64,000 bases of DNA, from contig JAEEZY010000015.1 in NCBI GenBank assembly GCA_016292015.1, forward strand, positions 62,001 through 126,000, read 5' to 3'. Positions 1-64,000 of the stretch are shown one piece after another. Numbering within the stretch: the first letter of the stretch is position 1; the number at the start of each line of letters is the position of its first letter. This DNA is from Bacteroidales bacterium (GTDB taxonomy: Bacteria; Bacteroidota; Bacteroidia; Bacteroidales; P3). Under the pieces are notes generated by a model. It was not told the DNA's origin. It made no database searches and worked only from the letters and a program-made list of their open reading frames with translations. The position numbers and the translations under genes are program-made.

Positions 1-1
1 C

Positions 2-1000
2 GCCTTTGCGATAGGAGCCCGATTCGATTCAGAGGAGGCGGCTGCGGTACTGCTCAATGTTGGATTCAACCGTAACACGCTCAGAGGGTTCAAGGCCGAT
101 GTGTCGCTACGATTGGCGCAAAACTTTCATTTGGATTTGGTCGGGACATACGCAGCCAGGAGGTTTGCCAAGATTAATCTAGCCTATCGTTTGTACAACA
201 GCCGGTTCGACATGGGGAGTCTGCTGTCGCAGAGATATTATTCGACGCATTTTTACAGGCATGACATAAGTTTCTTCTTTTCGGAATTTTATCTGTACCG
301 ATTCTCGGGTACGGCGGGAGTGGATGAGGAGTTTCTGCTGTTCGACCGTCTGCAGGGCGGCAACGCACTCCTTTTTGGTGACGACAATCTAAGGACAGGA
401 AGTTTGGGCGTATTTGGGACGTTCAAATATGATTCGCGAGATGACAGCTATTTTGCCCGCAATGGGGCCAACGTTGATTTGGACGCACGCTGGAGGATAA
501 CTAACCAGTCGCTTGCAGCTCCAGATTCGATAAAGGTTCCGGGTTTCGCAGACATAAGTGCAGCATACCAGCATTATATCACTCCGATGGAAGGGCGATT
601 CACGTTGATTCCACAGCTGTATACGAGGTTTATCATAGGGTCGGACTACCATTTTGCGTATAGAAACCTCGTGGGAGGCGAGATGTCAGGGCGATATATA
701 GCACACCAGATACCGTTTGTTGGAGTGCTGACACCTCAGCAGACAGACAGATGTGTTACTGTGGTACGGTTTGATGTACGATGCAATGTAATAGGGAAGC
801 ATTATATTACAGCGATGGCCAACTATATGGCTTCGGCCGATGCCTATTGGCACTATTTTGGAAAGGAATATGAAGACAGGTATGGTTTCGGGCTTCAATA
901 CGCCTATGACAGTCCTGTCGGACCTTTGTCGCTGACAGGATTCTGGTCGAATGTGTATAAGCGTTTCGGAGTGTACCTATCGTTGGGCTACGCGTTCTAG
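2..1000 (+). CDS. C-terminal part of an outer-membrane beta-barrel protein, probably patatin-like phospholipase or BamA-like surface antigen (5' partial)
   Basis: The frame is open from base 2, so the gene begins before the window; a GTG at 101 is internal. About 333 residues are visible. They show alternating hydrophobic/aromatic strands typical of a beta-barrel and end in Y-L-S-L-G-Y-A-F, with the aromatic last residue used for BAM-dependent outer-membrane insertion. The first visible segment (GARFDSEEAAAVLLN) resembles what I recall from the barrel that follows the patatin domain in Bacteroidetes RssA-like phospholipases. No catalytic residues are in view, so the enzymatic assignment rests on that resemblance alone. 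A plain BamA/TamA-type surface antigen is the alternative. It converges with ispE across a 50-bp gap. Confidence 0.55.
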   Translation, partial: AFAIGARFDSEEAAAVLLNVGFNRNTLRGFKADVSLRLAQNFHLDLVGTYAARRFAKINLAYRLYNSRFDMGSLLSQRYYSTHFYRHDISFFFSEFYLYRFSGTAGVDEEFLLFDRLQGGNALLFGDDNLRTGSLGVFGTFKYDSRDDSYFARNGANVDLDARWRITNQSLAAPDSIKVPGFADISAAYQHYITPMEGRFTLIPQLYTRFIIGSDYHFAYRNLVGGEMSGRYIAHQIPFVGVLTPQQTDRCVTVVRFDVRCNVIGKHYITAMANYMASADAYWHYFGKEYEDRYGFGLQYAYDSPVGPLSLTGFWSNVYKRFGVYLSLGYAF

Positions 1001-1050
1001 AATTCCAAGTAGGTCCAGATTATACAGGTAGTCTGGGGTTTCTAACAATT

Positions 1051-1851
1051 CTATCTCCGATAAATTTCACAAGGCAAATTCTCATCAGGAAGCTCTTTGA
1101 AAAAACCGTAGAGAGCGCTGCCGCTGCCAGACATACTGGCATAGACAGCACCTTTGTCGTAGAGCTGTCCCTTCAGGTCGCCGATAATGGGGTACTTGGG
1201 GAATACGGTGGCTTCGAAATCGTTCACTATAAGGTCGCGCCAACTTTCGATTGGCTCTTTTAAAGCCTCACGGAGGTCGATGGTTGACGGGTGTGGTTTG
1301 ACTCCACGGTAGGCATCGGCAGTGGAAACTGATACAGGAGGTTTCAATAGAACAATCTTATAGTTGCGGATCGGAGATTGACAGACGATTGGCTCCAGCT
1401 GGTCGCCGATGCCGGAGGCGTAACATGGACGGTTTTGTATGAAGAACGGACAGTCTGCACCTATTCGTTTAGCCAATCTGCACATTGTATCTGTGTCAAG
1501 ACCCAGGTTGAAAACCTCGTTGACCATAGTGATAACATGGGCGGCATCGCTGCTACCGCCGCCGAGTCCAGCGCCAAATGGAATCTTTTTGTCGAGATGT
1601 ATGTGAACATCGCCAATCTGAGGGTATTCAAGGCGCATCATACGATAGGCCTTGACGCAGATGTTTTCTTCATCAGGACAGTCAACTACAATACCATCTT
1701 GAGAGAAACGGAAATCGTTGGCGAGATCAATGGAGAGAGTGTCGCACAGCATTATGGGGTAAAACACGGTCTCCAGTTCGTGATATCCGTCGGGGCGACG
1801 AGAGGTCACGTGAAGACCGATATTTATCTTGCAGTTAGGATGGGTGATCAT
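1051..1851 (-). CDS. ispE: 4-(cytidine 5'-diphospho)-2-C-methyl-D-erythritol kinase
   Basis: IspE phosphorylates the 2-hydroxyl of CDP-methylerythritol with ATP in the cytosolic MEP pathway of isoprenoid synthesis. The 266 residues fit the family (about 260-290). Visible features are the N-terminal substrate segment with Lys8 (PNCKINIGLH), the GHMP-kinase ATP loop GAGLGGGSSDAA at about residues 93-104, the catalytic-type Asp in GADCPFF (about 133), and the C-terminal glycine-rich MSGSGSALYGFF. Its ATG overlaps the stop of the upstream phoH-like gene by four bases, so the two are probably translationally coupled. It is the last gene of a three-gene overlapping operon with the phosphodiester glycosidase and PhoH genes. 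Confidence 0.95.
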   Translation of the reverse strand: MITHPNCKINIGLHVTSRRPDGYHELETVFYPIMLCDTLSIDLANDFRFSQDGIVVDCPDEENICVKAYRMMRLEYPQIGDVHIHLDKKIPFGAGLGGGSSDAAHVITMVNEVFNLGLDTDTMCRLAKRIGADCPFFIQNRPCYASGIGDQLEPIVCQSPIRNYKIVLLKPPVSVSTADAYRGVKPHPSTIDLREALKEPIESWRDLIVNDFEATVFPKYPIIGDLKGQLYDKGAVYASMSGSGSALYGFFKELPDENLPCEIYRR

Positions 1852-2789
1852 TGCTCTATGGAGGAATAGGCTTTTATGATTTCGGTCACCAGGCGGTGAC
1901 GCACTACATCGGTCTCGTCGAGTTCTATCACTTCGATTCCTTTGATTCCTCCAAGCAGTTGTGTGGCTTTCAGTAGCCCTGACTGTTGATGTCGAGGAAG
2001 GTCAATTTGAGTGAGGTCGCCAGTGATGACAAACTTGGCATTACGCCCCATGCGAGTCAGGAACATTTTAAGCTGAGTTGAGGTGGCATTCTGCGCTTCG
2101 TCGAGAATTACGAAAGCGTTGTCCAGAGTTCGTCCTCTCATGAAGGCGAGGGGTGCAATCTCGATAGTGCCGTCTTCCCAGTAGGAGATGAGTTTCTGTT
2201 GCGGTATCATGTCGCGCAAGGCGTCGTAGAGAGGTTGCAGATAGGGGTCGAGTTTCTCACGCATGTCACCAGGAAGAAATCCCAGGTTTTCGCCAGCTTC
2301 AACAGCAGGACGAGTAAGGACTATGCGGCGTATCTGCTTGTTCTTGAGAGCTCTCACCGCCAGAGCTACGGCGGTGTAGGTCTTTCCAGTGCCGGCGGGT
2401 CCGATGGCAAAAACCATGTCGTTGTTGGCGACAGCCTCGACCAGTCTCCGCTGGTTTGCGGTTTGTGCTTTCACAGTGTTGCCGTTGCGACCGTGGACGA
2501 GAATGTCGTCGCTTAGTTCAACCTCGCCGTTTGGTGACACAGATTCCATGATTTGCATTATGTCGTTCTCGGAAAGGCGACCGAAGTGTTCGAAATGCTG
2601 GAGCATGGCGTTGAATTTAATTTCGAATACCTCTAGGTCTTCATCGCTGCCGATGACTTTCAGCATTTCGCCACGCACGATAAGTTTCAGTTTTGGGAAG
2701 AGAATCCGTATGAACTCCAGGGTGTGCTCATTGGTTCCCCAAAAGTGTTGGTAGTCGATGTCATCGAGTGAAAAAAGTTTCTCCATCAT
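1848..2789 (-). CDS. phoH: PhoH-like ATPase
   Basis: This is a cytosolic P-loop ATPase of the PhoH/YbeZ family, which in other bacteria is linked to RNA metabolism and ribosome maturation, often with YbeY. It has 313 residues, usual for the short PhoH type. An N-terminal KH-like region (about 20-90) precedes Walker A GPAGTGKT at 130-137 and Walker B VILDEAQNAT at about 227-236, followed by the helicase-like motif VITGDLTQIDLP. The start overlaps the stop of the upstream glycosidase gene by four bases, and the stop overlaps ispE by four bases, so one transcript is likely. No ybeY homologue lies beside it here. Confidence 0.92.
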   Translation of the reverse strand: MMEKLFSLDDIDYQHFWGTNEHTLEFIRILFPKLKLIVRGEMLKVIGSDEDLEVFEIKFNAMLQHFEHFGRLSENDIMQIMESVSPNGEVELSDDILVHGRNGNTVKAQTANQRRLVEAVANNDMVFAIGPAGTGKTYTAVALAVRALKNKQIRRIVLTRPAVEAGENLGFLPGDMREKLDPYLQPLYDALRDMIPQQKLISYWEDGTIEIAPLAFMRGRTLDNAFVILDEAQNATSTQLKMFLTRMGRNAKFVITGDLTQIDLPRHQQSGLLKATQLLGGIKGIEVIELDETDVVRHRLVTEIIKAYSSIEQ

Positions 2790-3682
2790 AGAATCAATAT
2801 AGCGTTAGACACTGGGCGTTCGCCTTGGTAGTCGAATTTGTTGTTGTCGCTGGGGTGGGTGATGATTCCGCCGTTGGGACGACCTTTCACGAACATGGTT
2901 GTACTTCCCCCGCCGTCGAGGTTTATCGCGTTTACGCATCCAAGCCATTTCATCACCGATTCCAGTTCAGTCAGTGAAAGTCCCTCGGCTATGTTCTTGA
3001 AACGGCCATCGGCGGTAAGTAGAATGACGGTGCCGTCGGCGGTGATGCCAAGTGCGGTACGGTTGTGGCGGTTGGTGACGAACGTGCGATCGTCGCGTTG
3101 CGGCACACGTTCGCCTCTCCACAATAGCATAGGGCCAGCCGTCATTATGTTGCTGTCAGGTCGCTGATGTTCGGAAAGTCGGTTGCTGTCGGGAATGAAC
3201 AATCGAGGTTTGCCATTTCGGAGTTTTATTGAGGCGTATTGATAATACTTGCGGTTTATCGTGTCGTCTTTACCAGGTGTGTTCTCGCCGAGTTCGACCC
3301 CGTTGATACGTAGGTAGCATACAGGGTTAAAGTATTTCATGTCAAAAAACGAACCGTTGACAGCAGCTACTGCGTCAGTACGCTGAGCCAGTTCGGAGGT
3401 GGTTAGAAGAGTGTCTTTCGCCATCGTGAAGGCGAGACGTCGTTTGGAATTGGGCGGTATCACGATGAGAGTGATAAATTGGTTGCTTTCGAAAAGCGAC
3501 TTGTCTGTTATGGCGAGTTTCTTGACGGTGAATCCGGCTTGTTCGTCAACATCCCATTGAGCGGTGCAGAAGGCGAGAGAGTCGGCATTGGCGGTGTCGG
3601 GCACGTTGCTGGCTCTGCAAGAGACAACTGTTATCAGGCAGCATACAGCTGTTATCAGGCATAGCTTTTTTGGGTAGGTCAT
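2786..3682 (-). CDS. Lipoprotein with phosphodiester glycosidase (NAGPA) domain
   Basis: The 298-residue protein starts with a type II signal sequence and lipobox TVVSC (Cys about 22), so it should be lipid-anchored in the envelope. The rest matches the NAGPA (DUF2233) family, which includes the mammalian mannose-6-phosphate uncovering enzyme and bacterial exopolysaccharide glycosidases. Key visible segments are VAAVNGSFFD, HNRTALGI and AINLDGGGSTTMF near the C-terminus, the family's acidic/glycine catalytic region. The substrate cannot be told from sequence. It heads the overlapping operon with phoH and ispE, a pairing that looks organisational rather than functional. Confidence 0.85.
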   Translation of the reverse strand: MTYPKKLCLITAVCCLITVVSCRASNVPDTANADSLAFCTAQWDVDEQAGFTVKKLAITDKSLFESNQFITLIVIPPNSKRRLAFTMAKDTLLTTSELAQRTDAVAAVNGSFFDMKYFNPVCYLRINGVELGENTPGKDDTINRKYYQYASIKLRNGKPRLFIPDSNRLSEHQRPDSNIMTAGPMLLWRGERVPQRDDRTFVTNRHNRTALGITADGTVILLTADGRFKNIAEGLSLTELESVMKWLGCVNAINLDGGGSTTMFVKGRPNGGIITHPSDNNKFDYQGERPVSNAILIL

Positions 3683-3720
3683 AGGTGTTGGTGTTTTTTT
3701 GAGGTTAAAGAGCTCTGTGG

Positions 3721-4560
3721 CTATTCAATCTTGTCAATGAGGTCGCTGGCGTAGAGCTTTGAGATTGGGACGCTGGGGACTCCGTCGATGTCGAGTTCGG
3801 CGAAGAAGCCATCAGAATCCTTTTTGATGAGTTTGATTTTGTGGATGTTTACGAAGTAGGAGCGATGGCAACGAACGATTTCATAGCTGTTGCATAGGTT
3901 TTCAATGGCTTTGAGGGTGTTGCGGAGGCTGAATTTAACGAGTTGGCCTGACTTGTCGTACAGGATGTTGACGTAGTTTCCAGCAGATTCGATAGAGATG
4001 ACCTTGTCGGCACTGACGATGAGGCGCACGGTGCCCTTCTCGTCGGTGAATTTGATGGCGTTAGGACCTTCGTGCTGGGTGCCGCTGCGGAGTTCCATGA
4101 TGGTTTTTTGAGCGTCGGCGATGCGTTGGTCTCGTTCGCAGCGTTCGGCATAGAGCCAATAGACTGTGTAAGGGAAAATAGCCACGGCTAGTCCGATGAG
4201 GATGGCTATAGGTAGGACGGAGAAGTACGGATAGTGAAGGAAGAGGGAAATGAACATTGCACAAAAAATGCAGGCAACGAGGACTTCGCCGAATTGCCAG
4301 ATGAGATACTCGAATTCGCTCAGGCGTTTCTTTCGGGTGGTGAGCCAGAGGAGGAATCGTGAGAGGGAAGTCGTGATCAGTATGATGGCGGCCATGATGG
4401 CAATAGACATGGAAGCATGGTCGCTGTGAGGCCAGTCGGTTAGGGTTCCGTTGCCGAATGTGGGGGTATAGAGGATCGCAAAGGCGAGGACAAACAGGGG
4501 AAGGGAGAGGCAGAAGATAATGTTGTCTTTGAGGTTATATACTAACTTGGGGATTTTCAT
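3721..4560 (-). CDS. Membrane-bound LytTR-family transcriptional regulator
   Basis: The 279-residue protein has four hydrophobic segments in its first half (about 12-31, 49-68, 86-106, 112-134), a short charged linker likely to be a coiled coil (about 135-155), and a C-terminal LytTR DNA-binding domain (about 175-279). The LytTR domain shows ISIESAGNYVNILY, LKAIENLC and IVRCHRSYFVNIHKI. Such MASE-like/LytTR proteins are common in Bacteroidetes and presumably sense a membrane signal without a separate kinase. No partner histidine kinase is adjacent. It lies 38 bp upstream of the glycosidase operon and could be co-transcribed with it or control it; targets are unknown. Confidence 0.9.
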   Translation of the reverse strand: MKIPKLVYNLKDNIIFCLSLPLFVLAFAILYTPTFGNGTLTDWPHSDHASMSIAIMAAIILITTSLSRFLLWLTTRKKRLSEFEYLIWQFGEVLVACIFCAMFISLFLHYPYFSVLPIAILIGLAVAIFPYTVYWLYAERCERDQRIADAQKTIMELRSGTQHEGPNAIKFTDEKGTVRLIVSADKVISIESAGNYVNILYDKSGQLVKFSLRNTLKAIENLCNSYEIVRCHRSYFVNIHKIKLIKKDSDGFFAELDIDGVPSVPISKLYASDLIDKIE

Positions 4561-4571
4561 GAGAGAGGTTT

Positions 4572-4613
4572 ATGTTGATATATTGATGGGTTGATACGAT
4601 GATATGTTGATAA
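4572..4613. repeat. Degenerate TTGATA-type short repeat in an intergenic gap
   Basis: Between the LytTR gene and the TamB-like gene the motif TTGATA or TTGATG recurs about every 8-16 bp with A/T-rich spacers. It does not form a clear hairpin and has no coding potential. It is one of several gaps in this window that hold a short degenerate direct repeat, each with its own unit. Confidence 0.45.
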
Positions 4614-4673
4614 TTTTAAAGCTTCGCTTGGAAAGGTAAAAAGGATTAGAAAATGTTGACAACTACCCACTTG

Positions 4674-7600
4674 CTACTTACGTCGCCTCTTCTTGAAGAG
4701 GTCTTTCCATTTATCGAAATCGCGGGTGTATTTGAGTCCAACCCCTTGTTTGTATGGCATCTCGAATCGAGTGTAGTCGTTGGTGTTGCTGCGGTTGAAT
4801 ACGAACATGTGGAGGCGAGGGTTGAACTTGTATCCGACAAGCACGTCGCCGACGATGTTGTTGGCGAGTGCTTCGTTGGATGTGAGCTCGCGGTCGTATC
4901 CTCCATAGCCGAGAGTTGACTCGATGTAGAACTTGTTCCACTCTTTGTTGATGCCGACACTGTATTGCTCGGAGCGCGATGCGGTGGCAGCGGAGTAGTC
5001 GAATTCGATATCGACAAACTCTATCATGCCGGAGATGACGCTGCCGAGTGAATTGGCTACCATGGCTATACCGCTGGAGGTAAGCGAATTTTCGGTTGTT
5101 GTGGGGTTGCTGGCCTGGTTGGCGTTGTAGAATTTGCCACGGACGAGGAGGTAGAGAGTCTGGTTCATCAGGTCGCGCTCGTTGGAGCGGTCAATGTAGG
5201 CGAAGACCTCATCTTGAATGCTTTGGTCGGCGTTGGGAAGCCGGATATCGAAGTTGACATTCGGCGAGTTGAGAGGTCCGGTAAGGGAGACGACGCTCTC
5301 GACGGGCACGGGTTTTTGGGCGATGGCGTTTTCGTCGGCGCCCATGAGAGAGCTAAGCTCCACACGCTGACTGTATATGGCGTTCACGTCGAGTCGTGCT
5401 TCGCCGATGCTGCCCGGGAATTCGACTGAGCTCCCTTCTTCAATTCTAAAATCTTTGCTTACGACGGAAAGCAGGTCGAGTTTGATGTTACCGTCGGCGA
5501 TACGGTAGTCGCCAACGATTTGTATGTCTTTTTGTGGTGCCAGGTTGACGGTCAATTCGCCACTGCCGCTGCCGCTGATGTCCAAACCGACGCCCGACAT
5601 GTCCATCGGAATCTTCAACTTCAAGTCTGGAGTCAAGACCAGACCGAGATTGATTGTGCTGGAGATGTTTTTCTTCTTTTTCACAGGTTGGTTGTCGTCG
5701 TTTCGCAGGTCGTCGTCGTCAGAGACGAAGGTGACGAAATCTGTTGAGGAAATGTTCTTCTGTGAGCTTAGAGGGACGGTGAGAGTGCTTCCGCTGAGGG
5801 TTCTTGCGCTGCCGTTGATGTCCAAAGCCGAGAGAGGACCTCTGACGGAGCCCGACAATTCTGCAAACAGAGTGCCGCTTGCGCTGGGGGCTTGACTGTT
5901 GTACACCAGGAGACGATTGGTGCTTAGTGCGAGGTTGATTGTTATGTCAGAAAAACCGTTGTGGTCGATGTTTCCAGTAATCTGCCCAGTGTTTCCGAAT
6001 TGGTCCCGCAGGTTGAACTTGTTGAACCGTATGCGGTTGTTGGTGAAGTTTATTGTGTCGTCGAACAGGTAGGCGACGTTCGAGGCATCGATGTTTATCA
6101 GACCGTTCTGCACCCATGCCTTGCCAAGAATCTGCGGTTTCTTCAAGCTTCCGTTGACAGTTATGTCGCCGGTGAGGAAACCCTCGAATCGGGAAGAGAA
6201 TGATTTGAGCAGGGGGCTGAGTGCCTCGAGGTCAAAACGCTCGAAGTTTGCTGCTATGTTGAGAGATGTCACAGTGTCTTTGAAGTCAATATATCCCGAG
6301 GCTTGCAGTGGATGTGAGAGATGATATGACTCCTCCAACTCGGAATTGACGAACAGGTGAAGACGTCGTCTCTCGATGTCGTGGTTTATCCTAAGGTTCA
6401 TGTCGCCGAGTGCATGTCTGTTTACCATGCAGCTGTCAACCATAAGGTTGGCTTTTATATATGGTGATTTGCTGCCAGGCACCCATAGAACGCTGCCATC
6501 GCCGTTGATGCTGCCCGACGCGGCAAAACCCGACCCTTCGAGAAACAAATCGCTGAGAGTTGTGATGTTGACGTCGGTGAACTGAGCCTGAACATTGTCG
6601 TTGCTTCTATCGGTGGTATGGTGATAACTTATCACCAGTGATTGGTCGCCGTTGGCTAGTTCAACCTCGTTGGCGTCAATGTGTGATTTGTTGAAACTCA
6701 CGTCGCCTCTTTTTGACAGAGTCCACTGCTCGCCGTTCAAGAAGAAGTGCGGCCTGATGATGCTTATGAGATTGTCTGTGCTGTCGCTCATCATTTCAAA
6801 AGCCAGGTCGCCTTTGGTTTCAATAGCACCGGGCGCAGCATCCCAGCGCATTGCTATGCCTGCCCCCTCCTTGCCACTTGATATATGGACACGCAGGTTG
6901 TCCACCGCTCCTTTGCCGCTCAGAGCCAGTTCGGATATGTCGGCTGCCAGGTGAAGGCGTTCGCCACGGTTTCTGGAAGTGACCCCTATACCGTGAAAAG
7001 CCACACTGCCAATGCTTACCGAGTCACTTCGGAGCACCATGTTCAGCGATTCTGTGTGGTTGTATCTGGCCGACAGGGTAGTTCCTTCAGCAATGTTCAG
7101 TGAAGGCATGAAGAAGTGGATTTGTTTGCGTCGGTCGCTCCATCTCAGGTCAATGTCGATGTTTGCGTCAGCAATCGCTGCCATCTCGTTTTCGGTAGGA
7201 GTCTTAATGCTTCTCTGCCAGTAGTTGGGAGTGAAGTCGTGCCGGAATTTCCTTATGATTATGGGTAGGTCGCTGTAGTCGAAATATCCGGAGGCAGTCA
7301 CATTCACTATGTCCGAAGAGAGCGTCAGTCGTTTTTTCTGGTTTTCTTCGCTTGCAGTGATGTTCAGGTTGTCTATGTTCAGCCGTTTGCCGTCTCGTTC
7401 GAGCCTCGTGTTGCTCACCCAAGCGTAACCGGTCGGTATGGCCGATTTCTTACCGCTCAGGTCAGCCTGAAGGTGTGAGGTGAGTGTACAGATGCTGTCG
7501 CACTTCATCAGTTTTAGTCTGCCCATGTCCGCTTGTGCCAGGTCTATGTCGATGCTGTAGCGATGGTCGTCCACCTTTGGAAATGCCATCTTTCCAGTGG

Positions 7601-9116
7601 CAGACATATCCAACACGGAGTCCTTTATGATGAGGTCCAAATCGCATATACGGTCATTGAGTTCAGCGTTGAGTTGGGCGTAATCGATATTGTTACCCAC
7701 AAGACTTGTGTTATTCAGTTTTGCCTCCAGTTTGGCTTTCATGTCGTCAAAGCTGCTCCATCTTGCCTCTGCCGATATGTCAAATCCTGCATAACTGACC
7801 CAGTCGTTCTTTGCTATGGATGGGAGGTCAATTCTTTTCGATGAGAGCCACACTTTTCCCTGCGACAGCCTTTTGCCGTTGGGGCGCTGTGAGCTGACGG
7901 CAATCAGCTGACCGCTGACGCTGCCCAGCGCAGTGCTCACGTCTATATTGGAGAAACATTGGTTCGCTCCGCCGACCAAGTCGGCTGTTACATCCAGTGT
8001 GCCGAGTTCTTCAAATAACTCGGTGCTTCCTATGTTCAGTTCCCCTGGGTGGTTTATAGACAGAAGATCTTCGATGTCGGTACGGAATTGGTGTAGGTGA
8101 ATGTCAAAGAAGGTTCCATCCGTATAGGGCAGTCCCACGGCTGTTCCGTCCATATACAGGTGACTCTTCCTTCCGAAGTCAACCCTGAAATCTTCAACCC
8201 TCAGGTTTGCCACAGGCCCCGTTACATGCCCTTCGATTTTCACGGGTGTGTCGCATCCCCAGAGCGACGGAGCCCAATAGGCTGCGTCAGCCATAGAGAG
8301 GACATTGCCTGTTTTGAAGGTCACGTCCATATCGACACTGTCGCAGTACCAGTCTAACGAGCGCCAACTGTCATAGACCAGGTGCACATCGCTCAGCATA
8401 TTCATCGTCTCGGTCTGCAGCTGCATCTCGGTCACATGTATCCCCCTTCCCGAAACGTCCACATTGCCCGCCAGTTTCTTCATCCTCCATCCTGACCGCT
8501 CCACGGTTGACATCTTCACTATCTTACACCTCACGGCATCGTCTTCCACTTTCAGGTCGATAATGTGCGCATTGATAGAATCCATGTCCATGTTCGCCAC
8601 GTCCACTCCGTGCTTGCGGTTTGCATAGTAGGGAATGGGTTTAAGCGTCATTTTGTAACGCATGTTGTCGAGCACAACGCTCTTTATATCGACCACAAAC
8701 GGCCCATCCTTTTCTTTTTTCTTCTTCTCTTTCTTGTGGCTCCGCTCGCGGTAGTAGTCAACAATGTACTTGAAACTGTTATTCCTGCCCCATGCTGTAA
8801 GGTGGAACGTGGTGTTCTGAATACGAACGCTTCGCATCTTAATCCCGCCGTCGCGTATCGGCATGCCGTTGAAGCGGCACGCAATCCTTCCGGCTTCCAG
8901 CACTGTGTCGTTACCTTCCGGCGATACCAGCAGCACATTGCGCAGAATTACATGGTTGAACGGGTCAATGTGGACTGATCCCACTTTTACGGTCCCGCCC
9001 CATTCGTGGCTGAAATGACTGCCTATGGCTGAACCGATAAGCGATTGAACTAACGAGTAGTTCACCAGCGCGACCAGCACATAGATCGCCAACGCCATGC
9101 CGGCCACCACACGCAA
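4674..9116 (-). CDS. tamB: TamB-like translocation/assembly module protein
   Basis: This is a 1480-residue inner-membrane-anchored, periplasm-spanning protein of the TamB/DUF490 family, in the wider AsmA-like lipid-transfer superfamily. An N-terminal hydrophobic anchor (about 2-25) is followed by an AsmA-like start (HFSHEWGGTVKVGSVHID), a short Lys/Glu-rich patch near 130-140, and long beta-rich repeats. The last third carries the typical TamB C-terminal signature: GDYRIADGNIKLDLLS, GSIGEARLDVNAIYS, SVVSLTGPLNSPNVNFDIRLP and LLVRGKFY. Proteins of this kind are thought to move phospholipids or help insert outer-membrane proteins. No tamA lies beside it. The length is normal for Bacteroidetes members. 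Confidence 0.9.
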   Translation of the reverse strand: MRVVAGMALAIYVLVALVNYSLVQSLIGSAIGSHFSHEWGGTVKVGSVHIDPFNHVILRNVLLVSPEGNDTVLEAGRIACRFNGMPIRDGGIKMRSVRIQNTTFHLTAWGRNNSFKYIVDYYRERSHKKEKKKKEKDGPFVVDIKSVVLDNMRYKMTLKPIPYYANRKHGVDVANMDMDSINAHIIDLKVEDDAVRCKIVKMSTVERSGWRMKKLAGNVDVSGRGIHVTEMQLQTETMNMLSDVHLVYDSWRSLDWYCDSVDMDVTFKTGNVLSMADAAYWAPSLWGCDTPVKIEGHVTGPVANLRVEDFRVDFGRKSHLYMDGTAVGLPYTDGTFFDIHLHQFRTDIEDLLSINHPGELNIGSTELFEELGTLDVTADLVGGANQCFSNIDVSTALGSVSGQLIAVSSQRPNGKRLSQGKVWLSSKRIDLPSIAKNDWVSYAGFDISAEARWSSFDDMKAKLEAKLNNTSLVGNNIDYAQLNAELNDRICDLDLIIKDSVLDMSATGKMAFPKVDDHRYSIDIDLAQADMGRLKLMKCDSICTLTSHLQADLSGKKSAIPTGYAWVSNTRLERDGKRLNIDNLNITASEENQKKRLTLSSDIVNVTASGYFDYSDLPIIIRKFRHDFTPNYWQRSIKTPTENEMAAIADANIDIDLRWSDRRKQIHFFMPSLNIAEGTTLSARYNHTESLNMVLRSDSVSIGSVAFHGIGVTSRNRGERLHLAADISELALSGKGAVDNLRVHISSGKEGAGIAMRWDAAPGAIETKGDLAFEMMSDSTDNLISIIRPHFFLNGEQWTLSKRGDVSFNKSHIDANEVELANGDQSLVISYHHTTDRSNDNVQAQFTDVNITTLSDLFLEGSGFAASGSINGDGSVLWVPGSKSPYIKANLMVDSCMVNRHALGDMNLRINHDIERRRLHLFVNSELEESYHLSHPLQASGYIDFKDTVTSLNIAANFERFDLEALSPLLKSFSSRFEGFLTGDITVNGSLKKPQILGKAWVQNGLINIDASNVAYLFDDTINFTNNRIRFNKFNLRDQFGNTGQITGNIDHNGFSDITINLALSTNRLLVYNSQAPSASGTLFAELSGSVRGPLSALDINGSARTLSGSTLTVPLSSQKNISSTDFVTFVSDDDDLRNDDNQPVKKKKNISSTINLGLVLTPDLKLKIPMDMSGVGLDISGSGSGELTVNLAPQKDIQIVGDYRIADGNIKLDLLSVVSKDFRIEEGSSVEFPGSIGEARLDVNAIYSQRVELSSLMGADENAIAQKPVPVESVVSLTGPLNSPNVNFDIRLPNADQSIQDEVFAYIDRSNERDLMNQTLYLLVRGKFYNANQASNPTTTENSLTSSGIAMVANSLGSVISGMIEFVDIEFDYSAATASRSEQYSVGINKEWNKFYIESTLGYGGYDRELTSNEALANNIVGDVLVGYKFNPRLHMFVFNRSNTNDYTRFEMPYKQGVGLKYTRDFDKWKDLFKKRRRK

Positions 9117-9151
9117 TACTATTTTCCAGGTCTGTTTGATATCCTTTTATT

Positions 9152-9190
9152 GTCAGCTTCTAAATATAGTAATAACTCTAAAAAGCTGAC
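9152..9190 (-). terminator. Possible terminator hairpin of the SGNH hydrolase gene
   Basis: An 8-bp perfect inverted repeat (GTCAGCTT/AAGCTGAC) encloses a 23-nt A/T-rich loop just past the stop of the hydrolase gene. The tract after the stem on the minus strand is A-rich rather than T-rich, so termination strength is uncertain. Confidence 0.4.
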
Positions 9191-9204
9191 TTTAGTATAT
9201 CTCT

Positions 9205-10473
9205 TTATCGGTGATTCACCGCCAACTTTATCCGTGTTTTTTTCTCCACCCCTTTAACCGACACTACCACCAGGTAAATGCCGTCTTCCAAATTTGCGGT
9301 GCTGACCATGTGCCGTTCCATCATGGTAGAGGTTGTCCTTACACGGCCTTGCATATCGACAATCTTTATCACGGTGGCTTCCGCGGCTTCTACGATGATT
9401 TGATCTGTCGCTGGATTGGGATAAAGGGTGACCGACTGACGCCGCTCGCTCCCAGTCGCTATCCCGACAGGTTCCTCTCCTCCCAATCTGACGGTCATCG
9501 TCGTGGTGTCAGGGTGGCATTGTCTGCCTGCAATCAGTCTCACTTCATATTCTCCGCTGCTGGAGTATGTGTGGGTGGGGTTGAGCTCTGTTGAAAAATC
9601 CCCATCACCGAAATCCCACTGGCACACCTCCGGCTCGATGGCCGAGAGGCAGCCGAACTGCCACTGACCGACCGCGTCTGTCGGCTGTCCGTCGAGGAAC
9701 GCATGGCACGAATAATTCCATATTGAGTCGTAAACCACCGTCTTTGCTGTTTCACGTATCGTCTGAGCTGCCGCCGCATCCACGCCCAGGTCAGCCGTCA
9801 GTCGTGTAGGGTCATCGATGAACAGCAGCGAGTAAAACGTACACGCTGCGGCATAGCTCCCCGCCAGTGAGGGGTGGCTCTCGTCGCTCTGGTAGAGCTC
9901 AATCTCGGGGTGGTCGGCTCTCAGCTTGCGCCACACCTTTCCCACGGGGCTCACCGACGCCTTGTTCTGCTGCGCCATATAGGTGTATCTCGCACAGAGC
10001 AGGTCGTCCATCCCGGCGTAGGTGGCGAGCGAGTCGAAGACTTGGCCGTTTTGCGCGTCGCCGTTCTTGCGACCCCATGTCATATAGAACACCACCTCGG
10101 CGCAGTCGTTTTTCTCATATATGGCGTCGGCCAGCTGGCATGCATAGGGGAGAGTCTCGGAGGAGAACTGGCTCCAAGGGAACGACGGTTCCTGGCTTTG
10201 CGCCTGCAACACCACTGCGTCCCATCCACCCTGGCCAATCATGTCCATCGCACCCGTGCTGCTGCATTGCTGGCTGAAGGTAGCGCCTCCGGGCGTCACC
10301 TGCTCGAAGTTCAGCTGCATGCCGTTGGATTCGGCCATCTGCTGCACCATCTGAGGCAGGTTGTTGACGTAGGTGTAGCTGTTGCCTATGAAGAGCACCT
10401 TCTTGCTCTCACCCTGTGCAAGACAAGCCCCCGCCAAAACCACCGCCACCATCAGAAATAAGCCTTTTTTCAT
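9205..10473 (-). CDS. Secreted SGNH/GDSL-type hydrolase with PKD and T9SS sorting domains
   Basis: I start at the ATG at 10473 rather than the longer frame because it gives a clean signal peptide (MKKGLFLMVAVVLAGACLA). The mature part has an SGNH-type fold: block I VLFIGNSYTYVNNLP, a middle VVLQAQSQEPS segment and block V SDESHPSLAGSYAAA with the Asp/His pair. A PKD domain follows (WDFGDG, THTYSSSGEYEVRLIAG), then a type A T9SS domain (LYPNPATD, VKIVDMQGRV-like core, ending in basic residues). It should be exported by T9SS and attached to the cell surface. An esterase or carbohydrate deacetylase role is plausible, but no substrate is implied. Confidence 0.82.
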   Translation of the reverse strand: MKKGLFLMVAVVLAGACLAQGESKKVLFIGNSYTYVNNLPQMVQQMAESNGMQLNFEQVTPGGATFSQQCSSTGAMDMIGQGGWDAVVLQAQSQEPSFPWSQFSSETLPYACQLADAIYEKNDCAEVVFYMTWGRKNGDAQNGQVFDSLATYAGMDDLLCARYTYMAQQNKASVSPVGKVWRKLRADHPEIELYQSDESHPSLAGSYAAACTFYSLLFIDDPTRLTADLGVDAAAAQTIRETAKTVVYDSIWNYSCHAFLDGQPTDAVGQWQFGCLSAIEPEVCQWDFGDGDFSTELNPTHTYSSSGEYEVRLIAGRQCHPDTTTMTVRLGGEEPVGIATGSERRQSVTLYPNPATDQIIVEAAEATVIKIVDMQGRVRTTSTMMERHMVSTANLEDGIYLVVVSVKGVEKKTRIKLAVNHR

Positions 10474-10589
10474 GTTGCTTGCTTTTTGTTGTTCAATGAG
10501 CAAAGATACGATTATCAAGATTTTGGGGAAATGGGGGTCGATGCGCTAAGAATCTTTAGGAGATTTATGGGGAACGTGCTGGCGGACGG

Positions 10590-10619
10590 TTAGTCTTTTA
10601 CTAGACGGACGGAGAAACT
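10590..10619 (-). pseudogene. Relic of a FISUMP-type gene 3' end (last nine codons plus stop)
   Basis: In the minus frame this reads SFSVRLVKD-stop, nearly the same ending as the FISUMP-like gene at 11112 (FAVRLVKD-stop). The DNA matches as well: about 27 of 31 bases agree between 10588-10618 and 11110-11140. It lies in frame directly after the stop of the HEPN relic. It looks like the surviving tail of a third FISUMP copy. Confidence 0.5.
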
Positions 10620-10724
10620 TTACTCGGCAAGCATTCCAGCCACATCCTCCTTAAGCTTGGGAATATGATTTATCACCAAGCTCCACAGAAACTCGGGGGT
10701 AACATTGTCGTAGGATACTTTCTG
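10620..10724 (-). pseudogene. C-terminal remnant of a HEPN (DUF86-like) gene
   Basis: Immediately downstream of the MNT gene the minus strand reads QKVSYDNVTPEFLW and then SLVINHIPKLKEDV before a stop. That matches the end of DUF86 HEPN proteins as I recall it (Y-x-x-V-D-x-x-x-L/V-W-x-I-V/I-x-x-D-L-P-x-L). The preceding codons hold a stop and there is no room for the N-terminal helices or the R-x4-6-H active site. The toxin half of an MNT/HEPN pair therefore seems to have been deleted, leaving about 34 codons. The assignment rests on remembered family patterns. Confidence 0.55.
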
Positions 10725-10730
10725 CTATAC

Positions 10731-11030
10731 TCATCCATATATCTGCACTTTTGTACGGTCAACGTTGTTACGGAAGACTGGATTGCGTATTGCTTTTTCC
10801 TCCACGAGGTCAATCTCACGGCCGAGCAACTTACTCAATGCCATAGACAATTGGAGGTAGTTGTCGGCATAGTCCTCTATGGGCATAGCTCCGAAAGTAA
10901 CAAGAAAATCCACATCGCTGTCGTCGTCGAATTTGTCGGTCAGCACCGACCCAAACACCGACAGCTGCGCCACGGAGTGGGTGTCGCAGAGTTTCTTGAT
11001 GTCGTCAATATTTCGTTCAATCAAAGACAT
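10731..11030 (-). CDS. Minimal nucleotidyltransferase (MNT) domain protein
   Basis: The 99-residue protein has the polymerase-beta-like nucleotidyltransferase signature FGS...DDDSDVDFLV at about 26-44, with the two catalytic Asp of D-x-D, and a later third carboxylate region REIDLVEEKA. Its size fits MntA-type proteins, which in some systems AMPylate and neutralise a HEPN RNase toxin encoded next door. Here the expected partner directly downstream is reduced to a tail, so this copy may be an orphan antitoxin. It sits between a T9SS substrate and a FISUMP-like gene, all on the minus strand. Confidence 0.85.
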   Translation of the reverse strand: MSLIERNIDDIKKLCDTHSVAQLSVFGSVLTDKFDDDSDVDFLVTFGAMPIEDYADNYLQLSMALSKLLGREIDLVEEKAIRNPVFRNNVDRTKVQIYG

Positions 11031-11111
11031 AGTTAACCATATAAACGCATAAACGTCAGCAATATTGCATCAAATGTTGGTCGGATTGCAAATCTGGCAC
11101 AACGGAAATGG

Positions 11112-12797
11112 TTAGTCTTTTACTAAGCGGACGGCGAAACCGAAATATCGGTTGTTGTATCTCATACTCACATTGTCGCTGGAAAACCCTTCGTTGCAAG
11201 CAATCATATCATTGTTGTACGACGAAGACCAATAATAGCCATATGTTTCACCACCGCTAATACTGTAGCCATCTCGGTATCCTGCAGTGGGCAGAAAGAC
11301 TGCACCTGCGGCCTCCATCTTCTGCCATTGATCGGTTGTGTATGTATTGGTGGCAAATCCGTTGTCATAACCAGCTGTAAAAGTCAAACCATTTGGCAAA
11401 GTCCAATCGTCAGGTAATATAATTAACCCATTGTGGTTTCCGCCTATAGTCGCCAAACCGTATTTGCCATCGCGTGATGAACTGCTACCAAGCAGGTATT
11501 GCCACTCCTCTTTTGTAAGCGTGCGCCATTTGCCTGCTTTGTTGCCACCATTGGTGATTTTGTTATACACACCCCAGTCGGCTTTTGCATAATCGCCAGT
11601 AAGGTTGTTTGTCCCACTTCCTCCAGGCTGATAATCGGTGCCTTCTGTATTTGTACTCCAAGGTTGGTAAGCGTTTGCTCCGCTACTCCAGCCGCTTGTG
11701 CCCCAACTGAAGAGGTCTATCCAGCCGTTGTAATCCTCAGCGATGTTGGCGTTGGCATCGCCTATGTAGAGGTATTGTTTGGCGGCGAAGGCCCATGTGT
11801 TGGTGGCGGCGTTGTAGCGGAGGTTGCCTTTGGAGAAGTGGACGGTACGGCCGTCGGCTACGGAGAAGGTCTTATAGGAAGCACCCTCGAGGTCGAAGGC
11901 TTTGGAGACATTGGGGTTCTCGTCAGCCACGAGTCGGACGGAGCGGCCTGTGTAGTGTCCGCCTTCGATCACGATAACATCGCCGCCAGCGGCACCAACG
12001 CCGAAGCTTAGGTAGTACGCATTGGCTTCATTTTTGTACGACGATGACCAATAGCTGCCGACCTTGCCAACGCCGTTCAAATCTGTGACGTGCCGCCAGC
12101 CAGCAGAAGGTAAGAAGACTGCTCCTGCGGCTTCCATCTTTTGCCACTGAGCCATTGTGTATGTGTTGGTGGTATAGCCATTGTCATATCCAGTTGTGAA
12201 GGACAAGCTAGTGGGTAAAGTCCAGTCATCAGGTAGAAGTACCAAGCCTTTATATATATCACCTATCGTTGCCATACCGTATTTGCCGCTACGACCTATC
12301 AGGTATACCCACTCTTCTTTAGTCAGAATACGCCATTGTCCGGCCTTGTTGCCACCATTGGTGATTTTGTTATACACACCCCAGTCGGCATTGGCGTATT
12401 CGCCTGTAAGATTGTTGGTAGCGCTGCCACCTGGGTAATAGTCCGAGATTGTCGTGCTTGTACTCCAAGGCTGATAGGCGTTTGCTCCGCTGTTCCAGCC
12501 AGAGGTGCCCCAACCGAAGAGGTCAATCCAGCCGTCGTAGGTTTCAGAGATGTTGGTATTGTCGGAGCAGGACATATTGTACTGACGGAGGGCGAAGCGC
12601 CATTTGTTTTGGGCGGCGTTGTATTGGAGGTTGCCACGCGAGAAGTGGACTTTCTTGGTGTCGGAGACGGAGAAGGTCTTATAGGAGCGACCGATGGCGT
12701 CGAATCCGCCAGGACGGTACCAGTCGTCGTCCTGCGAGAAGGCGCTGGGGGTGAGGATGAAAAGGGTAAGCAAGAAAAAGAGGGCTATGCGTTTCAT
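11112..12797 (-). CDS. Secreted two-module FISUMP-like (major paralogous domain) protein
   Basis: A signal peptide (about 1-21, cleavage near AFSQ) leads into two tandem copies of a roughly 265-residue module. Each copy begins Y-K-T-F-S-V-[SA]-D and continues with VHFS[RK]GNL, GWIDLF[GS]WGTSGW, GANAYQPWST, ADWGVYNKITNGGNKAG, LTKEEW and AGAVFLP[ST]AG, ending in VRLV. This arrangement resembles the FISUMP family (Fibrobacter succinogenes major paralogous domain), often surface or secreted proteins of unknown function. The two modules are close enough to suggest recent internal duplication. A related single module ends the protein at 47911, and a tail relic lies at 10590. Confidence 0.75.
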   Translation of the reverse strand: MKRIALFFLLTLFILTPSAFSQDDDWYRPGGFDAIGRSYKTFSVSDTKKVHFSRGNLQYNAAQNKWRFALRQYNMSCSDNTNISETYDGWIDLFGWGTSGWNSGANAYQPWSTSTTISDYYPGGSATNNLTGEYANADWGVYNKITNGGNKAGQWRILTKEEWVYLIGRSGKYGMATIGDIYKGLVLLPDDWTLPTSLSFTTGYDNGYTTNTYTMAQWQKMEAAGAVFLPSAGWRHVTDLNGVGKVGSYWSSSYKNEANAYYLSFGVGAAGGDVIVIEGGHYTGRSVRLVADENPNVSKAFDLEGASYKTFSVADGRTVHFSKGNLRYNAATNTWAFAAKQYLYIGDANANIAEDYNGWIDLFSWGTSGWSSGANAYQPWSTNTEGTDYQPGGSGTNNLTGDYAKADWGVYNKITNGGNKAGKWRTLTKEEWQYLLGSSSSRDGKYGLATIGGNHNGLIILPDDWTLPNGLTFTAGYDNGFATNTYTTDQWQKMEAAGAVFLPTAGYRDGYSISGGETYGYYWSSSYNNDMIACNEGFSSDNVSMRYNNRYFGFAVRLVKD

Positions 12798-12845
12798 AAT
12801 GTTGAAGGTTGAGAGTGCAAAGGTACGGAATTATTTTGGATGTTG

Positions 12846-12885
12846 AAAAACAAAAGGAAGCACCATCTTTGTGGAGAGTGCTTCC
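12846..12885 (-). terminator. Rho-independent terminator
   Basis: On the minus strand an 8-bp perfect stem (GGAAGCAC/GTGCTTCC) with a 14-nt loop is followed by a T-rich tract. It would stop transcription coming from nadD, the MATE gene and the short frame at 12914, before the FISUMP-like gene. Confidence 0.75.
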
Positions 12886-12913
12886 GTCGATGGTTTTCAG
12901 AGTTCGGATAGAC

Positions 12914-13036
12914 TTACTGCTTGACGTATGTTCCGGAGATACCTTGCGAAGATGATAACGACAATGTGTCTTTATTGGCAGAGAATGTGTAAGAGACATT
13001 TGCCACTTCTGCGATTCCCCTGTACAAAGTGAACAT
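12914..13036 (-). pseudogene. Short 40-residue frame, possibly the C-terminal remnant of a secreted protein
   Basis: The frame runs from MFTLYRG through VSYTFSANKDTLSLSS to a stop after GTYVKQ. The alternating polar/hydrophobic pattern looks like the last strands of a small beta-barrel (lipocalin-like) domain, and the frame stays open upstream without another start. It lies just before a good terminator on the same strand and 51 bp after the MATE stop. I do not recognise the family. It may be a real small protein, a relic, or chance. Confidence 0.3.
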
Positions 13037-13087
13037 TTCAGTATTAAAAATAACGCCCTGTGCGGGCACGCACCGGGCACGAACCAA

Positions 13088-14515
13088 TTAATCTTCCGGG
13101 CCGTATTCTTTCTGGGGTCGGCGCTCGGGAGCCACGTAGCCGGGTTTGAACACCTTCGTCTGCGTGAACAGCAGCACTCCTGCCAGAAGGGCTCCGAGCA
13201 CGTCGCATATCGTGCACGACACCCACACTCCCGTCAGGCCGTCGCCTCCGGCTTGCACCATGAGGTAGGGGACGATGAACATCATCGGGATAAGGAATAT
13301 CAGTTGTCTCGAAAGGCTTGTGACTATAGCTATCCACGGCTTGTCGATGCTCTGGAAGAACTGTGAGTTGGTGATGGTGAACGCTATCAGCGGCATCATC
13401 ACGTTTAGCCACCGCATCGCCGGAGTGCCGATGGCTATCATCTCGTCGCCGTTGGTGAACGCCCGCATGATGTATTGCGGTATCGCCAAGGCCAGCCCGG
13501 CTCCGAGTACCCCGACAGCCAGCGAGCATTTGAGCGTCAGCGTGTAGGTCTCCTTCAGGCGGTGGTTGTGTCCCGCCCCGTAGTTGTAGCCAGCGATGGG
13601 CTGCATTCCCTGACAGATGCCCAGAATGAGCATCACCAGGAAGGAGCAGTAGGTGTTGACCACACCGTAGGCGCCGACGGCGAGGTCGCCTCCCGACAAG
13701 GCTACGGCGATGTTGCCGTAGTGTATCAGCTGGCGGTTGAGGAGTGCCACCACGAAGGAGGCGGCGAAGTTCATCAGGAACGGGCTCAATCCGATAAGCA
13801 GCACGTTGCGGAAGATATAGAGTTTCGGCGCCCAGGCATGACGTTTGAAACGGATGAAGGAGGAGGGCTGGAGGAAATGGGCAATCGACACCACCGCCAT
13901 CGACACCATCGAGATGGTGGTAGCCCAAGCGGCACCCGCGATGCCCCATCCCATAAGGCAGATGAAGAGGGCGTCGAGAATCATGTTCAGTACGGCGCCG
14001 CCCGCCATTATCCACATGGACTTGGTGGGGTAGCCCGAGGCGCGGATAAGTCCGGTGAGGTTGAACGAGAGAGTCGTGAAGAACATGCCAGGCAGCACTA
14101 TCTGCATATACTCGCGAGCGAAGCCTATGGTGTCGTGCGAGGCTCCGAAGAGCTCGAGTATCTGATCCATGAAGAGGTAGCCGCCGGTGACGAAGAGGAA
14201 GCCGAAGAAGAAGGTGAGGAGGATGCTGTTGCCCAGTATCTTCTCGGCCCAACGGATATCTTTCCTGCCCAGCACAATGCTCATGCGGGCCGACGCGCCC
14301 ACGCCCACCATTGCGCCGAAGGCGTGGATGATGTTCATCAGCGGCAGCGTGATGGCAAGTCCAGCTATGGCCATTTCACCCACGTACTGGCCAAGGAACA
14401 CACGATCGACGATATTATAGATGGAGGCGACCACTTGCGTTATCACCGCTGGCAGAGCGTAAGTCCACAAGAGTTTGCCTATGGGTTTGGTTTCAAGATC
14501 GTTTATATTGTCCAT
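13088..14515 (-). CDS. MATE family multidrug/toxin extrusion transporter
   Basis: The 475-residue protein is the normal length for the 12-helix MATE family, which exports drugs, dyes and metabolites in exchange for Na+ or H+. It opens with the typical LLWTYALPAVITQVVASIYNIVDRVFLGQYVGE and has two homologous six-helix halves, with MGWGIAGAAWATTISMVSM in the first and NYGAGHNHRLKETY in the second. Its ATG immediately follows the nadD stop, so co-transcription with nadD and the 15120 gene is likely. Two long frames on other strands or frames inside this gene are high-GC shadows. Confidence 0.95.
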   Translation of the reverse strand: MDNINDLETKPIGKLLWTYALPAVITQVVASIYNIVDRVFLGQYVGEMAIAGLAITLPLMNIIHAFGAMVGVGASARMSIVLGRKDIRWAEKILGNSILLTFFFGFLFVTGGYLFMDQILELFGASHDTIGFAREYMQIVLPGMFFTTLSFNLTGLIRASGYPTKSMWIMAGGAVLNMILDALFICLMGWGIAGAAWATTISMVSMAVVSIAHFLQPSSFIRFKRHAWAPKLYIFRNVLLIGLSPFLMNFAASFVVALLNRQLIHYGNIAVALSGGDLAVGAYGVVNTYCSFLVMLILGICQGMQPIAGYNYGAGHNHRLKETYTLTLKCSLAVGVLGAGLALAIPQYIMRAFTNGDEMIAIGTPAMRWLNVMMPLIAFTITNSQFFQSIDKPWIAIVTSLSRQLIFLIPMMFIVPYLMVQAGGDGLTGVWVSCTICDVLGALLAGVLLFTQTKVFKPGYVAPERRPQKEYGPED

Positions 14516-15091
14516 CTATTCGTAGAAGTGCATTTCGGTGAGATACTTATACACGGGTTCGGTGAGCAGGTATTCGACGGATTGTCGTTTGGATATCCGC
14601 TCGCGGATGTAACTAGACGAGATGTCCATCATAGGCACATCCACAAGGTGTACGTGAGGATGGGATGCAAGGTTGCCGCCGTCGTGTCCCGGGCGAGGAT
14701 AAACGTATATCTCATAGTTCTCGAGAATATGCTCATAGTTGCGCCAGCGGTGGAAATTGTCGAGGTTGTCCGACCCCATTATCAAGCTGAATTCTCTGTC
14801 GGGATACAGCTCTCCGAGGTGAGCCAAAGTCACTACGGTGTATGACGGTATTGGCAAATGAAATTCCACATCGCAGGCTCGCATTTTGTAGTTCTCCTCT
14901 ATCGCCACTCTCACCATCTGCAGTCGGTGATGGTCGGCCAGGAGTGTGCTGCGCTCTTTCAGCGGATTCTGCGGCGACACGACAAACCATACCTCCTCCA
15001 GCTCGCTGCCCGTAAGCATGCTGTTGGCTATAATCAGGTGTCCAACATGTATGGGGTTGAACGACCCGAAGAAAAGCCCTGTTTTTTTCAA
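14516..15091 (-). CDS. nadD: Nicotinate-nucleotide adenylyltransferase
   Basis: NadD adenylates nicotinate mononucleotide to deamido-NAD in the NAD pathway. The 191 residues show the nucleotidyltransferase motifs GLFFGSFNPIHVGHLIIA (about 5-22, with the H-x-G-H pair) and the C-terminal ISSSYIRERI (S/T-x-x-R), with the substrate loop VSPQNPLK near residue 40. Length and motifs are typical of Bacteroidetes NadD. It ends one base before the MATE start and starts 28 bp after the 15120 gene on the same strand. Confidence 0.95.
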   Translation of the reverse strand: MKKTGLFFGSFNPIHVGHLIIANSMLTGSELEEVWFVVSPQNPLKERSTLLADHHRLQMVRVAIEENYKMRACDVEFHLPIPSYTVVTLAHLGELYPDREFSLIMGSDNLDNFHRWRNYEHILENYEIYVYPRPGHDGGNLASHPHVHLVDVPMMDISSSYIRERISKRQSVEYLLTEPVYKYLTEMHFYE

Positions 15092-15119
15092 CTTGAAATA
15101 AATTCTAGAAGCTGGAAAA

Positions 15120-15716
15120 TCAATAGTACTTGTACTTGCTCACAACCTCTATCTTGCGAAGTTTGTTCCCTTTGAAGGTGTAAACCTCGCCAACTTCGCT
15201 GGCACCGGATATGATTTTAATGACGCTAACCTCGATGGTGTAAGATTTGGGGTGTTTGGTGAAGAATTTGTCAAACACTTCCTGTTTGCTTACGCCCACA
15301 TGGAGTCCATTCGTAAGTTCTATCTCGGGGTCGGTAATCTTTGCCCCGACCATCTCGACCTTGTTTGTCCAGATGGAGCGGTAGATGTCGAGATAGCTGC
15401 CGTCGATGCGTTTCATCGTGTTCACCGACACCGACATGGTATCGTAGAACTGTTTGTAGCCCGACTCGCGATACCACTGCAGGCCGCTGTTGGTGATAAA
15501 CTGCTCGACGTTGTCCCACACTCCGAATGGGTAAACTACATAATTGGAGAGCGAGTATATCGTCATTGTATCGGCGAATATCTTGATGTCTTTCACTTGA
15601 TACTCGGGGCGAGCAAACGACATCATCCTCATGGCTTTGGCTCTTGAGCTTACTTCTTGCGACCAGGCCGTCCCTATCGTTGCGGCGAGGCATATTAGCA
15701 TTACTATCCGTTTCAT
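15120..15716 (-). CDS. Secreted hypothetical protein
   Basis: The 198-residue protein has a signal peptide (MKRIVMLICLAATIGTAWSQ, cleavage after about 19). The mature region is mixed alpha/beta with no cysteines or motif I recognise; a segment LTNGLHVGVSKQEVFDKFF suggests a small SmpA/BamE-like or PepSY-like fold, a guess from pattern only. It precedes nadD and the MATE gene on the same strand with a 28-bp gap, so it probably heads that operon. Confidence 0.7.
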   Translation of the reverse strand: MKRIVMLICLAATIGTAWSQEVSSRAKAMRMMSFARPEYQVKDIKIFADTMTIYSLSNYVVYPFGVWDNVEQFITNSGLQWYRESGYKQFYDTMSVSVNTMKRIDGSYLDIYRSIWTNKVEMVGAKITDPEIELTNGLHVGVSKQEVFDKFFTKHPKSYTIEVSVIKIISGASEVGEVYTFKGNKLRKIEVVSKYKYY

Positions 15717-15785
15717 GGTTTTAATATTGACTGTAAGAGTAACGGCGATGCTTAAATAATATTGTGTTTCGTGTGACGAAACAAT

Positions 15786-15834
15786 ACCACAACGGGCGGC
15801 AGATGATTTATGGTCGCTGCCGCCCGCCTGTGGT
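15786..15834 (-). terminator. Long hairpin after the Lys/Ala-rich gene
   Basis: A 10-bp perfect GC-rich stem (CGGGCGGCAG/CTGCCGCCCG) is extended by further pairing of ACCACA with TGTGGT. It lies 15 bp past the stop of the gene at 15849. The following tract on the minus strand is only moderately T-rich. Confidence 0.6.
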
Positions 15835-15848
15835 GTAAGGATTAGTGA

Positions 15849-17198
15849 TTATTTTTTCTTTGCCTTGGGAGCAGCTTTCTTCACAATAGTGGCTTTCTTG
15901 GCCGGGGCGGCTTTCTTGGCAGGGGCAGCTTTCTTCACAGGAGCGGCAGCCTTTTTAGCCGGAGCAGCTTTCTTGGCAGGGGCAGCTTTTTTCACAGGAG
16001 CGGCAGCCTTCTTAGCCGGAGCAGCTTTCTTGGCAGGGGCAGCTTTCTTCACAGGAGCGGCAGCCTTTTTAGCCGGAGCAGCTTTCTTGGCAGGGGCAGC
16101 TTTCTTCACAGGAGCGGCAGCCTTCTTAGCCGGAGCAGCTTTCTTGGCAGGAGCGGCAGCTTTCTTCACAGGAGCGGCAGCCTTCTTAGCCGGAGTAGCT
16201 TTCTTGGCCGGAGCAGCAGCTTTCTTCACGGGAGCGGCAGCCTTCTTAGCCGGAGCGGCTTTCTTGGCCGGGGCAGCAGCTTTCTTCACGGGAGCGGCAG
16301 CCTTCTTAGCTGGAGTAGCTTTCTTGGCCGGAGCGGCAGCCTTCTTCACAGGAGCGGCAGCCTTCTTAGCCGGAGCAGCAGCTTTCTTCACGGGAGCGGC
16401 AGCCTTCTTAGCCGGAGCGGCAGCCTTCTTAGCCGGAGCGGCAGCCTTCTTGGCTGGAGCAGCAGCTTTTTTAGCTGGAGTGGCAGCTTTCTTGGCTGGA
16501 GCGGCGGTTTTCTTTGTCTGCGCAGTCGCTGCTTTCTTCACAGTCGCTGCTTTCTTCGCTGTAGTAGCTTCTTTTTTCATAGTCTCTTTTTTGGTTTTAT
16601 TACTCTGTTTATTATCAATGTCCATTGGGTTGTCGGCCTTGAGGCTATCGATAAGGCCGTCCAGTTCCATCAAGTCTTCCATTGATGGTTCTATTTCGAC
16701 CTCATCGTCGTAGTCGTTGAAGTCGTCGTTCTCTTCCTCGTCGTCCAAGTCCAAGTCCAAGTCGTCATCATCCTGGATTTCTTGTTTGCCTTTCTTTTTA
16801 GAGTTCTTGGCCTTCTCTTCCTTGAGCAGGAACTCTTCGAAAGCGTCGCCATGCTTGATGACGCGCTCGGTGTGGGAGTCGTTGTCCTCGTCTTTCTCGA
16901 GAGCCTCGGAGATGGGGGCGAACTCGCTTTCCTCGTCTTTCTCCTCTTCGTAGAGGTCTTTGTCGAGGTCGTCGTCGCCTATGAGGGTATCGACTTTCAT
17001 CTCTACTTTAACCATATACATGGTGTCCTCAGTTTCCATCGGTACCGAGAAAATGGGTTCGCCGTTAGGCTTGATTGTCTTCTGGATGTAATCTCTGTAA
17101 CCGTCAGGATACATTTCCGCGAAGAGGTTGCGTAACTCTTCGGAGAGGTTTTTTAGGCTGACAATCAGATTCTTCTTGTGTCTATGATTGGATGGCAT
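15849..17198 (-). CDS. Acidic N-domain protein with Lys/Ala/Pro-rich histone H1-like tail
   Basis: I choose the ATG at 17198 (MPSNHRHKK) because the extra upstream residues look like leader sequence. The protein has three parts: a folded domain (about 1-75, LIVSLKNLSEELRNLFAEMY then GEPIFSVPM), a strongly acidic middle (Glu/Asp runs, about 78-190), and a C-terminal tail of some 240 residues made almost only of A/K/P/V in AAPAKK, AAAPVKK and ATPAKK units. Such tails occur in bacterial histone H1-like DNA-binding proteins. Binding of DNA or RNA by the tail is an inference. The tail is encoded by a near-perfect DNA repeat, so its length may vary between strains. Confidence 0.75.
   Translation of the reverse strand: MPSNHRHKKNLIVSLKNLSEELRNLFAEMYPDGYRDYIQKTIKPNGEPIFSVPMETEDTMYMVKVEMKVDTLIGDDDLDKDLYEEEKDEESEFAPISEALEKDEDNDSHTERVIKHGDAFEEFLLKEEKAKNSKKKGKQEIQDDDDLDLDLDDEEENDDFNDYDDEVEIEPSMEDLMELDGLIDSLKADNPMDIDNKQSNKTKKETMKKEATTAKKAATVKKAATAQTKKTAAPAKKAATPAKKAAAPAKKAAAPAKKAAAPAKKAAAPVKKAAAPAKKAAAPVKKAAAPAKKATPAKKAAAPVKKAAAPAKKAAPAKKAAAPVKKAAAPAKKATPAKKAAAPVKKAAAPAKKAAPAKKAAAPVKKAAPAKKAAPAKKAAAPVKKAAPAKKAAPAKKAAAPVKKAAPAKKAAPAKKAAAPVKKAAPAKKAAPAKKATIVKKAAPKAKKK
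15866..16566. repeat. Coding tandem repeat (AAPAKK/AAAPVKK units)
   Basis: Units of 18-21 bp, nested in larger 39-60 bp units, repeat through the 3' half of the H1-like gene with few changes. The pattern would allow slippage or unequal recombination. An open frame on the opposite strand here is only a by-product of the repeat. Confidence 0.85.
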
Positions 17199-17274
17199 CG
17201 TGTGTTGAATTTTGTGCAATATTAGCACTAATCATTTAACAATCAGTGGTTGTTGTGTATGATTTATCAACAGA

Positions 17275-17505
17275 TTAACGTTTATAGTCGATTGCAATCT
17301 GGCTGGGGTCGAGTTCTTCGTACTCTTCCACGCATGTCCTGCGGCTGGTTGAAAGGGTGCTGCATCTTGCGGCTGGATCGGCCAGTGTTTCGGTTTTTGT
17401 GACGTTTCCGTTCACTCGTTCATAGCAGATGCAAATCTTGCTGTCGCATGAAGAAAGCAGCGTCATGGCTGCGATGGCTACCATTGTGAAGATTGATTTT
17501 TTCAT
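17275..17505 (-). CDS. Small Cys-rich lipoprotein
   Basis: The 76-residue product (start MKKSIFTM; an in-frame ATG at 17511 adds two residues) has a lipobox LLSSC, so it should be lipid-anchored after cleavage to about 57 residues. Five further cysteines are spread through the mature part (CICY, RCST, TCVEEYEE), suggesting disulphides. I do not recognise the family. It lies alone between parE and the H1-like gene on the same strand. Confidence 0.65.
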   Translation of the reverse strand: MKKSIFTMVAIAAMTLLSSCDSKICICYERVNGNVTKTETLADPAARCSTLSTSRRTCVEEYEELDPSQIAIDYKR

Positions 17506-17568
17506 ATTCATTATTTTTGTTGTTCAATATACAAATTCATATTACTGTGTGCGGAGTGCAAATGCCAA

Positions 17569-19473
17569 TTAGTTCACCATTATGCTTTCGTCGTCCTCGA
17601 CCTTGAGGTTTGCCATGATGAAATCGCGGCGTTCGAGGGTGTTTTCGCCCATGTAGAAGCGCAGCACACCTTTGGTGTCGAAGTCCTTGTGGAGAATCAC
17701 GGGGTCGAGGCGCATGTCCTGGTTGATGAATCCCTTGAACTCGGGCGGAGAGATCTCGCCGAGACCTTTGAATCGCGTTATTTCGGCGCCTTTGAGTGAG
17801 TTGATGGCGTTTATGCGTTCTTCGTCGGTATAGCAGTAAATGGTCTTTTGTTTGTTTCGCACACGGAAGAGCGGTGTCTGGAGGATATAGACGTGACCTT
17901 GTCTGACGAGCTCGGGGTAGAAGCGCAGGAAGAAGGTGAGCAGCAGGAGGCGTATGTGCATGCCGTCGACATCGGCATCGGTGGCTATCACGACGTTGTT
18001 GTAGCGCAGGTTTTCTATGCCTTCGTCGATGTCGAGGGCGTTGTGCAGCAGGTTCAGCTCTTCGTTCTTATAGACGAACTCTTTGCCGATGGAGACGGTG
18101 TTCTTGGGTTTTCCCTTGAGGCTGAATACTGCCTGTGTGTCGGCGTCCCGTGCCTGCGTGATGGAGCCGGAAGCGGAGAGTCCTTCGGTGATGAATATTG
18201 TGGATTCGAGACGGCGCGGGTGGTTGCTGTTGTAGTGGACGTGGCAGTCTTTGAGTTTCGAGTTGTTGAGGCTTGCGCCCTTGCGTGCCTCGCGTGCGAT
18301 TTTCTTGATGCCTGCAATCTCTTTGCGTTCCTTTTCGTTCTGGTTGATTTTCTGGAGCAGTATTTCGGCGGTTTCGGAGTGGATGTGTAGGTAGTCGTCG
18401 AGATGCTTCTTCAGGATGTCGAGCACGTAGGTCTTGACCAGAGGGCTGTCGTTGGTGCCGTCTTTTTTGTTCGGCTCCATGTGGGTGGAGCCGAGCTTGG
18501 TTTTTGTTTGTGCTTCGAACACGGGTTCCTGAATTCTGAGGCACAGGGCGCACACGAGTCCTTGCCTTACGTCGGCGGGCTCGCAGTCTTTCTTGTAGAA
18601 GTCTTTGACCACTTTGGCGTATCCTTCGCGGAAGGCGCTTTGGTGAGTGCCGCCCTCGGTGGTGTGCTGACCGTTGACGAACGAGTAGTAATAGTCGCTT
18701 CCTTGCCCGTTGACGTGGGTGAAGGCGGCCTCGAAGTCGTCGTCTTTGATGTGTATGATGGGGTAGAGCGGTTCGGCGTCCATGTTGTGTTCGAGCAGGT
18801 CGAGGAGGCCGTTTTTCGAGTAGTAGCGCTTGTCGTTGTAGTACATCGTGAGGCCACGGTTCAGGTAGCAGTAGTTCCAGATGCGCTTTTCGACGTATTC
18901 GTTGATGAAATGGTAGTTGCCGAAGAGTGTTGCGTCGGGGATGAATTCGACCAGAGTGCCGTTTTCCTCGTTTTTGCAGTCGATGATGCCGCTGTCGGAG
19001 GTGAGCTTGCCTTCGCAGAATTCGGCGATGCGGGTCTTGCCGTCGCGAACGGCTTGCACCTTGAACCAGCTGCTGAGGGCGTTCACGGCCTTGGTGCCGA
19101 CGCCGTTCAGGCCTACGGATTTCTGGAAGACCTTGCTGTCGTATTTGGCGCCGGTGTTCAGTTTTGATACCGCCTCAATCATTTTGCCCAGCGGGATGCC
19201 GCGTCCGAAGTCGCGAATGGAGACCTTTTTTTCGCCGAAGTTTATCTTGACGGAAATTTTCTTTCCGAAACCCGACGAGAATTCGTCGATGGCGTTGTCG
19301 ATAACCTCTTTGATGAGGACATATATTCCGTCGTCGTGGCTTGAGCCGTCGCCAAGTTTGCCGATGTACATACCGGGACGGAGTCTGATATGTTCCATGT
19401 CTTCAAGGTGTACGATGCTGTCGTCGCCGTAGTCGTGCGCAGGTTGCAATCCCAGTTCCTCGTCCAATTCCAT
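17569..19473 (-). CDS. parE: DNA topoisomerase IV subunit B
   Basis: ParE is the ATPase subunit of topoisomerase IV, which decatenates daughter chromosomes. I start at 19473 ([10 protein letters not shown]), 634 residues; the longer frame would place the promoter inside the gene. Visible motifs are the GHKL ATPase elements [21 protein letters not shown] and [14 protein letters not shown], the QTKTKLGS loop, and the TOPRIM residues EGLSASGSI and [12 protein letters not shown]. The short spacing of these motifs and the [18 protein letters not shown] form favour ParE over GyrB. parC is not adjacent in this window. Confidence 0.92.
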
Positions 19474-19499
19474 AGTGTGCTTAGTTGTATTTCGAGGTG

Positions 19500-19507
19500 C
19501 AAAAGTA
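19500..19507 (-). promoter_or_regulatory. Bacteroidetes-type -7 element of parE
   Basis: On the minus strand the sequence is TACTTTTG, a match to TAnnTTTG, 27 bp before the parE ATG at 19473. No clear -33 box was found. Confidence 0.45.
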
Positions 19508-19595
19508 ATATAAAAAAACACATCGTCGTCCACCTTGGAAATAATTTAATCCACCGTCGTTGTTAAAAACATTTGAAAAGAGATGTGATTTTAGG

Positions 19596-19626
19596 TTGTG
19601 GGTATGCAAAAAAATGCCTATCTTTG
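19596..19626 (+). promoter_or_regulatory. Promoter before a short frame downstream of parE
   Basis: TTG at 19596 and TATCTTTG at 19619-19626 are separated by 20 bp, the spacing expected of Bacteroidetes primary-sigma promoters. It points to the 36-residue frame at 19646. Confidence 0.5.
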
Positions 19627-19645
19627 TGGAATCGAATTGAGGATT

Positions 19646-19756
19646 ATGGAATCGTGCAATTACATAACGTTCAGTTTGTTGGTGGATGGAAGCGATTTTC
19701 TGTCTGCTGGAGTGACGCTGTTTGACGGTCTTCAACTTGTTGACGTTCAGCGTTGA
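19646..19756 (+). CDS. Possible 36-residue protein or gene remnant
   Basis: A short frame (MESCNYITFSLL...VDVQR) begins 19 bp after a well-spaced promoter. It has no recognisable motif. It could be a small peptide, the start of a gene that has lost its 3' part, or the product of a noncoding transcript. Confidence 0.25.
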   Translation: MESCNYITFSLLVDGSDFLSAGVTLFDGLQLVDVQR

Positions 19757-19794
19757 TGTCTCATCACTTCCGTATTAAATACCTTTCACCCCTG

Positions 19795-19990
19795 TATCAC
19801 TTCTGTGGTTGGCCTGTGTCACCTCTGTGGTTCCTCCCAGGCCCCTCCCAGGCACCTCCGTGGTTGCTTCGAGGTTTCTTCGTGTTTTCTCCGAGTTTGC
19901 TCCGAGTTTGCTTCGAGGTTGTTTTGAATTTGCTTTTTGGTTGCTTTTTGGTTGCTTTGAAGTTGTTTTGAGGTTGCTTTGGAGTGACTG
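19795..19990. repeat. Degenerate GGTTGCTT/GAGGTTG low-complexity repeat
   Basis: About 195 bp between parE and the M20 peptidase gene is built from short related words: CTCTGTGGTT, CCCAGGC-CCTC, then GGTTGCTT, GAGTTTGCT and GAGGTTGTTTTG repeated with drift. One strand is strongly T/G-rich. The open frames through it are low complexity and not credible genes. Confidence 0.6.
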
Positions 19991-20110
19991 TTTGGGATGG
20001 TTAGGTCGGGGGGGCTTTTGTTTGGGTTGGTGGTTTGAGGGCTATGATTTGAGAACAGAGGTTGGTGGCTGATGTATGACTGGTAGGCACGAAAAAAATG
20101 AAGGTAAGTG

Positions 20111-20141
20111 TTGTTTTTTTTGTTTTTTCTGTGTAAGTTTG
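20111..20141 (+). promoter_or_regulatory. Promoter of the M20 dipeptidase gene
   Basis: TTG at 20111-20113 and TAAGTTTG at 20134-20141 are separated by 20 bp, matching the Bacteroidetes consensus. The start codon follows about 54 bp downstream. Confidence 0.55.
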
Positions 20142-20194
20142 CAGTTTCAAATGTTAATTAACCATTCGCTTATAGTGTTAAAAAACTATTATCT

Positions 20195-21574
20195 ATGAAA
20201 GACATCAAAACTTACATCGAAGCCAACAAGGAGCGCTTCCTGAACGAACTGTTTGAACTTATCCGCATTCCCTCCATCTCCGCCGAGAGCGAGCATAAGG
20301 AGGATATGGTGCGCTGCGCCAACAAATGGAAGGAGCTGCTGCTGGCGGCCGGCGCCGACAAGGCCGAGGTGATGCCCACCGACGGCAACCCTGTGGTTTA
20401 TGGCGAGAAGACCATCGACCCGTCGAAACCCACGGTGCTGGTGTATGGCCATTACGATGTGATGCCTGTGGCACCGCTCGACCTGTGGCGCACCGACCCC
20501 TTTGAGCCTGTCGTCAAAGACGGCAAGATCTGGGCGCGCGGCGCCGACGACGACAAAGGTCAGAGCTTCATGCAGGCAAAGGCCTTCGAGTTTATGGTGA
20601 AGACAAATCAGCTGCCCTGCAACGTGAAGTTCATGCTCGAGGGCGAGGAAGAGATAGGCAGCGGCAGCCTCTATGGATTTTGCGAGAAGAACAAGGCCCT
20701 ACTCAAGGCCGACACCATACTGGTGTGCGACACGAGCATGATTGCACGCGATGTGCCGAGCATCACCAGCGGCTTGCGCGGATTGTGCTACTGGGAGGTT
20801 GAGGTGACCGGCGCCAACCACGACCTGCACAGCGGCATCTACGGCGGCGCGGTGGCCAACCCCATCAACGTGCTCTGCAAGATGATCGCCGATCTGCACG
20901 ATGCAGACGGCCATATCACCATCCCGGGCTTCTACGACGACGTGCTCGTCATAAGCGACGAAGAGCGAGCCCTTATGGCACAGGCACCCTTCGACTTGGA
21001 GAAATACAAGAAAGAGCTTGACATCAAGGAGGTGCGCGGCGAGAAGGGCTACTCGACGAAGGAACGCACAGGCATACGTCCGTGTCTCGACGTGTGCGGC
21101 ATCTGGGGCGGCCATACGGGCGAAGGCTCCAAGACCGTGCTGCCCAGCAAGGCGTTTGCCAAGATTTCGACGCGCCTGGTGGCCAACCAAGACTACGAGA
21201 AGATAAGCAAGATGTTCAAAGACTATTTTGAGGCAGCCGCCCCCGACTATGTGACCGTGAAGGTGACACCATGTCACGGAGGCGCCGCATACGTGGCACC
21301 GCTCGACCTCGCCGCCTACAAGGCAGCCGAGAAGGCGATGGAGACCGTCTATGGCAAGCGTCCCATCCCGACTCGCAGCGGCGGATCGATTCCCATTGTC
21401 GCTGGCTTCGAGAAGATTCTTGGCATCAAGAGCATACTGATGGGCTTCGGTTTGGGCAGCGACGACATCCACGCTCCCAACGAGAACTACCCGCTCGAGC
21501 AGTTCTTCAACGGCATCGAAACCATCCCCTACTTCTACGAGAACTTCGCCAAGATGAGCGAGACAATCGCGTAA
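20195..21574 (+). CDS. M20 family dinuclear-metal dipeptidase
   Basis: This cytosolic zinc peptidase of the M20 (ArgE/DapE/CPG2/carnosinase) group has 459 residues. Metal and catalytic segments are visible: YGHYDVMPV (His ligand, Asp), GADDDKGQ (bridging Asp), LEGEEEIGS (catalytic base Glu and ligand Glu) and a late His ligand near the C-terminus in DDIHAPNE. The long insert between them is the dimerisation domain. Non-specific dipeptide hydrolysis is the usual role of this subgroup. It has its own promoter and is followed after 64 bp by the NfnAB-like gene on the same strand. Confidence 0.92.
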   Translation: MKDIKTYIEANKERFLNELFELIRIPSISAESEHKEDMVRCANKWKELLLAAGADKAEVMPTDGNPVVYGEKTIDPSKPTVLVYGHYDVMPVAPLDLWRTDPFEPVVKDGKIWARGADDDKGQSFMQAKAFEFMVKTNQLPCNVKFMLEGEEEIGSGSLYGFCEKNKALLKADTILVCDTSMIARDVPSITSGLRGLCYWEVEVTGANHDLHSGIYGGAVANPINVLCKMIADLHDADGHITIPGFYDDVLVISDEERALMAQAPFDLEKYKKELDIKEVRGEKGYSTKERTGIRPCLDVCGIWGGHTGEGSKTVLPSKAFAKISTRLVANQDYEKISKMFKDYFEAAAPDYVTVKVTPCHGGAAYVAPLDLAAYKAAEKAMETVYGKRPIPTRSGGSIPIVAGFEKILGIKSILMGFGLGSDDIHAPNENYPLEQFFNGIETIPYFYENFAKMSETIA

Positions 21575-21638
21575 ACCACGCAAGGTGTGGCTTCCTATGC
21601 TGTTTCAAAAATAACAACTTTCAACAAATCAACCGCAA

Positions 21639-23927
21639 ATGTATCGAATTCTCCGCAAACGGCAACTTACCTCCGATATCTTTTTGATGGACATTGAGAC
21701 CCCGTGGATTGCCACTTCCGGGCTTCCAGGTCAATTTGTCATAGTGATTCCCGACGCCAAAGGCGAGCGCGTGCCGCTGACGATATGCGACATCGACCGC
21801 AGCCGCAACGCCGTGACGATTGTCTATCAAGTTGTCGGCGACTCCACCAGCCAGCTCTCGCTGATGAACGAGGGCGACACTATCTTCACCATTGTGGGAC
21901 CCCTCGGTCGGGCAAGCGAGCTGATAGCCGACCACAACGAGCACACCCGTGTGCTTTTCGTTGCCGGCGGTGTGGGCACCGCTCCCATCTATCCGCAGGC
22001 GAAGTGGTGTCACGAGAACGGAATCGCATGCGACGTCATCATCGGTGCCCGCAATAAAGAACTGCTCTTTTTCGAGGATGAGATGCGTCAAGTGTGCGAC
22101 CACCTCTATCTGATGACCGACGACGGCACCTATGGCGAGAAAGGGCTTGTGACCGAGAAGATAAAGCAGCTGATGGAAGCAGGGGAGAAGTACTCGGAGT
22201 GCGTCGCCATCGGCCCGTTGCCCATGATGAAGTTCACCTCGCTCATGACGAAGCAGTACGGCTTGAAGACCATCGTGAGCCTCAACTCGATGATGGTCGA
22301 TGGTACGGGAATGTGCGGTGCCTGTCGTGTGACGGTAGGCGGCAAGGTGAAGTTCACCTGCGTTGACGGACCCGAGTTTGACGGTCATGAGGTAGATTTC
22401 GACGAGGCGATGCGACGTCTCGCCAAGCCCGACGCCAAGAAGTACCCCATAGCGACGGCCGACAAGAACCATTCGTGCAATCTGGCGGCAGCTGTGGATG
22501 CGGCAATGACCGAGAACGAGGACGGACGTCCGTCGAAGCGTCAGCGCCCAGCCGAGCAGGATCCCCTGCAGCGCATACATAACTTCGAGGAGGTGACCAA
22601 GGTTCTTACAGAGGAACAGGCAATGGCAGAAGCCAAACGCTGCCTCAACTGCAAGAAGCCAATGTGTGTCGGACAATGCCCGGTGAGGATTCATATCCCG
22701 GAATTCATACAGGCGGTGGCCAACCGGCAGTTTGCCGAAGCGGCCGACATCATCGCCAACGATTCGGCCCTGCCTGCCGTCTGTGGCCGTGTCTGCCCGC
22801 AGGAGACCCAATGCGAGGGAGCCTGCATACTTGGCCGCAAAGGCGAGCCTATAGCGATAGGAGCGTTGGAGCGCTTCGTGGCTGACTGGAAGAGAGAGCA
22901 GGGGGGGAGTCGGACTTGTCCGACTAGTCCGACTTGTCCGACTTGTTCGACCAATGGCAAGCGGGTTGCCGTCATCGGAAGCGGCCCTTCGGGTCTTACC
23001 TGCGCCGGCGACCTGGTGAAGATGGGCTACAAGGTGACCATCTTCGAAGCGTTGCATCATGCCGGCGGGGTGCTGGTTTACGGCATCCCCGAGTTCCGCC
23101 TGCCAAAACAGAAGGTAGTGGAACCCGAGATAGAGAACCTGCGTCGTCTAGGTGTGGAGATAAAGACCAACGTCATCATAGGCCGCACCGTCACTATCGA
23201 CGAACTTTTTGAGAAACATGGCTATTCGGCCGTCTATATCGCCAGCGGTGCAGGATTGCCGAAATTCATGAACATACCCGGCGAGACGCTGGTAGGCGTC
23301 ATCTCCGCCAACGAACTGCTGACCCGAGCCAACCTGATGCACGGCTACGACGAGGAGTACGCCACGCCAATCTTTCTTGGAAAGAAGGTGGCAGTCATCG
23401 GAGGTGGCAACGTGGCGATGGACGCCGCACGCACCGCACGCCGACTAGGCAGCGAAGTGACGGTGGTTTACCGTCGCAGCGAGCAGGATATGCCCGCCCG
23501 CCGCGAGGAGATACACCACGCCATGCAGGAAGGCATAGTGTTCGCCTTCCAAACCAACCCCACCGAGATTGTCGGCGACGAGCGAGGCTATGTGTCTGGC
23601 ATGAAATGTGTGCGCATGGAGATGGGCGAGCCAGACGAGAGCGGACGCCGCAAATTCAGCGTCATACCCGACTCGGAGTTCCTGTTGGAGACCGACACTG
23701 TGGTGATGTCGTTGGGTACAAGCCCCAACCCGCTTATCAAGTCAACCACCAAAGGACTTGAAGCCGAAAGCTGGGGAGGCCTGATTGCAGACGAGAAGGG
23801 CGCTACAAGCCGCAAAGGAGTCTTCGCCGGCGGTGACGCAGTTAGCGGAGCCGCAACGGTGATTCTGGCTATGGGAGCCGGAAGAACGGCGGCACAGGCG
23901 ATAGACGAATATCTGAAAGAGAATTGA
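21639..23927 (+). CDS. Fused flavoprotein: PyrK/NfnA-like FAD-[2Fe-2S] unit plus GltD/NfnB-like NADPH oxidoreductase
   Basis: The 762-residue protein joins two normally separate subunits. Residues about 1-275 are a ferredoxin-NADP reductase-type domain ending in a [2Fe-2S] site (DGTGMCGACRV followed by a later Cys). The rest is glutamate-synthase small-subunit-like, with an N-terminal cysteine cluster for 4Fe-4S (CLNCKKPMCVGQCP, VCPQETQCEGAC), a first Rossmann motif VIGSGPSGLTCAG, a second VIGGGNVAMDAART and GGDAVSGAATV. Databases usually call this DHOD-B/glutamate synthase, but the architecture equals electron-bifurcating NfnAB (NADH, NADPH, ferredoxin). No large GltB subunit is nearby, which favours the Nfn reading. 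The linker holds a 9-bp repeat. Confidence 0.85.
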   Translation: MYRILRKRQLTSDIFLMDIETPWIATSGLPGQFVIVIPDAKGERVPLTICDIDRSRNAVTIVYQVVGDSTSQLSLMNEGDTIFTIVGPLGRASELIADHNEHTRVLFVAGGVGTAPIYPQAKWCHENGIACDVIIGARNKELLFFEDEMRQVCDHLYLMTDDGTYGEKGLVTEKIKQLMEAGEKYSECVAIGPLPMMKFTSLMTKQYGLKTIVSLNSMMVDGTGMCGACRVTVGGKVKFTCVDGPEFDGHEVDFDEAMRRLAKPDAKKYPIATADKNHSCNLAAAVDAAMTENEDGRPSKRQRPAEQDPLQRIHNFEEVTKVLTEEQAMAEAKRCLNCKKPMCVGQCPVRIHIPEFIQAVANRQFAEAADIIANDSALPAVCGRVCPQETQCEGACILGRKGEPIAIGALERFVADWKREQGGSRTCPTSPTCPTCSTNGKRVAVIGSGPSGLTCAGDLVKMGYKVTIFEALHHAGGVLVYGIPEFRLPKQKVVEPEIENLRRLGVEIKTNVIIGRTVTIDELFEKHGYSAVYIASGAGLPKFMNIPGETLVGVISANELLTRANLMHGYDEEYATPIFLGKKVAVIGGGNVAMDAARTARRLGSEVTVVYRRSEQDMPARREEIHHAMQEGIVFAFQTNPTEIVGDERGYVSGMKCVRMEMGEPDESGRRKFSVIPDSEFLLETDTVVMSLGTSPNPLIKSTTKGLEAESWGGLIADEKGATSRKGVFAGGDAVSGAATVILAMGAGRTAAQAIDEYLKEN
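22911..22955. repeat. Five 9-bp units in frame within the fusion-protein linker
   Basis: Units close to TCCGACTTG encode RTC-PTS-PTC-PTC-STN, directly after a run of seven G. They lie between the GltD-like 4Fe-4S region and its first Rossmann fold, where length changes of three residues would be tolerated. Confidence 0.75.
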
Positions 23928-24010
23928 GAATAGGAAATTCGAAATGCTCGGAATACTCTGAATTTTCCGATAAATCTGAATTAATCAACAAAACTAAAAT
24001 ACCACACACA

Positions 24011-27000
24011 ATGTATCCCATTGAACAACACCCGATTCTCGACATCCCGCAGAGCGAGGTGGTCGAATTTCTGTACAACGGACAGAAGGTAAAAGGACAC
24101 AAAGGCTACACCATCGCAGCTGCACTCCATCAGGCCGGATTCCCGGTGCACAGCCACAGTTTGGCCGGACGCAACCGCAGCCTTGAATGCGGCATCGGCA
24201 AATGCGGTGCCTGCGAGATGCTGGTTGATGGCAAAATCCGCCGTATCTGCATCACCAAGGTTGACGATGTGCACGAGGTATGTGAGCTTTCGAAAGACTA
24301 CCAGCCCGCCGTCGGCGAGAACCCGCAGCGCGAGGTAAAGATATACAAGACCACTGTGGCCATCATAGGTGCCGGCCCTGCAGGTCTGGCCTGCCGCGAG
24401 AAACTCAACGAACTGGGCATCGACAATCTCGTCATAGATAATAACGGCAAGATAGGCGGTCAGTTCAACATGCAGACCCACCAGTTCTTCTTCTTCGAGA
24501 AAGAGAAGAAGTTCGGCGGCATGCGAGGATTCGACATCGCCAAGACCCTCGCTGGCGACAACCACGACGGCATACTGCTCAACAACACCGTTTGGGATTT
24601 GCTTGAAGGCAAACGTATAGCAATAAAGAATATCGAGACACAGGAAATCGGCTACGTTGATGCGCAAAATCTGGTGGTCGCCACTGGTGCGGTGCCCTTC
24701 ATGCCGTCGTTTGAGAACGACGACGTTCCGGGTGTTTATACCGCCGCCGTCTTCCAGAAGATGATGAACCAGGAACACACCCTGCTCGGCAAGCGAGTGC
24801 TGACCGTCGGAGCCGGCAATATCGGCTACCTGACCTCTTATCAGGGCATGCAGGCAGGCGCCACCATCAAAGCCATCATCGAGGCTATGCCTCACGAGGG
24901 CGGATTCCCGGTGCAGGCCAACCGTGTGCGCCGTCTCGGAATACCTATCATGACGGGCTACACGCTTGTGCGCGCCATCCCTAATGCCGACCGCACGGGC
25001 GTCACAGGTGCTGTCATTGCCAAATGTGAGAACTTCAAGGCAATACCCGGCACCGAGCAGGTGATAGACGACATCGACATAATAAACATCTGCACAGGTC
25101 TTGTGCCCGACGACCAGATACTGACCAAAGGCAAGTCGGTCTTCGGCCTCAACACCTACGGTGTGGGCGATGCAGTACGTATAGGCGAAGGCACCAGCGC
25201 CGTACTGCGTGGCAAGCAGGCTGCCTACGAGGTGGCTCAGAACCTCGGCATGCGCATCAACTACGAGGAATACCTCGAGGTGTCGCGCCAGTATATCGAC
25301 TCTCAGCAGCGTCCGGTACGCATACTGGAGAAACCCAACCTGCCCACAAAGGAACGCATGATGGCAAAGCCGTTTGTGCAGACCGACTGTCTGTACGGCT
25401 TCGCTTGCAACCCCTGCTCGTTCTCTTGTCCGCAGGGTGCCATCACCAAACCCACCACATCATCGACTCCCACGGTCAACTACGATAAGTGCATCGGATG
25501 TATGCAGTGTGTCGCCAAGTGTCCGGGATTGGCTATCTTCGGCTACGACCTGTTGAAGCAGGTATGCTTCCTGCCGTTCGAATACGAGGCCAACGAAGGT
25601 GCAGAGGTCTATCTGGTCGATAACAACGGCAAGAAACTCGGCGAGGGCGTGATAGAGAAGATACAGAAGAAAGACAACAAGACCAATATCGCCCGAGTGA
25701 AGACCAACGACATCGTCGGCGAGGCGATGACCGAAGTGAAGGGATTCATCCTGAAGGAGCGTTATCCGGAACCGCTGCAGATGAAGCCGGTTCAGCCAGT
25801 CGAAGGTGAGACCTACGTCTGCCATTGCGAGGACGTCTCTATTGAAGAACTTCTGGCTGCCATTGGCGACCGCAAGTATATCTCGGTCGATGAGATCAAG
25901 CATATCACCCGTCTTGGTATGGGTCCCTGCCGCGGAAAGCGTTGCATACCGCGTGCCCGTCAGATACTGCGTGCCCACGGCATCGAAGTGGTTGGCGACG
26001 CCACACCGCGTGCCCCGTTGGCAAGCCAGGTGACCCTTGGCGACGTCTATAACGAGAAAGCCAAGGAGGTGTATGTGTTCCCGAAAGCCAACGACGTGAA
26101 GCGCGAAGAGGTAGAGGTGTTCATCGCTGGCGGTGGTATTGCTGGTAGCGGCCTTTTCCGCTATTTCGCCGAAGCTGGCAAGAAACCCGTGCTGGTGAAC
26201 TACAGTCGCGGAGCCTCCTGGCGTAACATCGGCGGCGGCCGTCCGGCATTCTCCAATCCCGACATTGCCGACATTGCCACCCACAACCACGAGATATTCA
26301 AGTCCATCCAGCAGGTGCACAACATCAACTACAAGCCCACACGCTATGTGAACCTTGTGCACGACGAGGCGACTTACAAGTCGCTTGATGCGTCACGTGC
26401 CTGGAGCGATGCCTACATGGTTGAGCGCAAAGACTTCAAGAAAGAGATTTCGCCGCTGTGGGACACCGAGCGCACCACCTACAGCCATGCTCTTATGACG
26501 CGCGACTGCTGGCAGGCTACACCCGGCAGAGTCATCGACTATATCCGCGGCATCGGTACGAACCTCGGCGGACGTGTGTTCGAAGATTGCGAGTTGCTGC
26601 ATGTGGAGCGCTGTGGCGAGAAATACAAGGCACTCGTACGCACACATAACGGCGACTATATCGAGTTTACCGCCGCCCACTTCGTCAACGCTATGGGTTG
26701 GGGTGCAGAAAGGTTCACCGACATGCTCGGCATCGACACTGGACTCTATCCCGTGAAACACCAGGCCTTCATCACCCGCCGTCTGCCTATGATGGGAGTG
26801 AACGGCGACGCACTCGACATGATTATCGACCGCCGTCACTATAAGGGTTTCAGCGCCGTCTATGGACAGCAGTTTGCACATACAGGTCAGATTATCGGTT
26901 GCGCTTCGCCCGACTGCGACAGTTTCGAGGCACGCCAGAACCTGAAATACAACAGCAAGGAATTCCTGGAGATAGTCTCCGAGGTGTTCGCCGAGTGGAT

Positions 27001-27235
27001 ACCCAACCTGCGCGAGGTAGGCTTCCACGCTGTGTGGGCAGGTTGGTACACCGAGCCGCGCTACATCGTCGATCCTGAAGTAGGACTGCTCGTCGGTTTG
27101 CGCGGTCACGGCTTCATGCTGGGACAGTATCTCGCCAAACTATATGTCGATAAGTATCTCGGCAAAGAGACCCCGTCATACATGAACGACCTGAGCATCA
27201 AAGGCAAGGGCTTGAGCGAGAACGCGTTCAAGTAG
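24011..27235 (+). CDS. Giant multi-cofactor FAD oxidoreductase (HcnABC/sarcosine-oxidase-like fusion)
   Basis: I start at 24011 (MYPIEQHPILD) because upstream codons look noncoding; 1074 residues result. Domains in order: N-terminal [2Fe-2S] ferredoxin (about 10-100, LECGIGKCGACEMLVDG); a pyridine-nucleotide-disulphide oxidoreductase (AIIGAGPAGLACREKL, then VLTVGAGNIGYLTS); a ferredoxin pair with CNPCSFSCPQG and CIGCMQCVAKCPG; a BFD-like [2Fe-2S] domain (CHCEDVSIEELL to GPCRGKRC); and a C-terminal DAO-type FAD oxidase (FIAGGGIAGSGL). The parts correspond to HcnA/HcnB/HcnC or opine/proline dehydrogenases fused into one chain. The likely substrate is an amino or imino acid, but this is inference. 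It lies 83 bp after the NfnAB-like gene and ends before a strong terminator, so an electron-transfer operon is likely. Confidence 0.85.
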   Translation: MYPIEQHPILDIPQSEVVEFLYNGQKVKGHKGYTIAAALHQAGFPVHSHSLAGRNRSLECGIGKCGACEMLVDGKIRRICITKVDDVHEVCELSKDYQPAVGENPQREVKIYKTTVAIIGAGPAGLACREKLNELGIDNLVIDNNGKIGGQFNMQTHQFFFFEKEKKFGGMRGFDIAKTLAGDNHDGILLNNTVWDLLEGKRIAIKNIETQEIGYVDAQNLVVATGAVPFMPSFENDDVPGVYTAAVFQKMMNQEHTLLGKRVLTVGAGNIGYLTSYQGMQAGATIKAIIEAMPHEGGFPVQANRVRRLGIPIMTGYTLVRAIPNADRTGVTGAVIAKCENFKAIPGTEQVIDDIDIINICTGLVPDDQILTKGKSVFGLNTYGVGDAVRIGEGTSAVLRGKQAAYEVAQNLGMRINYEEYLEVSRQYIDSQQRPVRILEKPNLPTKERMMAKPFVQTDCLYGFACNPCSFSCPQGAITKPTTSSTPTVNYDKCIGCMQCVAKCPGLAIFGYDLLKQVCFLPFEYEANEGAEVYLVDNNGKKLGEGVIEKIQKKDNKTNIARVKTNDIVGEAMTEVKGFILKERYPEPLQMKPVQPVEGETYVCHCEDVSIEELLAAIGDRKYISVDEIKHITRLGMGPCRGKRCIPRARQILRAHGIEVVGDATPRAPLASQVTLGDVYNEKAKEVYVFPKANDVKREEVEVFIAGGGIAGSGLFRYFAEAGKKPVLVNYSRGASWRNIGGGRPAFSNPDIADIATHNHEIFKSIQQVHNINYKPTRYVNLVHDEATYKSLDASRAWSDAYMVERKDFKKEISPLWDTERTTYSHALMTRDCWQATPGRVIDYIRGIGTNLGGRVFEDCELLHVERCGEKYKALVRTHNGDYIEFTAAHFVNAMGWGAERFTDMLGIDTGLYPVKHQAFITRRLPMMGVNGDALDMIIDRRHYKGFSAVYGQQFAHTGQIIGCASPDCDSFEARQNLKYNSKEFLEIVSEVFAEWIPNLREVGFHAVWAGWYTEPRYIVDPEVGLLVGLRGHGFMLGQYLAKLYVDKYLGKETPSYMNDLSIKGKGLSENAFK

Positions 27236-27269
27236 CAGAAGGCAGACGGTAGTCAGAGACAAGTAGTTG

Positions 27270-27300
27270 GTGGCGGACGGGTAACCTGTCCGCCACTTTT
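27270..27300 (+). terminator. Rho-independent terminator
   Basis: A perfect 9-bp GC-rich stem (GTGGCGGAC/GTCCGCCAC) with a 9-nt loop is followed by TTTT. It closes the M20/NfnAB/oxidoreductase operon. Confidence 0.85.
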
Positions 27301-27314
27301 ATAAAGCCAATCAC

Positions 27315-27482
27315 ATGGACCAGAAAACAGAAGCCCAACGACTGAAGCTATACTATGAGGGTTTTAACCATGCGGGAACGCCAGAGCATTTGCAGCAGCT
27401 GTATCCGGGCTTTGACGACGATCGCGACGACCCTGACTGCGCGCAGATGCTTACCTTTGATATGGCTTTACCATGGCTTTGA
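27315..27482 (+). CDS. Possible 55-residue protein, perhaps a truncated gene start
   Basis: The frame MDQKTEAQRLKLYYEGFNHA... is highly charged and helical and ends in DMALPWL where a direct repeat creates the stop. Codon use looks like real coding sequence up to about residue 46, after which the repeat takes over. It may be the 5' remnant of a gene cut by repeat-mediated rearrangement. I do not recognise the family. Confidence 0.35.
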   Translation: MDQKTEAQRLKLYYEGFNHAGTPEHLQQLYPGFDDDRDDPDCAQMLTFDMALPWL

Positions 27483-27491
27483 TATGGCTTT
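27456..27491. repeat. 14-bp direct repeat TTTGATATGGCTTT
   Basis: Identical copies at 27456-27469 and 27478-27491, offset by 22 bp, with a partial CATGGCTTT copy between them. The repeat ends the 55-residue frame and lies just before the 27539 gene. Confidence 0.7.
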
Positions 27492-27538
27492 GAGTCAAAC
27501 AAGCCTTCAATTCTAAACATTCAACCTTCAATTCGCTC

Positions 27539-28783
27539 ATGGACTTCAAAGCCAAAGTTGCATATCAAAAACGCTATAAAGCCGCCCTGCAAGAAGCTGG
27601 GGAACCACGTGATGGGAAAAACTTTATTTTACCAGGTGCACAACTGCCATCAATCGACAACCAGCCATTTTGGTTTGGAATGCAAGTTGTTGTTCCACTC
27701 CACGACACATTTGCCTTTATAGTCAACAACCGTCTGCTGCGAGAGAATATCGAGCACTTCATGAACCAGGATGTTGGGCCAGCACTTACAACCGAACACC
27801 TATACCTCCGACTTGCCACAATCCTTCCCGATACCGCCGAGGCTTTCCTCCGCACCATCGATTGTGGAAATTCGCTGCTCGACCAAATCGTTGATGCATT
27901 CCTCGCTGCCGACCGCCAACGATTCTGCTCACTACTCAGCGACAACAACTGCCCTCTCACCAAAGTCAGCAACCTATGCAACCACCTCTGGGAGAGAGTT
28001 ACCGCGCCACGAGAGCTCGACTTCGACGACTGGCGTGAACTTCACAAAACCTTCGTCGTCAGCGACACATCCATGCTCGACGAAACACAGCAAGCAGCCT
28101 TCGCAGCCGTCAACGAAATGAACGAAGCCGCTACAGCATGGCAAGACCGGGAGAACCCTGAGCAATTCAGCAACTATCTCGACAAAACCGAACAGTTTGA
28201 CCGAACCTACCTTCGACATCTACTCGGCATATATTGGGACGACCCCACCCAGCTGCTTCCCGAAGAGCGCAACCAAATTGAGGAGATTACCCATAGACCG
28301 ATAGCCGGCACCATCTACGACGACCTTCGACGCGAATATGACACATCACTGAATGTCCAACCGTTATCGCTTCCCGACGATTATTTCGCCCTCCCCACCC
28401 ATCGGGCCGCCATAGAAGAGAGTTTCTCCTTACGGATTGAAGTCATCAAAGCAGGTGCCGATAAGTTCGCCACACTCGTCAACCACATTGCCGACAAAGG
28501 CTATATCAACCCCAGCGACCGACAACTCTTCGCCTACCGATTCTCCGCCCGACAACGACCATCCGCCGTCGGCACCATCGAGTGGCGAGCACCCAACAAC
28601 CGACCCTACGACCTCATCTATCTTATCCGCACCCTCACCGACCGCGCCGACTACCACAAGATGCGCCGCTTTTTCACAGGTCCCGACTGGCCCGCCCGCA
28701 GCACCGCCAGCTACGCCAAAGGAGCCTCCTTCGAATTGAAAACATTTGTCAACCAACTCTACCCACCCCTCAAAAAGATTTGA
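27539..28783 (+). CDS. Hypothetical protein, 414 residues, family not recognised
   Basis: No signal peptide or membrane segment is visible. The protein is soluble, acidic in its first two thirds and rich in Asp/Arg pairs; the C-terminal block (YDLIYLIRTLTDRADYHKMR through FELKTFVNQLYPPL) looks like a conserved helical domain. It begins 47 bp after the direct repeat and converges with an ATPase gene 25 bp away. Its position at the edge of an accessory stretch suggests a lineage-specific gene. I assign no function. Confidence 0.75.
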   Translation: MDFKAKVAYQKRYKAALQEAGEPRDGKNFILPGAQLPSIDNQPFWFGMQVVVPLHDTFAFIVNNRLLRENIEHFMNQDVGPALTTEHLYLRLATILPDTAEAFLRTIDCGNSLLDQIVDAFLAADRQRFCSLLSDNNCPLTKVSNLCNHLWERVTAPRELDFDDWRELHKTFVVSDTSMLDETQQAAFAAVNEMNEAATAWQDRENPEQFSNYLDKTEQFDRTYLRHLLGIYWDDPTQLLPEERNQIEEITHRPIAGTIYDDLRREYDTSLNVQPLSLPDDYFALPTHRAAIEESFSLRIEVIKAGADKFATLVNHIADKGYINPSDRQLFAYRFSARQRPSAVGTIEWRAPNNRPYDLIYLIRTLTDRADYHKMRRFFTGPDWPARSTASYAKGASFELKTFVNQLYPPLKKI

Positions 28784-28808
28784 ATGGTCAGCAGTCAGTG
28801 GTTGGAGG

Positions 28809-29927
28809 TCACAGTCTCTTCATCCAAATCTCAAGGAACTTGTCATAGACCTGATAGCACCCATTTTCTTGTGTCACCAAGTCCTTGTCCAGCAAGGCGT
28901 TTACCGCCGATTTAACCGCACTTGGCGACGTAAGGCCATATTGTTTAGCAAATTTGCCCGATGTGATTTGAGAAACCCTCCCCATCGCACATATTGCCTT
29001 CAGTACGTGACATTGTTTTTCAGGAAGTTGATACATCAAATCCTCGTATGTCGGACTTGAAAAGTCAATGATATAATCAATCGCCGGCTGCACTTCTCCG
29101 ATGCTGCAGTGCCCATTGTCGGCTGTCCGCATAAAAAGCACATTCATCACCTTTTGCAAATAGAATGTAATGCCGTCGAACATTGCATACACCTCCGCCA
29201 CAACCTCTTTGTCAATCGTTTTGCCAGATAGTTCGAAATGCCTTTTACAAAACTCCCAATATTTGTCCAACGCTATGGATTTGAGGTTCATCAGCGTGAC
29301 GCTCTGATAAAACGGACGGTTCGGCGAAACGAACATTGCCCCCATCAAATGCCGCTGTGAGCCCATAAAGACAAAGTTGGCGTTGCTGCAATACTGCACA
29401 TAGGTGCGCAAGTCTGCCTCAACATTTGAATCAGAGTATTTCAGGATCTGCTGAAACTCGTCTATTGCCACAAGACACGGCTTGTCGGCCTGTTGCAGAT
29501 ATTTGAAAATCTCGTCCAAAGTGTTACTTGGATTCGCTATATCCCCCACCGATACATTCCAAGACGGCTGACCAAACGCATCGTATGTTATTCCAGCCTT
29601 CAACGACTTTACAACATTCAAAAAATGCTCCCAATAACGCTTGCCCTTGGGTTTTAATGAATCAAGAATGGCACGCCCCATCTTGTTTACCATATCCGAC
29701 AACGATTTTGTCGAATAAATATCAATGATAAAAGTATGATACCTTTTTTTCACTTCGTCTTGGTTAAAACAATGGCGAATAAGGTCAGTCTTACCATAGC
29801 GGCGAGGAGAAATCAGAGCAATATTGTTGCCATTTTGCAGCCATTTAATTATATCTTTTGTTTCTTGAACACGGTCGCAGAAATAATCTGAACCGGCATA
29901 ACCATTTGTGACAAAGGGATTTATCAT
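28809..29927 (-). CDS. Archaeal-type AAA ATPase (ATPase_2 family)
   Basis: I use the ATG at 29927 (MINPFVTNGYAGSDYF), giving 372 residues. The start INPFVxxGYxGxxYFCDR and the P-loop segment ALISPRRYGKTDLIRHCF (Walker A R-R-x-G-K-T/S, about 34-50) with Walker B CLVAIDEFQQIL are hallmarks of the archaeal ATPase_2 family (PF01637-like), common in Bacteroidales. The arginine-like GSQRHLM sensor and a C-terminal winged-helix region (IKAICAMGRVSQITSGKFAKQYGL) are also visible. The role of these proteins is mostly unknown; several sit in mobile or defence neighbourhoods. No partner gene is adjacent on its strand. Confidence 0.85.
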   Translation of the reverse strand: MINPFVTNGYAGSDYFCDRVQETKDIIKWLQNGNNIALISPRRYGKTDLIRHCFNQDEVKKRYHTFIIDIYSTKSLSDMVNKMGRAILDSLKPKGKRYWEHFLNVVKSLKAGITYDAFGQPSWNVSVGDIANPSNTLDEIFKYLQQADKPCLVAIDEFQQILKYSDSNVEADLRTYVQYCSNANFVFMGSQRHLMGAMFVSPNRPFYQSVTLMNLKSIALDKYWEFCKRHFELSGKTIDKEVVAEVYAMFDGITFYLQKVMNVLFMRTADNGHCSIGEVQPAIDYIIDFSSPTYEDLMYQLPEKQCHVLKAICAMGRVSQITSGKFAKQYGLTSPSAVKSAVNALLDKDLVTQENGCYQVYDKFLEIWMKRL

Positions 29928-30109
29928 AACAGTGACTTTTATTTTCAATGCAAATATACACATTTTGTCATAAAATGATAATCATAAAATGACAATGTTG
30001 ATGGTTTTGTCTGTGGTTAGTGGGCAGTAGATTGTTGGCAGCAAAGTTAAAACACACTCACACTCAGACAACCTAAGATTAACACAACCTCTTAATCAAA
30101 CATTTTTCG

Positions 30110-30117
30110 TACCTTTG
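30110..30117 (+). promoter_or_regulatory. -7 element TACCTTTG with GC-rich leader
   Basis: It matches TAnnTTTG. About 40 bp later the leader holds AAAGCGCATTTTCGCTTT, itself a 6-bp inverted repeat. No gene follows closely, so a noncoding transcript or a long leader is implied. Confidence 0.5.
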
Positions 30118-30236
30118 CAGCGCAAACCGCGAGATAAAGGTTTGCCGAGAAAGCGCATTTTCGCTTTGTTCTGTCACTAGTGAACTTGGACACTCGCTAC
30201 AACAACCAGAATAAGGAAAATTGTACGCTCTCATTG

Positions 30237-30264
30237 TGTACACAGCATAAATGCCCTGTGTACA
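30237..30264. promoter_or_regulatory. Inverted repeat TGTACACAG / CTGTGTACA
   Basis: A 9-bp perfect dyad has a 10-bp centre, so the half-site centres are about two helical turns apart. It could be an operator for a dimeric regulator or an RNA hairpin; no T-tract follows. Confidence 0.45.
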
Positions 30265-30550
30265 AATGTGGAGTAATCCAATACCTTATCTGTTGTTACA
30301 CCCAAAGGGAGTCCAAGCCCGACTAGTGAGGATAGGGTTAAATGGATTGGCTCCACTTTCTTTGTTGTTCAAATCTTCGGCCGAGCCACTGACACAAAAC
30401 CAACAGGACCACTCATCATATTTTTCCATCTTTATCCACTTTCCCGAAAACAACGACTATATCATTGTACTTTTGCATCTCGGAAACCTAAAAATCCTGC
30501 GACGCAGAAATGCAATGAAACCCAATAGGCATAAGTATAAAAAAAATGTG

Positions 30551-30558
30551 TATATTTG
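30551..30558 (+). promoter_or_regulatory. -7 element TATATTTG of the accessory operon
   Basis: It matches TAnnTTTG, and AAAGCGCATTT recurs 41 bp downstream as after the promoter at 30110. The first credible gene starts at 30888, giving a leader of about 320 nt. Confidence 0.5.
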
Positions 30559-30715
30559 CACTCGGTTGACGAGAGTAATGTCAGCCGCCGCAAAGCGCAT
30601 TTGAACGGATTCGTCGTGGAAATTTGCCAAAATTCAACTTCAGAATAGTCCGTGATACTTATGCCTTTTGCTGTAGAAATATGTTGACGTCCGTAACGGG
30701 CAAAGCATACTCACA

Positions 30716-30797
30716 GCATGGGACAAGGTCGAAAGGATTTCATTCTGAAAGGTCAGGCAAAACCTCCACACGGGAATCCACCGACATCGCCCCATGC
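30716..30797 (+). ncRNA. Candidate structured RNA (leader or small RNA)
   Basis: Four nested helices form one long imperfect hairpin: GCATGGG 30716-30722 with CCCATGC 30791-30797, GTCG 30728-30731 with CGAC 30782-30785, GGATT 30735-30739 with AATCC 30775-30779, and AGGT 30750-30753 with ACCT 30762-30765. Nested order and regular internal loops are unlikely to be chance. The 3' side is followed by CTTCTTTATTT, so it might act as an attenuator. I match it to no known family. Confidence 0.4.
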
Positions 30798-30887
30798 TTC
30801 TTTATTTATGCTCATATCATCGAAAAACGAACACATTAACACAGTAAAAAACAAAACGCAATAGAAAAATAACAAAATCCAAAAACC

Positions 30888-31106
30888 ATGCTTTATCGAG
30901 TAACAGTCAAACAGAACAAACTCAACGCCGGCATCCGCATTGAACGTGGCATGTCCGTTGATGTCGTGACCAACAGCATCACAAATCCCGTAACCACCAA
31001 CGGCGGCCAACCAGTAGCCGACGCTTTCATGCGGATCTACGGAATAGATATCCGTAAAGCAGAAGCTCTAAACATGGTCTATCTTGATGTTCAAAGAATC
31101 GGATAA
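30888..31106 (+). CDS. Small DUF6140-like protein
   Basis: The 72-residue protein (MLYRVTVKQNKLNAGIRIER..., NGGQPVADAFMRIYGIDI) matches my memory of a Bacteroidetes family called DUF6140; I could not check this. It has no signal peptide, membrane segment or cysteines and is predicted to be a compact alpha/beta domain. It is the first gene of the same-strand cluster, 39 bp before the first paralogous small protein, and follows the long structured leader. Confidence 0.7.
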   Translation: MLYRVTVKQNKLNAGIRIERGMSVDVVTNSITNPVTTNGGQPVADAFMRIYGIDIRKAEALNMVYLDVQRIG

Positions 31107-31145
31107 AAAACAAATAAATTTTTTATTAACTAAATTCTTATTATT

Positions 31146-31598
31146 ATGATTAACCCTATCAACATGGAAACTGGAGGCATTTTAGAAATGCTCCAAGAAC
31201 TCAAAGAAAAACTGGGCCCCGTTATCGAAAAGGGTGTCCAAGAGGTAAAAAAGAAATTAATAGAGCTGTCAATCAAGGTCAAGGACGAGCTCTTACCTCA
31301 ATGGATTGATCTGGTGAAACGTCTTTTCAATGCAAAAAACATCAAGTCTGAAAATGTAGAAGAACTTACGATGGCAGACTTGATAAGCATAGCCAAGAAG
31401 AACATAGTTGCCGGCAGCGACGGTGTGGCAGCATATCGCCAAGTTAAAGACTCTGATATTTGCATTTATCTGTCATATTGCAAAGGCAGAGAGCTTCTAT
31501 CCGAAGAAAACAACTGCTATGTGATAATCAAAGCAAAGAGTCTTGCCCAAGATGTTAATGAGATGTTTAAGGAATCCGATTTAATAATACTAAACTAA
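31146..31598 (+). CDS. Tandem paralogue 1: helical N-terminus plus shared C-terminal domain
   Basis: The 150-residue protein opens with about 65 residues of charged amphipathic helices (LKEKLGPVIEKGVQEVKKKL). The remaining 80 residues end SDICIYLSYCKG...IIKAKSL...FKESDLIILN. That ending matches the pattern [VI]x[IVL]xL/G...x[IV][IV]A...x-[ED]-[LV]-[IV]-[IV]-L-[NS] shared with the next proteins. A start at the second Met (residue 7) is possible. It is A/T-rich like its neighbours. It is the most divergent of the four and I do not recognise the family. Confidence 0.75.
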   Translation: MINPINMETGGILEMLQELKEKLGPVIEKGVQEVKKKLIELSIKVKDELLPQWIDLVKRLFNAKNIKSENVEELTMADLISIAKKNIVAGSDGVAAYRQVKDSDICIYLSYCKGRELLSEENNCYVIIKAKSLAQDVNEMFKESDLIILN

Positions 31599-31624
31599 TT
31601 TAATTATACTAAACTAAAAATAAA

Positions 31625-31978
31625 ATGGCAATATCAGATTTTTTTGAAAGCATTATAAATGCATTTAAAGCTTTTTTCGAAAAAGTAAAAGGCATAATCA
31701 AAAGTATAATTGCAAAGATTGTCAACTTTGCCGAACAGATTAAGAAATGGTTTAAAAACCTTTCACTTATAAAAGGGCGGCATATACCGTTTTTAACAAA
31801 AAAGAACGAGTTTCGAGAAATGCTAAAAAAAGCTCCCGTAAAAAACATCGGCATATTCGAAGGTGTATACGATGAACAAACCGACGAAATAACGGAAGTC
31901 CGATATATCGCAGCAGATGCGATAGACGAGGAAACTCGCAATGTTATGGGAAATCAAGAACTTGTTGTATTAAGTTAA
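31625..31978 (+). CDS. Tandem paralogue 2: cationic amphipathic helix plus shared domain
   Basis: The first 45 residues of this 117-residue protein are an unusual cationic amphipathic helix rich in Phe, Ile and Lys (FFESIINAFKAFFEKVKG, then IIKSIIAKIVNF and KKWFKNL), of a kind that would lie on a membrane. The C-terminal 70 residues share with paralogue 3 the pattern L-x-L-x-K-G-x-x-I-P-F-x-x-x-x-N-x-F, then VxNIGIFEGVYDEQTDEI and the terminal ELVVLS. No signal peptide is cleavable. The gene starts 26 bp after paralogue 1. Function unknown. Confidence 0.75.
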   Translation: MAISDFFESIINAFKAFFEKVKGIIKSIIAKIVNFAEQIKKWFKNLSLIKGRHIPFLTKKNEFREMLKKAPVKNIGIFEGVYDEQTDEITEVRYIAADAIDEETRNVMGNQELVVLS

Positions 31979-31989
31979 TATTAAATATT

Positions 31990-32400
31990 ATGAAAGTTAT
32001 AACATGGATAATTATTGGCATAGCGATCACTGGTTTGGGGTACTACGCGTACAAGAGAAAACAAGGATCAGGGAAATCCCTTATTGACGCATTAACCGAA
32101 GTTGTAAAGAAACAAGCACCAACATTTACGACAGAGTCCTGCGAAGTTCTAAAAAAGGACGAGGTGGTTGCTTATTTTAAGTCGTTACAACTAACCAAAG
32201 GGAGTGACATTCCATTTGTTGCCAGAACGAATAAGTTTTCTACAATTTGCAATATCCCAGATGGCGAATACAATGTTGCGTTGGGTGTGTATAATGAGTC
32301 GTTAGATGAGATATCGTCATTAAAAATTATTGTCGCACAAAAATGGGATCCTGTTTTCGCAACAATGATTGGCAAAGAAGATGTAATTGTGCTTAATTGA
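31990..32400 (+). CDS. Tandem paralogue 3: single-pass membrane anchor plus shared domain
   Basis: The 136-residue protein has an N-terminal transmembrane helix (VITWIIIGIAITGLGYYAY, about 3-21) followed by Lys/Arg, which predicts a cytosolic C-terminus. The soluble part carries LQLTKGSDIPFVARTNKF, the core NVALGVYNESLDEISSLKIIVA and the terminal EDVIVLN, clearly homologous to paralogue 2. It starts 11 bp after that gene. An RNA hairpin follows before paralogue 4. Function unknown. Confidence 0.78.
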   Translation: MKVITWIIIGIAITGLGYYAYKRKQGSGKSLIDALTEVVKKQAPTFTTESCEVLKKDEVVAYFKSLQLTKGSDIPFVARTNKFSTICNIPDGEYNVALGVYNESLDEISSLKIIVAQKWDPVFATMIGKEDVIVLN

Positions 32401-32405
32401 TCATT

Positions 32406-32443
32406 AAAGGGGGAGAACATTACACCCTCCCCCTTTGTAATGT
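32406..32443 (+). promoter_or_regulatory. Intergenic hairpin with a mutually exclusive alternative fold
   Basis: A 10-bp perfect stem (AAAGGGGGAG 32406-32415 with CTCCCCCTTT 32427-32436) encloses ACATTAC (32417-32423). That loop segment is perfectly complementary to GTAATGT (32437-32443) just beyond the stem. The two helices cannot form together with zero linker, so this is a possible two-state switch 13 nt before the start of paralogue 4. No T-tract follows the stem. Confidence 0.5.
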
Positions 32444-32456
32444 AAAAAACAAAATA

Positions 32457-32747
32457 ATGTTAGACGTTATATTACAAATATTAGGAGGCGCCTTGTTAGG
32501 TGGCGCAGCTGCCGCAGCGATTACGCTGACGGTAAGCTATTTTATTGACAAACGAGCTATCAAAAAAGAAGCTCAAAGAAAATTCAAAGAGGCTTTTCGC
32601 GCTGAAATTCTGGAGAAGAGTAAACATGCTGTTAATGTTGGTATTTTTGACCATAATGATGACAAACTTGGCGAATTGGAAATAACATCTGAAAAAGGTG
32701 TTGATCAATCTCTTTATGAGCATCAAATAATTTATTTATATGATTAA
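32457..32747 (+). CDS. Tandem paralogue 4: glycine-zipper membrane segment plus shared core
   Basis: I start at 32457 (MLDVILQIL), since the longer frame includes the intergenic hairpin. The 96-residue product has a membrane segment with glycine-zipper character (LGGALLGGAAAAAITLTVSYF, here trimmed to its core GGALLGGAAAAA), then a basic stretch and the shared core NVGIFDHNDDKLGELEI ending in HQIIYLYD. Glycine zippers occur in pore-forming and packed membrane proteins. The stop overlaps the AAA+ gene start by eight bases, indicating tight translational coupling to the ATPase. Confidence 0.72.
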   Translation: MLDVILQILGGALLGGAAAAAITLTVSYFIDKRAIKKEAQRKFKEAFRAEILEKSKHAVNVGIFDHNDDKLGELEITSEKGVDQSLYEHQIIYLYD

Positions 32748-34053
32748 AATCAATAATGACCTTATTGTTGACAGTACCGATATGGTGCTGTTGCAGAATG
32801 TTGAAAAAGACTTAGAGTCTTTTATCAAAAAATTATTAATTGAAAACAGCCCGGATTTATCGGTTATTCTACAATTTGAACTGTTTGCCAAAACCGAAAA
32901 TTCAATCGTTATTACAGGCAATGATGGATTCTCGATACCGGGAAGTTTGGAGATAAAAAACAAAATACAAAAATACCTAACATCAGAACAAGCGTTGACT
33001 CCAATACTGAAAAAGTATTCATTGGAAGTAAAATGCACATATAGAATTACAGAGAAAAAAAAGGATAAAAAGGAGGATTCGATACAATTCTTGCCTCAGC
33101 ATCCAAGATATAATTTTGAACAAGTAATACTCCCAGACGAAACCAGAAAGGAAATATACGATGCTTTGAAAGTAATACAATATAAAAAAGTGGTATATGA
33201 AGATTGGGGATTCGAGGAGTGCGACCCAATACCGCGTAGCGTGATAAATTTCTATGGAGACCCAGGTACTGGCAAAACCATGTGCGCCCATGCCATAGCA
33301 GGCAAATTGGGTAAAATGCTTCTTTCTTTGAACTATGCTGAAATTGAGTCGAAATATGTCGGCGAAGCACCTAAAAATTTACAGAAAGCCTTCGATACTG
33401 CAAAACAAACAGATTCTGTACTTTTCTTTGACGAAGCCGATTCTTTTTTAGGAAAAAGAATACAAAATGTGACACAAGGTTCGGAGCAGGCACTCAATTC
33501 GCTCAGAAGCCAAATGCTAATTTTACTGGAAGAACATAGTGGTGTCGTCATATTTGCAACGAACTTGGTTTCGAACTTTGATAAGGCTTTCGAGTCAAGA
33601 ATTCTAAAACATATCAAGTTTGAATTGCCAAATCACGAAGCAAGAATAGCCATAATCAAAAAGATGATACCATCTAAATTACCTCTAGCATCACCCTTAG
33701 ATGAAACTTTACTAAACCAATGCTCCGATATTTTGGACGGATTTTCCGGAAGAGAAATCAAATCAGCCATATTGGAGCTACTCTTATCTAAAGTTGACGA
33801 TAACCATAACGATTTCTTGTTTAACGGAAATGATTTCATAGAAGCGTTCGAGCATAAAAAGGAACAAAAGAAAAAACTTAAAGACGAGGAAACTCGAATT
33901 CAAAAGGAAAAAATTTTGAGAAAATTGTCAGAAATAAAAGAAGAAAAAGAGTTGAAGGAAGCACAGTCAAAAGAACAAGAAGAGAGCAATGACAATTCAA
34001 GTCCTGCACAACAAACAGGAAACCTGTCAACAAAAGAAGAAAATACACTTTGA
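32740..34053 (+). CDS. SpoVK/CDC48-type AAA+ ATPase
   Basis: The 437-residue protein has a unique N-terminal domain (about 1-105), then one AAA+ module: Walker A GDPGTGKT at 173-180, a pore-loop-like segment SKYVGEAPKN at about 205-214, Walker B VLFFDEAD at 227-234, sensor 1 VVIFATNL, an Arg-finger region FESRILKHIKFELP and sensor 2 FSGREIKSAI. It ends in a long Lys/Glu coiled-coil tail (about 365-437). The module resembles the SpoVK/Ycf46 branch, near Vps4 and CDC48. There is no C-terminal hydrophobic-Tyr-X motif for proteasome docking. It presumably remodels or extracts a protein partner, and the membrane paralogues just upstream are candidates. Confidence 0.88.
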   Translation: MIKINNDLIVDSTDMVLLQNVEKDLESFIKKLLIENSPDLSVILQFELFAKTENSIVITGNDGFSIPGSLEIKNKIQKYLTSEQALTPILKKYSLEVKCTYRITEKKKDKKEDSIQFLPQHPRYNFEQVILPDETRKEIYDALKVIQYKKVVYEDWGFEECDPIPRSVINFYGDPGTGKTMCAHAIAGKLGKMLLSLNYAEIESKYVGEAPKNLQKAFDTAKQTDSVLFFDEADSFLGKRIQNVTQGSEQALNSLRSQMLILLEEHSGVVIFATNLVSNFDKAFESRILKHIKFELPNHEARIAIIKKMIPSKLPLASPLDETLLNQCSDILDGFSGREIKSAILELLLSKVDDNHNDFLFNGNDFIEAFEHKKEQKKKLKDEETRIQKEKILRKLSEIKEEKELKEAQSKEQEESNDNSSPAQQTGNLSTKEENTL

Positions 34054-34084
34054 ACAATTAACAAATAACAACAAAAAAAATCCT

Positions 34085-34306
34085 ATGTTACGAGGAACAT
34101 GTACCTTTAAATGTGATAACTGCGGAGAAAAATTTATTGGGTTAGACATAGAGTGTAATGCAATGATATTCAGCGCACCTGTGAAGTGTCCACACTGCGG
34201 CAGCATGCACACAAGACCTCGGTTTTCAAGTAAGGGTGTTTACGAAAAAATTTGGGAATGCATAGACAAACAAGAAAATGACAGTGATACTATTGCATCA
34301 GATTAA
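34085..34306 (+). CDS. Zinc-ribbon protein A
   Basis: I start at 34085 (MLRGTCTFKCDNCG), giving 73 residues; the longer frame overlaps the AAA+ gene out of context. Two Cys pairs, CDNC and CPHC, spaced about 25 residues apart form a typical zinc ribbon, followed by GSMHTRPRFSSKGVYEKIW. It is about half identical to the protein at 35285. The binding partner (DNA, RNA or protein) is unknown. It lies 31 bp after the ATPase gene on the same strand. Confidence 0.75.
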   Translation: MLRGTCTFKCDNCGEKFIGLDIECNAMIFSAPVKCPHCGSMHTRPRFSSKGVYEKIWECIDKQENDSDTIASD

Positions 34307-34356
34307 AGCCATCAGTCTTTCTCATTTCATAACAATACCACTACTAAAATTCCCTT

Positions 34357-34749
34357 ATGAATCTTAATTTACCTTTTTCCGAAATCAATGAGATAATCGA
34401 CAAGAAGTTGATTATTTTGCCGTGGTCTTTAGTTTACAAAGATCAACACACAGTACAGCTTAAGAGAAAAATCCGAATACCACTCACCAAGGATATTGAT
34501 GTGTCGGTCGAACGTATTGATGGTTCGGACATCTATCTCAACGTTGACAGCGGAGCTATCAACAAATTGTTGGATATTGTTAAGAACCTTTCTTTCGAAA
34601 GTCTTAATATGATTGAACTTCTTGACAATCGTATCATTTTGCACCTTGACAAGAACAAGAAGATTGCGCATACGATGGAACAGATAACTCTGCAAGACAT
34701 CTCGTTCAACGAGGAGAACGCAGTAGTCAAATTCATGCCTAAATTATGA
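34357..34749 (+). CDS. Hypothetical protein, 130 residues
   Basis: The protein is mixed alpha/beta with no cysteines, signal or membrane segment. It contains IRIPLTKDIDVSVERIDGSDIYLNV and a Leu-rich helix (INKLLDIVKNL), which may be a small beta-barrel or lipid-binding-type fold, but I recognise no family. Its stop overlaps the next gene's ATG by four bases, so the two are translationally coupled. It is the last clearly A/T-rich gene before composition returns to that of the surrounding chromosome. Confidence 0.68.
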   Translation: MNLNLPFSEINEIIDKKLIILPWSLVYKDQHTVQLKRKIRIPLTKDIDVSVERIDGSDIYLNVDSGAINKLLDIVKNLSFESLNMIELLDNRIILHLDKNKKIAHTMEQITLQDISFNEENAVVKFMPKL

Positions 34750-35144
34750 AACATAGAGATTTGGAATTTCCGCAGAATGCGCGGCGGACTTATACGGCGG
34801 TGAAGCATGCCTTTGAGACTTGCGGGGCTTTTCACCGTGTGAAATGCGACGACAGTACTTTTGTCATCACCGCGCGTCACGGCATGTCGCTGCTGGCGCT
34901 GGGTGAGAAAATCAAGGTGCGGGTGGTGGCGACCAGCACGCAGTCGAGCAAGGTGGTGGTGGAGTCGGGTAACCAGATTCCCATCAACCTGCTGAACATT
35001 GGTAGCAACAAACGCAACGTGTCGAACCTATCGGATTGGATCTCCAATCAGGTATATCGCCTCTGCAGCGACGAGGAACTGCACATCAAACCGCCAGAGA
35101 TAAAACTTCGCCAGAACGACATCCGCCTGCGTGAGGATAAATAG
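34746..35144 (+). CDS. Hypothetical protein, 132 residues, coupled to the preceding gene
   Basis: The protein begins MKHRDLEFPQNARRTYTAV and has a conserved-looking stretch (FVITARHGMSLLALGEKIKV, VVVESGNQIPINLLNIGSNKRN) followed by an amphipathic helix and a charged tail. The layout recalls small DUF1499-like or lipid-binding domains, but that is not more than a hint. Its higher GC content contrasts sharply with the preceding gene, although the four-base overlap indicates co-expression. Confidence 0.7.
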   Translation: MKHRDLEFPQNARRTYTAVKHAFETCGAFHRVKCDDSTFVITARHGMSLLALGEKIKVRVVATSTQSSKVVVESGNQIPINLLNIGSNKRNVSNLSDWISNQVYRLCSDEELHIKPPEIKLRQNDIRLREDK

Positions 35145-35203
35145 GCTTAGAACAGGGAGAATGTGTGAGTGCTTGATTGCGTTAGTGCTTGAAATGCTCT
35201 AAA

Positions 35204-35255
35204 CTTCTATTTTCTTCTATATTCGGAGATTGGTAAGTATTTCGTTGTATTTTTG
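35204..35255 (+). promoter_or_regulatory. Promoter with CTTCTAT direct-repeat element (copy 1)
   Basis: CTTCTATTTTCTTCTAT (35204-35220) is two CTTCTAT half-sites one helical turn apart. The -7 box TATTTTTG at 35248-35255 lies 28 bp from the end of the element. It drives zinc-ribbon protein B. Confidence 0.6.
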
Positions 35256-35284
35256 CAGCCGTAAACCACAAATAACACACATCA

Positions 35285-35488
35285 ATGGTAAGAGGTAAAT
35301 GTTTTTTTATTTGCGACAAGTGCAAGAAGATCTTCCGGGATCTTGACATTGAGTGGATGGCTACTACATATTCGACCCCCGTGGAATGTCCTCAATGCGG
35401 CTCGTACCACACAAGGCCAATCCTTTCGCTTAAACCCGTCTATAAAAGAATCTGGAAATCGATGGACGAGCAGTCGTCCAACAAGTAG
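35285..35488 (+). CDS. Zinc-ribbon protein B
   Basis: The 67-residue product has Cys pairs CDKC and CPQC about 25 residues apart and shares with protein A the frame M-x-R-G-x-C, LDIE, GSxHTRP and VYxxIW. The paralogues bracket the two unknown genes at 34357 and 34746. It has its own promoter and its own strong terminator, so it is a single-gene transcription unit. It shares a 17-bp upstream element with the next gene. Confidence 0.78.
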   Translation: MVRGKCFFICDKCKKIFRDLDIEWMATTYSTPVECPQCGSYHTRPILSLKPVYKRIWKSMDEQSSNK

Positions 35489-35512
35489 TATCCTTCGCAA
35501 AAACGACATCGG

Positions 35513-35544
35513 CAAAGGCCGCAAACTTTTGTTTGCGGCCTTTG
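35513..35544 (+). terminator. Strong hairpin terminator after zinc-ribbon protein B
   Basis: A 14-bp perfect stem (CAAAGGCCGCAAAC/GTTTGCGGCCTTTG) is closed by a TTTT loop. The following T-tract is weak, but the stem is the most stable in the region. Confidence 0.75.
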
Positions 35545-35594
35545 CTCTGCTTTGGCAAGAAGGAAATTTGAAAAATTAATAATCATGAAGATTT

Positions 35595-35646
35595 CTTCTA
35601 TTTTCTTCTATTTTGCGCGGAGGTGTTGGTTTTTGGTGTATTTTTG
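35595..35646 (+). promoter_or_regulatory. Promoter with CTTCTAT direct-repeat element (copy 2)
   Basis: The same 17-mer as at 35204 occupies 35595-35611, and the -7 box TATTTTTG starts at 35639, again 28 bp from the element's end. It drives the Ntn-hydrolase-like gene. Confidence 0.62.
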
Positions 35647-35695
35647 TCGACGCAAAACAAACATTTTTTTCATCAGACACTAAAATATTTCAACT

Positions 35696-36961
35696 ATGAC
35701 AGCTTTAGTAGGCATTTTAAACAAGCGGGCTGCGGTGATGGCTGCCGACAGCGCCGTGACCGTTACCACCAACGGCAGGACAAAAATTTACAACTCGGCC
35801 ACCAAGATTTTCAGCCTCTCGAATGAACATCCTGTGGGGGTGATGATCGACAGTTCGATGGAGTTTATGGGTACTCCGTGGGACGTGATCTTCAAACTGT
35901 ACCGCGACCGCAAGGGCGGCAAGGAATACAAGACCTTGAGGGGCTATGTGGACGGTTTCCTGGATTTTCTACGCTCGGAGAATTATTTCAGCGACGAGGA
36001 TTCGCGAGAGAGTTATTTCATAAGCGAACTTAGGGAGTTTTACGACACTGTGAAAGACGAGGCGATAGATCAATACCGAGACGAGATGAATGAACGCACC
36101 AAGAACGGTGAGCCGGATGAGGATGAACAACGGGCGTTTGAAATACTGAAAGAGACAATCGAGGAGTTTATAGAGAACAGCAAGGACGACGAGCCCAATC
36201 CGGAATTCAAGAACTACTCGATTGAAAGTATGCGTAAATTCACATCTGAAGCGTTCGATAGACTGATGCAGATATGCGAGGAGGATGGATTGCCGACTAA
36301 CATGCGCGACTTGTGGGAACGTGGATTCTACGCTAAACTGTGCGGCCGCTACTTTCCTATCGACACCGAGTTGGTGTTTATGGGTTATGGCAGCGACGAC
36401 ATTTATCCGTCACTCCTGTCGATGAGGATATCAGGTGTAATAGACCGCCGGCTGCGCTACTATATCGACGAAGAAGGCGCCGAGACCATCACAAACAACA
36501 ACAGCGCAAGCATCTGCCCCTTCGCACAGACGGATGTGATGATGTCGCTGATGAAGGGCATGTCGAACCAGATGTACAGGCATGTCGATAACTGTAAGAT
36601 CTCCGCAATACTGGAGACAAAACAAAAGATGATGGACGCCATGAAGGAGGCTGGCGCAACAGAAAAGATGCTGGAAACTGTGGACGACATCGACCTTACG
36701 GAGGTGGCGGACAATTTCGACAAATCGGTAAATGAGTTCATCCATGACAAATATGTTGAAGGCATTGTGGATGCGGTGGACTCGTTCAGCATAGAGGAGA
36801 TGACGAACATGGCGGAGAGCCTTATCTCGGTGACGAACCTGCAGCGCCATATCTCTTCGACGGAGGAGAGCGTGGGAGGCCCTGTGGATGTGGCGGTGAT
36901 TACGCGGTCGGAGGGTTTCGTGTGGGTGAAGCACAAGGAGTGGTTCAATGCTGCGAAGTGA
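35696..36961 (+). CDS. Proteasome/HslV-like N-terminal-nucleophile (Ntn) hydrolase, 421 residues
   Basis: The start MTALVGILNKRAAVMAADSAV matches HslV and proteasome beta subunits. If Met is removed, Thr becomes residue 1 (the nucleophile), Asp is exactly residue 17 and Lys in SATKIF is residue 36, close to the usual Lys33. The next strand VGVMIDSSMEF follows as in the family. At 421 residues it is about twice the usual size: an acidic helical insert (about 95-200, rich in Glu/Asp) and a C-terminal helical region ending in VDVAVITRSEGFVWVKHKEW add to the core. It has its own promoter. A protease is likely, but substrate and partner are unknown; the AAA+ ATPase 1.6 kb upstream is a candidate. 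Confidence 0.7.
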   Translation: MTALVGILNKRAAVMAADSAVTVTTNGRTKIYNSATKIFSLSNEHPVGVMIDSSMEFMGTPWDVIFKLYRDRKGGKEYKTLRGYVDGFLDFLRSENYFSDEDSRESYFISELREFYDTVKDEAIDQYRDEMNERTKNGEPDEDEQRAFEILKETIEEFIENSKDDEPNPEFKNYSIESMRKFTSEAFDRLMQICEEDGLPTNMRDLWERGFYAKLCGRYFPIDTELVFMGYGSDDIYPSLLSMRISGVIDRRLRYYIDEEGAETITNNNSASICPFAQTDVMMSLMKGMSNQMYRHVDNCKISAILETKQKMMDAMKEAGATEKMLETVDDIDLTEVADNFDKSVNEFIHDKYVEGIVDAVDSFSIEEMTNMAESLISVTNLQRHISSTEESVGGPVDVAVITRSEGFVWVKHKEWFNAAK

Positions 36962-37336
36962 TGGAGGAGAGTGCTGATGTGGAGCAAGGCAGAGAGGCGT
37001 CGCAGAGGTCAGAAAGATGAATCGGGCAAGTCCGTTACGGTGTGTAGTGACGCTGTGACGGACTTGATTATTTGTAGAATAAGCAGTTGTAAGTGGTTTG
37101 TAGGACTGCTGGAGGTGTTTTGTAGGACTGTTGTAGGTGTTTTGTATATGCAAGGAAGGATGAGGCGAGGTGCTAAGAAGATACTAGGAAGGTACTAAGA
37201 AGGTGGAAGGCAGGTGGGGGGGGCGATTCAGGACGGCGGGCGAGGGGGGGCTGATGGTTGTGGAGCCTACACAGAGGTGCAGGTTGCACAGAGAAGAGGT
37301 GCAATGTGCTGCTTTTTTCGTATCTTTGCAGTCGCT
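36962..37336. repeat. 375-bp gap with degenerate GTAGG/AAGGT repeats and G-runs
   Basis: Words such as TGTAGGACTG, AGGTGTTTTGTA and AAGAAGGT or TACTA-GAAGG recur from about 37095 to 37205, followed by runs of eight and seven G (37211-37218, 37241-37247). No gene or clear terminator is seen. The tsaD promoter lies at its right end. Confidence 0.5.
37321..37328 (+). promoter_or_regulatory. tsaD -7 element TATCTTTG
   Basis: It matches TAnnTTTG and lies only 8 bp before the tsaD ATG at 37337, so transcription would begin at or within a few bases of the start codon. Confidence 0.55.
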
Positions 37337-38341
37337 ATGAGTATAATTCTCGCTATAGAATCGTCGTGTGACGACACTTCGGCTGCAGTGCTTCGCGACC
37401 AGTTTCTGCTGTCGAACGCCATTGCCTCGCAGGAGGTGCATCGCCGCTATGGCGGTGTGGTGCCGGAGCTGGCTTCGCGTGCTCACCAGCAGAACATCGT
37501 GCCGGTGGTTGACGAGGCGGTGCGTCAAGCTGGTGTATCACTCAGTGATATAGACGCTGTCGCTTTCACCCGCGGTCCCGGTTTGTTGGGGTCGTTGTTG
37601 GTGGGGGTGTCTTTTGCAAAGGGGCTTTCGCAGGCGCTCAATGTGCCAATCATTGAGGTGAACCACCTCCAGGCCCACGTGCTTTCGCATTTCATCAAGG
37701 AGTCTGAAGAATCAGTTACGCCTCGCTTCCCATTCATCTGCCTGCTGGTGTCGGGCGGGCACACGCAGATAATGCTTTTCCGCGACTATTTTGACTATGA
37801 GATTATCGGCCAGACGATTGACGACGCTGCAGGCGAGGCGATAGACAAGGCAGCGAAGATAATGGATCTCGGCTATCCGGGAGGCCCGATAATCGACAGT
37901 CTGGCACAGAACGGCAATGCCGATGCCTATGAGTTTGCGACACCGCACATCCCCGGTTTTGACTACAGTTTCAGCGGCATAAAGACATCGTTTCTCTATT
38001 TTTTGCGCGACAGGTTGAAGGAGGACCCCGAGTTTATCGCCAGGCATAAGGAGGATTTGTGCGCTTCGATACAGGAAACCATAGTGGGTTTTCTGATGAA
38101 AAAACTGGAGAAGGCCGTGTTGAAACACCGTGTCAGGCAGGTGGCCATAGCGGGCGGAGTGTCGGCCAATTCGTTGCTCAGGCAGCGTGTGAAGGAGGCT
38201 GGCGCCAAACACGGATGGACAACGTTTGTGCCTCAGAAGAAATTCTGCACTGACAATGCCGCTATGGTTGGCATTGCGGCTCACTTCAAGTATCTACGTG
38301 GCGATTTTGCAGACATATCGCTGCCACCGTATGCCAGGTAG
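37337..38341 (+). CDS. tsaD: tRNA N6-adenosine threonylcarbamoyltransferase
   Basis: TsaD transfers threonylcarbamoyl to A37 of tRNAs that read ANN codons, with TsaB/TsaE. I start at 37337 (MSIILAIESSCDDTSAAVL), which gives the expected 334 residues; the longer frame reads through promoter sequence. Motifs: IESSCDDTSAAVL at the start, the metal-binding H-x-x-x-H in VNHLQAH, LLVSGGHTQIM, DDAAGEAIDKAAKIM, GGPIIDSLA and the C-terminal AGGVSANS with DNAAMVG. The partners tsaB and tsaE are not in this window. Confidence 0.95.
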   Translation: MSIILAIESSCDDTSAAVLRDQFLLSNAIASQEVHRRYGGVVPELASRAHQQNIVPVVDEAVRQAGVSLSDIDAVAFTRGPGLLGSLLVGVSFAKGLSQALNVPIIEVNHLQAHVLSHFIKESEESVTPRFPFICLLVSGGHTQIMLFRDYFDYEIIGQTIDDAAGEAIDKAAKIMDLGYPGGPIIDSLAQNGNADAYEFATPHIPGFDYSFSGIKTSFLYFLRDRLKEDPEFIARHKEDLCASIQETIVGFLMKKLEKAVLKHRVRQVAIAGGVSANSLLRQRVKEAGAKHGWTTFVPQKKFCTDNAAMVGIAAHFKYLRGDFADISLPPYAR

Positions 38342-38386
38342 TCTCATTGGGCAGGCGGTAGTTAACCAATAAACCTCATCTGTCAT

Positions 38387-39385
38387 ATCAAACCTTCACG
38401 TAACATAGTAGTCTTTGTCTGTCGGCTGCTGACAGCTGTAGGTTGTATGTTGTCGGTTGTGCATGCCCAGGACATACATTTTTCGCAGGCCGACTATATA
38501 CAGGTGTTGACAAATCCAGCCTATTCGGGCTTCTTCGACGGGCAGGGGCGCTTTGGCATTATATACCGCAACCAGTGGGCATCGGTACATAATCCGTTTC
38601 AGACCCTTGCCGCCACGGTGGAGGTGCCGGTGTATCAGAACAAGTATCACCGCTATGGTATATCGCTTGGCGGTTACATCTATGCCGACAAGGCCGGCAG
38701 TCTCGCCTACGGCACCCTTTCGGGTGATTTGATTGTCTCGTTTTATAAGGCGCTCAATTCCCGTAGCGACAACATCTTCTCGCTTGCCGTGATGGCTGGG
38801 TTCAACCGAGCCGGTTTCGACCCGACCGATGCCTTGATGGAAGACCCCACTGAGCAGTTTGAACGTGAGCGTGTGAATTATCCGACTGTTGGTGCTGGTG
38901 CGGCGTTCTATAGCCAGCCGTCGCAGGATTTTTCGCTCAAGATAGGTGTAGCGGCATACAACGTCAACCGTCCCAAGCTTACATATTTCGAGGAAGGCGC
39001 CACACGTCTGGAACCTCGTTTCAATGCGTACATACGCGGCGAGTGGCGTTTCATGCAACAGTGGTCGCTCATGCCTCTGGCGATGGTCCAGATTCAAAAA
39101 AAGAACACAGAGATATTGTTCGGCACAGATGTCAAGTACTATATAGACGAGAGCTATAGTCGCAACCTTGCTTTGCAGTTCGGCGTTGCCTATCGGTGGG
39201 CCGACGCTCTGGTGTTTGACATCGGTGTACACTACAACGCTCTTACCTTTTTCTTCCTTTATGACGCCAATATCTCGAAACTGACACCGGCCTCGCGATC
39301 GGTTGGAGCCTTCGAGGGTGGGCTTATATATCATCTCAACCGAAAGAAGAACAAGCGCCGTGCGCTGCCATGTCCGATAATATAG
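38387..39385 (+). CDS. PorP/SprF family type IX secretion outer-membrane protein (start uncertain)
   Basis: The mature sequence is typical of PorP/SprF: QDIHFSQADYIQVLTNPAYSG, GIIYRNQWAS and beta-barrel strands to the C-terminus. These proteins work with T9SS or present PorE-like partners at the outer membrane. The only ATG in frame (38447) would leave a useless six-residue leader, whereas reading from an ATC at 38387 gives a perfect signal peptide (KPSRNIVVFVCRLLTAVG, then SVVHAQ). No ATG, GTG or TTG exists upstream before the stop at 38363. A non-standard ATC start, or a mutated or mis-sequenced start codon, is therefore likely. Confidence 0.82.
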   Translation: MKPSRNIVVFVCRLLTAVGCMLSVVHAQDIHFSQADYIQVLTNPAYSGFFDGQGRFGIIYRNQWASVHNPFQTLAATVEVPVYQNKYHRYGISLGGYIYADKAGSLAYGTLSGDLIVSFYKALNSRSDNIFSLAVMAGFNRAGFDPTDALMEDPTEQFERERVNYPTVGAGAAFYSQPSQDFSLKIGVAAYNVNRPKLTYFEEGATRLEPRFNAYIRGEWRFMQQWSLMPLAMVQIQKKNTEILFGTDVKYYIDESYSRNLALQFGVAYRWADALVFDIGVHYNALTFFFLYDANISKLTPASRSVGAFEGGLIYHLNRKKNKRRALPCPII

Positions 39386-39530
39386 GAGGTTTGAGGGTTT
39401 AAGGGGTTTAAAAGGTTTAAAGGGTTTAAAAGGTTTGAGAGTTTAAGGGGTTTTAGAGTTTAAAGGGTTTAAAAGGTTTGAGTGGGTTTAAAAGGTTTAA
39501 AGGGGTTTAAGGTGTAATGGGTTGAATGAA
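39386..39530. repeat. GGTTTAAAGGGTTT-type low-complexity repeat
   Basis: GGTTTAAAAGG, GGGTTTAAAGG and GGTTTGAG words repeat over about 130 bp between the PorP-like and PorE-like genes. It has no hairpin with a T-tract and no coding potential. Confidence 0.7.
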
Positions 39531-39543
39531 TGATTGATTGAAA

Positions 39544-41151
39544 ATGTATAAAAGAATATTGACCATAATAGTTTTCTGCTGCCTGCTGACTTCGGTCGGT
39601 GCTCAGGTTGCTCGCTATGAGGTGACTCACGAGGGGCGCAAAGTGAACACACCTGGCAGTGAATCGGGTCCGATCCGCATCGACGATACCTTATATTACT
39701 CGAGTTTGCAGGAAGTCAGCGAAAGTGGTGGCTATATCGACTTCGGCATCACGATAATGAGGCTGTTCAAGTCGCATGTTTCGGAGAATGGCAAACTCTC
39801 GAATGGCGAAACTGAAACCTTCGGAATAAACCACCCCAGCCGTCACACTGGCAATGTGGCGTTTGACTTGCGGAACGGCATTGTCTATTTCACCCGTTGC
39901 AGGATGGACAACGGCGATGCATACCAAAATGAGATATATTTCATAAAGTCGAAGGGAGGCAAGTGGTCCAAACCTCAGCGTATGGGGGGCAATGTCAATG
40001 TGAGGGGTTATAATTCAACTCACCCGACCGTTGGATATCTCTCCGACAGCGTGTCGATACTGTATTTTGTATCCGATAGACCTGGCGGCATGGGCGGCAT
40101 GGACATCTGGTATGTGACGGTAAGTGGCAAAGATATTGGAATGCCGACTAACCTGGGAACACCGGTCAACTCGAAGTATGATGAGATTACGCCTTTTTAT
40201 GACCAAACCGATGGTGTCATCTATTTCTCAAGCGACCGCCCCGGCGGCAGCGGCAAGCACGATATCTATTCCTCTCGCGGTTCACGCAACAGCTGGCGCA
40301 CGCCGTCACGTATGCCCGAACCCATTAATTCAGTGGAAGACGACCTGTACTTCACCGTAAACTGTCAGAGCCCCGACTACAAGCCACTCGATACGCCGCA
40401 TAGCTCGGGATACTTCACCTCTAACCGTAGCGATTCCTATTTTATTCACGACACCTCGTGTTGCCACGACATCTACAGGTGGGATTATGTGGTTATTGAC
40501 ACCACTCCGGTAAAAAGCGCTCCTTCGGTGGCCAGCATCCAGCCTGCTGAAGACACTTGCCCTTGCAAGCAGGCTCGTCGTTTGCTCCCCATCAGGCTCT
40601 TTTTCCATAACGACGAACCCAATCCGCGTTGTCAGGACACCGTCACCTCGCTCACCTACTTCCAGACCTACAACTCCTATATGTTCATGCGTCAGACCTA
40701 CCGCGACCGTCAAGAGGAGATAGCCGACAGCACCGAGCGCAGCATGTCGTTGGCTATGCTGGAGAGTTTCTTCGGCGAGGTACAGTACAACAGCGAAAAA
40801 TTTGAACATTTCATCCATCTGCTCGCCCAGGACATACTCAATGGCCGTCATGTGGTGTTGACCGTGGGCGGGTATGCAAGCCCCCTGCACAACTCTGCCT
40901 ACAATGTCAACCTCTCGAAACGCAGGATTTCAACCATTGTCAACCAGTTGAAAGAATATGGTGGAGGCATGATACGGAGGGTGATGGAGCAACCCGGAAG
41001 TGGCTCTCTTGAAATAAGGCGCACCCCCTTCGGAAGTTCCACAGCGCCAAAGGATGTGAGCTCAAGCGCCAAAGATCAGCTCCATAGCGTTTATAGCGTC
41101 GATGCCGCACGTGAGCGCAGGATTGAAATTCTTGGTTATGACTATCGGTGA
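39544..41151 (+). CDS. PorE-like protein with PD40 beta-propeller and degenerate OmpA-like C-terminus
   Basis: I use the ATG at 39544; a TTG two codons upstream is also possible. A signal peptide (MYKRILTIIVFCCLLTSVGAQ) precedes a WD40-like PD40 propeller: repeated VYFTRC-type strands, ILYFVSDRPGGMGGMDIWY, VIYFSSDRPGGSGKHDIYS and GYFTSNRSDS. After a Cys-rich linker (CPCKQARR) the last 150 residues resemble an OmpA peptidoglycan-binding domain (VVLTVGGYASPLHNSAYN, LSKRRISTIV), but the key Asp/Arg pattern is weak. Gene order after PorP-like fits the PorP/PorE pair of T9SS. There is no N-terminal TPR as in Porphyromonas PorE. Confidence 0.8.
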   Translation: MYKRILTIIVFCCLLTSVGAQVARYEVTHEGRKVNTPGSESGPIRIDDTLYYSSLQEVSESGGYIDFGITIMRLFKSHVSENGKLSNGETETFGINHPSRHTGNVAFDLRNGIVYFTRCRMDNGDAYQNEIYFIKSKGGKWSKPQRMGGNVNVRGYNSTHPTVGYLSDSVSILYFVSDRPGGMGGMDIWYVTVSGKDIGMPTNLGTPVNSKYDEITPFYDQTDGVIYFSSDRPGGSGKHDIYSSRGSRNSWRTPSRMPEPINSVEDDLYFTVNCQSPDYKPLDTPHSSGYFTSNRSDSYFIHDTSCCHDIYRWDYVVIDTTPVKSAPSVASIQPAEDTCPCKQARRLLPIRLFFHNDEPNPRCQDTVTSLTYFQTYNSYMFMRQTYRDRQEEIADSTERSMSLAMLESFFGEVQYNSEKFEHFIHLLAQDILNGRHVVLTVGGYASPLHNSAYNVNLSKRRISTIVNQLKEYGGGMIRRVMEQPGSGSLEIRRTPFGSSTAPKDVSSSAKDQLHSVYSVDAARERRIEILGYDYR

Positions 41152-41167
41152 ATTATGACCGGGTGCC

Positions 41168-42028
41168 TCATTTTGCGCCCCACTGCATCTTGAGTTGGTC
41201 AATCTTCTCCTTCTTCATCCCGTCGCGTATTTCGGTGATGATTTTTTTTGTGTACAGAGGAAAGTCTGCTTTCATCATCCAGTCGTAGTATGATGGTTCT
41301 TTCTTGAACACTGTTGTCACCGGTTCGCCCTTGTACTTTCCAAAGTTGAACACCTCGCGCCCATATTTGTCGATGCCGATGTGTCCCGCCAAGTCGGCCC
41401 ATTGTGCCGCAGTAGTGAATCGGCTGAGGGCCTCTATGTTGTTGACTACCGGTTGCGTCACCATGCCGTCGCGGTCAACATACTCCGCATCTTTGTATCG
41501 ATCAAGCTGAGCCTTGAGCACTTCGTAAGTCGCAAGTGTGTCGGCATCAGCCGAATGGGCGTTGTCCAGGTTCTTACCGCAATAGAAAGTGTACGCTGCC
41601 TTTAGGGTGCGCTGCTCCATTTTATGGAAAATGTTCTGCACATCGACAAGTCGGCGTCGCTTTACGTCGAAGTCGATGCCAGCCCTCAGAAATTCCTCTA
41701 CGAGCATCGGCACATCGAACTTGTTGCTGTTGTAGCCTGCAAGGTCGGCATCTCCGATGAACTCCAGCAGTCGCGGTGCCAAATCCTTGAACGAAGGCTT
41801 GTCGGCTACATCGCTGTCGTGTATTCCGTGAATTGCCGTGCATTCTTCGGGAATATGTATTGTTTTGCCGTTGCCGTCGGTGGGTCGCACCCGCTCGACC
41901 ACCGTTTCGCAGCTGTGGTCAGGGTTAACCTTGTGAAGGCATATCTCAACTATGTGGTCGTGGCCCACTACGACGCCTGTGGTCTCGAGATCGAAGAAAA
42001 CGATGGGTTTGGTCAGGTTGAGTTCCAT
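41168..42028 (-). CDS. DnaQ-type 3'-5' exonuclease
   Basis: I start at 42028 (MELNLTKPIVFFDLETTG), 286 residues. The DEDDh exonuclease motifs are visible: VFFDLETTG (Exo I, Asp/Glu at about 11-13), ADLAGYNSNKFDVPML (Exo II Asp) and HSADADTLATYEVL (Exo III His/Asp). The C-terminal 100 residues hold a short conserved domain (FGKYKGEPVTTVFKKEPSYYDWMMKADFP) seen in Bacteroidetes stand-alone epsilon-like exonucleases and resembling the DUF3820 'quick' motif. It probably acts in DNA repair or RNA trimming rather than as the replicative proofreader. Confidence 0.88.
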   Translation of the reverse strand: MELNLTKPIVFFDLETTGVVVGHDHIVEICLHKVNPDHSCETVVERVRPTDGNGKTIHIPEECTAIHGIHDSDVADKPSFKDLAPRLLEFIGDADLAGYNSNKFDVPMLVEEFLRAGIDFDVKRRRLVDVQNIFHKMEQRTLKAAYTFYCGKNLDNAHSADADTLATYEVLKAQLDRYKDAEYVDRDGMVTQPVVNNIEALSRFTTAAQWADLAGHIGIDKYGREVFNFGKYKGEPVTTVFKKEPSYYDWMMKADFPLYTKKIITEIRDGMKKEKIDQLKMQWGAK

Positions 42029-42090
42029 GAATGTGAGTTGAAAATAGTAATTATAGAGAAACTGTTTGAACAAGTTCAGATAGCCGCCAG

Positions 42091-42909
42091 TTAACAGTCG
42101 GCAGCTGCCCTATGGATTTTCACAAGCGTTTTGAGCAATTGCTCGGCTTGCCCTAGCGGCAGCATGTTGGCACCGTCCGATTTGGCGTTGGCCGGGTTGG
42201 GATGGGTTTCCATAAAGATACCATCGCACTGCACCGCCACTGCTGCCCTGCCTATGGTCTCGATCATCTCAGGGTTGCCGCCGCTCACACCGGTCGGCTG
42301 ATTGGGCCGCTGAAGCGAGTGCGTTATGTCCACCACCACAGGCACATTGTTCTTTCTCATTTCGGTGACGCCGCGAAAATCCACCACCAGGTCCTGATAG
42401 CCGAAAGTCGTGCCCCGCTCGGTGAGCATTATGTTGTCGTTTCCGCTGTGACGCACCTTTGCAATGGCATGCACCATCGCCTCGGGTGCCAGAAACTGCC
42501 CCTTCTTGATGTTCACGCAACAGCCCGTCTCGGCGGCAGCCTCCAGCAGCGACGTCTGACGACAGAGAAATGCCGGTATCTGCACCACATCGACACTTTT
42601 GGCCGCCTTGGCCGCGTCTGCTTCGCTGTGGATGTCTGTGACCACCGGGATGTTGAGCTTCTCCCTTATCTCGCCCAGTATTTCAAGCCCTGCCTCGTCG
42701 CCTATCCCAGTAAATGAGTCTATGCGTGTGCGGTTCGCCTTCTTGTATGAGGCTTTGAAAATGAATGGTATTTCAAGTCGGTCGGTTATCTCCAGCAGCC
42801 TTTTTGCAATCGCCATCGGGCTTTTGGTGTCTTCTATAACGCAAGGACCGGCAATCAAGAAGAAATTGCCGGTCGCTTGGTGTTTTAGTCTCTCTAAACG
42901 AGGATACAT
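42091..42909 (-). CDS. kdsA: 3-deoxy-8-phosphooctulonate synthase (KDO-8-P synthase)
   Basis: KdsA condenses arabinose-5-phosphate with phosphoenolpyruvate for the KDO of lipopolysaccharide. The 272 residues show FFLIAGPCVIED, FKASYKKANRT (active-site Lys), VTDIHSEADA, QIPAFLCRQTSLL, NIKKGQFLAPEAM and FMETHPNP with the late His. These are all characteristic of the class. The ATG lies 18 bp after the stop of the four-helix-bundle gene, and the stop lies 62 bp before the exonuclease start, so the three genes may form one transcript. Confidence 0.95.
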   Translation of the reverse strand: MYPRLERLKHQATGNFFLIAGPCVIEDTKSPMAIAKRLLEITDRLEIPFIFKASYKKANRTRIDSFTGIGDEAGLEILGEIREKLNIPVVTDIHSEADAAKAAKSVDVVQIPAFLCRQTSLLEAAAETGCCVNIKKGQFLAPEAMVHAIAKVRHSGNDNIMLTERGTTFGYQDLVVDFRGVTEMRKNNVPVVVDITHSLQRPNQPTGVSGGNPEMIETIGRAAVAVQCDGIFMETHPNPANAKSDGANMLPLGQAEQLLKTLVKIHRAAADC

Positions 42910-42927
42910 TCAGTAATGTGAAAAAAA

Positions 42928-43410
42928 TTAGAAGTTAGTGTCGATTTGGTTAAGCGTGTCGTCCTCCTCAATAGGGCTAGGATAGCTGTCACGCTCATCC
43001 CGCTCGTCGTTGTCGCGTCGACGTGTGCCCGTGCTGCGCTGTATCGAAATGATGAGTGCACCCACCATACGGGTAAGCTCCATGAGCAACTCCCGCGATT
43101 TTTCGTAAGCCTCCTCACCGAATAGTCCGCAGCTCCTCGCTACGGTGGTAAACACCACACACTCACGTATCGCCGTCTTGGCTATCTTCAAGTAGTATTC
43201 AAACTGAGCCTTGTTGCGTGCCGAGCCCTCCGCTATGTTCAGTGCAATGTCAAACGACGAGCGACCGAACGATTCTACAAGTATTTTTTCGCGCTTGCTT
43301 TGCGGTTCTGCAATGTTAAGCAGAAGCCACGAACTGTAGTCCGTCGCCTTCGCGTAAAGGCGCAAGTCCTCAAATCTGAAAAAACTTGCGTTTCTCTCTT
43401 GTTCTTCCAT
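42928..43410 (-). CDS. Four-helix-bundle protein (S23/Avd-like)
   Basis: The 160-residue protein matches the TIGR02436-type four-helix bundle: FRFEDLRLYAKATDYSSWLL, FGRSSFDIALNIAEGSARN, YYLKIAKTAIRECV and the last helix SRELLMELTRMVGALI. Relatives are encoded in 23S rRNA intervening sequences or act as Avd in diversity-generating retroelements. Neither rRNA nor a reverse transcriptase is nearby, so this is a free-standing chromosomal copy. It has an extra hydrophilic tail of about 35 residues (RRRDNDERDERDS...). Its role is unknown. Confidence 0.85.
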   Translation of the reverse strand: MEEQERNASFFRFEDLRLYAKATDYSSWLLLNIAEPQSKREKILVESFGRSSFDIALNIAEGSARNKAQFEYYLKIAKTAIRECVVFTTVARSCGLFGEEAYEKSRELLMELTRMVGALIISIQRSTGTRRRDNDERDERDSYPSPIEEDDTLNQIDTNF

Positions 43411-43464
43411 AGTTGTTAGTTTTAGGTTAGAGTTATGTTTTTTATTTAAGTAGTCGGCGGTGCT

Positions 43465-44445
43465 CTAAATCTCGGCAAAGTAGCGCATAAACTGGGTGCG
43501 CATCGCCACAGAGGCCTTGTCGTGGGTTGGCACACTCATGATGCCCCGAAACTGGTCTATGCTCTCGTACCCCTTCTTTGTCATCCACTCTTTCACCCCC
43601 GCGTTGAGCGTGTTCAGATATTCTATCCCGTTCTTGTACAAGCACGATACTACCTGTACACTGCCCGCCCCTGCCAGCAATAGTTTCACCACGTCCTCGG
43701 ACGTGTAAACACCACCCACCGCCGATATTGAGCAGCGCAGCTTGTTGGTCAGTATCGACACCCATCGCAGCGTGTCGTAGAACATGTCGTGCGACGACAG
43801 GCAGCTCGCACTTCGCATAGTCATCTCGTCCGTGTCGATATCAATCTGCATCGACTTGTTGAACATCGTTATCCCCTGTATCCCAAGCCACGAAAGCCGC
43901 TGCATGAACTTCGCCATGTCCGTGAAGTACGGTCCCACCTTGATTGATATAGGTATAGTCACCGCCATCCTGAGCGATTGTATGATGTTCGTGTACGTCC
44001 GTTCCACATCCTCAGACGATAGCGAGCACTCGTATGGCAGTATAGCCATGTTCAGCTCCAACGCCTTGCATCCGCACTCCTCAAACCGCTTTGCATAGGT
44101 CAGCCAGTTCTCGTGCGAGAAACAGTTGATGCTACCGATGACAGGTATCGTCATCCGCTGTGTTGCCTCCTTGATTACCGCAAAACGGCGCGACAGCGAG
44201 TCGTCAGCGACATGGCTTGCTATGTATTCATAGCTTTCACCGTAATGCTCTATCGGCGCCGTTACGTGTGTGTTCCGCTTTATGTCGTGAATGATCTCTT
44301 CCTCAAACACCGACTTCAGCACCACCGCACCAGCTCCGTGCTGCTCTATGCGCAGCAAGTCCTCTACCGACGACGTCAGGCCGCAACTGCCAACTATGAT
44401 GGGACTCTTCAACTTCAGCCCCAGATATTCATTTGATATGTCCAC
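43465..44445 (-). CDS. Dihydroorotate dehydrogenase-like flavoprotein
   Basis: The 326-residue TIM-barrel FMN protein resembles PyrD/PreA: LGLKLKSPIIVGSCGLTSSVED at the start, INCFSHENWLTYAKRFEECG, LELNMAILPYE, IPISIKVGPYFTD (Lys contacts FMN) and SISAVGGVYTSEDVVKLLLAGA for phosphate binding. The usual catalytic Cys/Ser loop differs, so a role in pyrimidine synthesis is not certain. Bacteroidetes genomes usually carry this as a second, uncharacterised paralogue. It has a well-spaced promoter of its own. Confidence 0.85.
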   Translation of the reverse strand: MDISNEYLGLKLKSPIIVGSCGLTSSVEDLLRIEQHGAGAVVLKSVFEEEIIHDIKRNTHVTAPIEHYGESYEYIASHVADDSLSRRFAVIKEATQRMTIPVIGSINCFSHENWLTYAKRFEECGCKALELNMAILPYECSLSSEDVERTYTNIIQSLRMAVTIPISIKVGPYFTDMAKFMQRLSWLGIQGITMFNKSMQIDIDTDEMTMRSASCLSSHDMFYDTLRWVSILTNKLRCSISAVGGVYTSEDVVKLLLAGAGSVQVVSCLYKNGIEYLNTLNAGVKEWMTKKGYESIDQFRGIMSVPTHDKASVAMRTQFMRYFAEI

Positions 44446-44469
44446 TTTTTTATATAAAATTTAACACCG

Positions 44470-44501
44470 CAAAATTAGACAATTTGCTGTGATTAAGCAA
44501 A
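44470..44501 (-). promoter_or_regulatory. Promoter of the dihydroorotate dehydrogenase-like gene
   Basis: On the minus strand TTTG (44498-44501) and TAATTTTG (44470-44477) are separated by 20 bp, a near-perfect Bacteroidetes promoter, with the start codon 24 bp downstream. Confidence 0.65.
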
Positions 44502-44646
44502 TTTTGTGCTGATATTTTTTCGGTTGCTCAAAAGTGTGTTTTGTATTACTTTGAAAACCAGTTACATTTCATATTTTTAAATTTTCCGCATCAATCTTCG
44601 AACTGTCAGTTTGTAAAAATATTTTCGCTCAAATACAAAAAATAAG

Positions 44647-44654
44647 TATCTTTG
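44647..44654 (+). promoter_or_regulatory. -7 element TATCTTTG of the TPR gene
   Basis: It matches TAnnTTTG 42 bp before the ATG at 44697. This supports that ATG over an upstream start that would overlap the promoter. Confidence 0.5.
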
Positions 44655-44696
44655 CACCTCGAATTTTTGCATGAACTATCTAATAAAAATCCAATC

Positions 44697-45398
44697 ATGG
44701 AAGAGAAAAAGAACAATAACATTGCCAAGAACAACGAGACAAAAGACCTGAGCGTTGCCGTTTCAAATGCCGAGCAGTTCATTGAGAAAAATGCCAAATG
44801 GATTCTCATCTGTGCCGGTGTCATCGTCGTCGCCGTGGTGCTTTATTTCCTGCTCATCAAACCAGCCCTACAGAACCGTGAGCGCAATGCCGCTGCCGAC
44901 AACTTCAAGGCCGAGTACTGGTTCGGGCAGGGCGAATACGACATCGCACTCAACGGAAGTGACAGCCTCGACATCATCGGCTTCGCCGACCTCGCTTCTG
45001 AAAACAAAGGCACGAAGGCCAACAACCTCGCCAAATACTATGCCGGCATCTGCTGCCTCAACCTTGGCCAGTACGACGAAGCCCTTCGCTACTTTAAGTC
45101 CTACAACGGAAAGGACGCCTTCACCAAACCTCTTAACGAGATGCTCAAAGGCGATGCAGAATGGGAACTCAAGAACGAGTCTGCCGCCCTCCGTCACTAC
45201 CAGAAAGCAGCCTCTATGAGCAAGGACAACTTTGTTGTAGCACCCACCGCCCTATACAAGGCTGGCCGTGTCTGCCTCGCAACCGGTGACAACGCCAATG
45301 CTTTGAAATATTTCAAGCAAATCAAGTCCGACTACCCCGAATCCACCGAGTGGACTACCATCGACAAGTACATCGCCCTCGCCGAGGCTGGTATATAG
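44697..45398 (+). CDS. Membrane-anchored TPR protein (YfgM-like)
   Basis: I start at 44697 (MEEKKNNNIAKNN), 233 residues. A hydrophilic N-terminus is followed by one transmembrane helix (WILICAGVIVVAVVLYFLLI, about 42-61), then TPR units (KAEYWFGQGEYDIAL; NLAKYYAGICCLNLGQYDEALRYF; ALYKAGRVCLATGDNANALKYF). Topology predicts the TPR domain in the periplasm. The layout matches YfgM-like ancillary SecYEG chaperone-network proteins, a family-level inference. A strong terminator follows, so it is monocistronic. Confidence 0.82.
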   Translation: MEEKKNNNIAKNNETKDLSVAVSNAEQFIEKNAKWILICAGVIVVAVVLYFLLIKPALQNRERNAAADNFKAEYWFGQGEYDIALNGSDSLDIIGFADLASENKGTKANNLAKYYAGICCLNLGQYDEALRYFKSYNGKDAFTKPLNEMLKGDAEWELKNESAALRHYQKAASMSKDNFVVAPTALYKAGRVCLATGDNANALKYFKQIKSDYPESTEWTTIDKYIALAEAGI

Positions 45399-45442
45399 CC
45401 TATGTCTTTTTAGGAAACTGGTTGATTGATTTTTCATAGCGA

Positions 45443-45477
45443 CAACGAACATCCCTTTCCGATGTTCGTTGTTTTTT
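45443..45477 (+). terminator. Rho-independent terminator of the TPR gene
   Basis: A perfect 11-bp stem (CAACGAACATC/GATGTTCGTTG) with a 7-nt loop is followed by TTTTTT, a textbook intrinsic terminator. Confidence 0.9.
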
Positions 45478-46014
45478 GATGTGTGGACTGCGAAAACAGG
45501 CTGTGTCTTAATACACTGCACCACGGTTATCCAATGAGCCAGCAACGCTCCCCGGTTTAAACCAGGAACCAACTAAGGGAAAGAAACCGATAAAGGATTT
45601 GACATTTAGGTTAAATCTTGAATGGGGATTTACTCCCCGTTTGACCCACATCCATCACGGGTTTGGTTTGACAGATGAAGTTCGTCCCAGATTTGTATTA
45701 CTCTCTTTAATCGGGCTCATACTTTTGTCTTGGGGTTCTCTTGATTGTTTTTATGTTTTGTTTAAGTTTATGTTAGGTTGGTATTAGGATGATAAGGAGT
45801 TTTTATTAGGTCACAGATACATCAACTATATGACAACTAAAGTGTTGGGTGAGACGGTTGTCAGGTTTGTCAATTGCCCACGGAGGCTGTTATGGGGTGG
45901 GTTTGAGTTCTTCGCTTTTGGATTGTGAATAAAATAATAGTAAAAGAAAACGTACAAATTCTAAAAGATGAGTATTTTTGCATTTTATATATTGTGTCCG
46001 CAAACGATATCTTT
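45478..46014. other. 537-bp gap without a convincing gene
   Basis: The first 120 bp are GC-richer and open on the minus strand into a frame that crosses the terminator, so it is not credible. A small GGGGATTTACTCCCC hairpin lies near 45618-45633. A 62-codon plus-strand frame (45599-45787) has a hydrophobic end but no start context. The last 180 bp are T/G-rich. A -7 element TATTTTTG lies at 45973-45980, 35 bp before the next gene. Confidence 0.5.
45973..45980 (+). promoter_or_regulatory. -7 element TATTTTTG of the envelope operon
   Basis: It matches TAnnTTTG and precedes the lipoprotein ATG at 46015. It argues against the longer reading frame that starts at 45925. Confidence 0.45.
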
Positions 46015-46608
46015 ATGCGCAGGTGTATGTTTTTTTTCACAGTATGTCTCTTGTTGGTCTCTTGCATGAAGGATTCGAATGAGACCGTCTGGCTTCCCGT
46101 CCTTAACGATCGGATACCGGAACGCGTATTGTCGTCGGACGAACAGGACTCCCTGCGCCAGTATATGCCTATCTACGAGGGGTTTACCCCCGTGAATGTT
46201 GATGGCGAGTACATCGCTTCACCCATGTCGCTCGTATATGCATCGGATGGATTCTCGGGCCTCTTCTATGACATGAGATGGAAAATTGTTGACCAGAACG
46301 GCCGTAATGTGGCCTCCTACAAGGAGTGGCAGAACAATGCCACTGGCGTCACCAAGGAGGCTCATGTCATTGGAGAAGGTGAGAAGGTGACGGTTTATAC
46401 CGTGGAAAAAGCAGTGGATGAGACTCTGGGCTGGAGCTGCGATATGGTGACGGTCATGTCAGGCCTGAGGACGGACAACGGCATCAAAGACTATTCATAC
46501 GCCATCGTGATGCGTAACAAGCGCGACGACAACGGCGTTATTATTGAACCAGACAGTTACCGCGTGTTTTCGGATGGCGACGGTATTTCGTCGTTGTTGA
46601 AACAATGA
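46015..46608 (+). CDS. Hypothetical lipoprotein (DUF5034/DUF4249-like size class)
   Basis: I start at 46015 (MRRCMFFFTVCLLLVSC), which gives a proper type II signal with lipobox LLVSC; 197 residues. The mature part is beta-rich, with a central DGFSGLFYDMRWKIVDQNGR and a DSYRVFSDGDG tail; no motif is recognised and the family name is not established. Its stop overlaps the start of the next gene by four bases (ATGA). It begins a four-gene envelope operon whose members are all exported. Confidence 0.72.
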   Translation: MRRCMFFFTVCLLLVSCMKDSNETVWLPVLNDRIPERVLSSDEQDSLRQYMPIYEGFTPVNVDGEYIASPMSLVYASDGFSGLFYDMRWKIVDQNGRNVASYKEWQNNATGVTKEAHVIGEGEKVTVYTVEKAVDETLGWSCDMVTVMSGLRTDNGIKDYSYAIVMRNKRDDNGVIIEPDSYRVFSDGDGISSLLKQ

Positions 46609-47378
46609 CTATGGGAAGTATGAAATCAACGTTCATAGTGCCTTTATTCAAGCTGGTTGCCGCCTCGCTGCTGTTTTTTATCCTACCAGTCAGCTCTGTC
46701 TCGGCTCAGGGCCTCTTTTCATGGCAGTCCTTCTCCGCTGGAGTTAAGGCTGGCGTATGCCTCGGCGACTATAAACTCACTGCCCCCGAATACAGCATCT
46801 ACAAGCACTCTATGTCGGCCAATGCAGTGGCGGGTGCCTGGCTGCAGTACAGGAGCCCCTTTGGTCTCTCCATCAGACCCGAAGTGGCGTATGCAGGCCG
46901 CGGTGTCAACCTCGAATGGGAGGATGTGACCTACAAGTTGAGAGCCAACTGCCTTGACGTCCGTATGGCGGTGCTTTTCAACCTCACGCTGGGCAAGACG
47001 GCCGTGGCTCCATACGTGGTCGTCGCTCCCGCATGGTGCATGGCTATGTATGGTAGGATTGATTATTCTGACTATTATACTGGCGACATCGTCATGCCTC
47101 TCTCCCTCAGCAGCATGAAGAGACACGATTTCGGTGTTTTCTGTGGATTGGGCTTGGAATATCCTCTACATGGCGACGGATGGGCTATATATCTGTCTGC
47201 CGAAGCGGGCTACAACTGGGGTCTAACCAACAGCTTTTCCCATAAGGAGCAGGGAACCTCTGTCTCTGTCCTCAACCCGTCTCTTGACCAACGCCCAGCC
47301 ATGGGCGACCGCTTCGCACGTGGTATTGAAATCACAGTGCGCATCGGCGTGCCATTTGGTAAGGAGATTGAACGATAA
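46605..47378 (+). CDS. Outer-membrane beta-barrel protein (PorT/OMP_b-brl type)
   Basis: The 257-residue protein has a signal peptide ending near SVSAQG and an eight-stranded-type barrel pattern: FSAGVKAGVCLGDYKL, GLSIRPEVAYAGRGVNLEW, APYVVVAPAWCMAMYGR, FGVFCGLGLEYPL, YLSAEAGYNWGLTNSF and a final GIEITVRIGVPFG. It resembles the PorT/OmpW-like Bacteroidetes barrel families; no enzymatic residues are expected. The four-base overlap with the lipoprotein stop supports the ATG at 46605, though ATGs at 46611 and 46620 are alternatives. Confidence 0.75.
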   Translation: MTMGSMKSTFIVPLFKLVAASLLFFILPVSSVSAQGLFSWQSFSAGVKAGVCLGDYKLTAPEYSIYKHSMSANAVAGAWLQYRSPFGLSIRPEVAYAGRGVNLEWEDVTYKLRANCLDVRMAVLFNLTLGKTAVAPYVVVAPAWCMAMYGRIDYSDYYTGDIVMPLSLSSMKRHDFGVFCGLGLEYPLHGDGWAIYLSAEAGYNWGLTNSFSHKEQGTSVSVLNPSLDQRPAMGDRFARGIEITVRIGVPFGKEIER

Positions 47379-47409
47379 CTGATATGGATTCATTATTGGA
47401 TATGCAAAT

Positions 47410-47898
47410 ATGAGAAATATTGTCTTTTTTGTCCTACTGTTGACCGTGTCTGTTGCACTTAGGGCTCAGGCCGCTTTCGGCATCGTTGGCGGAGAGGTGA
47501 GTGGCGAGGACGGTAGCGTTAGCTACTCGTTGGGTCAAATCGCCGTGGAAACCACTTATGCGAGGGTTACCAATGCCAGCAGGGTAGCCGCAAACCTCCG
47601 CGAGGGCGTGCAGCAAACCTACTCTGTCGATGAACTCGCCATCGATGCCATTGACGCTCGGGGCTTCGACATATCAGTCTTCCCCAACCCAACTACCGAT
47701 ATGGTCATAGTTAAGTCCAGCATAACCAACCCAAACATGCGTTTCGAACTGTATGGCGTGGATGGTAGGCTGATGCAGAATGGGTTGATTAGCCAGCCGG
47801 AGCAGAATATAGACATGCAGGACTGTGCTGCTGGAGCCTATATTCTCCGCATTGCAGTGGGAAAAAAGGAGAATAATTACAGGATTGTAAAACAATAA
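47410..47898 (+). CDS. Small T9SS type A sorting-domain protein
   Basis: The 162-residue protein has a signal peptide (MRNIVFFVLLLTVSVALRAQ), a roughly 60-residue N-terminal domain beginning FGIVGGEVSGEDGSVSYSLGQI (a recurring partner of T9SS tails in Bacteroidetes), and a C-terminal sorting domain (SVFPNPTTDMVIV, FELYGVDGRLMQ, CAAGAYILRIAVGKKENNYRIVK). It should be secreted and surface-anchored by T9SS. It is 31 bp after the barrel gene and 12 bp before the large fibre-like gene, so it is part of the operon. Confidence 0.85.
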   Translation: MRNIVFFVLLLTVSVALRAQAAFGIVGGEVSGEDGSVSYSLGQIAVETTYARVTNASRVAANLREGVQQTYSVDELAIDAIDARGFDISVFPNPTTDMVIVKSSITNPNMRFELYGVDGRLMQNGLISQPEQNIDMQDCAAGAYILRIAVGKKENNYRIVKQ

Positions 47899-47910
47899 CA
47901 CACAAGATAC

Positions 47911-50316
47911 ATGAAAAAGGGACTGTTTATATTGATGATGTCTTTGTTATGCACCTTGACTGCGTGGCCGCAGGCTCCGCATCTCATGACATACCAGGCT
48001 GTGGTGAGGGACGCAACGGGACGCTTGGTCTGCAACAGGGAGGTGAGCGTTGTGCTTTCTATACTGCAGGGTTCGGAAATAGGTGTCGCTGTCTATATTG
48101 ACCGTCAGATCGTGACCACCAATGGCAACGGCCTTCTTTCAGCAGTGATTGGCAACGCTGCCCCAGGCCTGTTTGACATCGACTGGGCTGATGGCCCTTA
48201 CTTTCTCAAAAGCGAGGTTGACCCCGACGGCGGCACCAACTACACCTTGAGAACCGTCCAGCAGCTGACCAGTGTTCCCTATGCTATGAGAGCCCATACC
48301 GTGGACAGCATCATCGGAGGTGTCAACTACATCGAAACCGACCCCATTTTCACTGCCTGGGACAAAGACTACAACGACCTTATAAACAAGCCTAACATCC
48401 CAACCAATCTCAGTGACTTGAACAACGATGCAGGTTTCCTCACATCCTTTGAAGAAATACAGGTTCTCAGCCTCCGCAACGACACCCTGTTCTTGACGGG
48501 TGGTAGCTTTGTGAAACTGCCTGAAACCGGTACAAGAGACTATAATGACCTTATAAACACTCCGGCGATTCCTACGGCGGTCAGTGAGTTGGACAACGAT
48601 GCCGGATATCTCACTTCTTTCAACGAGGTGCAGTCCCTTTCAGATGTGGCAGCCATTGGCAATGCAGCCAACTCCCAACTCAAGTCCGTTAGCGACCCGA
48701 CTGAAGATCTCGACGCTGTCAACCTCCGCACACTTAACGCCGTGATAAACGACTGGAACCTCCGCTTTGACTCCATCACACACTTCTATGATTCCATAAT
48801 CCACTCTCAGGATAGCATCATCGACACATTGAGCGACATAATCGAGATTCTCGCTAGGACTGAAGGTGACACCGTGGCTGTCGAATGTGAGAGTTTTTCC
48901 TGGTACGGCTCCGTATTTTCCGTTTCAGGAGACTATCGCCATATTCTTCGCAATGTGCTCGGTTACGACAGTGTGCTGACTTTACACCTCACCATTGACC
49001 ACGGCACTTACAACGTTGAAACTATGACGGCCTGCGACAGCTACTCTTGGCACGGAAATTCTTACACCGCTAGCGGTACATATACACATAACTATACTAA
49101 CGGTGACGGCTGTGCAAGTACCGACACACTCCACCTTACAATCAACTCCAGCAACACTGCAACCGATGTGCAGACCGCTTGCGACTCTCTCACTTGGATT
49201 GATGGCAACGTATACTCTGTTTCAAACAACTCTGCAACTCACACTTTGACCAATGCGGCAGGCTGCGACAGTGTTGTGACGCTCAACTTGACTATGCGTT
49301 ACGGATCTCACAACTCCGAGTCTGTTTCTACATCGGAGGTTACATACTCATGGCATGGGACATCCTATAATTATTCTGGAAGCCACACTTACACTTATAC
49401 GAACGGCGACGGCTGCGAAAGCGTTGATACACTAGATCTCTCCATCGGTCCGTTTGATGCCTATGGTCAGTCTGCCTCGTTATTCTCGGTCAGTCCTTCC
49501 AAGAAGGTCCGTTTCTCTAAAGGCAACTTGCAATACCAAAATTCCGGCTCTCATGAAGTGGCAACCGGCGGCACAGCTCAAGGTACATGGCGATTTGCCG
49601 ACAATCAGTACGACTATCTCGCCTCTGGCGAAATCTCGGCGTCTTTCGCTGGATGGATTGACCTCTTCGGTTATGGTACTAGTGGATGGAACAGCGGCGC
49701 CGCTGCCTATCAGCCATATTCGACAAGTGTCACAGGTATCCACTATTGGCCAGGCAATGCCGATGGCAACTGTATGGTTGGTGAGTACAGATTCGCCGAC
49801 TGGGGAGTCTTCAATGCCATATCCAATGGGGGCAACCGCCCTGAGATGTGGAGAACCCTTACAAGAGATGAGCAGGAGTATTTGTATTATTCTCGCAGCG
49901 CCTCAACGGTCAACGGCGTGGACAATGCTCGCTATGTGAAAGCAACCGTCTGTGGTGTGTATGGAACCATTGTTTTCCCGGATATATATACACATCCAAT
50001 TGAGGCACCTCTGCCAACGGGCGTGAATTCCGTGACCGCATCCTACGCTTCCAATGCCTATTCTGCCGCTCAATGGACCTCGCTGGAGGATGCTGGATGT
50101 ATTTTCCTGCCGGCTGCCGGTTATCGTACGAGCTCTAACTCATACCATTCGGTTGGCATTCTCGGTCAATACTATACTAGTACGGTGAACTATGTTGCAG
50201 AAGGCAGCGCTTATCTCCCCAGAGTCCTCCATTTTGAGGACAATGCCTTTACAATCGACTGGAATCACAGCTACTATAACGCCAATTCGGTGCGGTTGGT
50301 AAGGGATGCGGAATAA
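47911..50316 (+). CDS. Secreted fibre-like protein with Ig-type repeats and a C-terminal FISUMP-like module
   Basis: The 801-residue protein has a signal peptide (about 1-20), then an N-terminal domain (APHLMTYQAVVRDATGRLV to SVPYAMRAHTV) typical of Bacteroidetes tail-fibre-like proteins. Two DYNDLIN-P-IPT...S-L-NDAG-LTSF-E repeats follow at about residues 150 and 210, then a helical linker (DSIIHSQDSIIDTLSDII). Four roughly 50-residue Cys-containing repeats come next (CDSYSWHGNSYTASGTYTH, GCDSVVTLNLT). A FISUMP-like module (FSKGNLQYQ, GWIDLFGYGTSGWNSGAAAYQP, FLPAAGYRT, NSVRLVRDAE) ends it. It is likely a surface adhesin. The mosaic design implies domain shuffling with the family at 11112. 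Confidence 0.78.
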   Translation: MKKGLFILMMSLLCTLTAWPQAPHLMTYQAVVRDATGRLVCNREVSVVLSILQGSEIGVAVYIDRQIVTTNGNGLLSAVIGNAAPGLFDIDWADGPYFLKSEVDPDGGTNYTLRTVQQLTSVPYAMRAHTVDSIIGGVNYIETDPIFTAWDKDYNDLINKPNIPTNLSDLNNDAGFLTSFEEIQVLSLRNDTLFLTGGSFVKLPETGTRDYNDLINTPAIPTAVSELDNDAGYLTSFNEVQSLSDVAAIGNAANSQLKSVSDPTEDLDAVNLRTLNAVINDWNLRFDSITHFYDSIIHSQDSIIDTLSDIIEILARTEGDTVAVECESFSWYGSVFSVSGDYRHILRNVLGYDSVLTLHLTIDHGTYNVETMTACDSYSWHGNSYTASGTYTHNYTNGDGCASTDTLHLTINSSNTATDVQTACDSLTWIDGNVYSVSNNSATHTLTNAAGCDSVVTLNLTMRYGSHNSESVSTSEVTYSWHGTSYNYSGSHTYTYTNGDGCESVDTLDLSIGPFDAYGQSASLFSVSPSKKVRFSKGNLQYQNSGSHEVATGGTAQGTWRFADNQYDYLASGEISASFAGWIDLFGYGTSGWNSGAAAYQPYSTSVTGIHYWPGNADGNCMVGEYRFADWGVFNAISNGGNRPEMWRTLTRDEQEYLYYSRSASTVNGVDNARYVKATVCGVYGTIVFPDIYTHPIEAPLPTGVNSVTASYASNAYSAAQWTSLEDAGCIFLPAAGYRTSSNSYHSVGILGQYYTSTVNYVAEGSAYLPRVLHFEDNAFTIDWNHSYYNANSVRLVRDAE

Positions 50317-50345
50317 TGATAATGCGGAATGATGATAAATGTTTG

Positions 50346-50371
50346 AGGGCCGCCCTTTCGGGTGGCCCTCT
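50346..50371. terminator. Bidirectional hairpin between convergent genes
   Basis: An 11-bp stem with one G-T pair (GAGGGCCGCCC/GGGTGGCCCTC) and a TTTC loop sits between the ends of the fibre gene and purL. Neither side has a strong T-tract. Confidence 0.55.
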
Positions 50372-50397
50372 CTGCATATCGTATTTGGCTTTTGCCA

Positions 50398-53300
50398 TTA
50401 CTTGAAGTACTCCACGCCCGATTCGAATATCAGCTGGTCGGTGTCGCCGTAGATATTGAGGAAGGTACCTTTGCTGCGACGCTCAGAGTGCCCCATCTTG
50501 CCGAGCACGCGTCCGTCGGGACTGGTGATGCCCTCGATGGCGCAATACGATCCGTTCATATTGTACTCTTCGTCCATAGTCGGCACGCCGTTAAGGTCGA
50601 CATACTGTGTGGCCACCTGACCATTCTTGAAGAGACGATCTATCCACTCCTGCGGTGCCACGAACCGACCTTCGCCATGCGAGATGGGAATGACGTAGGT
50701 GGAGCCCAGTTGGGCTTTTCTCAGCCACGGGCTCAGATTAGACGTAACTCTGGTGTAGGCCATCTTGCTCTGGTGGCGTGCGATGGTGTTGAAGGTCAGC
50801 GTCGGCGCATCATCGGCCTGCGGCACTATCTCACCGTGTGGCACAAGCCCCAGCTTCACCAAAGCCTGGAAACCGTTGCATATACCTATCATAAGGCCGT
50901 CACGCTTCTGTAGCAACTCCATCACGGCGTCGGATATGCGCTGGTTGCGGAACACGCTGGTGATGAACTTCGCCGAACCTTCCGGCTCGTCGCCTGCGCT
51001 AAATCCACCAGGTATCATTATTATCTGGCTGTTGTTGATTGCCTTCACGTAGGCGTCGACACTCTCGCGTATCTGCTGACCGTTCTGGTTGCGGAACACT
51101 ATGATCTCGCTCTCGGCGCCAGCGCGGTTGAAGGCCCGAGCGCTGTCATACTCGCAGTTTGTACCAGGGAACGCAGGTATGAACACATGTGGCTTAGCCG
51201 CCTTGTGCTTGCAAATATATATGTCTTTAAAATCGACCGGAGCGGTAGGCTTTATCGTGCTTGCCGGCTCGTTGCTCCTCGTGGGGAACACACCCTCAAG
51301 CGTCTTCTGCCACACGGCGAGAGCTTCTTCGATATCGATATTCTCGTCACCAACCACAAAAAGAGGTTCGGCTATCACTTCGCCGATTTTCTCGTAACGG
51401 AAAGGCAGCGCATCGACTGAGGCGACTTCGACGACGATGTTGCCGTAACGTTTGTCGGTCAAGCCGTCGGCTTTGCATAGTTTCACTCCAAGTTTGTTTC
51501 CGAAAGCCATCTTGCTCACAGCTTCGACGATACCACCGAAACTGAGAGCATAGGCGCTGAGCACCTGCCCATTCTCGATAGCTTTACGGAGTGCTGCATA
51601 TTGACTTAGCGCATCGCTGTAGTCGGGCATTCCGTATTTGTCTTGCTTCACGTCGAGCATCACGAGTGTGCTGCCTGCTTTCTTCAGTTCGGGAGTAACG
51701 ACATGCTTCAGATCGCTTATGCCAACAGCAAACGAGCAGAGCGTGGGCGGCACATCGATGTCGTTGAACGTACCCGACATGGAGTCTTTACCACCTATGG
51801 CAGGCAGTTTGAGACCCATCTGTGCGTGGTAGGCGCCGAGCAGTGCGGTGAAAGGTTCTCCCCAACGATACGGGTCGTTGCCGAGTTTCTTAAAATATTC
51901 CTGGAAGGTCAACCTCACCCGCGACGCGTCGCCACCGGCGGCGGCAACCTTGGCTACCGACGAAAGGACGGCATATACCGCACCGTGGAACGGCGACCAG
52001 CTAGTCAGATAGGGATCCATTCCGTAGGACATGATGGTTACGGTGTCGCATTTGCCGTCGAGCAGCGGCAGCTTGCCTACCATGCTCTGCGTGGGAGTAA
52101 GCTGGTACTTTCCTCCGAAGGGCATAACCACGCTTCCTGCCCCAATGGAACTGTCGAACATCTCGACCAGTCCTTTCTGCGAGCAGACGTTCAAATCACT
52201 TAAGGTGTTCAACCAAAGTGATTTTAATTCTGAATTGCTTTCGCTTATAGTGCACTCTGTCGGCATGGTGACGCTCACCGTAGTTTCCTGATGAGCTCCG
52301 TTGGTGTCGATAAATCGGCGACTCAGATTGACTATCTCTTTCCCTCGCCAGGATATAACCATGCGAGGTTCTTTGGTGACGGTAGCCACCACTGTAGCTT
52401 CGAGATTCTCTTCGTCGGCATACTGCAACATCCTATCAACATCCTTCGGGTCGACTACAACGGCCATACGCTCCTGACTTTCGCTTATGGCGAGTTCCGT
52501 GCCGTCGAGGCCTGCATACTTCTTAGGCACCTTGTCGAGGTTTATCTGCAACCCGTCGGCCAGCTCTCCTATAGCCACACTCACTCCGCCGGCTCCGAAG
52601 TCGTTGCATTTCTTTATGATGGATGAGACCTCCTCGCGGCGGAAGAGGCGCTGTATCTTGCGTTCGGTGGGGGCGTTGCCTTTCTGCACCTCAGCACCGC
52701 AGGTGGTGAGACTCTTGGTGGTGTGGCTCTTTGAGGCTCCCGTTGCACCGCCGATACCGTCGCGACCCGTACGTCCGCCAAGCAGGATGATAACATCACC
52801 AGGGTCTGAGGTGAGACGTTTCACGGCACGACGTGGGGCTGCCGCGATAACAGCGCCTATCTCCATACGTTTGGCCACGTAGTTGGGATGGTATATCTCG
52901 TTGACCAACCCTGTGGCGAGTCCTATTTGGTTGCCGTAGGAGCTGTATCCGTGTGCTGCAGTGGTGACGATCTTGCGCTGAGGCAGTTTGCCAGACAGAG
53001 TGGCTTCGATGGGCTTGGTGGGGTCGGCTGCACCGGTGACACGCATTGCCTGATAGACGTAGGTGCGTCCCGAAAGCGGGTCGCGGATGCATCCGCCCAG
53101 ACAGGTGGCGGCACCTCCGAAGGGTTCAATCTCGGTGGGGTGGTTGTGAGTCTCGTTCTTGAAATTGATGAGCCATTCCTCGCGGTTGCCGTCTATAACC
53201 ACCGGCACCACTATCGAGCAGGCGTTGATCTCATCGCTCGGCTCCTGATCATCGAGGATGCCTGCTTTCTTGAGTTTCTTGGCGGCAAGGGTTCCGATAT

Positions 53301-54129
53301 CCATAAGGCAGACGAACTTGTCGTTGCGTCCTGCATAATGCTCTTTGTGGTCGGCGAGGTACTGCTTGAAGGCACCCTCTATGAGCGGACGATAGAAACC
53401 GTCGTCGAACTTGACATCCTTCAGCTCGGTGGCGAAGGTGGTGTGACGGCAGTGGTCGCTCCAATAGGTGTCGAGTACACGTATCTCAGTTACCGACGGG
53501 TCGCGTTTTTCCTCTCCGCGGAAGTAGTTCTGTATATGGAGGAAGTCTTTGAATGTCATCGCAAGTCCAAGTCCATCGTAAAGCTTTTTCAGCTCATCCT
53601 CCGGCATATCCTTAAATCCGTCGAAGATGAGCACGTCGGCTGGTTCGTCGAAGTGGTCTTCGAGGGTTTCAGGTTTGGTGTCGTCGGTCACACGGCTGTC
53701 AACGGGGTTAACGCAGTGTTTTATTATCGCCTCGCGTTCTTTCTCTGTCAGGTCGCCCGATATCACGTAGGTAGTAGCCGACTTGATGATGGGGTTTTCA
53801 CTCTCGTTGAGCAGTTTCACGCACTGCTCCGCCGAGTCGGCCCGCTGGTCAAACTGTCCAGGGAGATACTCCACCGAGAAACAGAAATCGTCTTTTTTCG
53901 AATCGAAACGCTCTTCGTATATCATATCCACCGGCGGTTCCGAGAATACCGTAGTCTTAGCCTTGTTGTAGGTCTCGTCGGAAATATTCTCGATGTCGTA
54001 GCGGATAAGCACTCTCACCGATTTAGCCTCAATCTTGAGGTAGTTGCCCAACTCTTCCTGCAGCTCCTTGGCCTTAACCGCATAGTCTTTTTTCTTTTCG
54101 ACGTATATGCGTCTTACTCCTTTGCTCAT
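50398..54129 (-). CDS. purL: Phosphoribosylformylglycinamidine synthase (large, fused form)
   Basis: PurL converts FGAR, glutamine and ATP to FGAM in purine synthesis. I start at 54129 (MSKGVRRIYVEKKKDYAVK), 1243 residues, the fused type with its own glutaminase. In order: N-terminal PurS-like region; linker and first AIRS-type domain (YWSDHCRHTTF, NHPTEIEPFGGAATCLGG, GGRTGRDGIGGATGAS); second ATP-binding half (AIGGKDSMSGTF); and class I glutaminase with GTNCEYD, the nucleophile Cys in IGICNGFQ and the His/Glu pair in PISHGEGRF. All catalytic elements are present. It is a single gene with its own promoter. Confidence 0.95.
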   Translation of the reverse strand: MSKGVRRIYVEKKKDYAVKAKELQEELGNYLKIEAKSVRVLIRYDIENISDETYNKAKTTVFSEPPVDMIYEERFDSKKDDFCFSVEYLPGQFDQRADSAEQCVKLLNESENPIIKSATTYVISGDLTEKEREAIIKHCVNPVDSRVTDDTKPETLEDHFDEPADVLIFDGFKDMPEDELKKLYDGLGLAMTFKDFLHIQNYFRGEEKRDPSVTEIRVLDTYWSDHCRHTTFATELKDVKFDDGFYRPLIEGAFKQYLADHKEHYAGRNDKFVCLMDIGTLAAKKLKKAGILDDQEPSDEINACSIVVPVVIDGNREEWLINFKNETHNHPTEIEPFGGAATCLGGCIRDPLSGRTYVYQAMRVTGAADPTKPIEATLSGKLPQRKIVTTAAHGYSSYGNQIGLATGLVNEIYHPNYVAKRMEIGAVIAAAPRRAVKRLTSDPGDVIILLGGRTGRDGIGGATGASKSHTTKSLTTCGAEVQKGNAPTERKIQRLFRREEVSSIIKKCNDFGAGGVSVAIGELADGLQINLDKVPKKYAGLDGTELAISESQERMAVVVDPKDVDRMLQYADEENLEATVVATVTKEPRMVISWRGKEIVNLSRRFIDTNGAHQETTVSVTMPTECTISESNSELKSLWLNTLSDLNVCSQKGLVEMFDSSIGAGSVVMPFGGKYQLTPTQSMVGKLPLLDGKCDTVTIMSYGMDPYLTSWSPFHGAVYAVLSSVAKVAAAGGDASRVRLTFQEYFKKLGNDPYRWGEPFTALLGAYHAQMGLKLPAIGGKDSMSGTFNDIDVPPTLCSFAVGISDLKHVVTPELKKAGSTLVMLDVKQDKYGMPDYSDALSQYAALRKAIENGQVLSAYALSFGGIVEAVSKMAFGNKLGVKLCKADGLTDKRYGNIVVEVASVDALPFRYEKIGEVIAEPLFVVGDENIDIEEALAVWQKTLEGVFPTRSNEPASTIKPTAPVDFKDIYICKHKAAKPHVFIPAFPGTNCEYDSARAFNRAGAESEIIVFRNQNGQQIRESVDAYVKAINNSQIIMIPGGFSAGDEPEGSAKFITSVFRNQRISDAVMELLQKRDGLMIGICNGFQALVKLGLVPHGEIVPQADDAPTLTFNTIARHQSKMAYTRVTSNLSPWLRKAQLGSTYVIPISHGEGRFVAPQEWIDRLFKNGQVATQYVDLNGVPTMDEEYNMNGSYCAIEGITSPDGRVLGKMGHSERRSKGTFLNIYGDTDQLIFESGVEYFK

Positions 54130-54199
54130 AGTGTTTTTATGATTGTGGTGTTGTATTTTGTGTTGATTACAGCACATTTTTGTGCTTTATTTTATCTTG

Positions 54200-54207
54200 C
54201 AAAGATA
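54200..54207 (-). promoter_or_regulatory. -7 element TATCTTTG of purL
   Basis: Minus-strand TATCTTTG lies 71 bp before the chosen ATG. The leader contains a small AGCACA...TGTGCT dyad (near 54170-54186), which might be a regulatory hairpin or an operator. Confidence 0.5.
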
Positions 54208-54332
54208 AACAATCCTTTTGTATTAATGCCTCAACCGGTACTTAAAAACAAATGTATTTTTTTCAACAATGAAAAGAGGGACGGATTTAGCATCTGTCCC
54301 TCTCCTCCTTTTTGAAACCGTTTACAAGTTTC

Positions 54333-56174
54333 TTAACGTTTTACCACTTTTTTGACAGCAGTCTTGCCGTTGGCTGTAATCCTAACGCTATATACGCCAT
54401 TGCTAAGTTTGCCCATGTCAACATTGCCGACTTTCTCGTTCAGAACAATCCGGCCCATAGCATCAATAACTTCAACTTTTTGAAGACCTTCCACCTCGAC
54501 ATTCAAAATTCCTTCTGTCGGGTTGGGGTATAACCGTACTGCTGATTCGTCAACATCGTCAATACCGTTGGTGTTTCCACCGCCACCACCGGCACTGGTG
54601 ATTGTGAACGATACTTCTGTGGGACAATCTTGATAGCCATATTCTATCGGTGACCAGTTTGAACCGTCGATACTATACACGGCTTTGGCTGTATAGGAAC
54701 CAGCGACAAGTGGTGAATTGGCCGCTTTTCTGATGCTTAAGGTTACTACATAACCAGATCCCAGCGGGTCAGAGGTTAAATTTATCTGTTTCAGCATGGT
54801 GACCAATGTGGATCCTCTATAAGCCCCAACTCCAAGGTAGCCAGTGAAGTCATTTGATCCGATATTGGCAATTTCGCATGAGCCAGTGATATATGCACCT
54901 TCTGCCACAGGCGATGACACTGTGAATGTTTCATAAGTGGCCAAATCTGAGGTTGTCGTTTGAGGGTTGTCCGGGGGATTTCCGTTAGGTGAGGATATGC
55001 CTATGATGGCCTCATGATAATAAGAGAAGTCGTCTAAGCTTCCACCACCAGTTCCAAGATAGTCAGGTGTCATGGCATCTAGGGCAAAATTACCATCGCC
55101 GGCACCGCTCCATCCCCAGTTGAAGTGGAAGTTGTTGTTTGCGTCATAACCGTCGCATACGAAGCTATGTCCATCCGATCCGTTTTGAGCGGCTCCGCCA
55201 TATACGATAGGACGACCTTCGTCTAGTTCATTCTTTATAAGAGTCTTCCAATTGTTGTCGTTGTAGTATGCTTTATTTTTGTATTGGACGCCTGCAGCAT
55301 ATCTGAAATAGTTGGTGAAGGCGTTTGCTGCATAAGTAGTATAAGCGCCGCTGCCTTCGTAGGTGTAGTCCATATCGACGCTCACACCGCAGTGGTACAT
55401 AAGCGTTGCAACAGCGTTTTTCTGCGTGCTGTTCCATGAGTTTGCAGAATAACCTCCACCGACGGGCATGTTGCTCCAGTCGTAGGTTGTGCTGCCAAAG
55501 TCTGCGCTGCACGAGAAGTGTCTGGTTTCTGTGGTATAAGAATGGCTGCCGTTACCAGTTGTGGGCCACTCCCAGTATTTCATCACCTGAGCCATGGCGG
55601 TGGCCACGCAGCCTACAGCAGAGCGACGCGAACTGCTTCCGTCTTGTGGGCAAAGGTTGTTGTATGGGGTAACCTGATCCCATTTGGTCTGAATCATTGC
55701 CGAAACAGCTTTGCGTCCGGGGGCTTTGGGCGATACTGTGCCGTTAAGAAGCTCCTCCCACATCGTGGCTACCTCGTCACTTGCTTCGATGTGAGCATTT
55801 TGAATGGCCTCGATTTCCACTGTGTAATGTTTCAGCCAATTTCTGAGGTTGTATGGCATCGCTGTTTCTCCAACAATGCCGTTGGAGGTGGAGTATCCGA
55901 GAACAGGAATGGCAGCGTCATCTCCAGCGACTATAACAAAACCTTTGTTGTCAACGGTGTTGAACACATACATCCCGCTAAGTCCAAGTTCGGTGGCGAT
56001 TTCTTGGAAGTTCGGTTCAACCATGTTCTGGAAAAACAAGCCATTTTGAGTGTACTGTGTTGTGGTATTCCAGAAATTCACAGCTACCTGGCGGGCTTTG
56101 TCAACGGTAACTGGTTTTGCGAATGTTAATCCGCATACTACGATTGATGCAATAAGAAAGAGCGTTTTTTTCAT
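54333..56174 (-). CDS. C10 family (streptopain-like) cysteine protease with T9SS sorting domain, copy 1
   Basis: The 613-residue secreted protease has a signal peptide (about 1-19), a Spi-type propeptide (KARQVAVNFW, GFVIVAGDDAAIPVLGY), then the C10 catalytic domain with Cys189 in AVGCVATAMAQVMKYW and His336 in DGHSFVCDGY, plus NFHFNWGWSG. A roughly 110-residue Ig-like module and a type A T9SS domain (LYPNPTEGILNVEV, IDAMGRIVL, NGVYSVRITANGKTAVKKVVKR) follow. Family members such as interpain and periodontain degrade host or dietary proteins. It is the last of three tandem C10 genes on one strand; the 27-bp gap to copy 2 suggests one transcript. Confidence 0.92.
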   Translation of the reverse strand: MKKTLFLIASIVVCGLTFAKPVTVDKARQVAVNFWNTTTQYTQNGLFFQNMVEPNFQEIATELGLSGMYVFNTVDNKGFVIVAGDDAAIPVLGYSTSNGIVGETAMPYNLRNWLKHYTVEIEAIQNAHIEASDEVATMWEELLNGTVSPKAPGRKAVSAMIQTKWDQVTPYNNLCPQDGSSSRRSAVGCVATAMAQVMKYWEWPTTGNGSHSYTTETRHFSCSADFGSTTYDWSNMPVGGGYSANSWNSTQKNAVATLMYHCGVSVDMDYTYEGSGAYTTYAANAFTNYFRYAAGVQYKNKAYYNDNNWKTLIKNELDEGRPIVYGGAAQNGSDGHSFVCDGYDANNNFHFNWGWSGAGDGNFALDAMTPDYLGTGGGSLDDFSYYHEAIIGISSPNGNPPDNPQTTTSDLATYETFTVSSPVAEGAYITGSCEIANIGSNDFTGYLGVGAYRGSTLVTMLKQINLTSDPLGSGYVVTLSIRKAANSPLVAGSYTAKAVYSIDGSNWSPIEYGYQDCPTEVSFTITSAGGGGGNTNGIDDVDESAVRLYPNPTEGILNVEVEGLQKVEVIDAMGRIVLNEKVGNVDMGKLSNGVYSVRITANGKTAVKKVVKR

Positions 56175-56201
56175 ATTATAATAATTTTTCTTGTTGAAAA
56201 T

Positions 56202-57941
56202 TTATCTTACAATAACCTTTTGTGCAGGTTCATTTCCGACTTTAACCATATATATTCCGCATGTCGGAAGCGAAATCGAAACATTGTCAGTACTCGCTTT
56301 TGTGCTATAGACAACACGTCCCATCATATCGACCACATTGACAGTCATACCTATTGCATCGTTGACGACGATATTGCGACCTTTGGCGAATACATGACAT
56401 CGTCTTACGTCGATTTCGTTGATGCCGTTGTTGGATGTTACGACAAATGGCACCTCGGTCACACATCCGTTGAATCCGCTGGCTAGTGGAATCCATGTGT
56501 TTCCGTCAATGCTGCACACAGCCTTGGCTGTATATGCCCCAGCTGTCATTGGTGATACAGGTACGTTGTTGAAGGGCAGGTTTTTTGTGGAGTTAGGGCC
56601 AATACTTGTTGATCCGATTTGCGCCAAGATAGAAACCAGATTGTTGCCCGAGTCGTAGGCTGCTACGCCCAGGTATCCGACGAAAGCTTTCATACTGGAA
56701 TTTTTGAAAGTACACGATCCTGAAATGGTTCCATCCACAGGTACGCTAGGAGTCACTGTGAACGATTGAGATGTCTGAATTCCAGGGGTTATTCCTGTGA
56801 TACAGTCTTGATAATAAGAGAAATCGCCCAAATCGCCACCACCGGTTCCCAGATAGTCAGGAGTCATTGCATTCAATGCAAAGTATCCGTCTCCAGAACC
56901 GCTCCAGCCCCAATTGAAGTGGAATTTGTCGTTTGCGTCATAGCCGTCGCATACAAAACTGTGGCCTTGTTCACCATTGGCGTCGGCACCGCCATAGATG
57001 ATGGGTCTACGGGCATCCAACTCGGTCTTTAGCATGTTCTTCCATGCATTTTCATTCATGCCGGAATAACTCTTGTTCTTGTACGTTGTAGTGCTGGCAT
57101 AGTAAAAATATGTTTTCAGGGCAGTAGGGACATTCGACTGCTGGGCTCCACTTGATTGGTAGCTGTACTCCATTGCCACACTCACACCGCAGTGGAACAT
57201 CAGCAGTGCCACTGCGTTTTTTTGTGCGCCAGCCCAACTGTTGGCAGTGTTTCCACCGCCTGGCAGCATTCTGTTCCAGGCATAGGTTGTGTCGAAACTG
57301 GCTGAAATCGTAGTGGGGGTCTGGAGTCGGCTGCAATAGTATGATTTGCTGCCAGCACCCTTGACTGGCCACTCCCAATATTTCATCACTTGTGCCATAG
57401 CCGTGGCGACACAACCCGTTACGGCTCTCTGTCCGGCGTCGTATGGACATTTCTGGTTGTATGGTGATGTCTGATCCCAGTGTGTTTCTATAAGCGGCTC
57501 TAAGGCCTTCGCTCCGCTTGAGCGCTTGGCCGACGTTCTGCTGCTCAGTTTCTGCCACTCAGCAAGCGTACTTGCGTCTGGCTCCATGTTCGTGTTCACA
57601 GCGACACGTATTTCATCTGAATAATGTTTCAGCCATCCTTTAATGTTGTCAGGCATCATCTGGTCTGTCGCTATTCCGTTGTTTGTTGAATACCCGAGGA
57701 TTGGTGTTGATACATCATCGGCTGCTACGATGACGAAACCGTCGTTTCCTTTTGTTACGAACACATACATGTTCTGCAAACCAAGTTGCGACGAAACCTC
57801 ATCGAATGCGGGGTTTTTCGTTAAGGCGTTGGCATTCCAGTAATTTGTTGCCACTTTACGGGCGGTTTCAAATGTCACAGGCCTTGCGAATACCGTCAGG
57901 CCAATGGTCAGTGCCATGGCGGTAAGAATGATTCTTTTCAT
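56202..57941 (-). CDS. C10 family cysteine protease, copy 2
   Basis: This 579-residue paralogue has a signal peptide (cleavage near VFA-R), propeptide (GFVIVAADDVSTPILGY), catalytic Cys177 in AVTGCVATAMAQVMKYWEW and His327 in GHSFVCDGY with FHFNWGWSG. One Ig-like module (SGSCTFKNSSMKAFVGYLGV, GAYTAKAVCSIDG) precedes a short C-terminal domain without the usual PNP start but with VVDMMGRVV and GIYMVKVGNEPAQKVIV. This is probably a variant T9SS signal. The gene lies between the other two C10 genes with gaps of 27 and 43 bp. Confidence 0.9.
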   Translation of the reverse strand: MKRIILTAMALTIGLTVFARPVTFETARKVATNYWNANALTKNPAFDEVSSQLGLQNMYVFVTKGNDGFVIVAADDVSTPILGYSTNNGIATDQMMPDNIKGWLKHYSDEIRVAVNTNMEPDASTLAEWQKLSSRTSAKRSSGAKALEPLIETHWDQTSPYNQKCPYDAGQRAVTGCVATAMAQVMKYWEWPVKGAGSKSYYCSRLQTPTTISASFDTTYAWNRMLPGGGNTANSWAGAQKNAVALLMFHCGVSVAMEYSYQSSGAQQSNVPTALKTYFYYASTTTYKNKSYSGMNENAWKNMLKTELDARRPIIYGGADANGEQGHSFVCDGYDANDKFHFNWGWSGSGDGYFALNAMTPDYLGTGGGDLGDFSYYQDCITGITPGIQTSQSFTVTPSVPVDGTISGSCTFKNSSMKAFVGYLGVAAYDSGNNLVSILAQIGSTSIGPNSTKNLPFNNVPVSPMTAGAYTAKAVCSIDGNTWIPLASGFNGCVTEVPFVVTSNNGINEIDVRRCHVFAKGRNIVVNDAIGMTVNVVDMMGRVVYSTKASTDNVSISLPTCGIYMVKVGNEPAQKVIVR

Positions 57942-57984
57942 ATTGTTATTTTTTCGTTTTTTTCAAAATATTTCAGTATAGCTT

Positions 57985-60111
57985 TCATTTGCAGACGTAA
58001 ACTTTCTTTGCCGGCATATCCCCGATTTTTACAAGATATACCCCGCGTCTATCTATGCGGAGGCTTACATGCTCTCGGTTGCAATGGGTTTTATGGATTG
58101 TTCGACCCATCAAATCGACAATCGACACTTCGTACCCTTCTGCGTCGCTTATGACTATGCTACTGCCGAGAACATTAACTTTTACGTCGTTCTGGTGGAT
58201 GTCTTCAATTGAGTTTCCTCCGATGTTGAAATATACCTGTGTCGGAGTACCGTCGTTAGAACTGTCTATTGCCTGCCAGGTTGTTCCGTTGTCGGTACTG
58301 CTGACGGCTTTTACCGTGTATGTTCCATTGGTGAACCCTGCAGGGATGGTATAATTGAACTGTATGTTTGTCATTGAATAGGCGGCAATAGTTCGGTTGT
58401 CCATGTCCATTATTGCTACAATCTGGTTGCTTGAGTTGTAAGCGGCCACACCCAATAGTCCAGAATACGTAGCGGTTCCAACGTTCTTTATTCCGCATGA
58501 TCCCAAGATTTCATCGCCGACGGAATAGATGCTGCTGCTGATTGAGAAGTTCTCAAAGATTTTGAGACAAGGCTCTCCTGTCGGCTGAGATCCGTCGGTT
58601 ACGGTGAATGTTGTTTCGGTCGCGCATCCGTTGTAACCGTACATGATGGGATGCCACGTTGCGCCATCCATGCTGCACACGGCTTTGGCGGTATAAGTCC
58701 CGAGAACCAATGGCGATCCCGTCGTTTGGTTGATTGTGATATTGCGAGAACTGTTGCCGTTGAATGTTATCAGGTCCGACTGTGCCAGGATTGTCACCAA
58801 ATGTCCAGTGCTGTTATATGCCGCCACACCTATATATCCTTTGAAGGCGCAAACGCCAGAGTTGCGTATTCCGCATGTGCCCGTCAAATTTGAACCGCTA
58901 GCCACGTACTCGTCCAGCGTGAACGAGTTATGGGTTTGAAGCTGAGGTGTTATCTTTATGACAGCACCTTGGCTATAGGTATAGTTGCCCAGTCCTGCAC
59001 CGGTGCCGGTGCTGGTTGGAGTAAGGCTGCTGGTTGAATAGTAGCCGTCGCCGGAACCGCTCCATCCCCAGTTGAAATGGAATTTGTTGTTGGCATCGTA
59101 GCCGTCGCATACGAAAGAGTGACCACCTGTGCCGTCTTCGCCTTCTCCGCGATAGAGCACAGGTCTGCCTTCGTCAATTTCGCCCTCTATCAGAGCCAGC
59201 CAGTTGGCTTCGTTATATGACTGCTTGTATGTGTAGGTTGCGGTGTTTGAGTAACCAAAAAAGTTCTTCAGAGCATTGGGGACAGACGATGTTGATGCGG
59301 AGCTGGCACTGTGTTTGTACTTCATCTCCACACTTACACCACAATGGTATATCAGAGTTGATACGGCATTTCTTTGGCCTGCTGCCCAGCTGCTGGCCGA
59401 ATTGCCGCCGCCCGCAGGCATCAAGTTCCAGTTGTATGTTGTGCTGGAGAAGTCGGCCGATAGTTCGTTTGTAGGAGCGTTGGGCGAGAGTGTGGAGCAG
59501 GTGTAGCTGTGGCTGCCGTTTCCTTTAAGGGGCCAATTCCAGTATTTCATAACCTGCGACATGGCTGTGGCCACACACCCTGTGACACTCCTGACATTGG
59601 AATGACCGTTGTTGTCGTAAGGACATTGAGTGTTATATGGGTACCCTTGGTCCCATTGGGTCGTCACCAATGGCGTTACGGATTTTGTTGACGCCCCTTT
59701 CTTCTCGATGTTGTTGAGAAGTCTATACCATTCGCTGTCTGAGCTCTCGTCGCCCTGGTAGCCTGCATTGCGTGCGGACACTATCTCTTTATCGTAGTGC
59801 ATAAGCCACTCTTCCAGGTGAGGAGGCATCGACTCTCCGGCAAATCCGTTGTTTACAGAATATCCCAGTATCGGGGTCGCAATATCATCGGCTGCTACTA
59901 TCACAAATCCGTCGTTGTCCACCGAAACAAACAGATACTGTTCGGTCAAACCGACGATCGGGCTGACATTCACTAGTTGTGGGCACTCGCTTTTTGTCGT
60001 CTGGCTCCAGAAGTTGACGGCTACGCGGCGTGCGTCATCAACGCTCACTCTTTTGGCGCTGGCCGCGAAACACATGACGAGTACAACTATAGACAATATT
60101 AACTTTTTCAT
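57985..60111 (-). CDS. C10 family cysteine protease, copy 3, with two Ig-like modules
   Basis: The 708-residue paralogue has a signal peptide, a propeptide (ARRVAVNFWS, GFVIVAADDIATPILGY), catalytic Cys179 in SVTGCVATAMSQVMKYW, and His in GGHSFVCDGY followed by FHFNWGWSG. It differs from the other two copies by carrying two Ig-like modules of about 110 residues (TGTCGIRNSGVCAFKGYIGV and LGSCGIKNVGTATYSGLLGV), then a variant sorting domain (VSIVDLMGRTIH, GVYLVKIGDMPAKKVYV). It is first in the array and follows a TATCTTTG promoter at 60153-60160. All active-site residues are kept. Confidence 0.9.
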   Translation of the reverse strand: MKKLILSIVVLVMCFAASAKRVSVDDARRVAVNFWSQTTKSECPQLVNVSPIVGLTEQYLFVSVDNDGFVIVAADDIATPILGYSVNNGFAGESMPPHLEEWLMHYDKEIVSARNAGYQGDESSDSEWYRLLNNIEKKGASTKSVTPLVTTQWDQGYPYNTQCPYDNNGHSNVRSVTGCVATAMSQVMKYWNWPLKGNGSHSYTCSTLSPNAPTNELSADFSSTTYNWNLMPAGGGNSASSWAAGQRNAVSTLIYHCGVSVEMKYKHSASSASTSSVPNALKNFFGYSNTATYTYKQSYNEANWLALIEGEIDEGRPVLYRGEGEDGTGGHSFVCDGYDANNKFHFNWGWSGSGDGYYSTSSLTPTSTGTGAGLGNYTYSQGAVIKITPQLQTHNSFTLDEYVASGSNLTGTCGIRNSGVCAFKGYIGVAAYNSTGHLVTILAQSDLITFNGNSSRNITINQTTGSPLVLGTYTAKAVCSMDGATWHPIMYGYNGCATETTFTVTDGSQPTGEPCLKIFENFSISSSIYSVGDEILGSCGIKNVGTATYSGLLGVAAYNSSNQIVAIMDMDNRTIAAYSMTNIQFNYTIPAGFTNGTYTVKAVSSTDNGTTWQAIDSSNDGTPTQVYFNIGGNSIEDIHQNDVKVNVLGSSIVISDAEGYEVSIVDLMGRTIHKTHCNREHVSLRIDRRGVYLVKIGDMPAKKVYVCK

Positions 60112-60152
60112 TGTATGTGTAATTTGGTCTGTTGCCTGTAAATTTAGTGTTG

Positions 60153-60160
60153 CAAAGATA
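60153..60160 (-). promoter_or_regulatory. -7 element TATCTTTG of the C10 protease array
   Basis: Minus-strand TATCTTTG, 42 bp before the start of copy 3, is the only good promoter seen for the three-gene array. Confidence 0.5.
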
Positions 60161-60197
60161 CAAATTTTTGCAAAAAAATATATTTAAAAAAAATGTG

Positions 60198-60205
60198 TAC
60201 CTTTG
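60198..60205 (+). promoter_or_regulatory. -7 element TACCTTTG of the lamin-tail gene
   Basis: It matches TAnnTTTG 45 bp before the ATG at 60250, divergent from the protease promoter about 40 bp away. Confidence 0.5.
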
Positions 60206-60249
60206 TAGAGCGGAAATGAGGGGGATGATGTGTAAAAAATGACTGACAA

Positions 60250-61158
60250 ATGAGAGAAAAAAAACTTTATTTGGCGTTTGTTTTGGTGGCTTTGTCGATA
60301 AGTGTCGGCTCCGCCTGTGCGCAGCAGGGTGTTAAGATAAGTGAGATATTGTTTAATCCCGTGGCGGATGGCGTTGACTATCTTGAACTGTACAACGATG
60401 GTGGAAGTTCCGTGCCTTTACGAGACATTCGCCTGGCTCAATGGAAGATTGAGTCAATAAGTAAACTGTATCTCTTGGATACGTCCCGTTCGCTTGCCCC
60501 CAACGACTACATTGTGGTAACAACCGATGCGGCTTGGGTTAAACGTAATTATATTGTGCGATATCCTGAAAAACTGGTTGAGGTAAAGTCAATGCCGTCG
60601 TACAACAATGCCTCAGGTACTGTAGTCATTTGTGATGCCGATTCGGCCATTATTGACCGATTCGATTATACTGAGAATATGCACAGCCGTTTGCTTCGAG
60701 ATGTTGAGGGAGTGGCCTTGGAGCGCCGTGCGTTTGACCGCCCCACTCAGAATAGTGCCAACTGGTTCTCCGCTTCGTCCACTTCCGGCTACGGCACACC
60801 GACCTATGCCAACTCACAGAGCCGCGAGTTTCTTTTTGAGGAAAATAACTTTGTTGTCGAGCCGGAACTTTTTTCGCCTGACAACGATGGCTACAACGAC
60901 CTGTTGAACATAACCTACAACCTCAATGACGAGGACCTCGGTGGCAATGTCTTTGTGGTCGATAAGAACGGAAGGGTTGTGCGACATCTGATGCGTGGCG
61001 GACTGCTTGGCACCAACGGATTGCTTGTGTGGGATGGGTTGGATGAGTCGGGGCAACGCTGCCGGCAAGGCCGTTATGTGCTCGTGGTTGAGGCCTATAA
61101 CACACAGGGCAGGGCTCAACGGGTGAAAAAGGTTGTCTCACTCGTGAGTGGACACTAG
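60250..61158 (+). CDS. Secreted lamin-tail-domain protein with FlgD/gliding-type C-terminus
   Basis: The 302-residue protein has a signal peptide (about 1-24, ending ACAQ), then a lamin tail domain (KISEILFNPVADGVDYLELYND, NDYIVVTTDAAWVKRNY, ASGTVVICDADSAIIDRFDY, VALERRAFDRPTQNSANW). The C-terminal 90 residues (FSPDNDGYNDLLNI, VFVVDKNGRVVRHLM, LLVWDGLDESGQRCRQGRYVLVVEAY) form an FlgD-type Ig domain like gliding-motility-associated (type B T9SS) tails. Secretion by T9SS is plausible. Function unknown; lamin-tail proteins often occur with secreted nucleases. It is separated from pepD by 37 bp. Confidence 0.85.
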   Translation: MREKKLYLAFVLVALSISVGSACAQQGVKISEILFNPVADGVDYLELYNDGGSSVPLRDIRLAQWKIESISKLYLLDTSRSLAPNDYIVVTTDAAWVKRNYIVRYPEKLVEVKSMPSYNNASGTVVICDADSAIIDRFDYTENMHSRLLRDVEGVALERRAFDRPTQNSANWFSASSTSGYGTPTYANSQSREFLFEENNFVVEPELFSPDNDGYNDLLNITYNLNDEDLGGNVFVVDKNGRVVRHLMRGGLLGTNGLLVWDGLDESGQRCRQGRYVLVVEAYNTQGRAQRVKKVVSLVSGH

Positions 61159-61195
61159 AACACTTGAATTGTTAAACAAATAAATATTCAAAACT

Positions 61196-62650
61196 ATGCA
61201 AAAAGCACTTGAAAACTTAAAACCGGAGAAGGTGTGGAAGTATTTTGGCGAGATAATGGCCATTCCTCGTCCTTCCAAACATGAGGCGAAGATTTCTGCC
61301 TACCTGCAGAAGTTCGGCAAGGACCACAAGTACGAGACTCTCCACGACGAGCTCGGCAACGTGCTCATTCGCAAACCTGCCTACAAGGGCTATGAGAAGT
61401 CACAGGGCGTCTGCCTGCAGGCTCATATGGACATGGTTTGCGAGAAAAACGGCGACAAGAAGTTCGATTTCCTGAAAGACCCCATCCAACCAATCCGTGA
61501 TGGCGAATGGCTCACTGCCGACGGCACCACCCTCGGCGCCGACGACGGCATTGGAGTGGCGGCTGCTCTTGCGATTCTTGATGACAAGACCATCGAGCAT
61601 GGTCCTCTCGAGGTACTATTCACCGTCGATGAGGAGACGGGCCTTACCGGTGCCGCCGGCCTAAGCACTTCCTGGCTCAAGAGCGACATACTCCTTAATT
61701 TCGACGATGAGGACGAAGGCGAGTTCTGCATCGGCTGTGCCGGTGGCATCGACACCACTGTCGAAATCACTTTCCGTCATGCAAGAGTTGAGAAGGATAC
61801 TACCGCATATCGCATCAGTGTCAGCGGCTTAGTCGGTGGCCATTCTGGCGACGACATCAACCGCGGACGTGGCTGTGCCAACAAGATTCTCAACCGCATC
61901 CTTTGGAACGGTGCTCGCAAGTGCGGTCTTCGCCTCGCATACATCGATGGAGGTAACCTTCGCAATGCTATCGCACGCGAAGCATACGCCGTCGTCACCG
62001 TGCCCGACCGTAAGCGCAACGCGCTGAAGAAGCTTGTGAAAGAATACGCTAAGCATATCTGCTTCGAATTCCGCACCACCGAACCCGACATGAAAATCGC
62101 CATCGAAGAAACTGACAAACCCAAGTACCTCGTCGATGCCGACACTCAGGAGAAACTTCTTAACGCCATCTATGCCTGCGCCCACGGTGTGCTTGCCATG
62201 AGCCGCGAAGTGCCCAACTTCGTCGAGACATCCACCAACCTCGCCTCCATCAAGATGGACGACCGCCGCATCAAGATTGCCACCAGCCAGCGCAGTTCGG
62301 TGGAAAGTGCCAAGCATGCGGCGGCACAGAAAATCGAAGCCACATTCCGTATGATCGGCGCCAAGGTCAGCCACGGCGACGGCTACCCGGGTTGGACACC
62401 CAACCCCGACAGTCGTGTGCTGAAAGTAGGCGTGGACACCTATAAGAAGATGTTCAAGCACGAACCCATAGTACGCGCCATCCATGCCGGCCTCGAATGT
62501 GGTCTTATCGGCGAGAAATATCCCAAGATGGACATGATAAGCTACGGACCGACACTGCGTGGAGTCCACTCTCCTGACGAGCGCATCGAGATAAAGACCG
62601 TGCAGATGTTCTGGGATCTGACCCTTGCTATTCTCAAGGCACTGAAATAG
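61196..62650 (+). CDS. pepD: Aminoacyl-histidine dipeptidase (Xaa-His, PepD-type M20)
   Basis: The 484-residue cytosolic zinc dipeptidase matches PepD: the start LENLKPEKVWKYFGEIMAIPRPSKHE, the metal site LQAHMDMVCEKN (His, Asp), TTLGADDGIGVAA (bridging Asp), LFTVDEETGLTGA (catalytic and ligand Glu) and the late His in RGVHSPDERIE. The lid/dimer domain (LVGGHSGDDINRGRGCANKI) is complete. It hydrolyses carnosine-like and other dipeptides. A terminator follows. The 37-bp gap to the lamin-tail gene permits co-transcription, without functional link. Confidence 0.95.
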   Translation: MQKALENLKPEKVWKYFGEIMAIPRPSKHEAKISAYLQKFGKDHKYETLHDELGNVLIRKPAYKGYEKSQGVCLQAHMDMVCEKNGDKKFDFLKDPIQPIRDGEWLTADGTTLGADDGIGVAAALAILDDKTIEHGPLEVLFTVDEETGLTGAAGLSTSWLKSDILLNFDDEDEGEFCIGCAGGIDTTVEITFRHARVEKDTTAYRISVSGLVGGHSGDDINRGRGCANKILNRILWNGARKCGLRLAYIDGGNLRNAIAREAYAVVTVPDRKRNALKKLVKEYAKHICFEFRTTEPDMKIAIEETDKPKYLVDADTQEKLLNAIYACAHGVLAMSREVPNFVETSTNLASIKMDDRRIKIATSQRSSVESAKHAAAQKIEATFRMIGAKVSHGDGYPGWTPNPDSRVLKVGVDTYKKMFKHEPIVRAIHAGLECGLIGEKYPKMDMISYGPTLRGVHSPDERIEIKTVQMFWDLTLAILKALK

Positions 62651-62673
62651 TTCTATTAACTATTCTTTATACG

Positions 62674-62711
62674 AACAGGTCTATGAACTTTACATGGACC
62701 TGTTTTGTTTT
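62674..62711 (+). terminator. Rho-independent terminator of pepD
   Basis: The stem AACAGGTC/GACCTGTT with a 15-nt loop is followed by TTGTTTTAT. It slightly overlaps the 3' end of the convergent nuclease gene. Confidence 0.7.
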
Positions 62712-63504
62712 ATCTTATATTCAATGAGGTTAAATCCAATCGGCTCTCTGTTGTATCGAGCCCCATGTCGTCGAGAGCGGCGAAGAGATTTCGCCCTATG
62801 CGTGATTCCAGATCGTCCACAGTGCAGGCGTATTCGCTCAGCTTGTGGTGCTGTCCGTTGTTGCTCATGATGAAGGCAATGGCTGTGAAGTTGTCGTTGT
62901 ACGGTACTAATATGGCTTTGAAGAATGCATCGGGCACTAGAACCCCCTTCTTTCCTATAGTTCCGTTTGTGTTTTCACCTACTATTGGCCCGCATATAAC
63001 GAAAACCCGTCCAAATTTCCTAGCCCATGCGCGCACCCGTATCTCCAGGGTGTTCCAGTCGCCGGCGTTCAGTTCGTGGTTTTGCGGACAGATGTTGGTA
63101 AAATAATGACTCTCCCAGTACGACTTTTCCGACCAGCGCATGTCGGCTTTCGGTGCCATGTGCCCCTTGTCCCAACCTGAGTGTGAATAGTCTTCGCGAG
63201 AAGCTTGCCGCCCTTTTACATCAAAGTCCATGCTGAACGTCGAACTCTGCGAGGTATATACTGGTTTCAGCTCCTCTGCCGTCAGTTCGTATGCCACCCA
63301 GTTCGGAATAAGTGTCTCATGGTTGTATGAGGTCGTAAAACCGCTGTACTCTATGACGTCTTCTTCGTTGGAGTAGGAGGGAAGTTCTATTTTTTGATTG
63401 GCTGTTCCTTTCTCCGTTTGTGTTGCAGTCTTTACATCGTTTCTTTCGAAGCGACAACCTGTGAACACCAAACATATCGACAGTGTGACTAATATTTTTC
63501 TCAT
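62710..63504 (-). CDS. DNA/RNA non-specific endonuclease lipoprotein (NucA/NUC1 type)
   Basis: The 264-residue protein has a lipobox VFTGC (Cys about 17) and should be lipid-anchored outside the cytosol. The beta-beta-alpha-metal nuclease motif is visible as SGWDKGHMAPKADM (D-K-G-H in place of the common D-R-G-H, catalytic His about 115), followed by the metal-binding Asn region NICPQNHELNAGDWN and ICGPIVGENTN. Members degrade DNA and RNA for nutrition or defence. The Lys for Arg change occurs in other family members, so activity is expected. Confidence 0.9.
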   Translation of the reverse strand: MRKILVTLSICLVFTGCRFERNDVKTATQTEKGTANQKIELPSYSNEEDVIEYSGFTTSYNHETLIPNWVAYELTAEELKPVYTSQSSTFSMDFDVKGRQASREDYSHSGWDKGHMAPKADMRWSEKSYWESHYFTNICPQNHELNAGDWNTLEIRVRAWARKFGRVFVICGPIVGENTNGTIGKKGVLVPDAFFKAILVPYNDNFTAIAFIMSNNGQHHKLSEYACTVDDLESRIGRNLFAALDDMGLDTTESRLDLTSLNIR

Positions 63505-63518
63505 AATGTTAGGTTTAC

Positions 63519-63552
63519 AAAAAAGAGGATGCTTCTTTCCGAAACATCCTCT
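63519..63552 (-). terminator. Rho-independent terminator after tRNA-fMet
   Basis: On the minus strand the stem AGAGGATG/CATCCTCT with a 13-nt loop is followed by TTTTTG, 10 bp downstream of the tRNA 3' end. Confidence 0.8.
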
Positions 63553-63562
63553 ATCCTTTCTT

Positions 63563-63637
<75 letters not shown>

Positions 63638-63732
63638 CTGTCTTTTTTCAGTTTGCAAAAGTACTACTTTTATTTTAATCCACCAAATTTTTTGCCTCCC
63701 TGTTTTCTAATGCTCTGTTTTATAGTGATAAA

Positions 63733-63763
63733 ATGGTGCGACGAATCGCGTCCGTCGCACCAT
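63733..63763 (-). terminator. Rho-independent terminator of aqpZ
   Basis: A perfect 11-bp stem (ATGGTGCGACG/CGTCGCACCAT) with a 9-nt loop is followed by TTTAT on the minus strand, 26 bp past the aqpZ stop. Confidence 0.75.
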
Positions 63764-63788
63764 CTGAAACTCTTTTTCATACTACGTC

Positions 63789-64000
63789 TTAGCTCTTTTT
63801 GCAAGGAGCAATGCATTTGTAGCAAAGGCCTGCGATGGCTGCACCAACCAGCGGGGCCACAATGAAAAGCCATACTTGTGGCAGGGCGCCGTCCCAAGAG
63901 GCGAAGAGGGCCTGAGAGAGGCTGCGTGCGGGGTTGACGCTGGTGTTGGTCAGCGGGATGCTGATAAGGTGGATGAGAGTCAGGGTGAGACCGATGGCGA
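63789..64000 (-). CDS. aqpZ: Aquaporin Z, C-terminal part (5' end outside window)
   Basis: About 70 residues of a major-intrinsic-protein channel are visible: the second NPA motif in [16 protein letters not shown], followed by the last transmembrane helix [19 protein letters not shown] and a Cys/Lys tail (KCIAPCKKS). The NPARS form, with Arg directly after NPA, is typical of water-selective AqpZ rather than glycerol facilitators. The first NPA half lies beyond the window. A terminator follows the stop. Confidence 0.88.

Follow-up and report, generated by a model that had tools for sequence, protein, structure and literature searches.

The question raised by this locus is whether the genes that lie side by side in the window (i.e. 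the whole stretch of 64,000 nucleotides that was analysed) form one system, as a sequence-only reading had proposed, in which an AAA ATPase would handle membrane-tethered proteins together with a dedicated peptidase. Our comparison of related loci gives a different answer: the locus is two separate things, a cassette of four small genes and an ATPase gene, p1-p2-p3-p4-AAA (31146-34053), and an independent gene for an Ntn hydrolase.

All genes of the locus are found by our ORF check on the + strand and at the places previously given, although their number is 11 and not ten. The first is a DUF6140 protein of 72 aa (30888..31106), for which the match to PF19637 (E 9.2e-34) bears out the initial recognition. 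The core module follows: p1 (31146..31598, 150 aa) has a helical/amphipathic N-terminus and a C-terminal domain that ends in DLIILN; p2 (31625..31978, 117 aa) has a long N-terminal amphipathic helix and a hairpin-helix-strand domain that ends in LVVLS; p3 (31990..32400, 136 aa), a paralogue of p2, and p4 (32454..32747, about 97 aa) each have an N-terminal transmembrane segment. The ORF of p4 opens at the TTG at 32397, with the likely true start at the ATG at 32454, and its end overlaps the AAA ATPase gene (32740..34053, 437 aa) by exactly 8 bases (32740-32747), just as the coupling had been described. Downstream are located zinc ribbon A (34085..34306, with its likely true start at the ATG at 34085 and Zn-ribbon matches under the cut-off), u8 (34357..34749, 130 aa), which overlaps u9 (34746..35144, 132 aa), zinc ribbon B, a paralogue of A (35285..35488), and the proteasome-like Ntn hydrolase (35696..36961, 421 aa), which lies outside the module.

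The base composition changes along the locus: the GC content is 0.35-0.36 across 31-34 kb, in agreement with the A/T-richness noted earlier for the left part, against about 0.5 in the surroundings, and it is back up to 0.45-0.50 across the Ntn gene. The box TATTTTTG, which is promoter-like and of the Bacteroidetes -7 type, occurs at 35248, ahead of zinc ribbon B, and at 35639..35646, ahead of the Ntn gene. Between these two genes a hairpin of 16 pairs, including one G-U, is located at 35511..35546 (-32.3 kcal/mol for 35500-35560, z -6.5, with 0 of 200 shuffles as stable); it is terminator-like without a clear T run, and is absent from the output of a simple terminator scan. In view of this hairpin and of the promoter-like boxes that precede both genes, we reject a single operon spanning all 11 genes. 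The Rfam scan of 28-40 kb gave no match at the gathering threshold, and no direct repeats marking island ends were found. Ten stretches from relatives were selected with TsaD as the anchor: r312, the right neighbour, is present in nine, the tenth stretch stopping there, and upstream of TsaD none of the genes of the locus was found in the parts covered. The left-hand genes differ too, so that these stretches do not mark the left end of the insert.

The evidence that the five genes belong together comes from the loci of the 20 best relatives (L031-L050), where p1-p2-p3-p4-AAA is complete and in order in 18; of the two incomplete loci, one (L045) is explained by a contig end. The cassette is thus a conserved, ordered operon that recurs as a self-contained unit, and the proposal of an accessory locus that ties the ATPase to small proteins of membrane type is upheld by the conserved pairing. 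Taken singly, 19 of the 20 loci have a relative of p1 ahead of the ATPase, L045 being cut by its contig end; two or more genes of the p2/p3 type occur in 19 and one in L045; a relative of p4 occurs in 19, and in L047 a 113-aa gene in the place of p4 gives a match of 12 bits only. The same layout is seen in Akkermansia, Brachyspira and other spirochaetes, cyanobacteria, selenomonads and proteobacteria. Across 80 ATPase loci, at least one contiguous gene of up to 200 aa with a transmembrane segment was scored in 55, compared with 26 of 114 genes taken from these loci as controls, and at least two in 34, compared with 8 of 114; of the 58 loci that had space on either side, 19 had no such gene scored, L031 and L040 being counted there as an artefact of a gene-calling error. 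The alignments of ATPase homologues hold 22 and 63 sequences (the latter plus 7 loci) out of 120 listed homologues, the p2 alignment holds 64 of 120 listed homologues, 18 loci and the window protein, and the annotated regions were inspected for 6 of 11 ATPase matches.

The small partners had been called four paralogues, which is correct for p2 and p3 (hhalign 99.8-99.9%, in end-to-end and local modes) and less so for the others: p1 resembles p2 weakly (61% end-to-end, 52% local), and p4 shows a weak, mode-dependent similarity to p2/p3 (4-9% end-to-end, 45-59% local across 32-44 columns, a local match that may be the membrane segment) and none to p1. Their relation across lineages follows gene position: in local hhalign comparisons of the Bacteroidales set with two other-lineage sets, position-matched profiles score 98% and 47% for p4, the former with the relative at the same position in Brachyspira/Lachnospiraceae, 92% and 92% for p3, and 71% and 25% for p2, against 12% for the best off-position pair. 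The two outer sets compared with each other give 20% for the second genes, 9% for the third and 5% for the fourth, which is not significant, and the cyanobacterial first-gene set has no match to the Bacteroidales set; the cyanobacterial set is built from two of four loci, the other two having been broken by a crude gene caller. In comparison sets hand-picked among loci inspected before, p2 also matches the tandem proteins encoded by a Planktothrix plasmid (95%) and those found in a spirochaete (97%). The predicted structure of p2 is weak (pLDDT 63), with a helix at 3-44, strands at 78-83 and 88-94 and a helix at 102-108.

The ATPase (PF00004, E 2.6e-28) has a predicted structure with pLDDT 88, composed of an N-domain (about 1-103), the AAA module and a long C-terminal helix (363-417). 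Residues of Walker A, the pore loop KYxGE, Walker B and the arginine finger are invariant across 22 sequences, and the core is structurally like p97, the 26S/PAN ATPases and Vps4 (Foldseek); among the best 50 matches of each library, the fold searches return AAA proteins, and no fold match for the N-domain. By motifs, Pfam and fold, the protein is a classic-clade AAA of the p97/PAN/Vps4 group, which confirms the SpoVK/CDC48-type label given to it before.

The remaining genes next to the cassette are optional and outside the core. Among the 20 loci L031-L050, 10 carry a relative of the DUF6140 protein no farther than about 4.2 kb from the start of the ATPase gene, four carry a relative of zinc ribbon A, and four one of u9 (L031, L034, L037 and L039, in the last at a distance of about 5.4 kb from that start); u8 has no relative in any module locus retrieved, and the gene that occupies its place in L034 has no similarity to it.

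The cassette moves between bacteria and is carried by mobile elements. Plasmids of Comamonas, M. osloensis, S. elongatus and Planktothrix carry an AAA gene with three to five small genes, and the carriers include a plasmid of 10 kb and the end of a prophage; on a Lactobacillus plasmid, one of five plasmid matches inspected, the AAA gene is without such partners. Relatives of p2 are sporadic: of 392 other genomes from the order, 3 have p2, and searches of plasmid and phage records with p2 gave no match. Among the matches listed from the open-licence PMC literature, there is no description of this gene set, and no paper on DUF6140 was found there.

Dynamin-type GTPases were found within 9 kb in at least nine of the 80 ATPase loci, among the proteins chosen for scanning, five by Pfam (L047, L051, L069, L085 and L071) and four by similarity to the one of L071 (L072, L088, L091 and L093); since seven of the nine are from selenomonads, they are not independent. 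L069 and L085 each have a dynamin ORF that overlaps the start of the ATPase ORF. WYL regulators are located within 5 kb in L036, L039, L049, L052 and L115, and in phage Mcat5; in the window, no dynamin or WYL gene adjoins the module. PADLOC was applied to 93 flank proteins (92 of 124 candidates and a second AAA protein of L039) and to 93 of 120 control candidates: among the families compared (the first 25 of 78 for the flanks and 25 of 46 for the control), the flanks give three LeoA-type dynamins, which fit the three dynamins of L047, three WYL, three Cas3c, one RT and one AbiD, and the control proteins give defence candidates too, with no enrichment shown for the flanks.

Taken as a whole, the five-gene block looks like an undescribed membrane-acting machine. 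The reading that we favour, and that we consider somewhat probable, is that of an ATPase hexamer that remodels its own membrane-bound partners, probably so as to guard or change the envelope in conflict with phages or mobile elements or upon envelope damage. From the predicted segments, p3 and p4 would each be held in the inner membrane through a single segment at the N-terminus, p2 would lie on the membrane via its amphipathic helix and p1 would be peripheral, with the small C-terminal domains of all four assembling on the cytosolic side. The hexamer would bind these partners by its N-domain or its pore and, being likely a motor that acts on the tethers, would pull, disassemble or recycle their assembly with ATP, as Vps4 does on ESCRT-III or p97 on membrane clients. 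The dynamin-type GTPases near some related loci make altered membrane shape or integrity a likely outcome, and a defence role would be the most plausible setting, next to a response to envelope damage. If this is true, the remodelling of membrane-bound assemblies by AAA motors would be widespread and mobile among bacteria, well beyond the relatives of ESCRT, and plasmid genes that are named "ATP-binding protein" and "hypothetical protein" become testable as one unit.

The same membrane adaptors with an AAA unfoldase would fit equally well a role in envelope stress or membrane-protein quality control, without any conflict with phages, and AAA neighbourhoods with membrane partners have been proposed for PSP-type envelope stress (PMC11237479). 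We regard this alternative as rather unlikely: p2 is only sporadically present, and its carriers, a plasmid of 10 kb and the end of a prophage among them, are more in keeping with accessory or conflict cargo than with a housekeeping role. An abortive anti-phage module, where infection would disturb the membrane or the tethers and release the ATPase to disrupt the membrane and kill the cell, would agree with the mobile positions, the WYL regulators and the occasional defence neighbours; however, the Pfam scan recognised no toxic domain and enrichment of defence neighbours is not established. We grant it a similarly low probability.

An ATP-dependent protease, where the ATPase would extract membrane-tethered proteins and feed them to the adjacent Ntn hydrolase, is suggested by two genes that lie on the same strand 1.6 kb apart, by the likeness of the ATPase core to proteasomal ATPases and by the proteasome catalytic residues of the Ntn protein; we consider it very improbable, since the hairpin and a promoter-like box separate the two genes and the pair does not recur. 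Around the 80 ATPase loci, no Ntn relative was found in flanks that reach 10 kb at most and are often shorter, nor was one found in the 19 searchable module genomes, and p2 was absent from the nine Ntn-bearing genomes or records (G172, a weak and partial Ntn match, being left out); both queries did match the window genome in separate searches. Neighbourhood of ATPase and Ntn genes elsewhere had been set beforehand as the test of the pairing, and in what was searched there is no linkage of the module to the Ntn gene, so that the idea of a dedicated peptidase is not supported. Fuchs et al. 2021 (PMC8665760) report in their discussion no co-occurring AAA+ partner for the new proteasome homologues.

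The Ntn hydrolase itself appears to be a stand-alone, phage-borne proteasome homologue, separate from the module. Its catalytic register (T2, D18, K37 and G48) is found, among rows with a letter in an alignment of 121 rows, as T in 114 of 114, D in 120 of 120, K in 120 of 120 and G in 118 of 120. Another Ntn alignment comprises 20 of 120 listed homologues and the window protein; PF00227 gives weak matches in 10 of these 21 members (E up to 1, best E 0.0098), none of which is listed for the window protein and none of which reaches the Pfam cut-off, and there is a weak match to archaeal proteasome beta (E 0.016). The comparison with the HslV profile is not significant (0.9%); therefore, the family assignment, which in its proteasome-like character had been anticipated, rests on the residue register, the weak profile matches and the literature. 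Relatives occur in Proteobacteria, Firmicutes, Bacteroidetes and phages, and travel apart from the module, on phages, satellites and plasmids (annotated regions were inspected for 8 of 23 matches). The protein is long in comparison with proteasome beta chains (about 200 aa), and the alignment of 21 members has variable stretches. Placed by description, it seems best matched by PMI-4 (Fuchs, Alva and Lupas 2021, PMC8665760), with which it shares the Thr-Asp-Lys-Gly47 signature; its large size would fit the insertions of PMI-4, which come after H1/H2 and between H3/H4, and the host range is similar (Table 1 of that paper). If this is right, the unsupported ATPase-proteasome pairing drops out as a lead, and the Ntn gene would be separate phage-borne cargo.

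Compared with known systems, a defence ATPase of the IetA type is hardly credible: IetA is the best PADLOC match (E 2.6e-31) and the AAA core is shared, but the NCBIfam IteA score is 88.6 bits against a curated cut-off of 510 and covers residues 121-394 only, and Pfam finds no IetS subtilase in the 14 window proteins scanned, so that membership in IetAS is rejected. A pair of the HslUV or ATPase-coupled proteasome type is rejected as well, for want of co-encoding or co-occurrence in the loci and genomes searched. In LeoABC, the likeness is that of a neighbour: in L047, a dynamin at a distance of 5 kb from the ATPase has a LeoA/LeoBC match in PADLOC, whereas in our system the dynamin is optional and absent from the window. 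With p97/CDC48 and PAN, the cassette ATPase shares the AAA core fold and motifs; it differs in its single AAA domain, its N-domain without a listed fold match, its long C-terminal helix and the lack of a linked proteasome.

A close resemblance is to Vps4 and ESCRT-III, where, as in the cassette, the small proteins carry membrane helices at the N-terminus and a conserved tail at the C-terminus. Membership is rejected, since MIT and Snf7 are absent: the ATPase has no MIT match and p1-p4 no Snf7 match (Pfam, E up to 1), the partners having instead a mini-domain that contains a hairpin, with single transmembrane segments in p3 and p4. Both in Vps4/CdvC with ESCRT-III and in the AAA proteins linked to PspA/Snf7, a single-ring classic AAA stands beside small membrane-binding proteins with a membrane theme, a description that draws partly on PMC11237479. 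It is possible, and we advance it tentatively, that the cassette is a bacterial counterpart of ESCRT-III/Vps4 made from unrelated parts, a membrane coat of tandem mini-domain tethers that would be stripped or driven by a dedicated AAA hexamer, with optional dynamins, across some six phyla and in conflict with phages or plasmids.

All open reading frames that the sequence-only reading had listed for this locus are present in the window, although they number 11 rather than ten, and both the DUF6140 protein and the AAA domain are confirmed. The genome that carries the window comprises 2.54 Mb in 35 contigs and, judged from its relatives, is probably Bacteroidales-like. The GC content is 0.35-0.36 across 31-34 kb, versus approximately 0.5 in the surroundings, and reaches 0.45-0.50 at the gene of the proteasome-like Ntn hydrolase (421 aa, 35696..36961, plus strand); this difference between the Ntn gene and the low-GC region gives an initial indication of a composite locus. 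A perfect 18-nt inverted repeat (29949-29966 and 30543-30560, halves 576 nt apart, with TATATTTG in each half) resembles a pair of matching promoters that diverge, the first serving a minus-strand gene of the ATPase_2 family (28809-29963) and the second directed towards the DUF6140 and module genes; no relative of the ATPase_2 gene has been found in the module loci.

The core of the locus is a fixed set of four small genes, p1 to p4, located upstream of the AAA ATPase (31146-34053, plus strand). For comparison, the loci of the best 80 of 336 confirmed ATPase relatives in the genome collection were retrieved. In the 20 best loci (L031-L050), the gene order is p1-p2-p3-p4-AAA and the set is complete in 18: relatives of p1 and of p4 each occur in 19 loci, and at least two p2/p3-type genes occur in 19, with one in the remaining locus. 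The module of L045 is truncated by the contig end, and the p4 place of L047 holds a 113-aa gene with a transmembrane segment and a match of 12 bits. Additional copies also occur: L033 and L050 each have three genes of the p2/p3 type, and p4 is doubled in L045. The description of the small genes as four paralogues holds for p2 and p3 (99.8-99.9%) but not for p4 against p1, where the comparison gives nil; p1 and p2 reach 52-61% in profile comparison, while p4 reaches 4-9% end to end and 45-59% locally, over 32-44 columns, against p2 and p3, with which it possibly shares an origin. A hydrophobic C-terminal tail is found in nearly all p1-p4 proteins (types LIILK, LVVLS, LVVLS and VIYL, respectively).

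The companions of the module are optional: of the 20 best loci, 10 have a DUF6140 relative no more than about 4.2 kb from the start of the ATPase, zinc ribbons are found in four, u9 (the second of two overlapping genes) in four, and a relative of its neighbour u8 in none. The closest relative, L031, is colinear with the window through DUF6140, p1-p4-AAA, a zinc ribbon and u9, and has no Ntn gene within its 12.8 kb. In five other loci (L056, L057, L058, L059 and L061), a protein of about 725 aa occupies the p1 place, without a Pfam match in the one that was scanned (L056), and a small CxxC protein with a signal-like N-terminus is located downstream of the ATPase.

The module is sporadic among close relatives of the host. 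When 392 further genomes of the order are compared, the p2 family is found in three, which are those of L049, L038 and L045 and thus add no new case; it is found in none of the 344 other genomes of a phylum-wide sample. Among 58 genomes of the same genus, the best ATPase match (E 4.1e-31) has 33% identity over residues 117-358; none exceeds 44% among the matches listed, so none of these genomes holds an ATPase orthologue. Small tethered genes adjoin a related AAA core in Akkermansia, Brachyspira, Treponema, Spirochaetales, cyanobacteria, selenomonads and Haemophilus, the names being those of record titles, many of them of metagenome bins, where names may err. At least one contiguous transmembrane gene of up to 200 aa is present in 55 of the 80 ATPase loci and at least two in 34, compared with 26 and 8 of 114 control genes from the same loci (simple ORF caller, contig-end loci counted as they stand). 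Profiles of the Bacteroidales set match those of Brachyspira/Lachnospiraceae for p4 and the fourth gene (98%), p3 and the third (92%) and p2 and the second (71%), and those of the Akkermansia/Lentimicrobiaceae type for p3 and the third gene (92%), p4 and the fourth (47%) and p2 and the second (25%), whereas off-position pairs against either set reach 12% at best; since these and the following profile percentages are pairwise probabilities from small alignments, they are read as indications, which suggest that the homology of p2-p4 with both outer sets is position-matched. At matched positions the two outer sets resemble each other only weakly (20, 9 and 5%), and profile comparison gives no match in the Bacteroidales set for the first cyanobacterial set. 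The p2 profile also matches five tandem proteins on a Planktothrix plasmid (95%) and tandem proteins of a spirochaete (97%), and a transmembrane protein of proteobacteria and selenomonads matches one protein of other cyanobacteria (89%).

The Ntn hydrolase appears to be separate from the ATPase module, contrary to the sequence-only reading, which had joined the two in one system. The retrieved flanks of the 80 ATPase loci, which include many short contigs, contain no Ntn relative, and none was found in the 19 searchable module genomes (L050 left out; no internal positive control, the query matching the window genome in a separate search). Conversely, p2 was found in none of five of the six other Ntn genomes (G172 left out) and none of four phage or viral records, likewise with no internal positive control, the p2 query matching the window genome in a separate search. 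The Ntn hydrolase has 3595 relatives with an E-value of 0.001 or lower and is present in six of 293 other genomes of the order. Its residues T2 (114/114), D18 (120/120), K37 (120/120) and G48 (118/120) are conserved in the rows that carry a letter, corresponding to T1, D17, K and G47 once the Met is lost. In public records, 13 phage and 10 plasmid records matched; none of the eight annotated regions inspected (a streptococcal prophage and satellite, a Providencia phage, a Porphyromonas phage, and plasmids of Rhizobium, Ruegeria, Pantoea and Enterococcus) has an AAA ATPase of the module kind beside the Ntn gene. Accessory genes are commonly found at the end of a prophage or satellite; the Ntn gene is the last of streptococcal prophage Javan85 (Javan regions: L135, 5001-6203; L136, 9297-10502) and is located, by position, near the end of satellites Javan198, 468, 103, 106 and 109, and inside satellite Javan421. 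Zinc ribbon B (35285..35488, plus strand) and the Ntn gene of the window are separated by a 16-pair hairpin (z -6.5), not listed by a simple terminator scan, and by a promoter-like TATTTTTG box, and near-identical 20-nt sequences (35204-35223 and 35595-35614, 19/20 identical) precede these two genes. The size, residues and host range of the Ntn hydrolase, phages included, fit PMI-4, a proteasome homologue family with which it is matched by description; Fuchs et al. 2021 report that no AAA+ partner was found for the new proteasome homologues (PMC8665760).

The ATPase is carried by mobile elements in public records, of which five of nine plasmid matches and one of two phage matches were inspected. 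An AAA gene with three to five small "hypothetical" genes is located on a 10-kb Comamonas plasmid and on plasmids of Moraxella osloensis, S. elongatus PCC 11801 and Planktothrix; a Lactobacillus plasmid has the AAA gene without small partner genes. In Moraxella phage Mcat5, the AAA gene, preceded by a WYL regulator, is the final gene, where the record stops. Integration commonly occurs at tmRNA genes; one starts 143 bp past the ATPase ORF in L040 (11227-11623), and another is located about 5 kb from the module ATPase in L031 (8567-8966), both being possible integration sites. Besides Mcat5, WYL regulators accompany the ATPase at a distance of no more than 5 kb in L036, L039, L049, L052 and the viral contig L115.

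At least nine of 80 loci have dynamin-superfamily GTPases no more than 9 kb from the ATPase, seven of the nine being selenomonads; the count is a lower bound from a scan of chosen proteins. Two dynamin-type genes directly follow the ATPase in L051 (E 2.9e-15 and 4.2e-20), three are located within 9 kb in L047, and one upstream gene overlaps the start of the ATPase ORF in L069 (E 1.4e-15) and L085 (E 5.9e-15). In L071, a 575-aa dynamin-like protein about 6 kb downstream (Dynamin_N 4.2e-7, DLP_helical 1.7e-7) is adjacent to an 859-aa GTPase (14444-17023; MMR_HSR1 5.1e-10, Dynamin_N only 0.03), and homologues of both occur in L072, L088, L091 and L093. A domain of the small ATPase-partner family of selenomonads recurs in the 859-aa GTPase and its relatives, which would fit a use of the partner domain in recruiting effectors. 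Neither a dynamin nor a WYL gene is located beside the module of the window.

The predicted ATPase structure (pLDDT 88, a good model) comprises an N-domain (residues 12-103: helix, two strands, helices, strand) and, C-terminal to the AAA module, a long helix (residues 363-417); its Foldseek matches, mainly via the AAA core, include p97, the 26S/PAN ATPases and Vps4. A single N-terminal transmembrane segment is predicted from hydropathy in each of p3 and p4, and the p2 model, of low confidence, begins with a long helix, after which come a hairpin, a second, short helix and a terminal strand. Because the operon is fixed, the partners have predicted N-terminal membrane segments and conserved C-termini, and the pore loop is canonical, the AAA motor most likely forms a hexamer that acts on its own four partners, assembled at the membrane; the outcome would be membrane remodelling, to which the GTPase neighbours in some lineages point. 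The sporadic, mobile carriage and the WYL regulators favour a putative role in conflict with phages or plasmids, but the defence-gene content of the module flanks shows no decisive difference from one control set.

Among the matches listed, no description of the p1-p4-AAA gene set was found in the open-licence literature. The nearest precedent comes from a PSP survey (PMC11237479), which reports bacterial AAA ATPases of the Vps4 type that have membrane partners. We rate the cassette as a known motor class, the AAA ATPases, joined to an undescribed and widespread set of partners.
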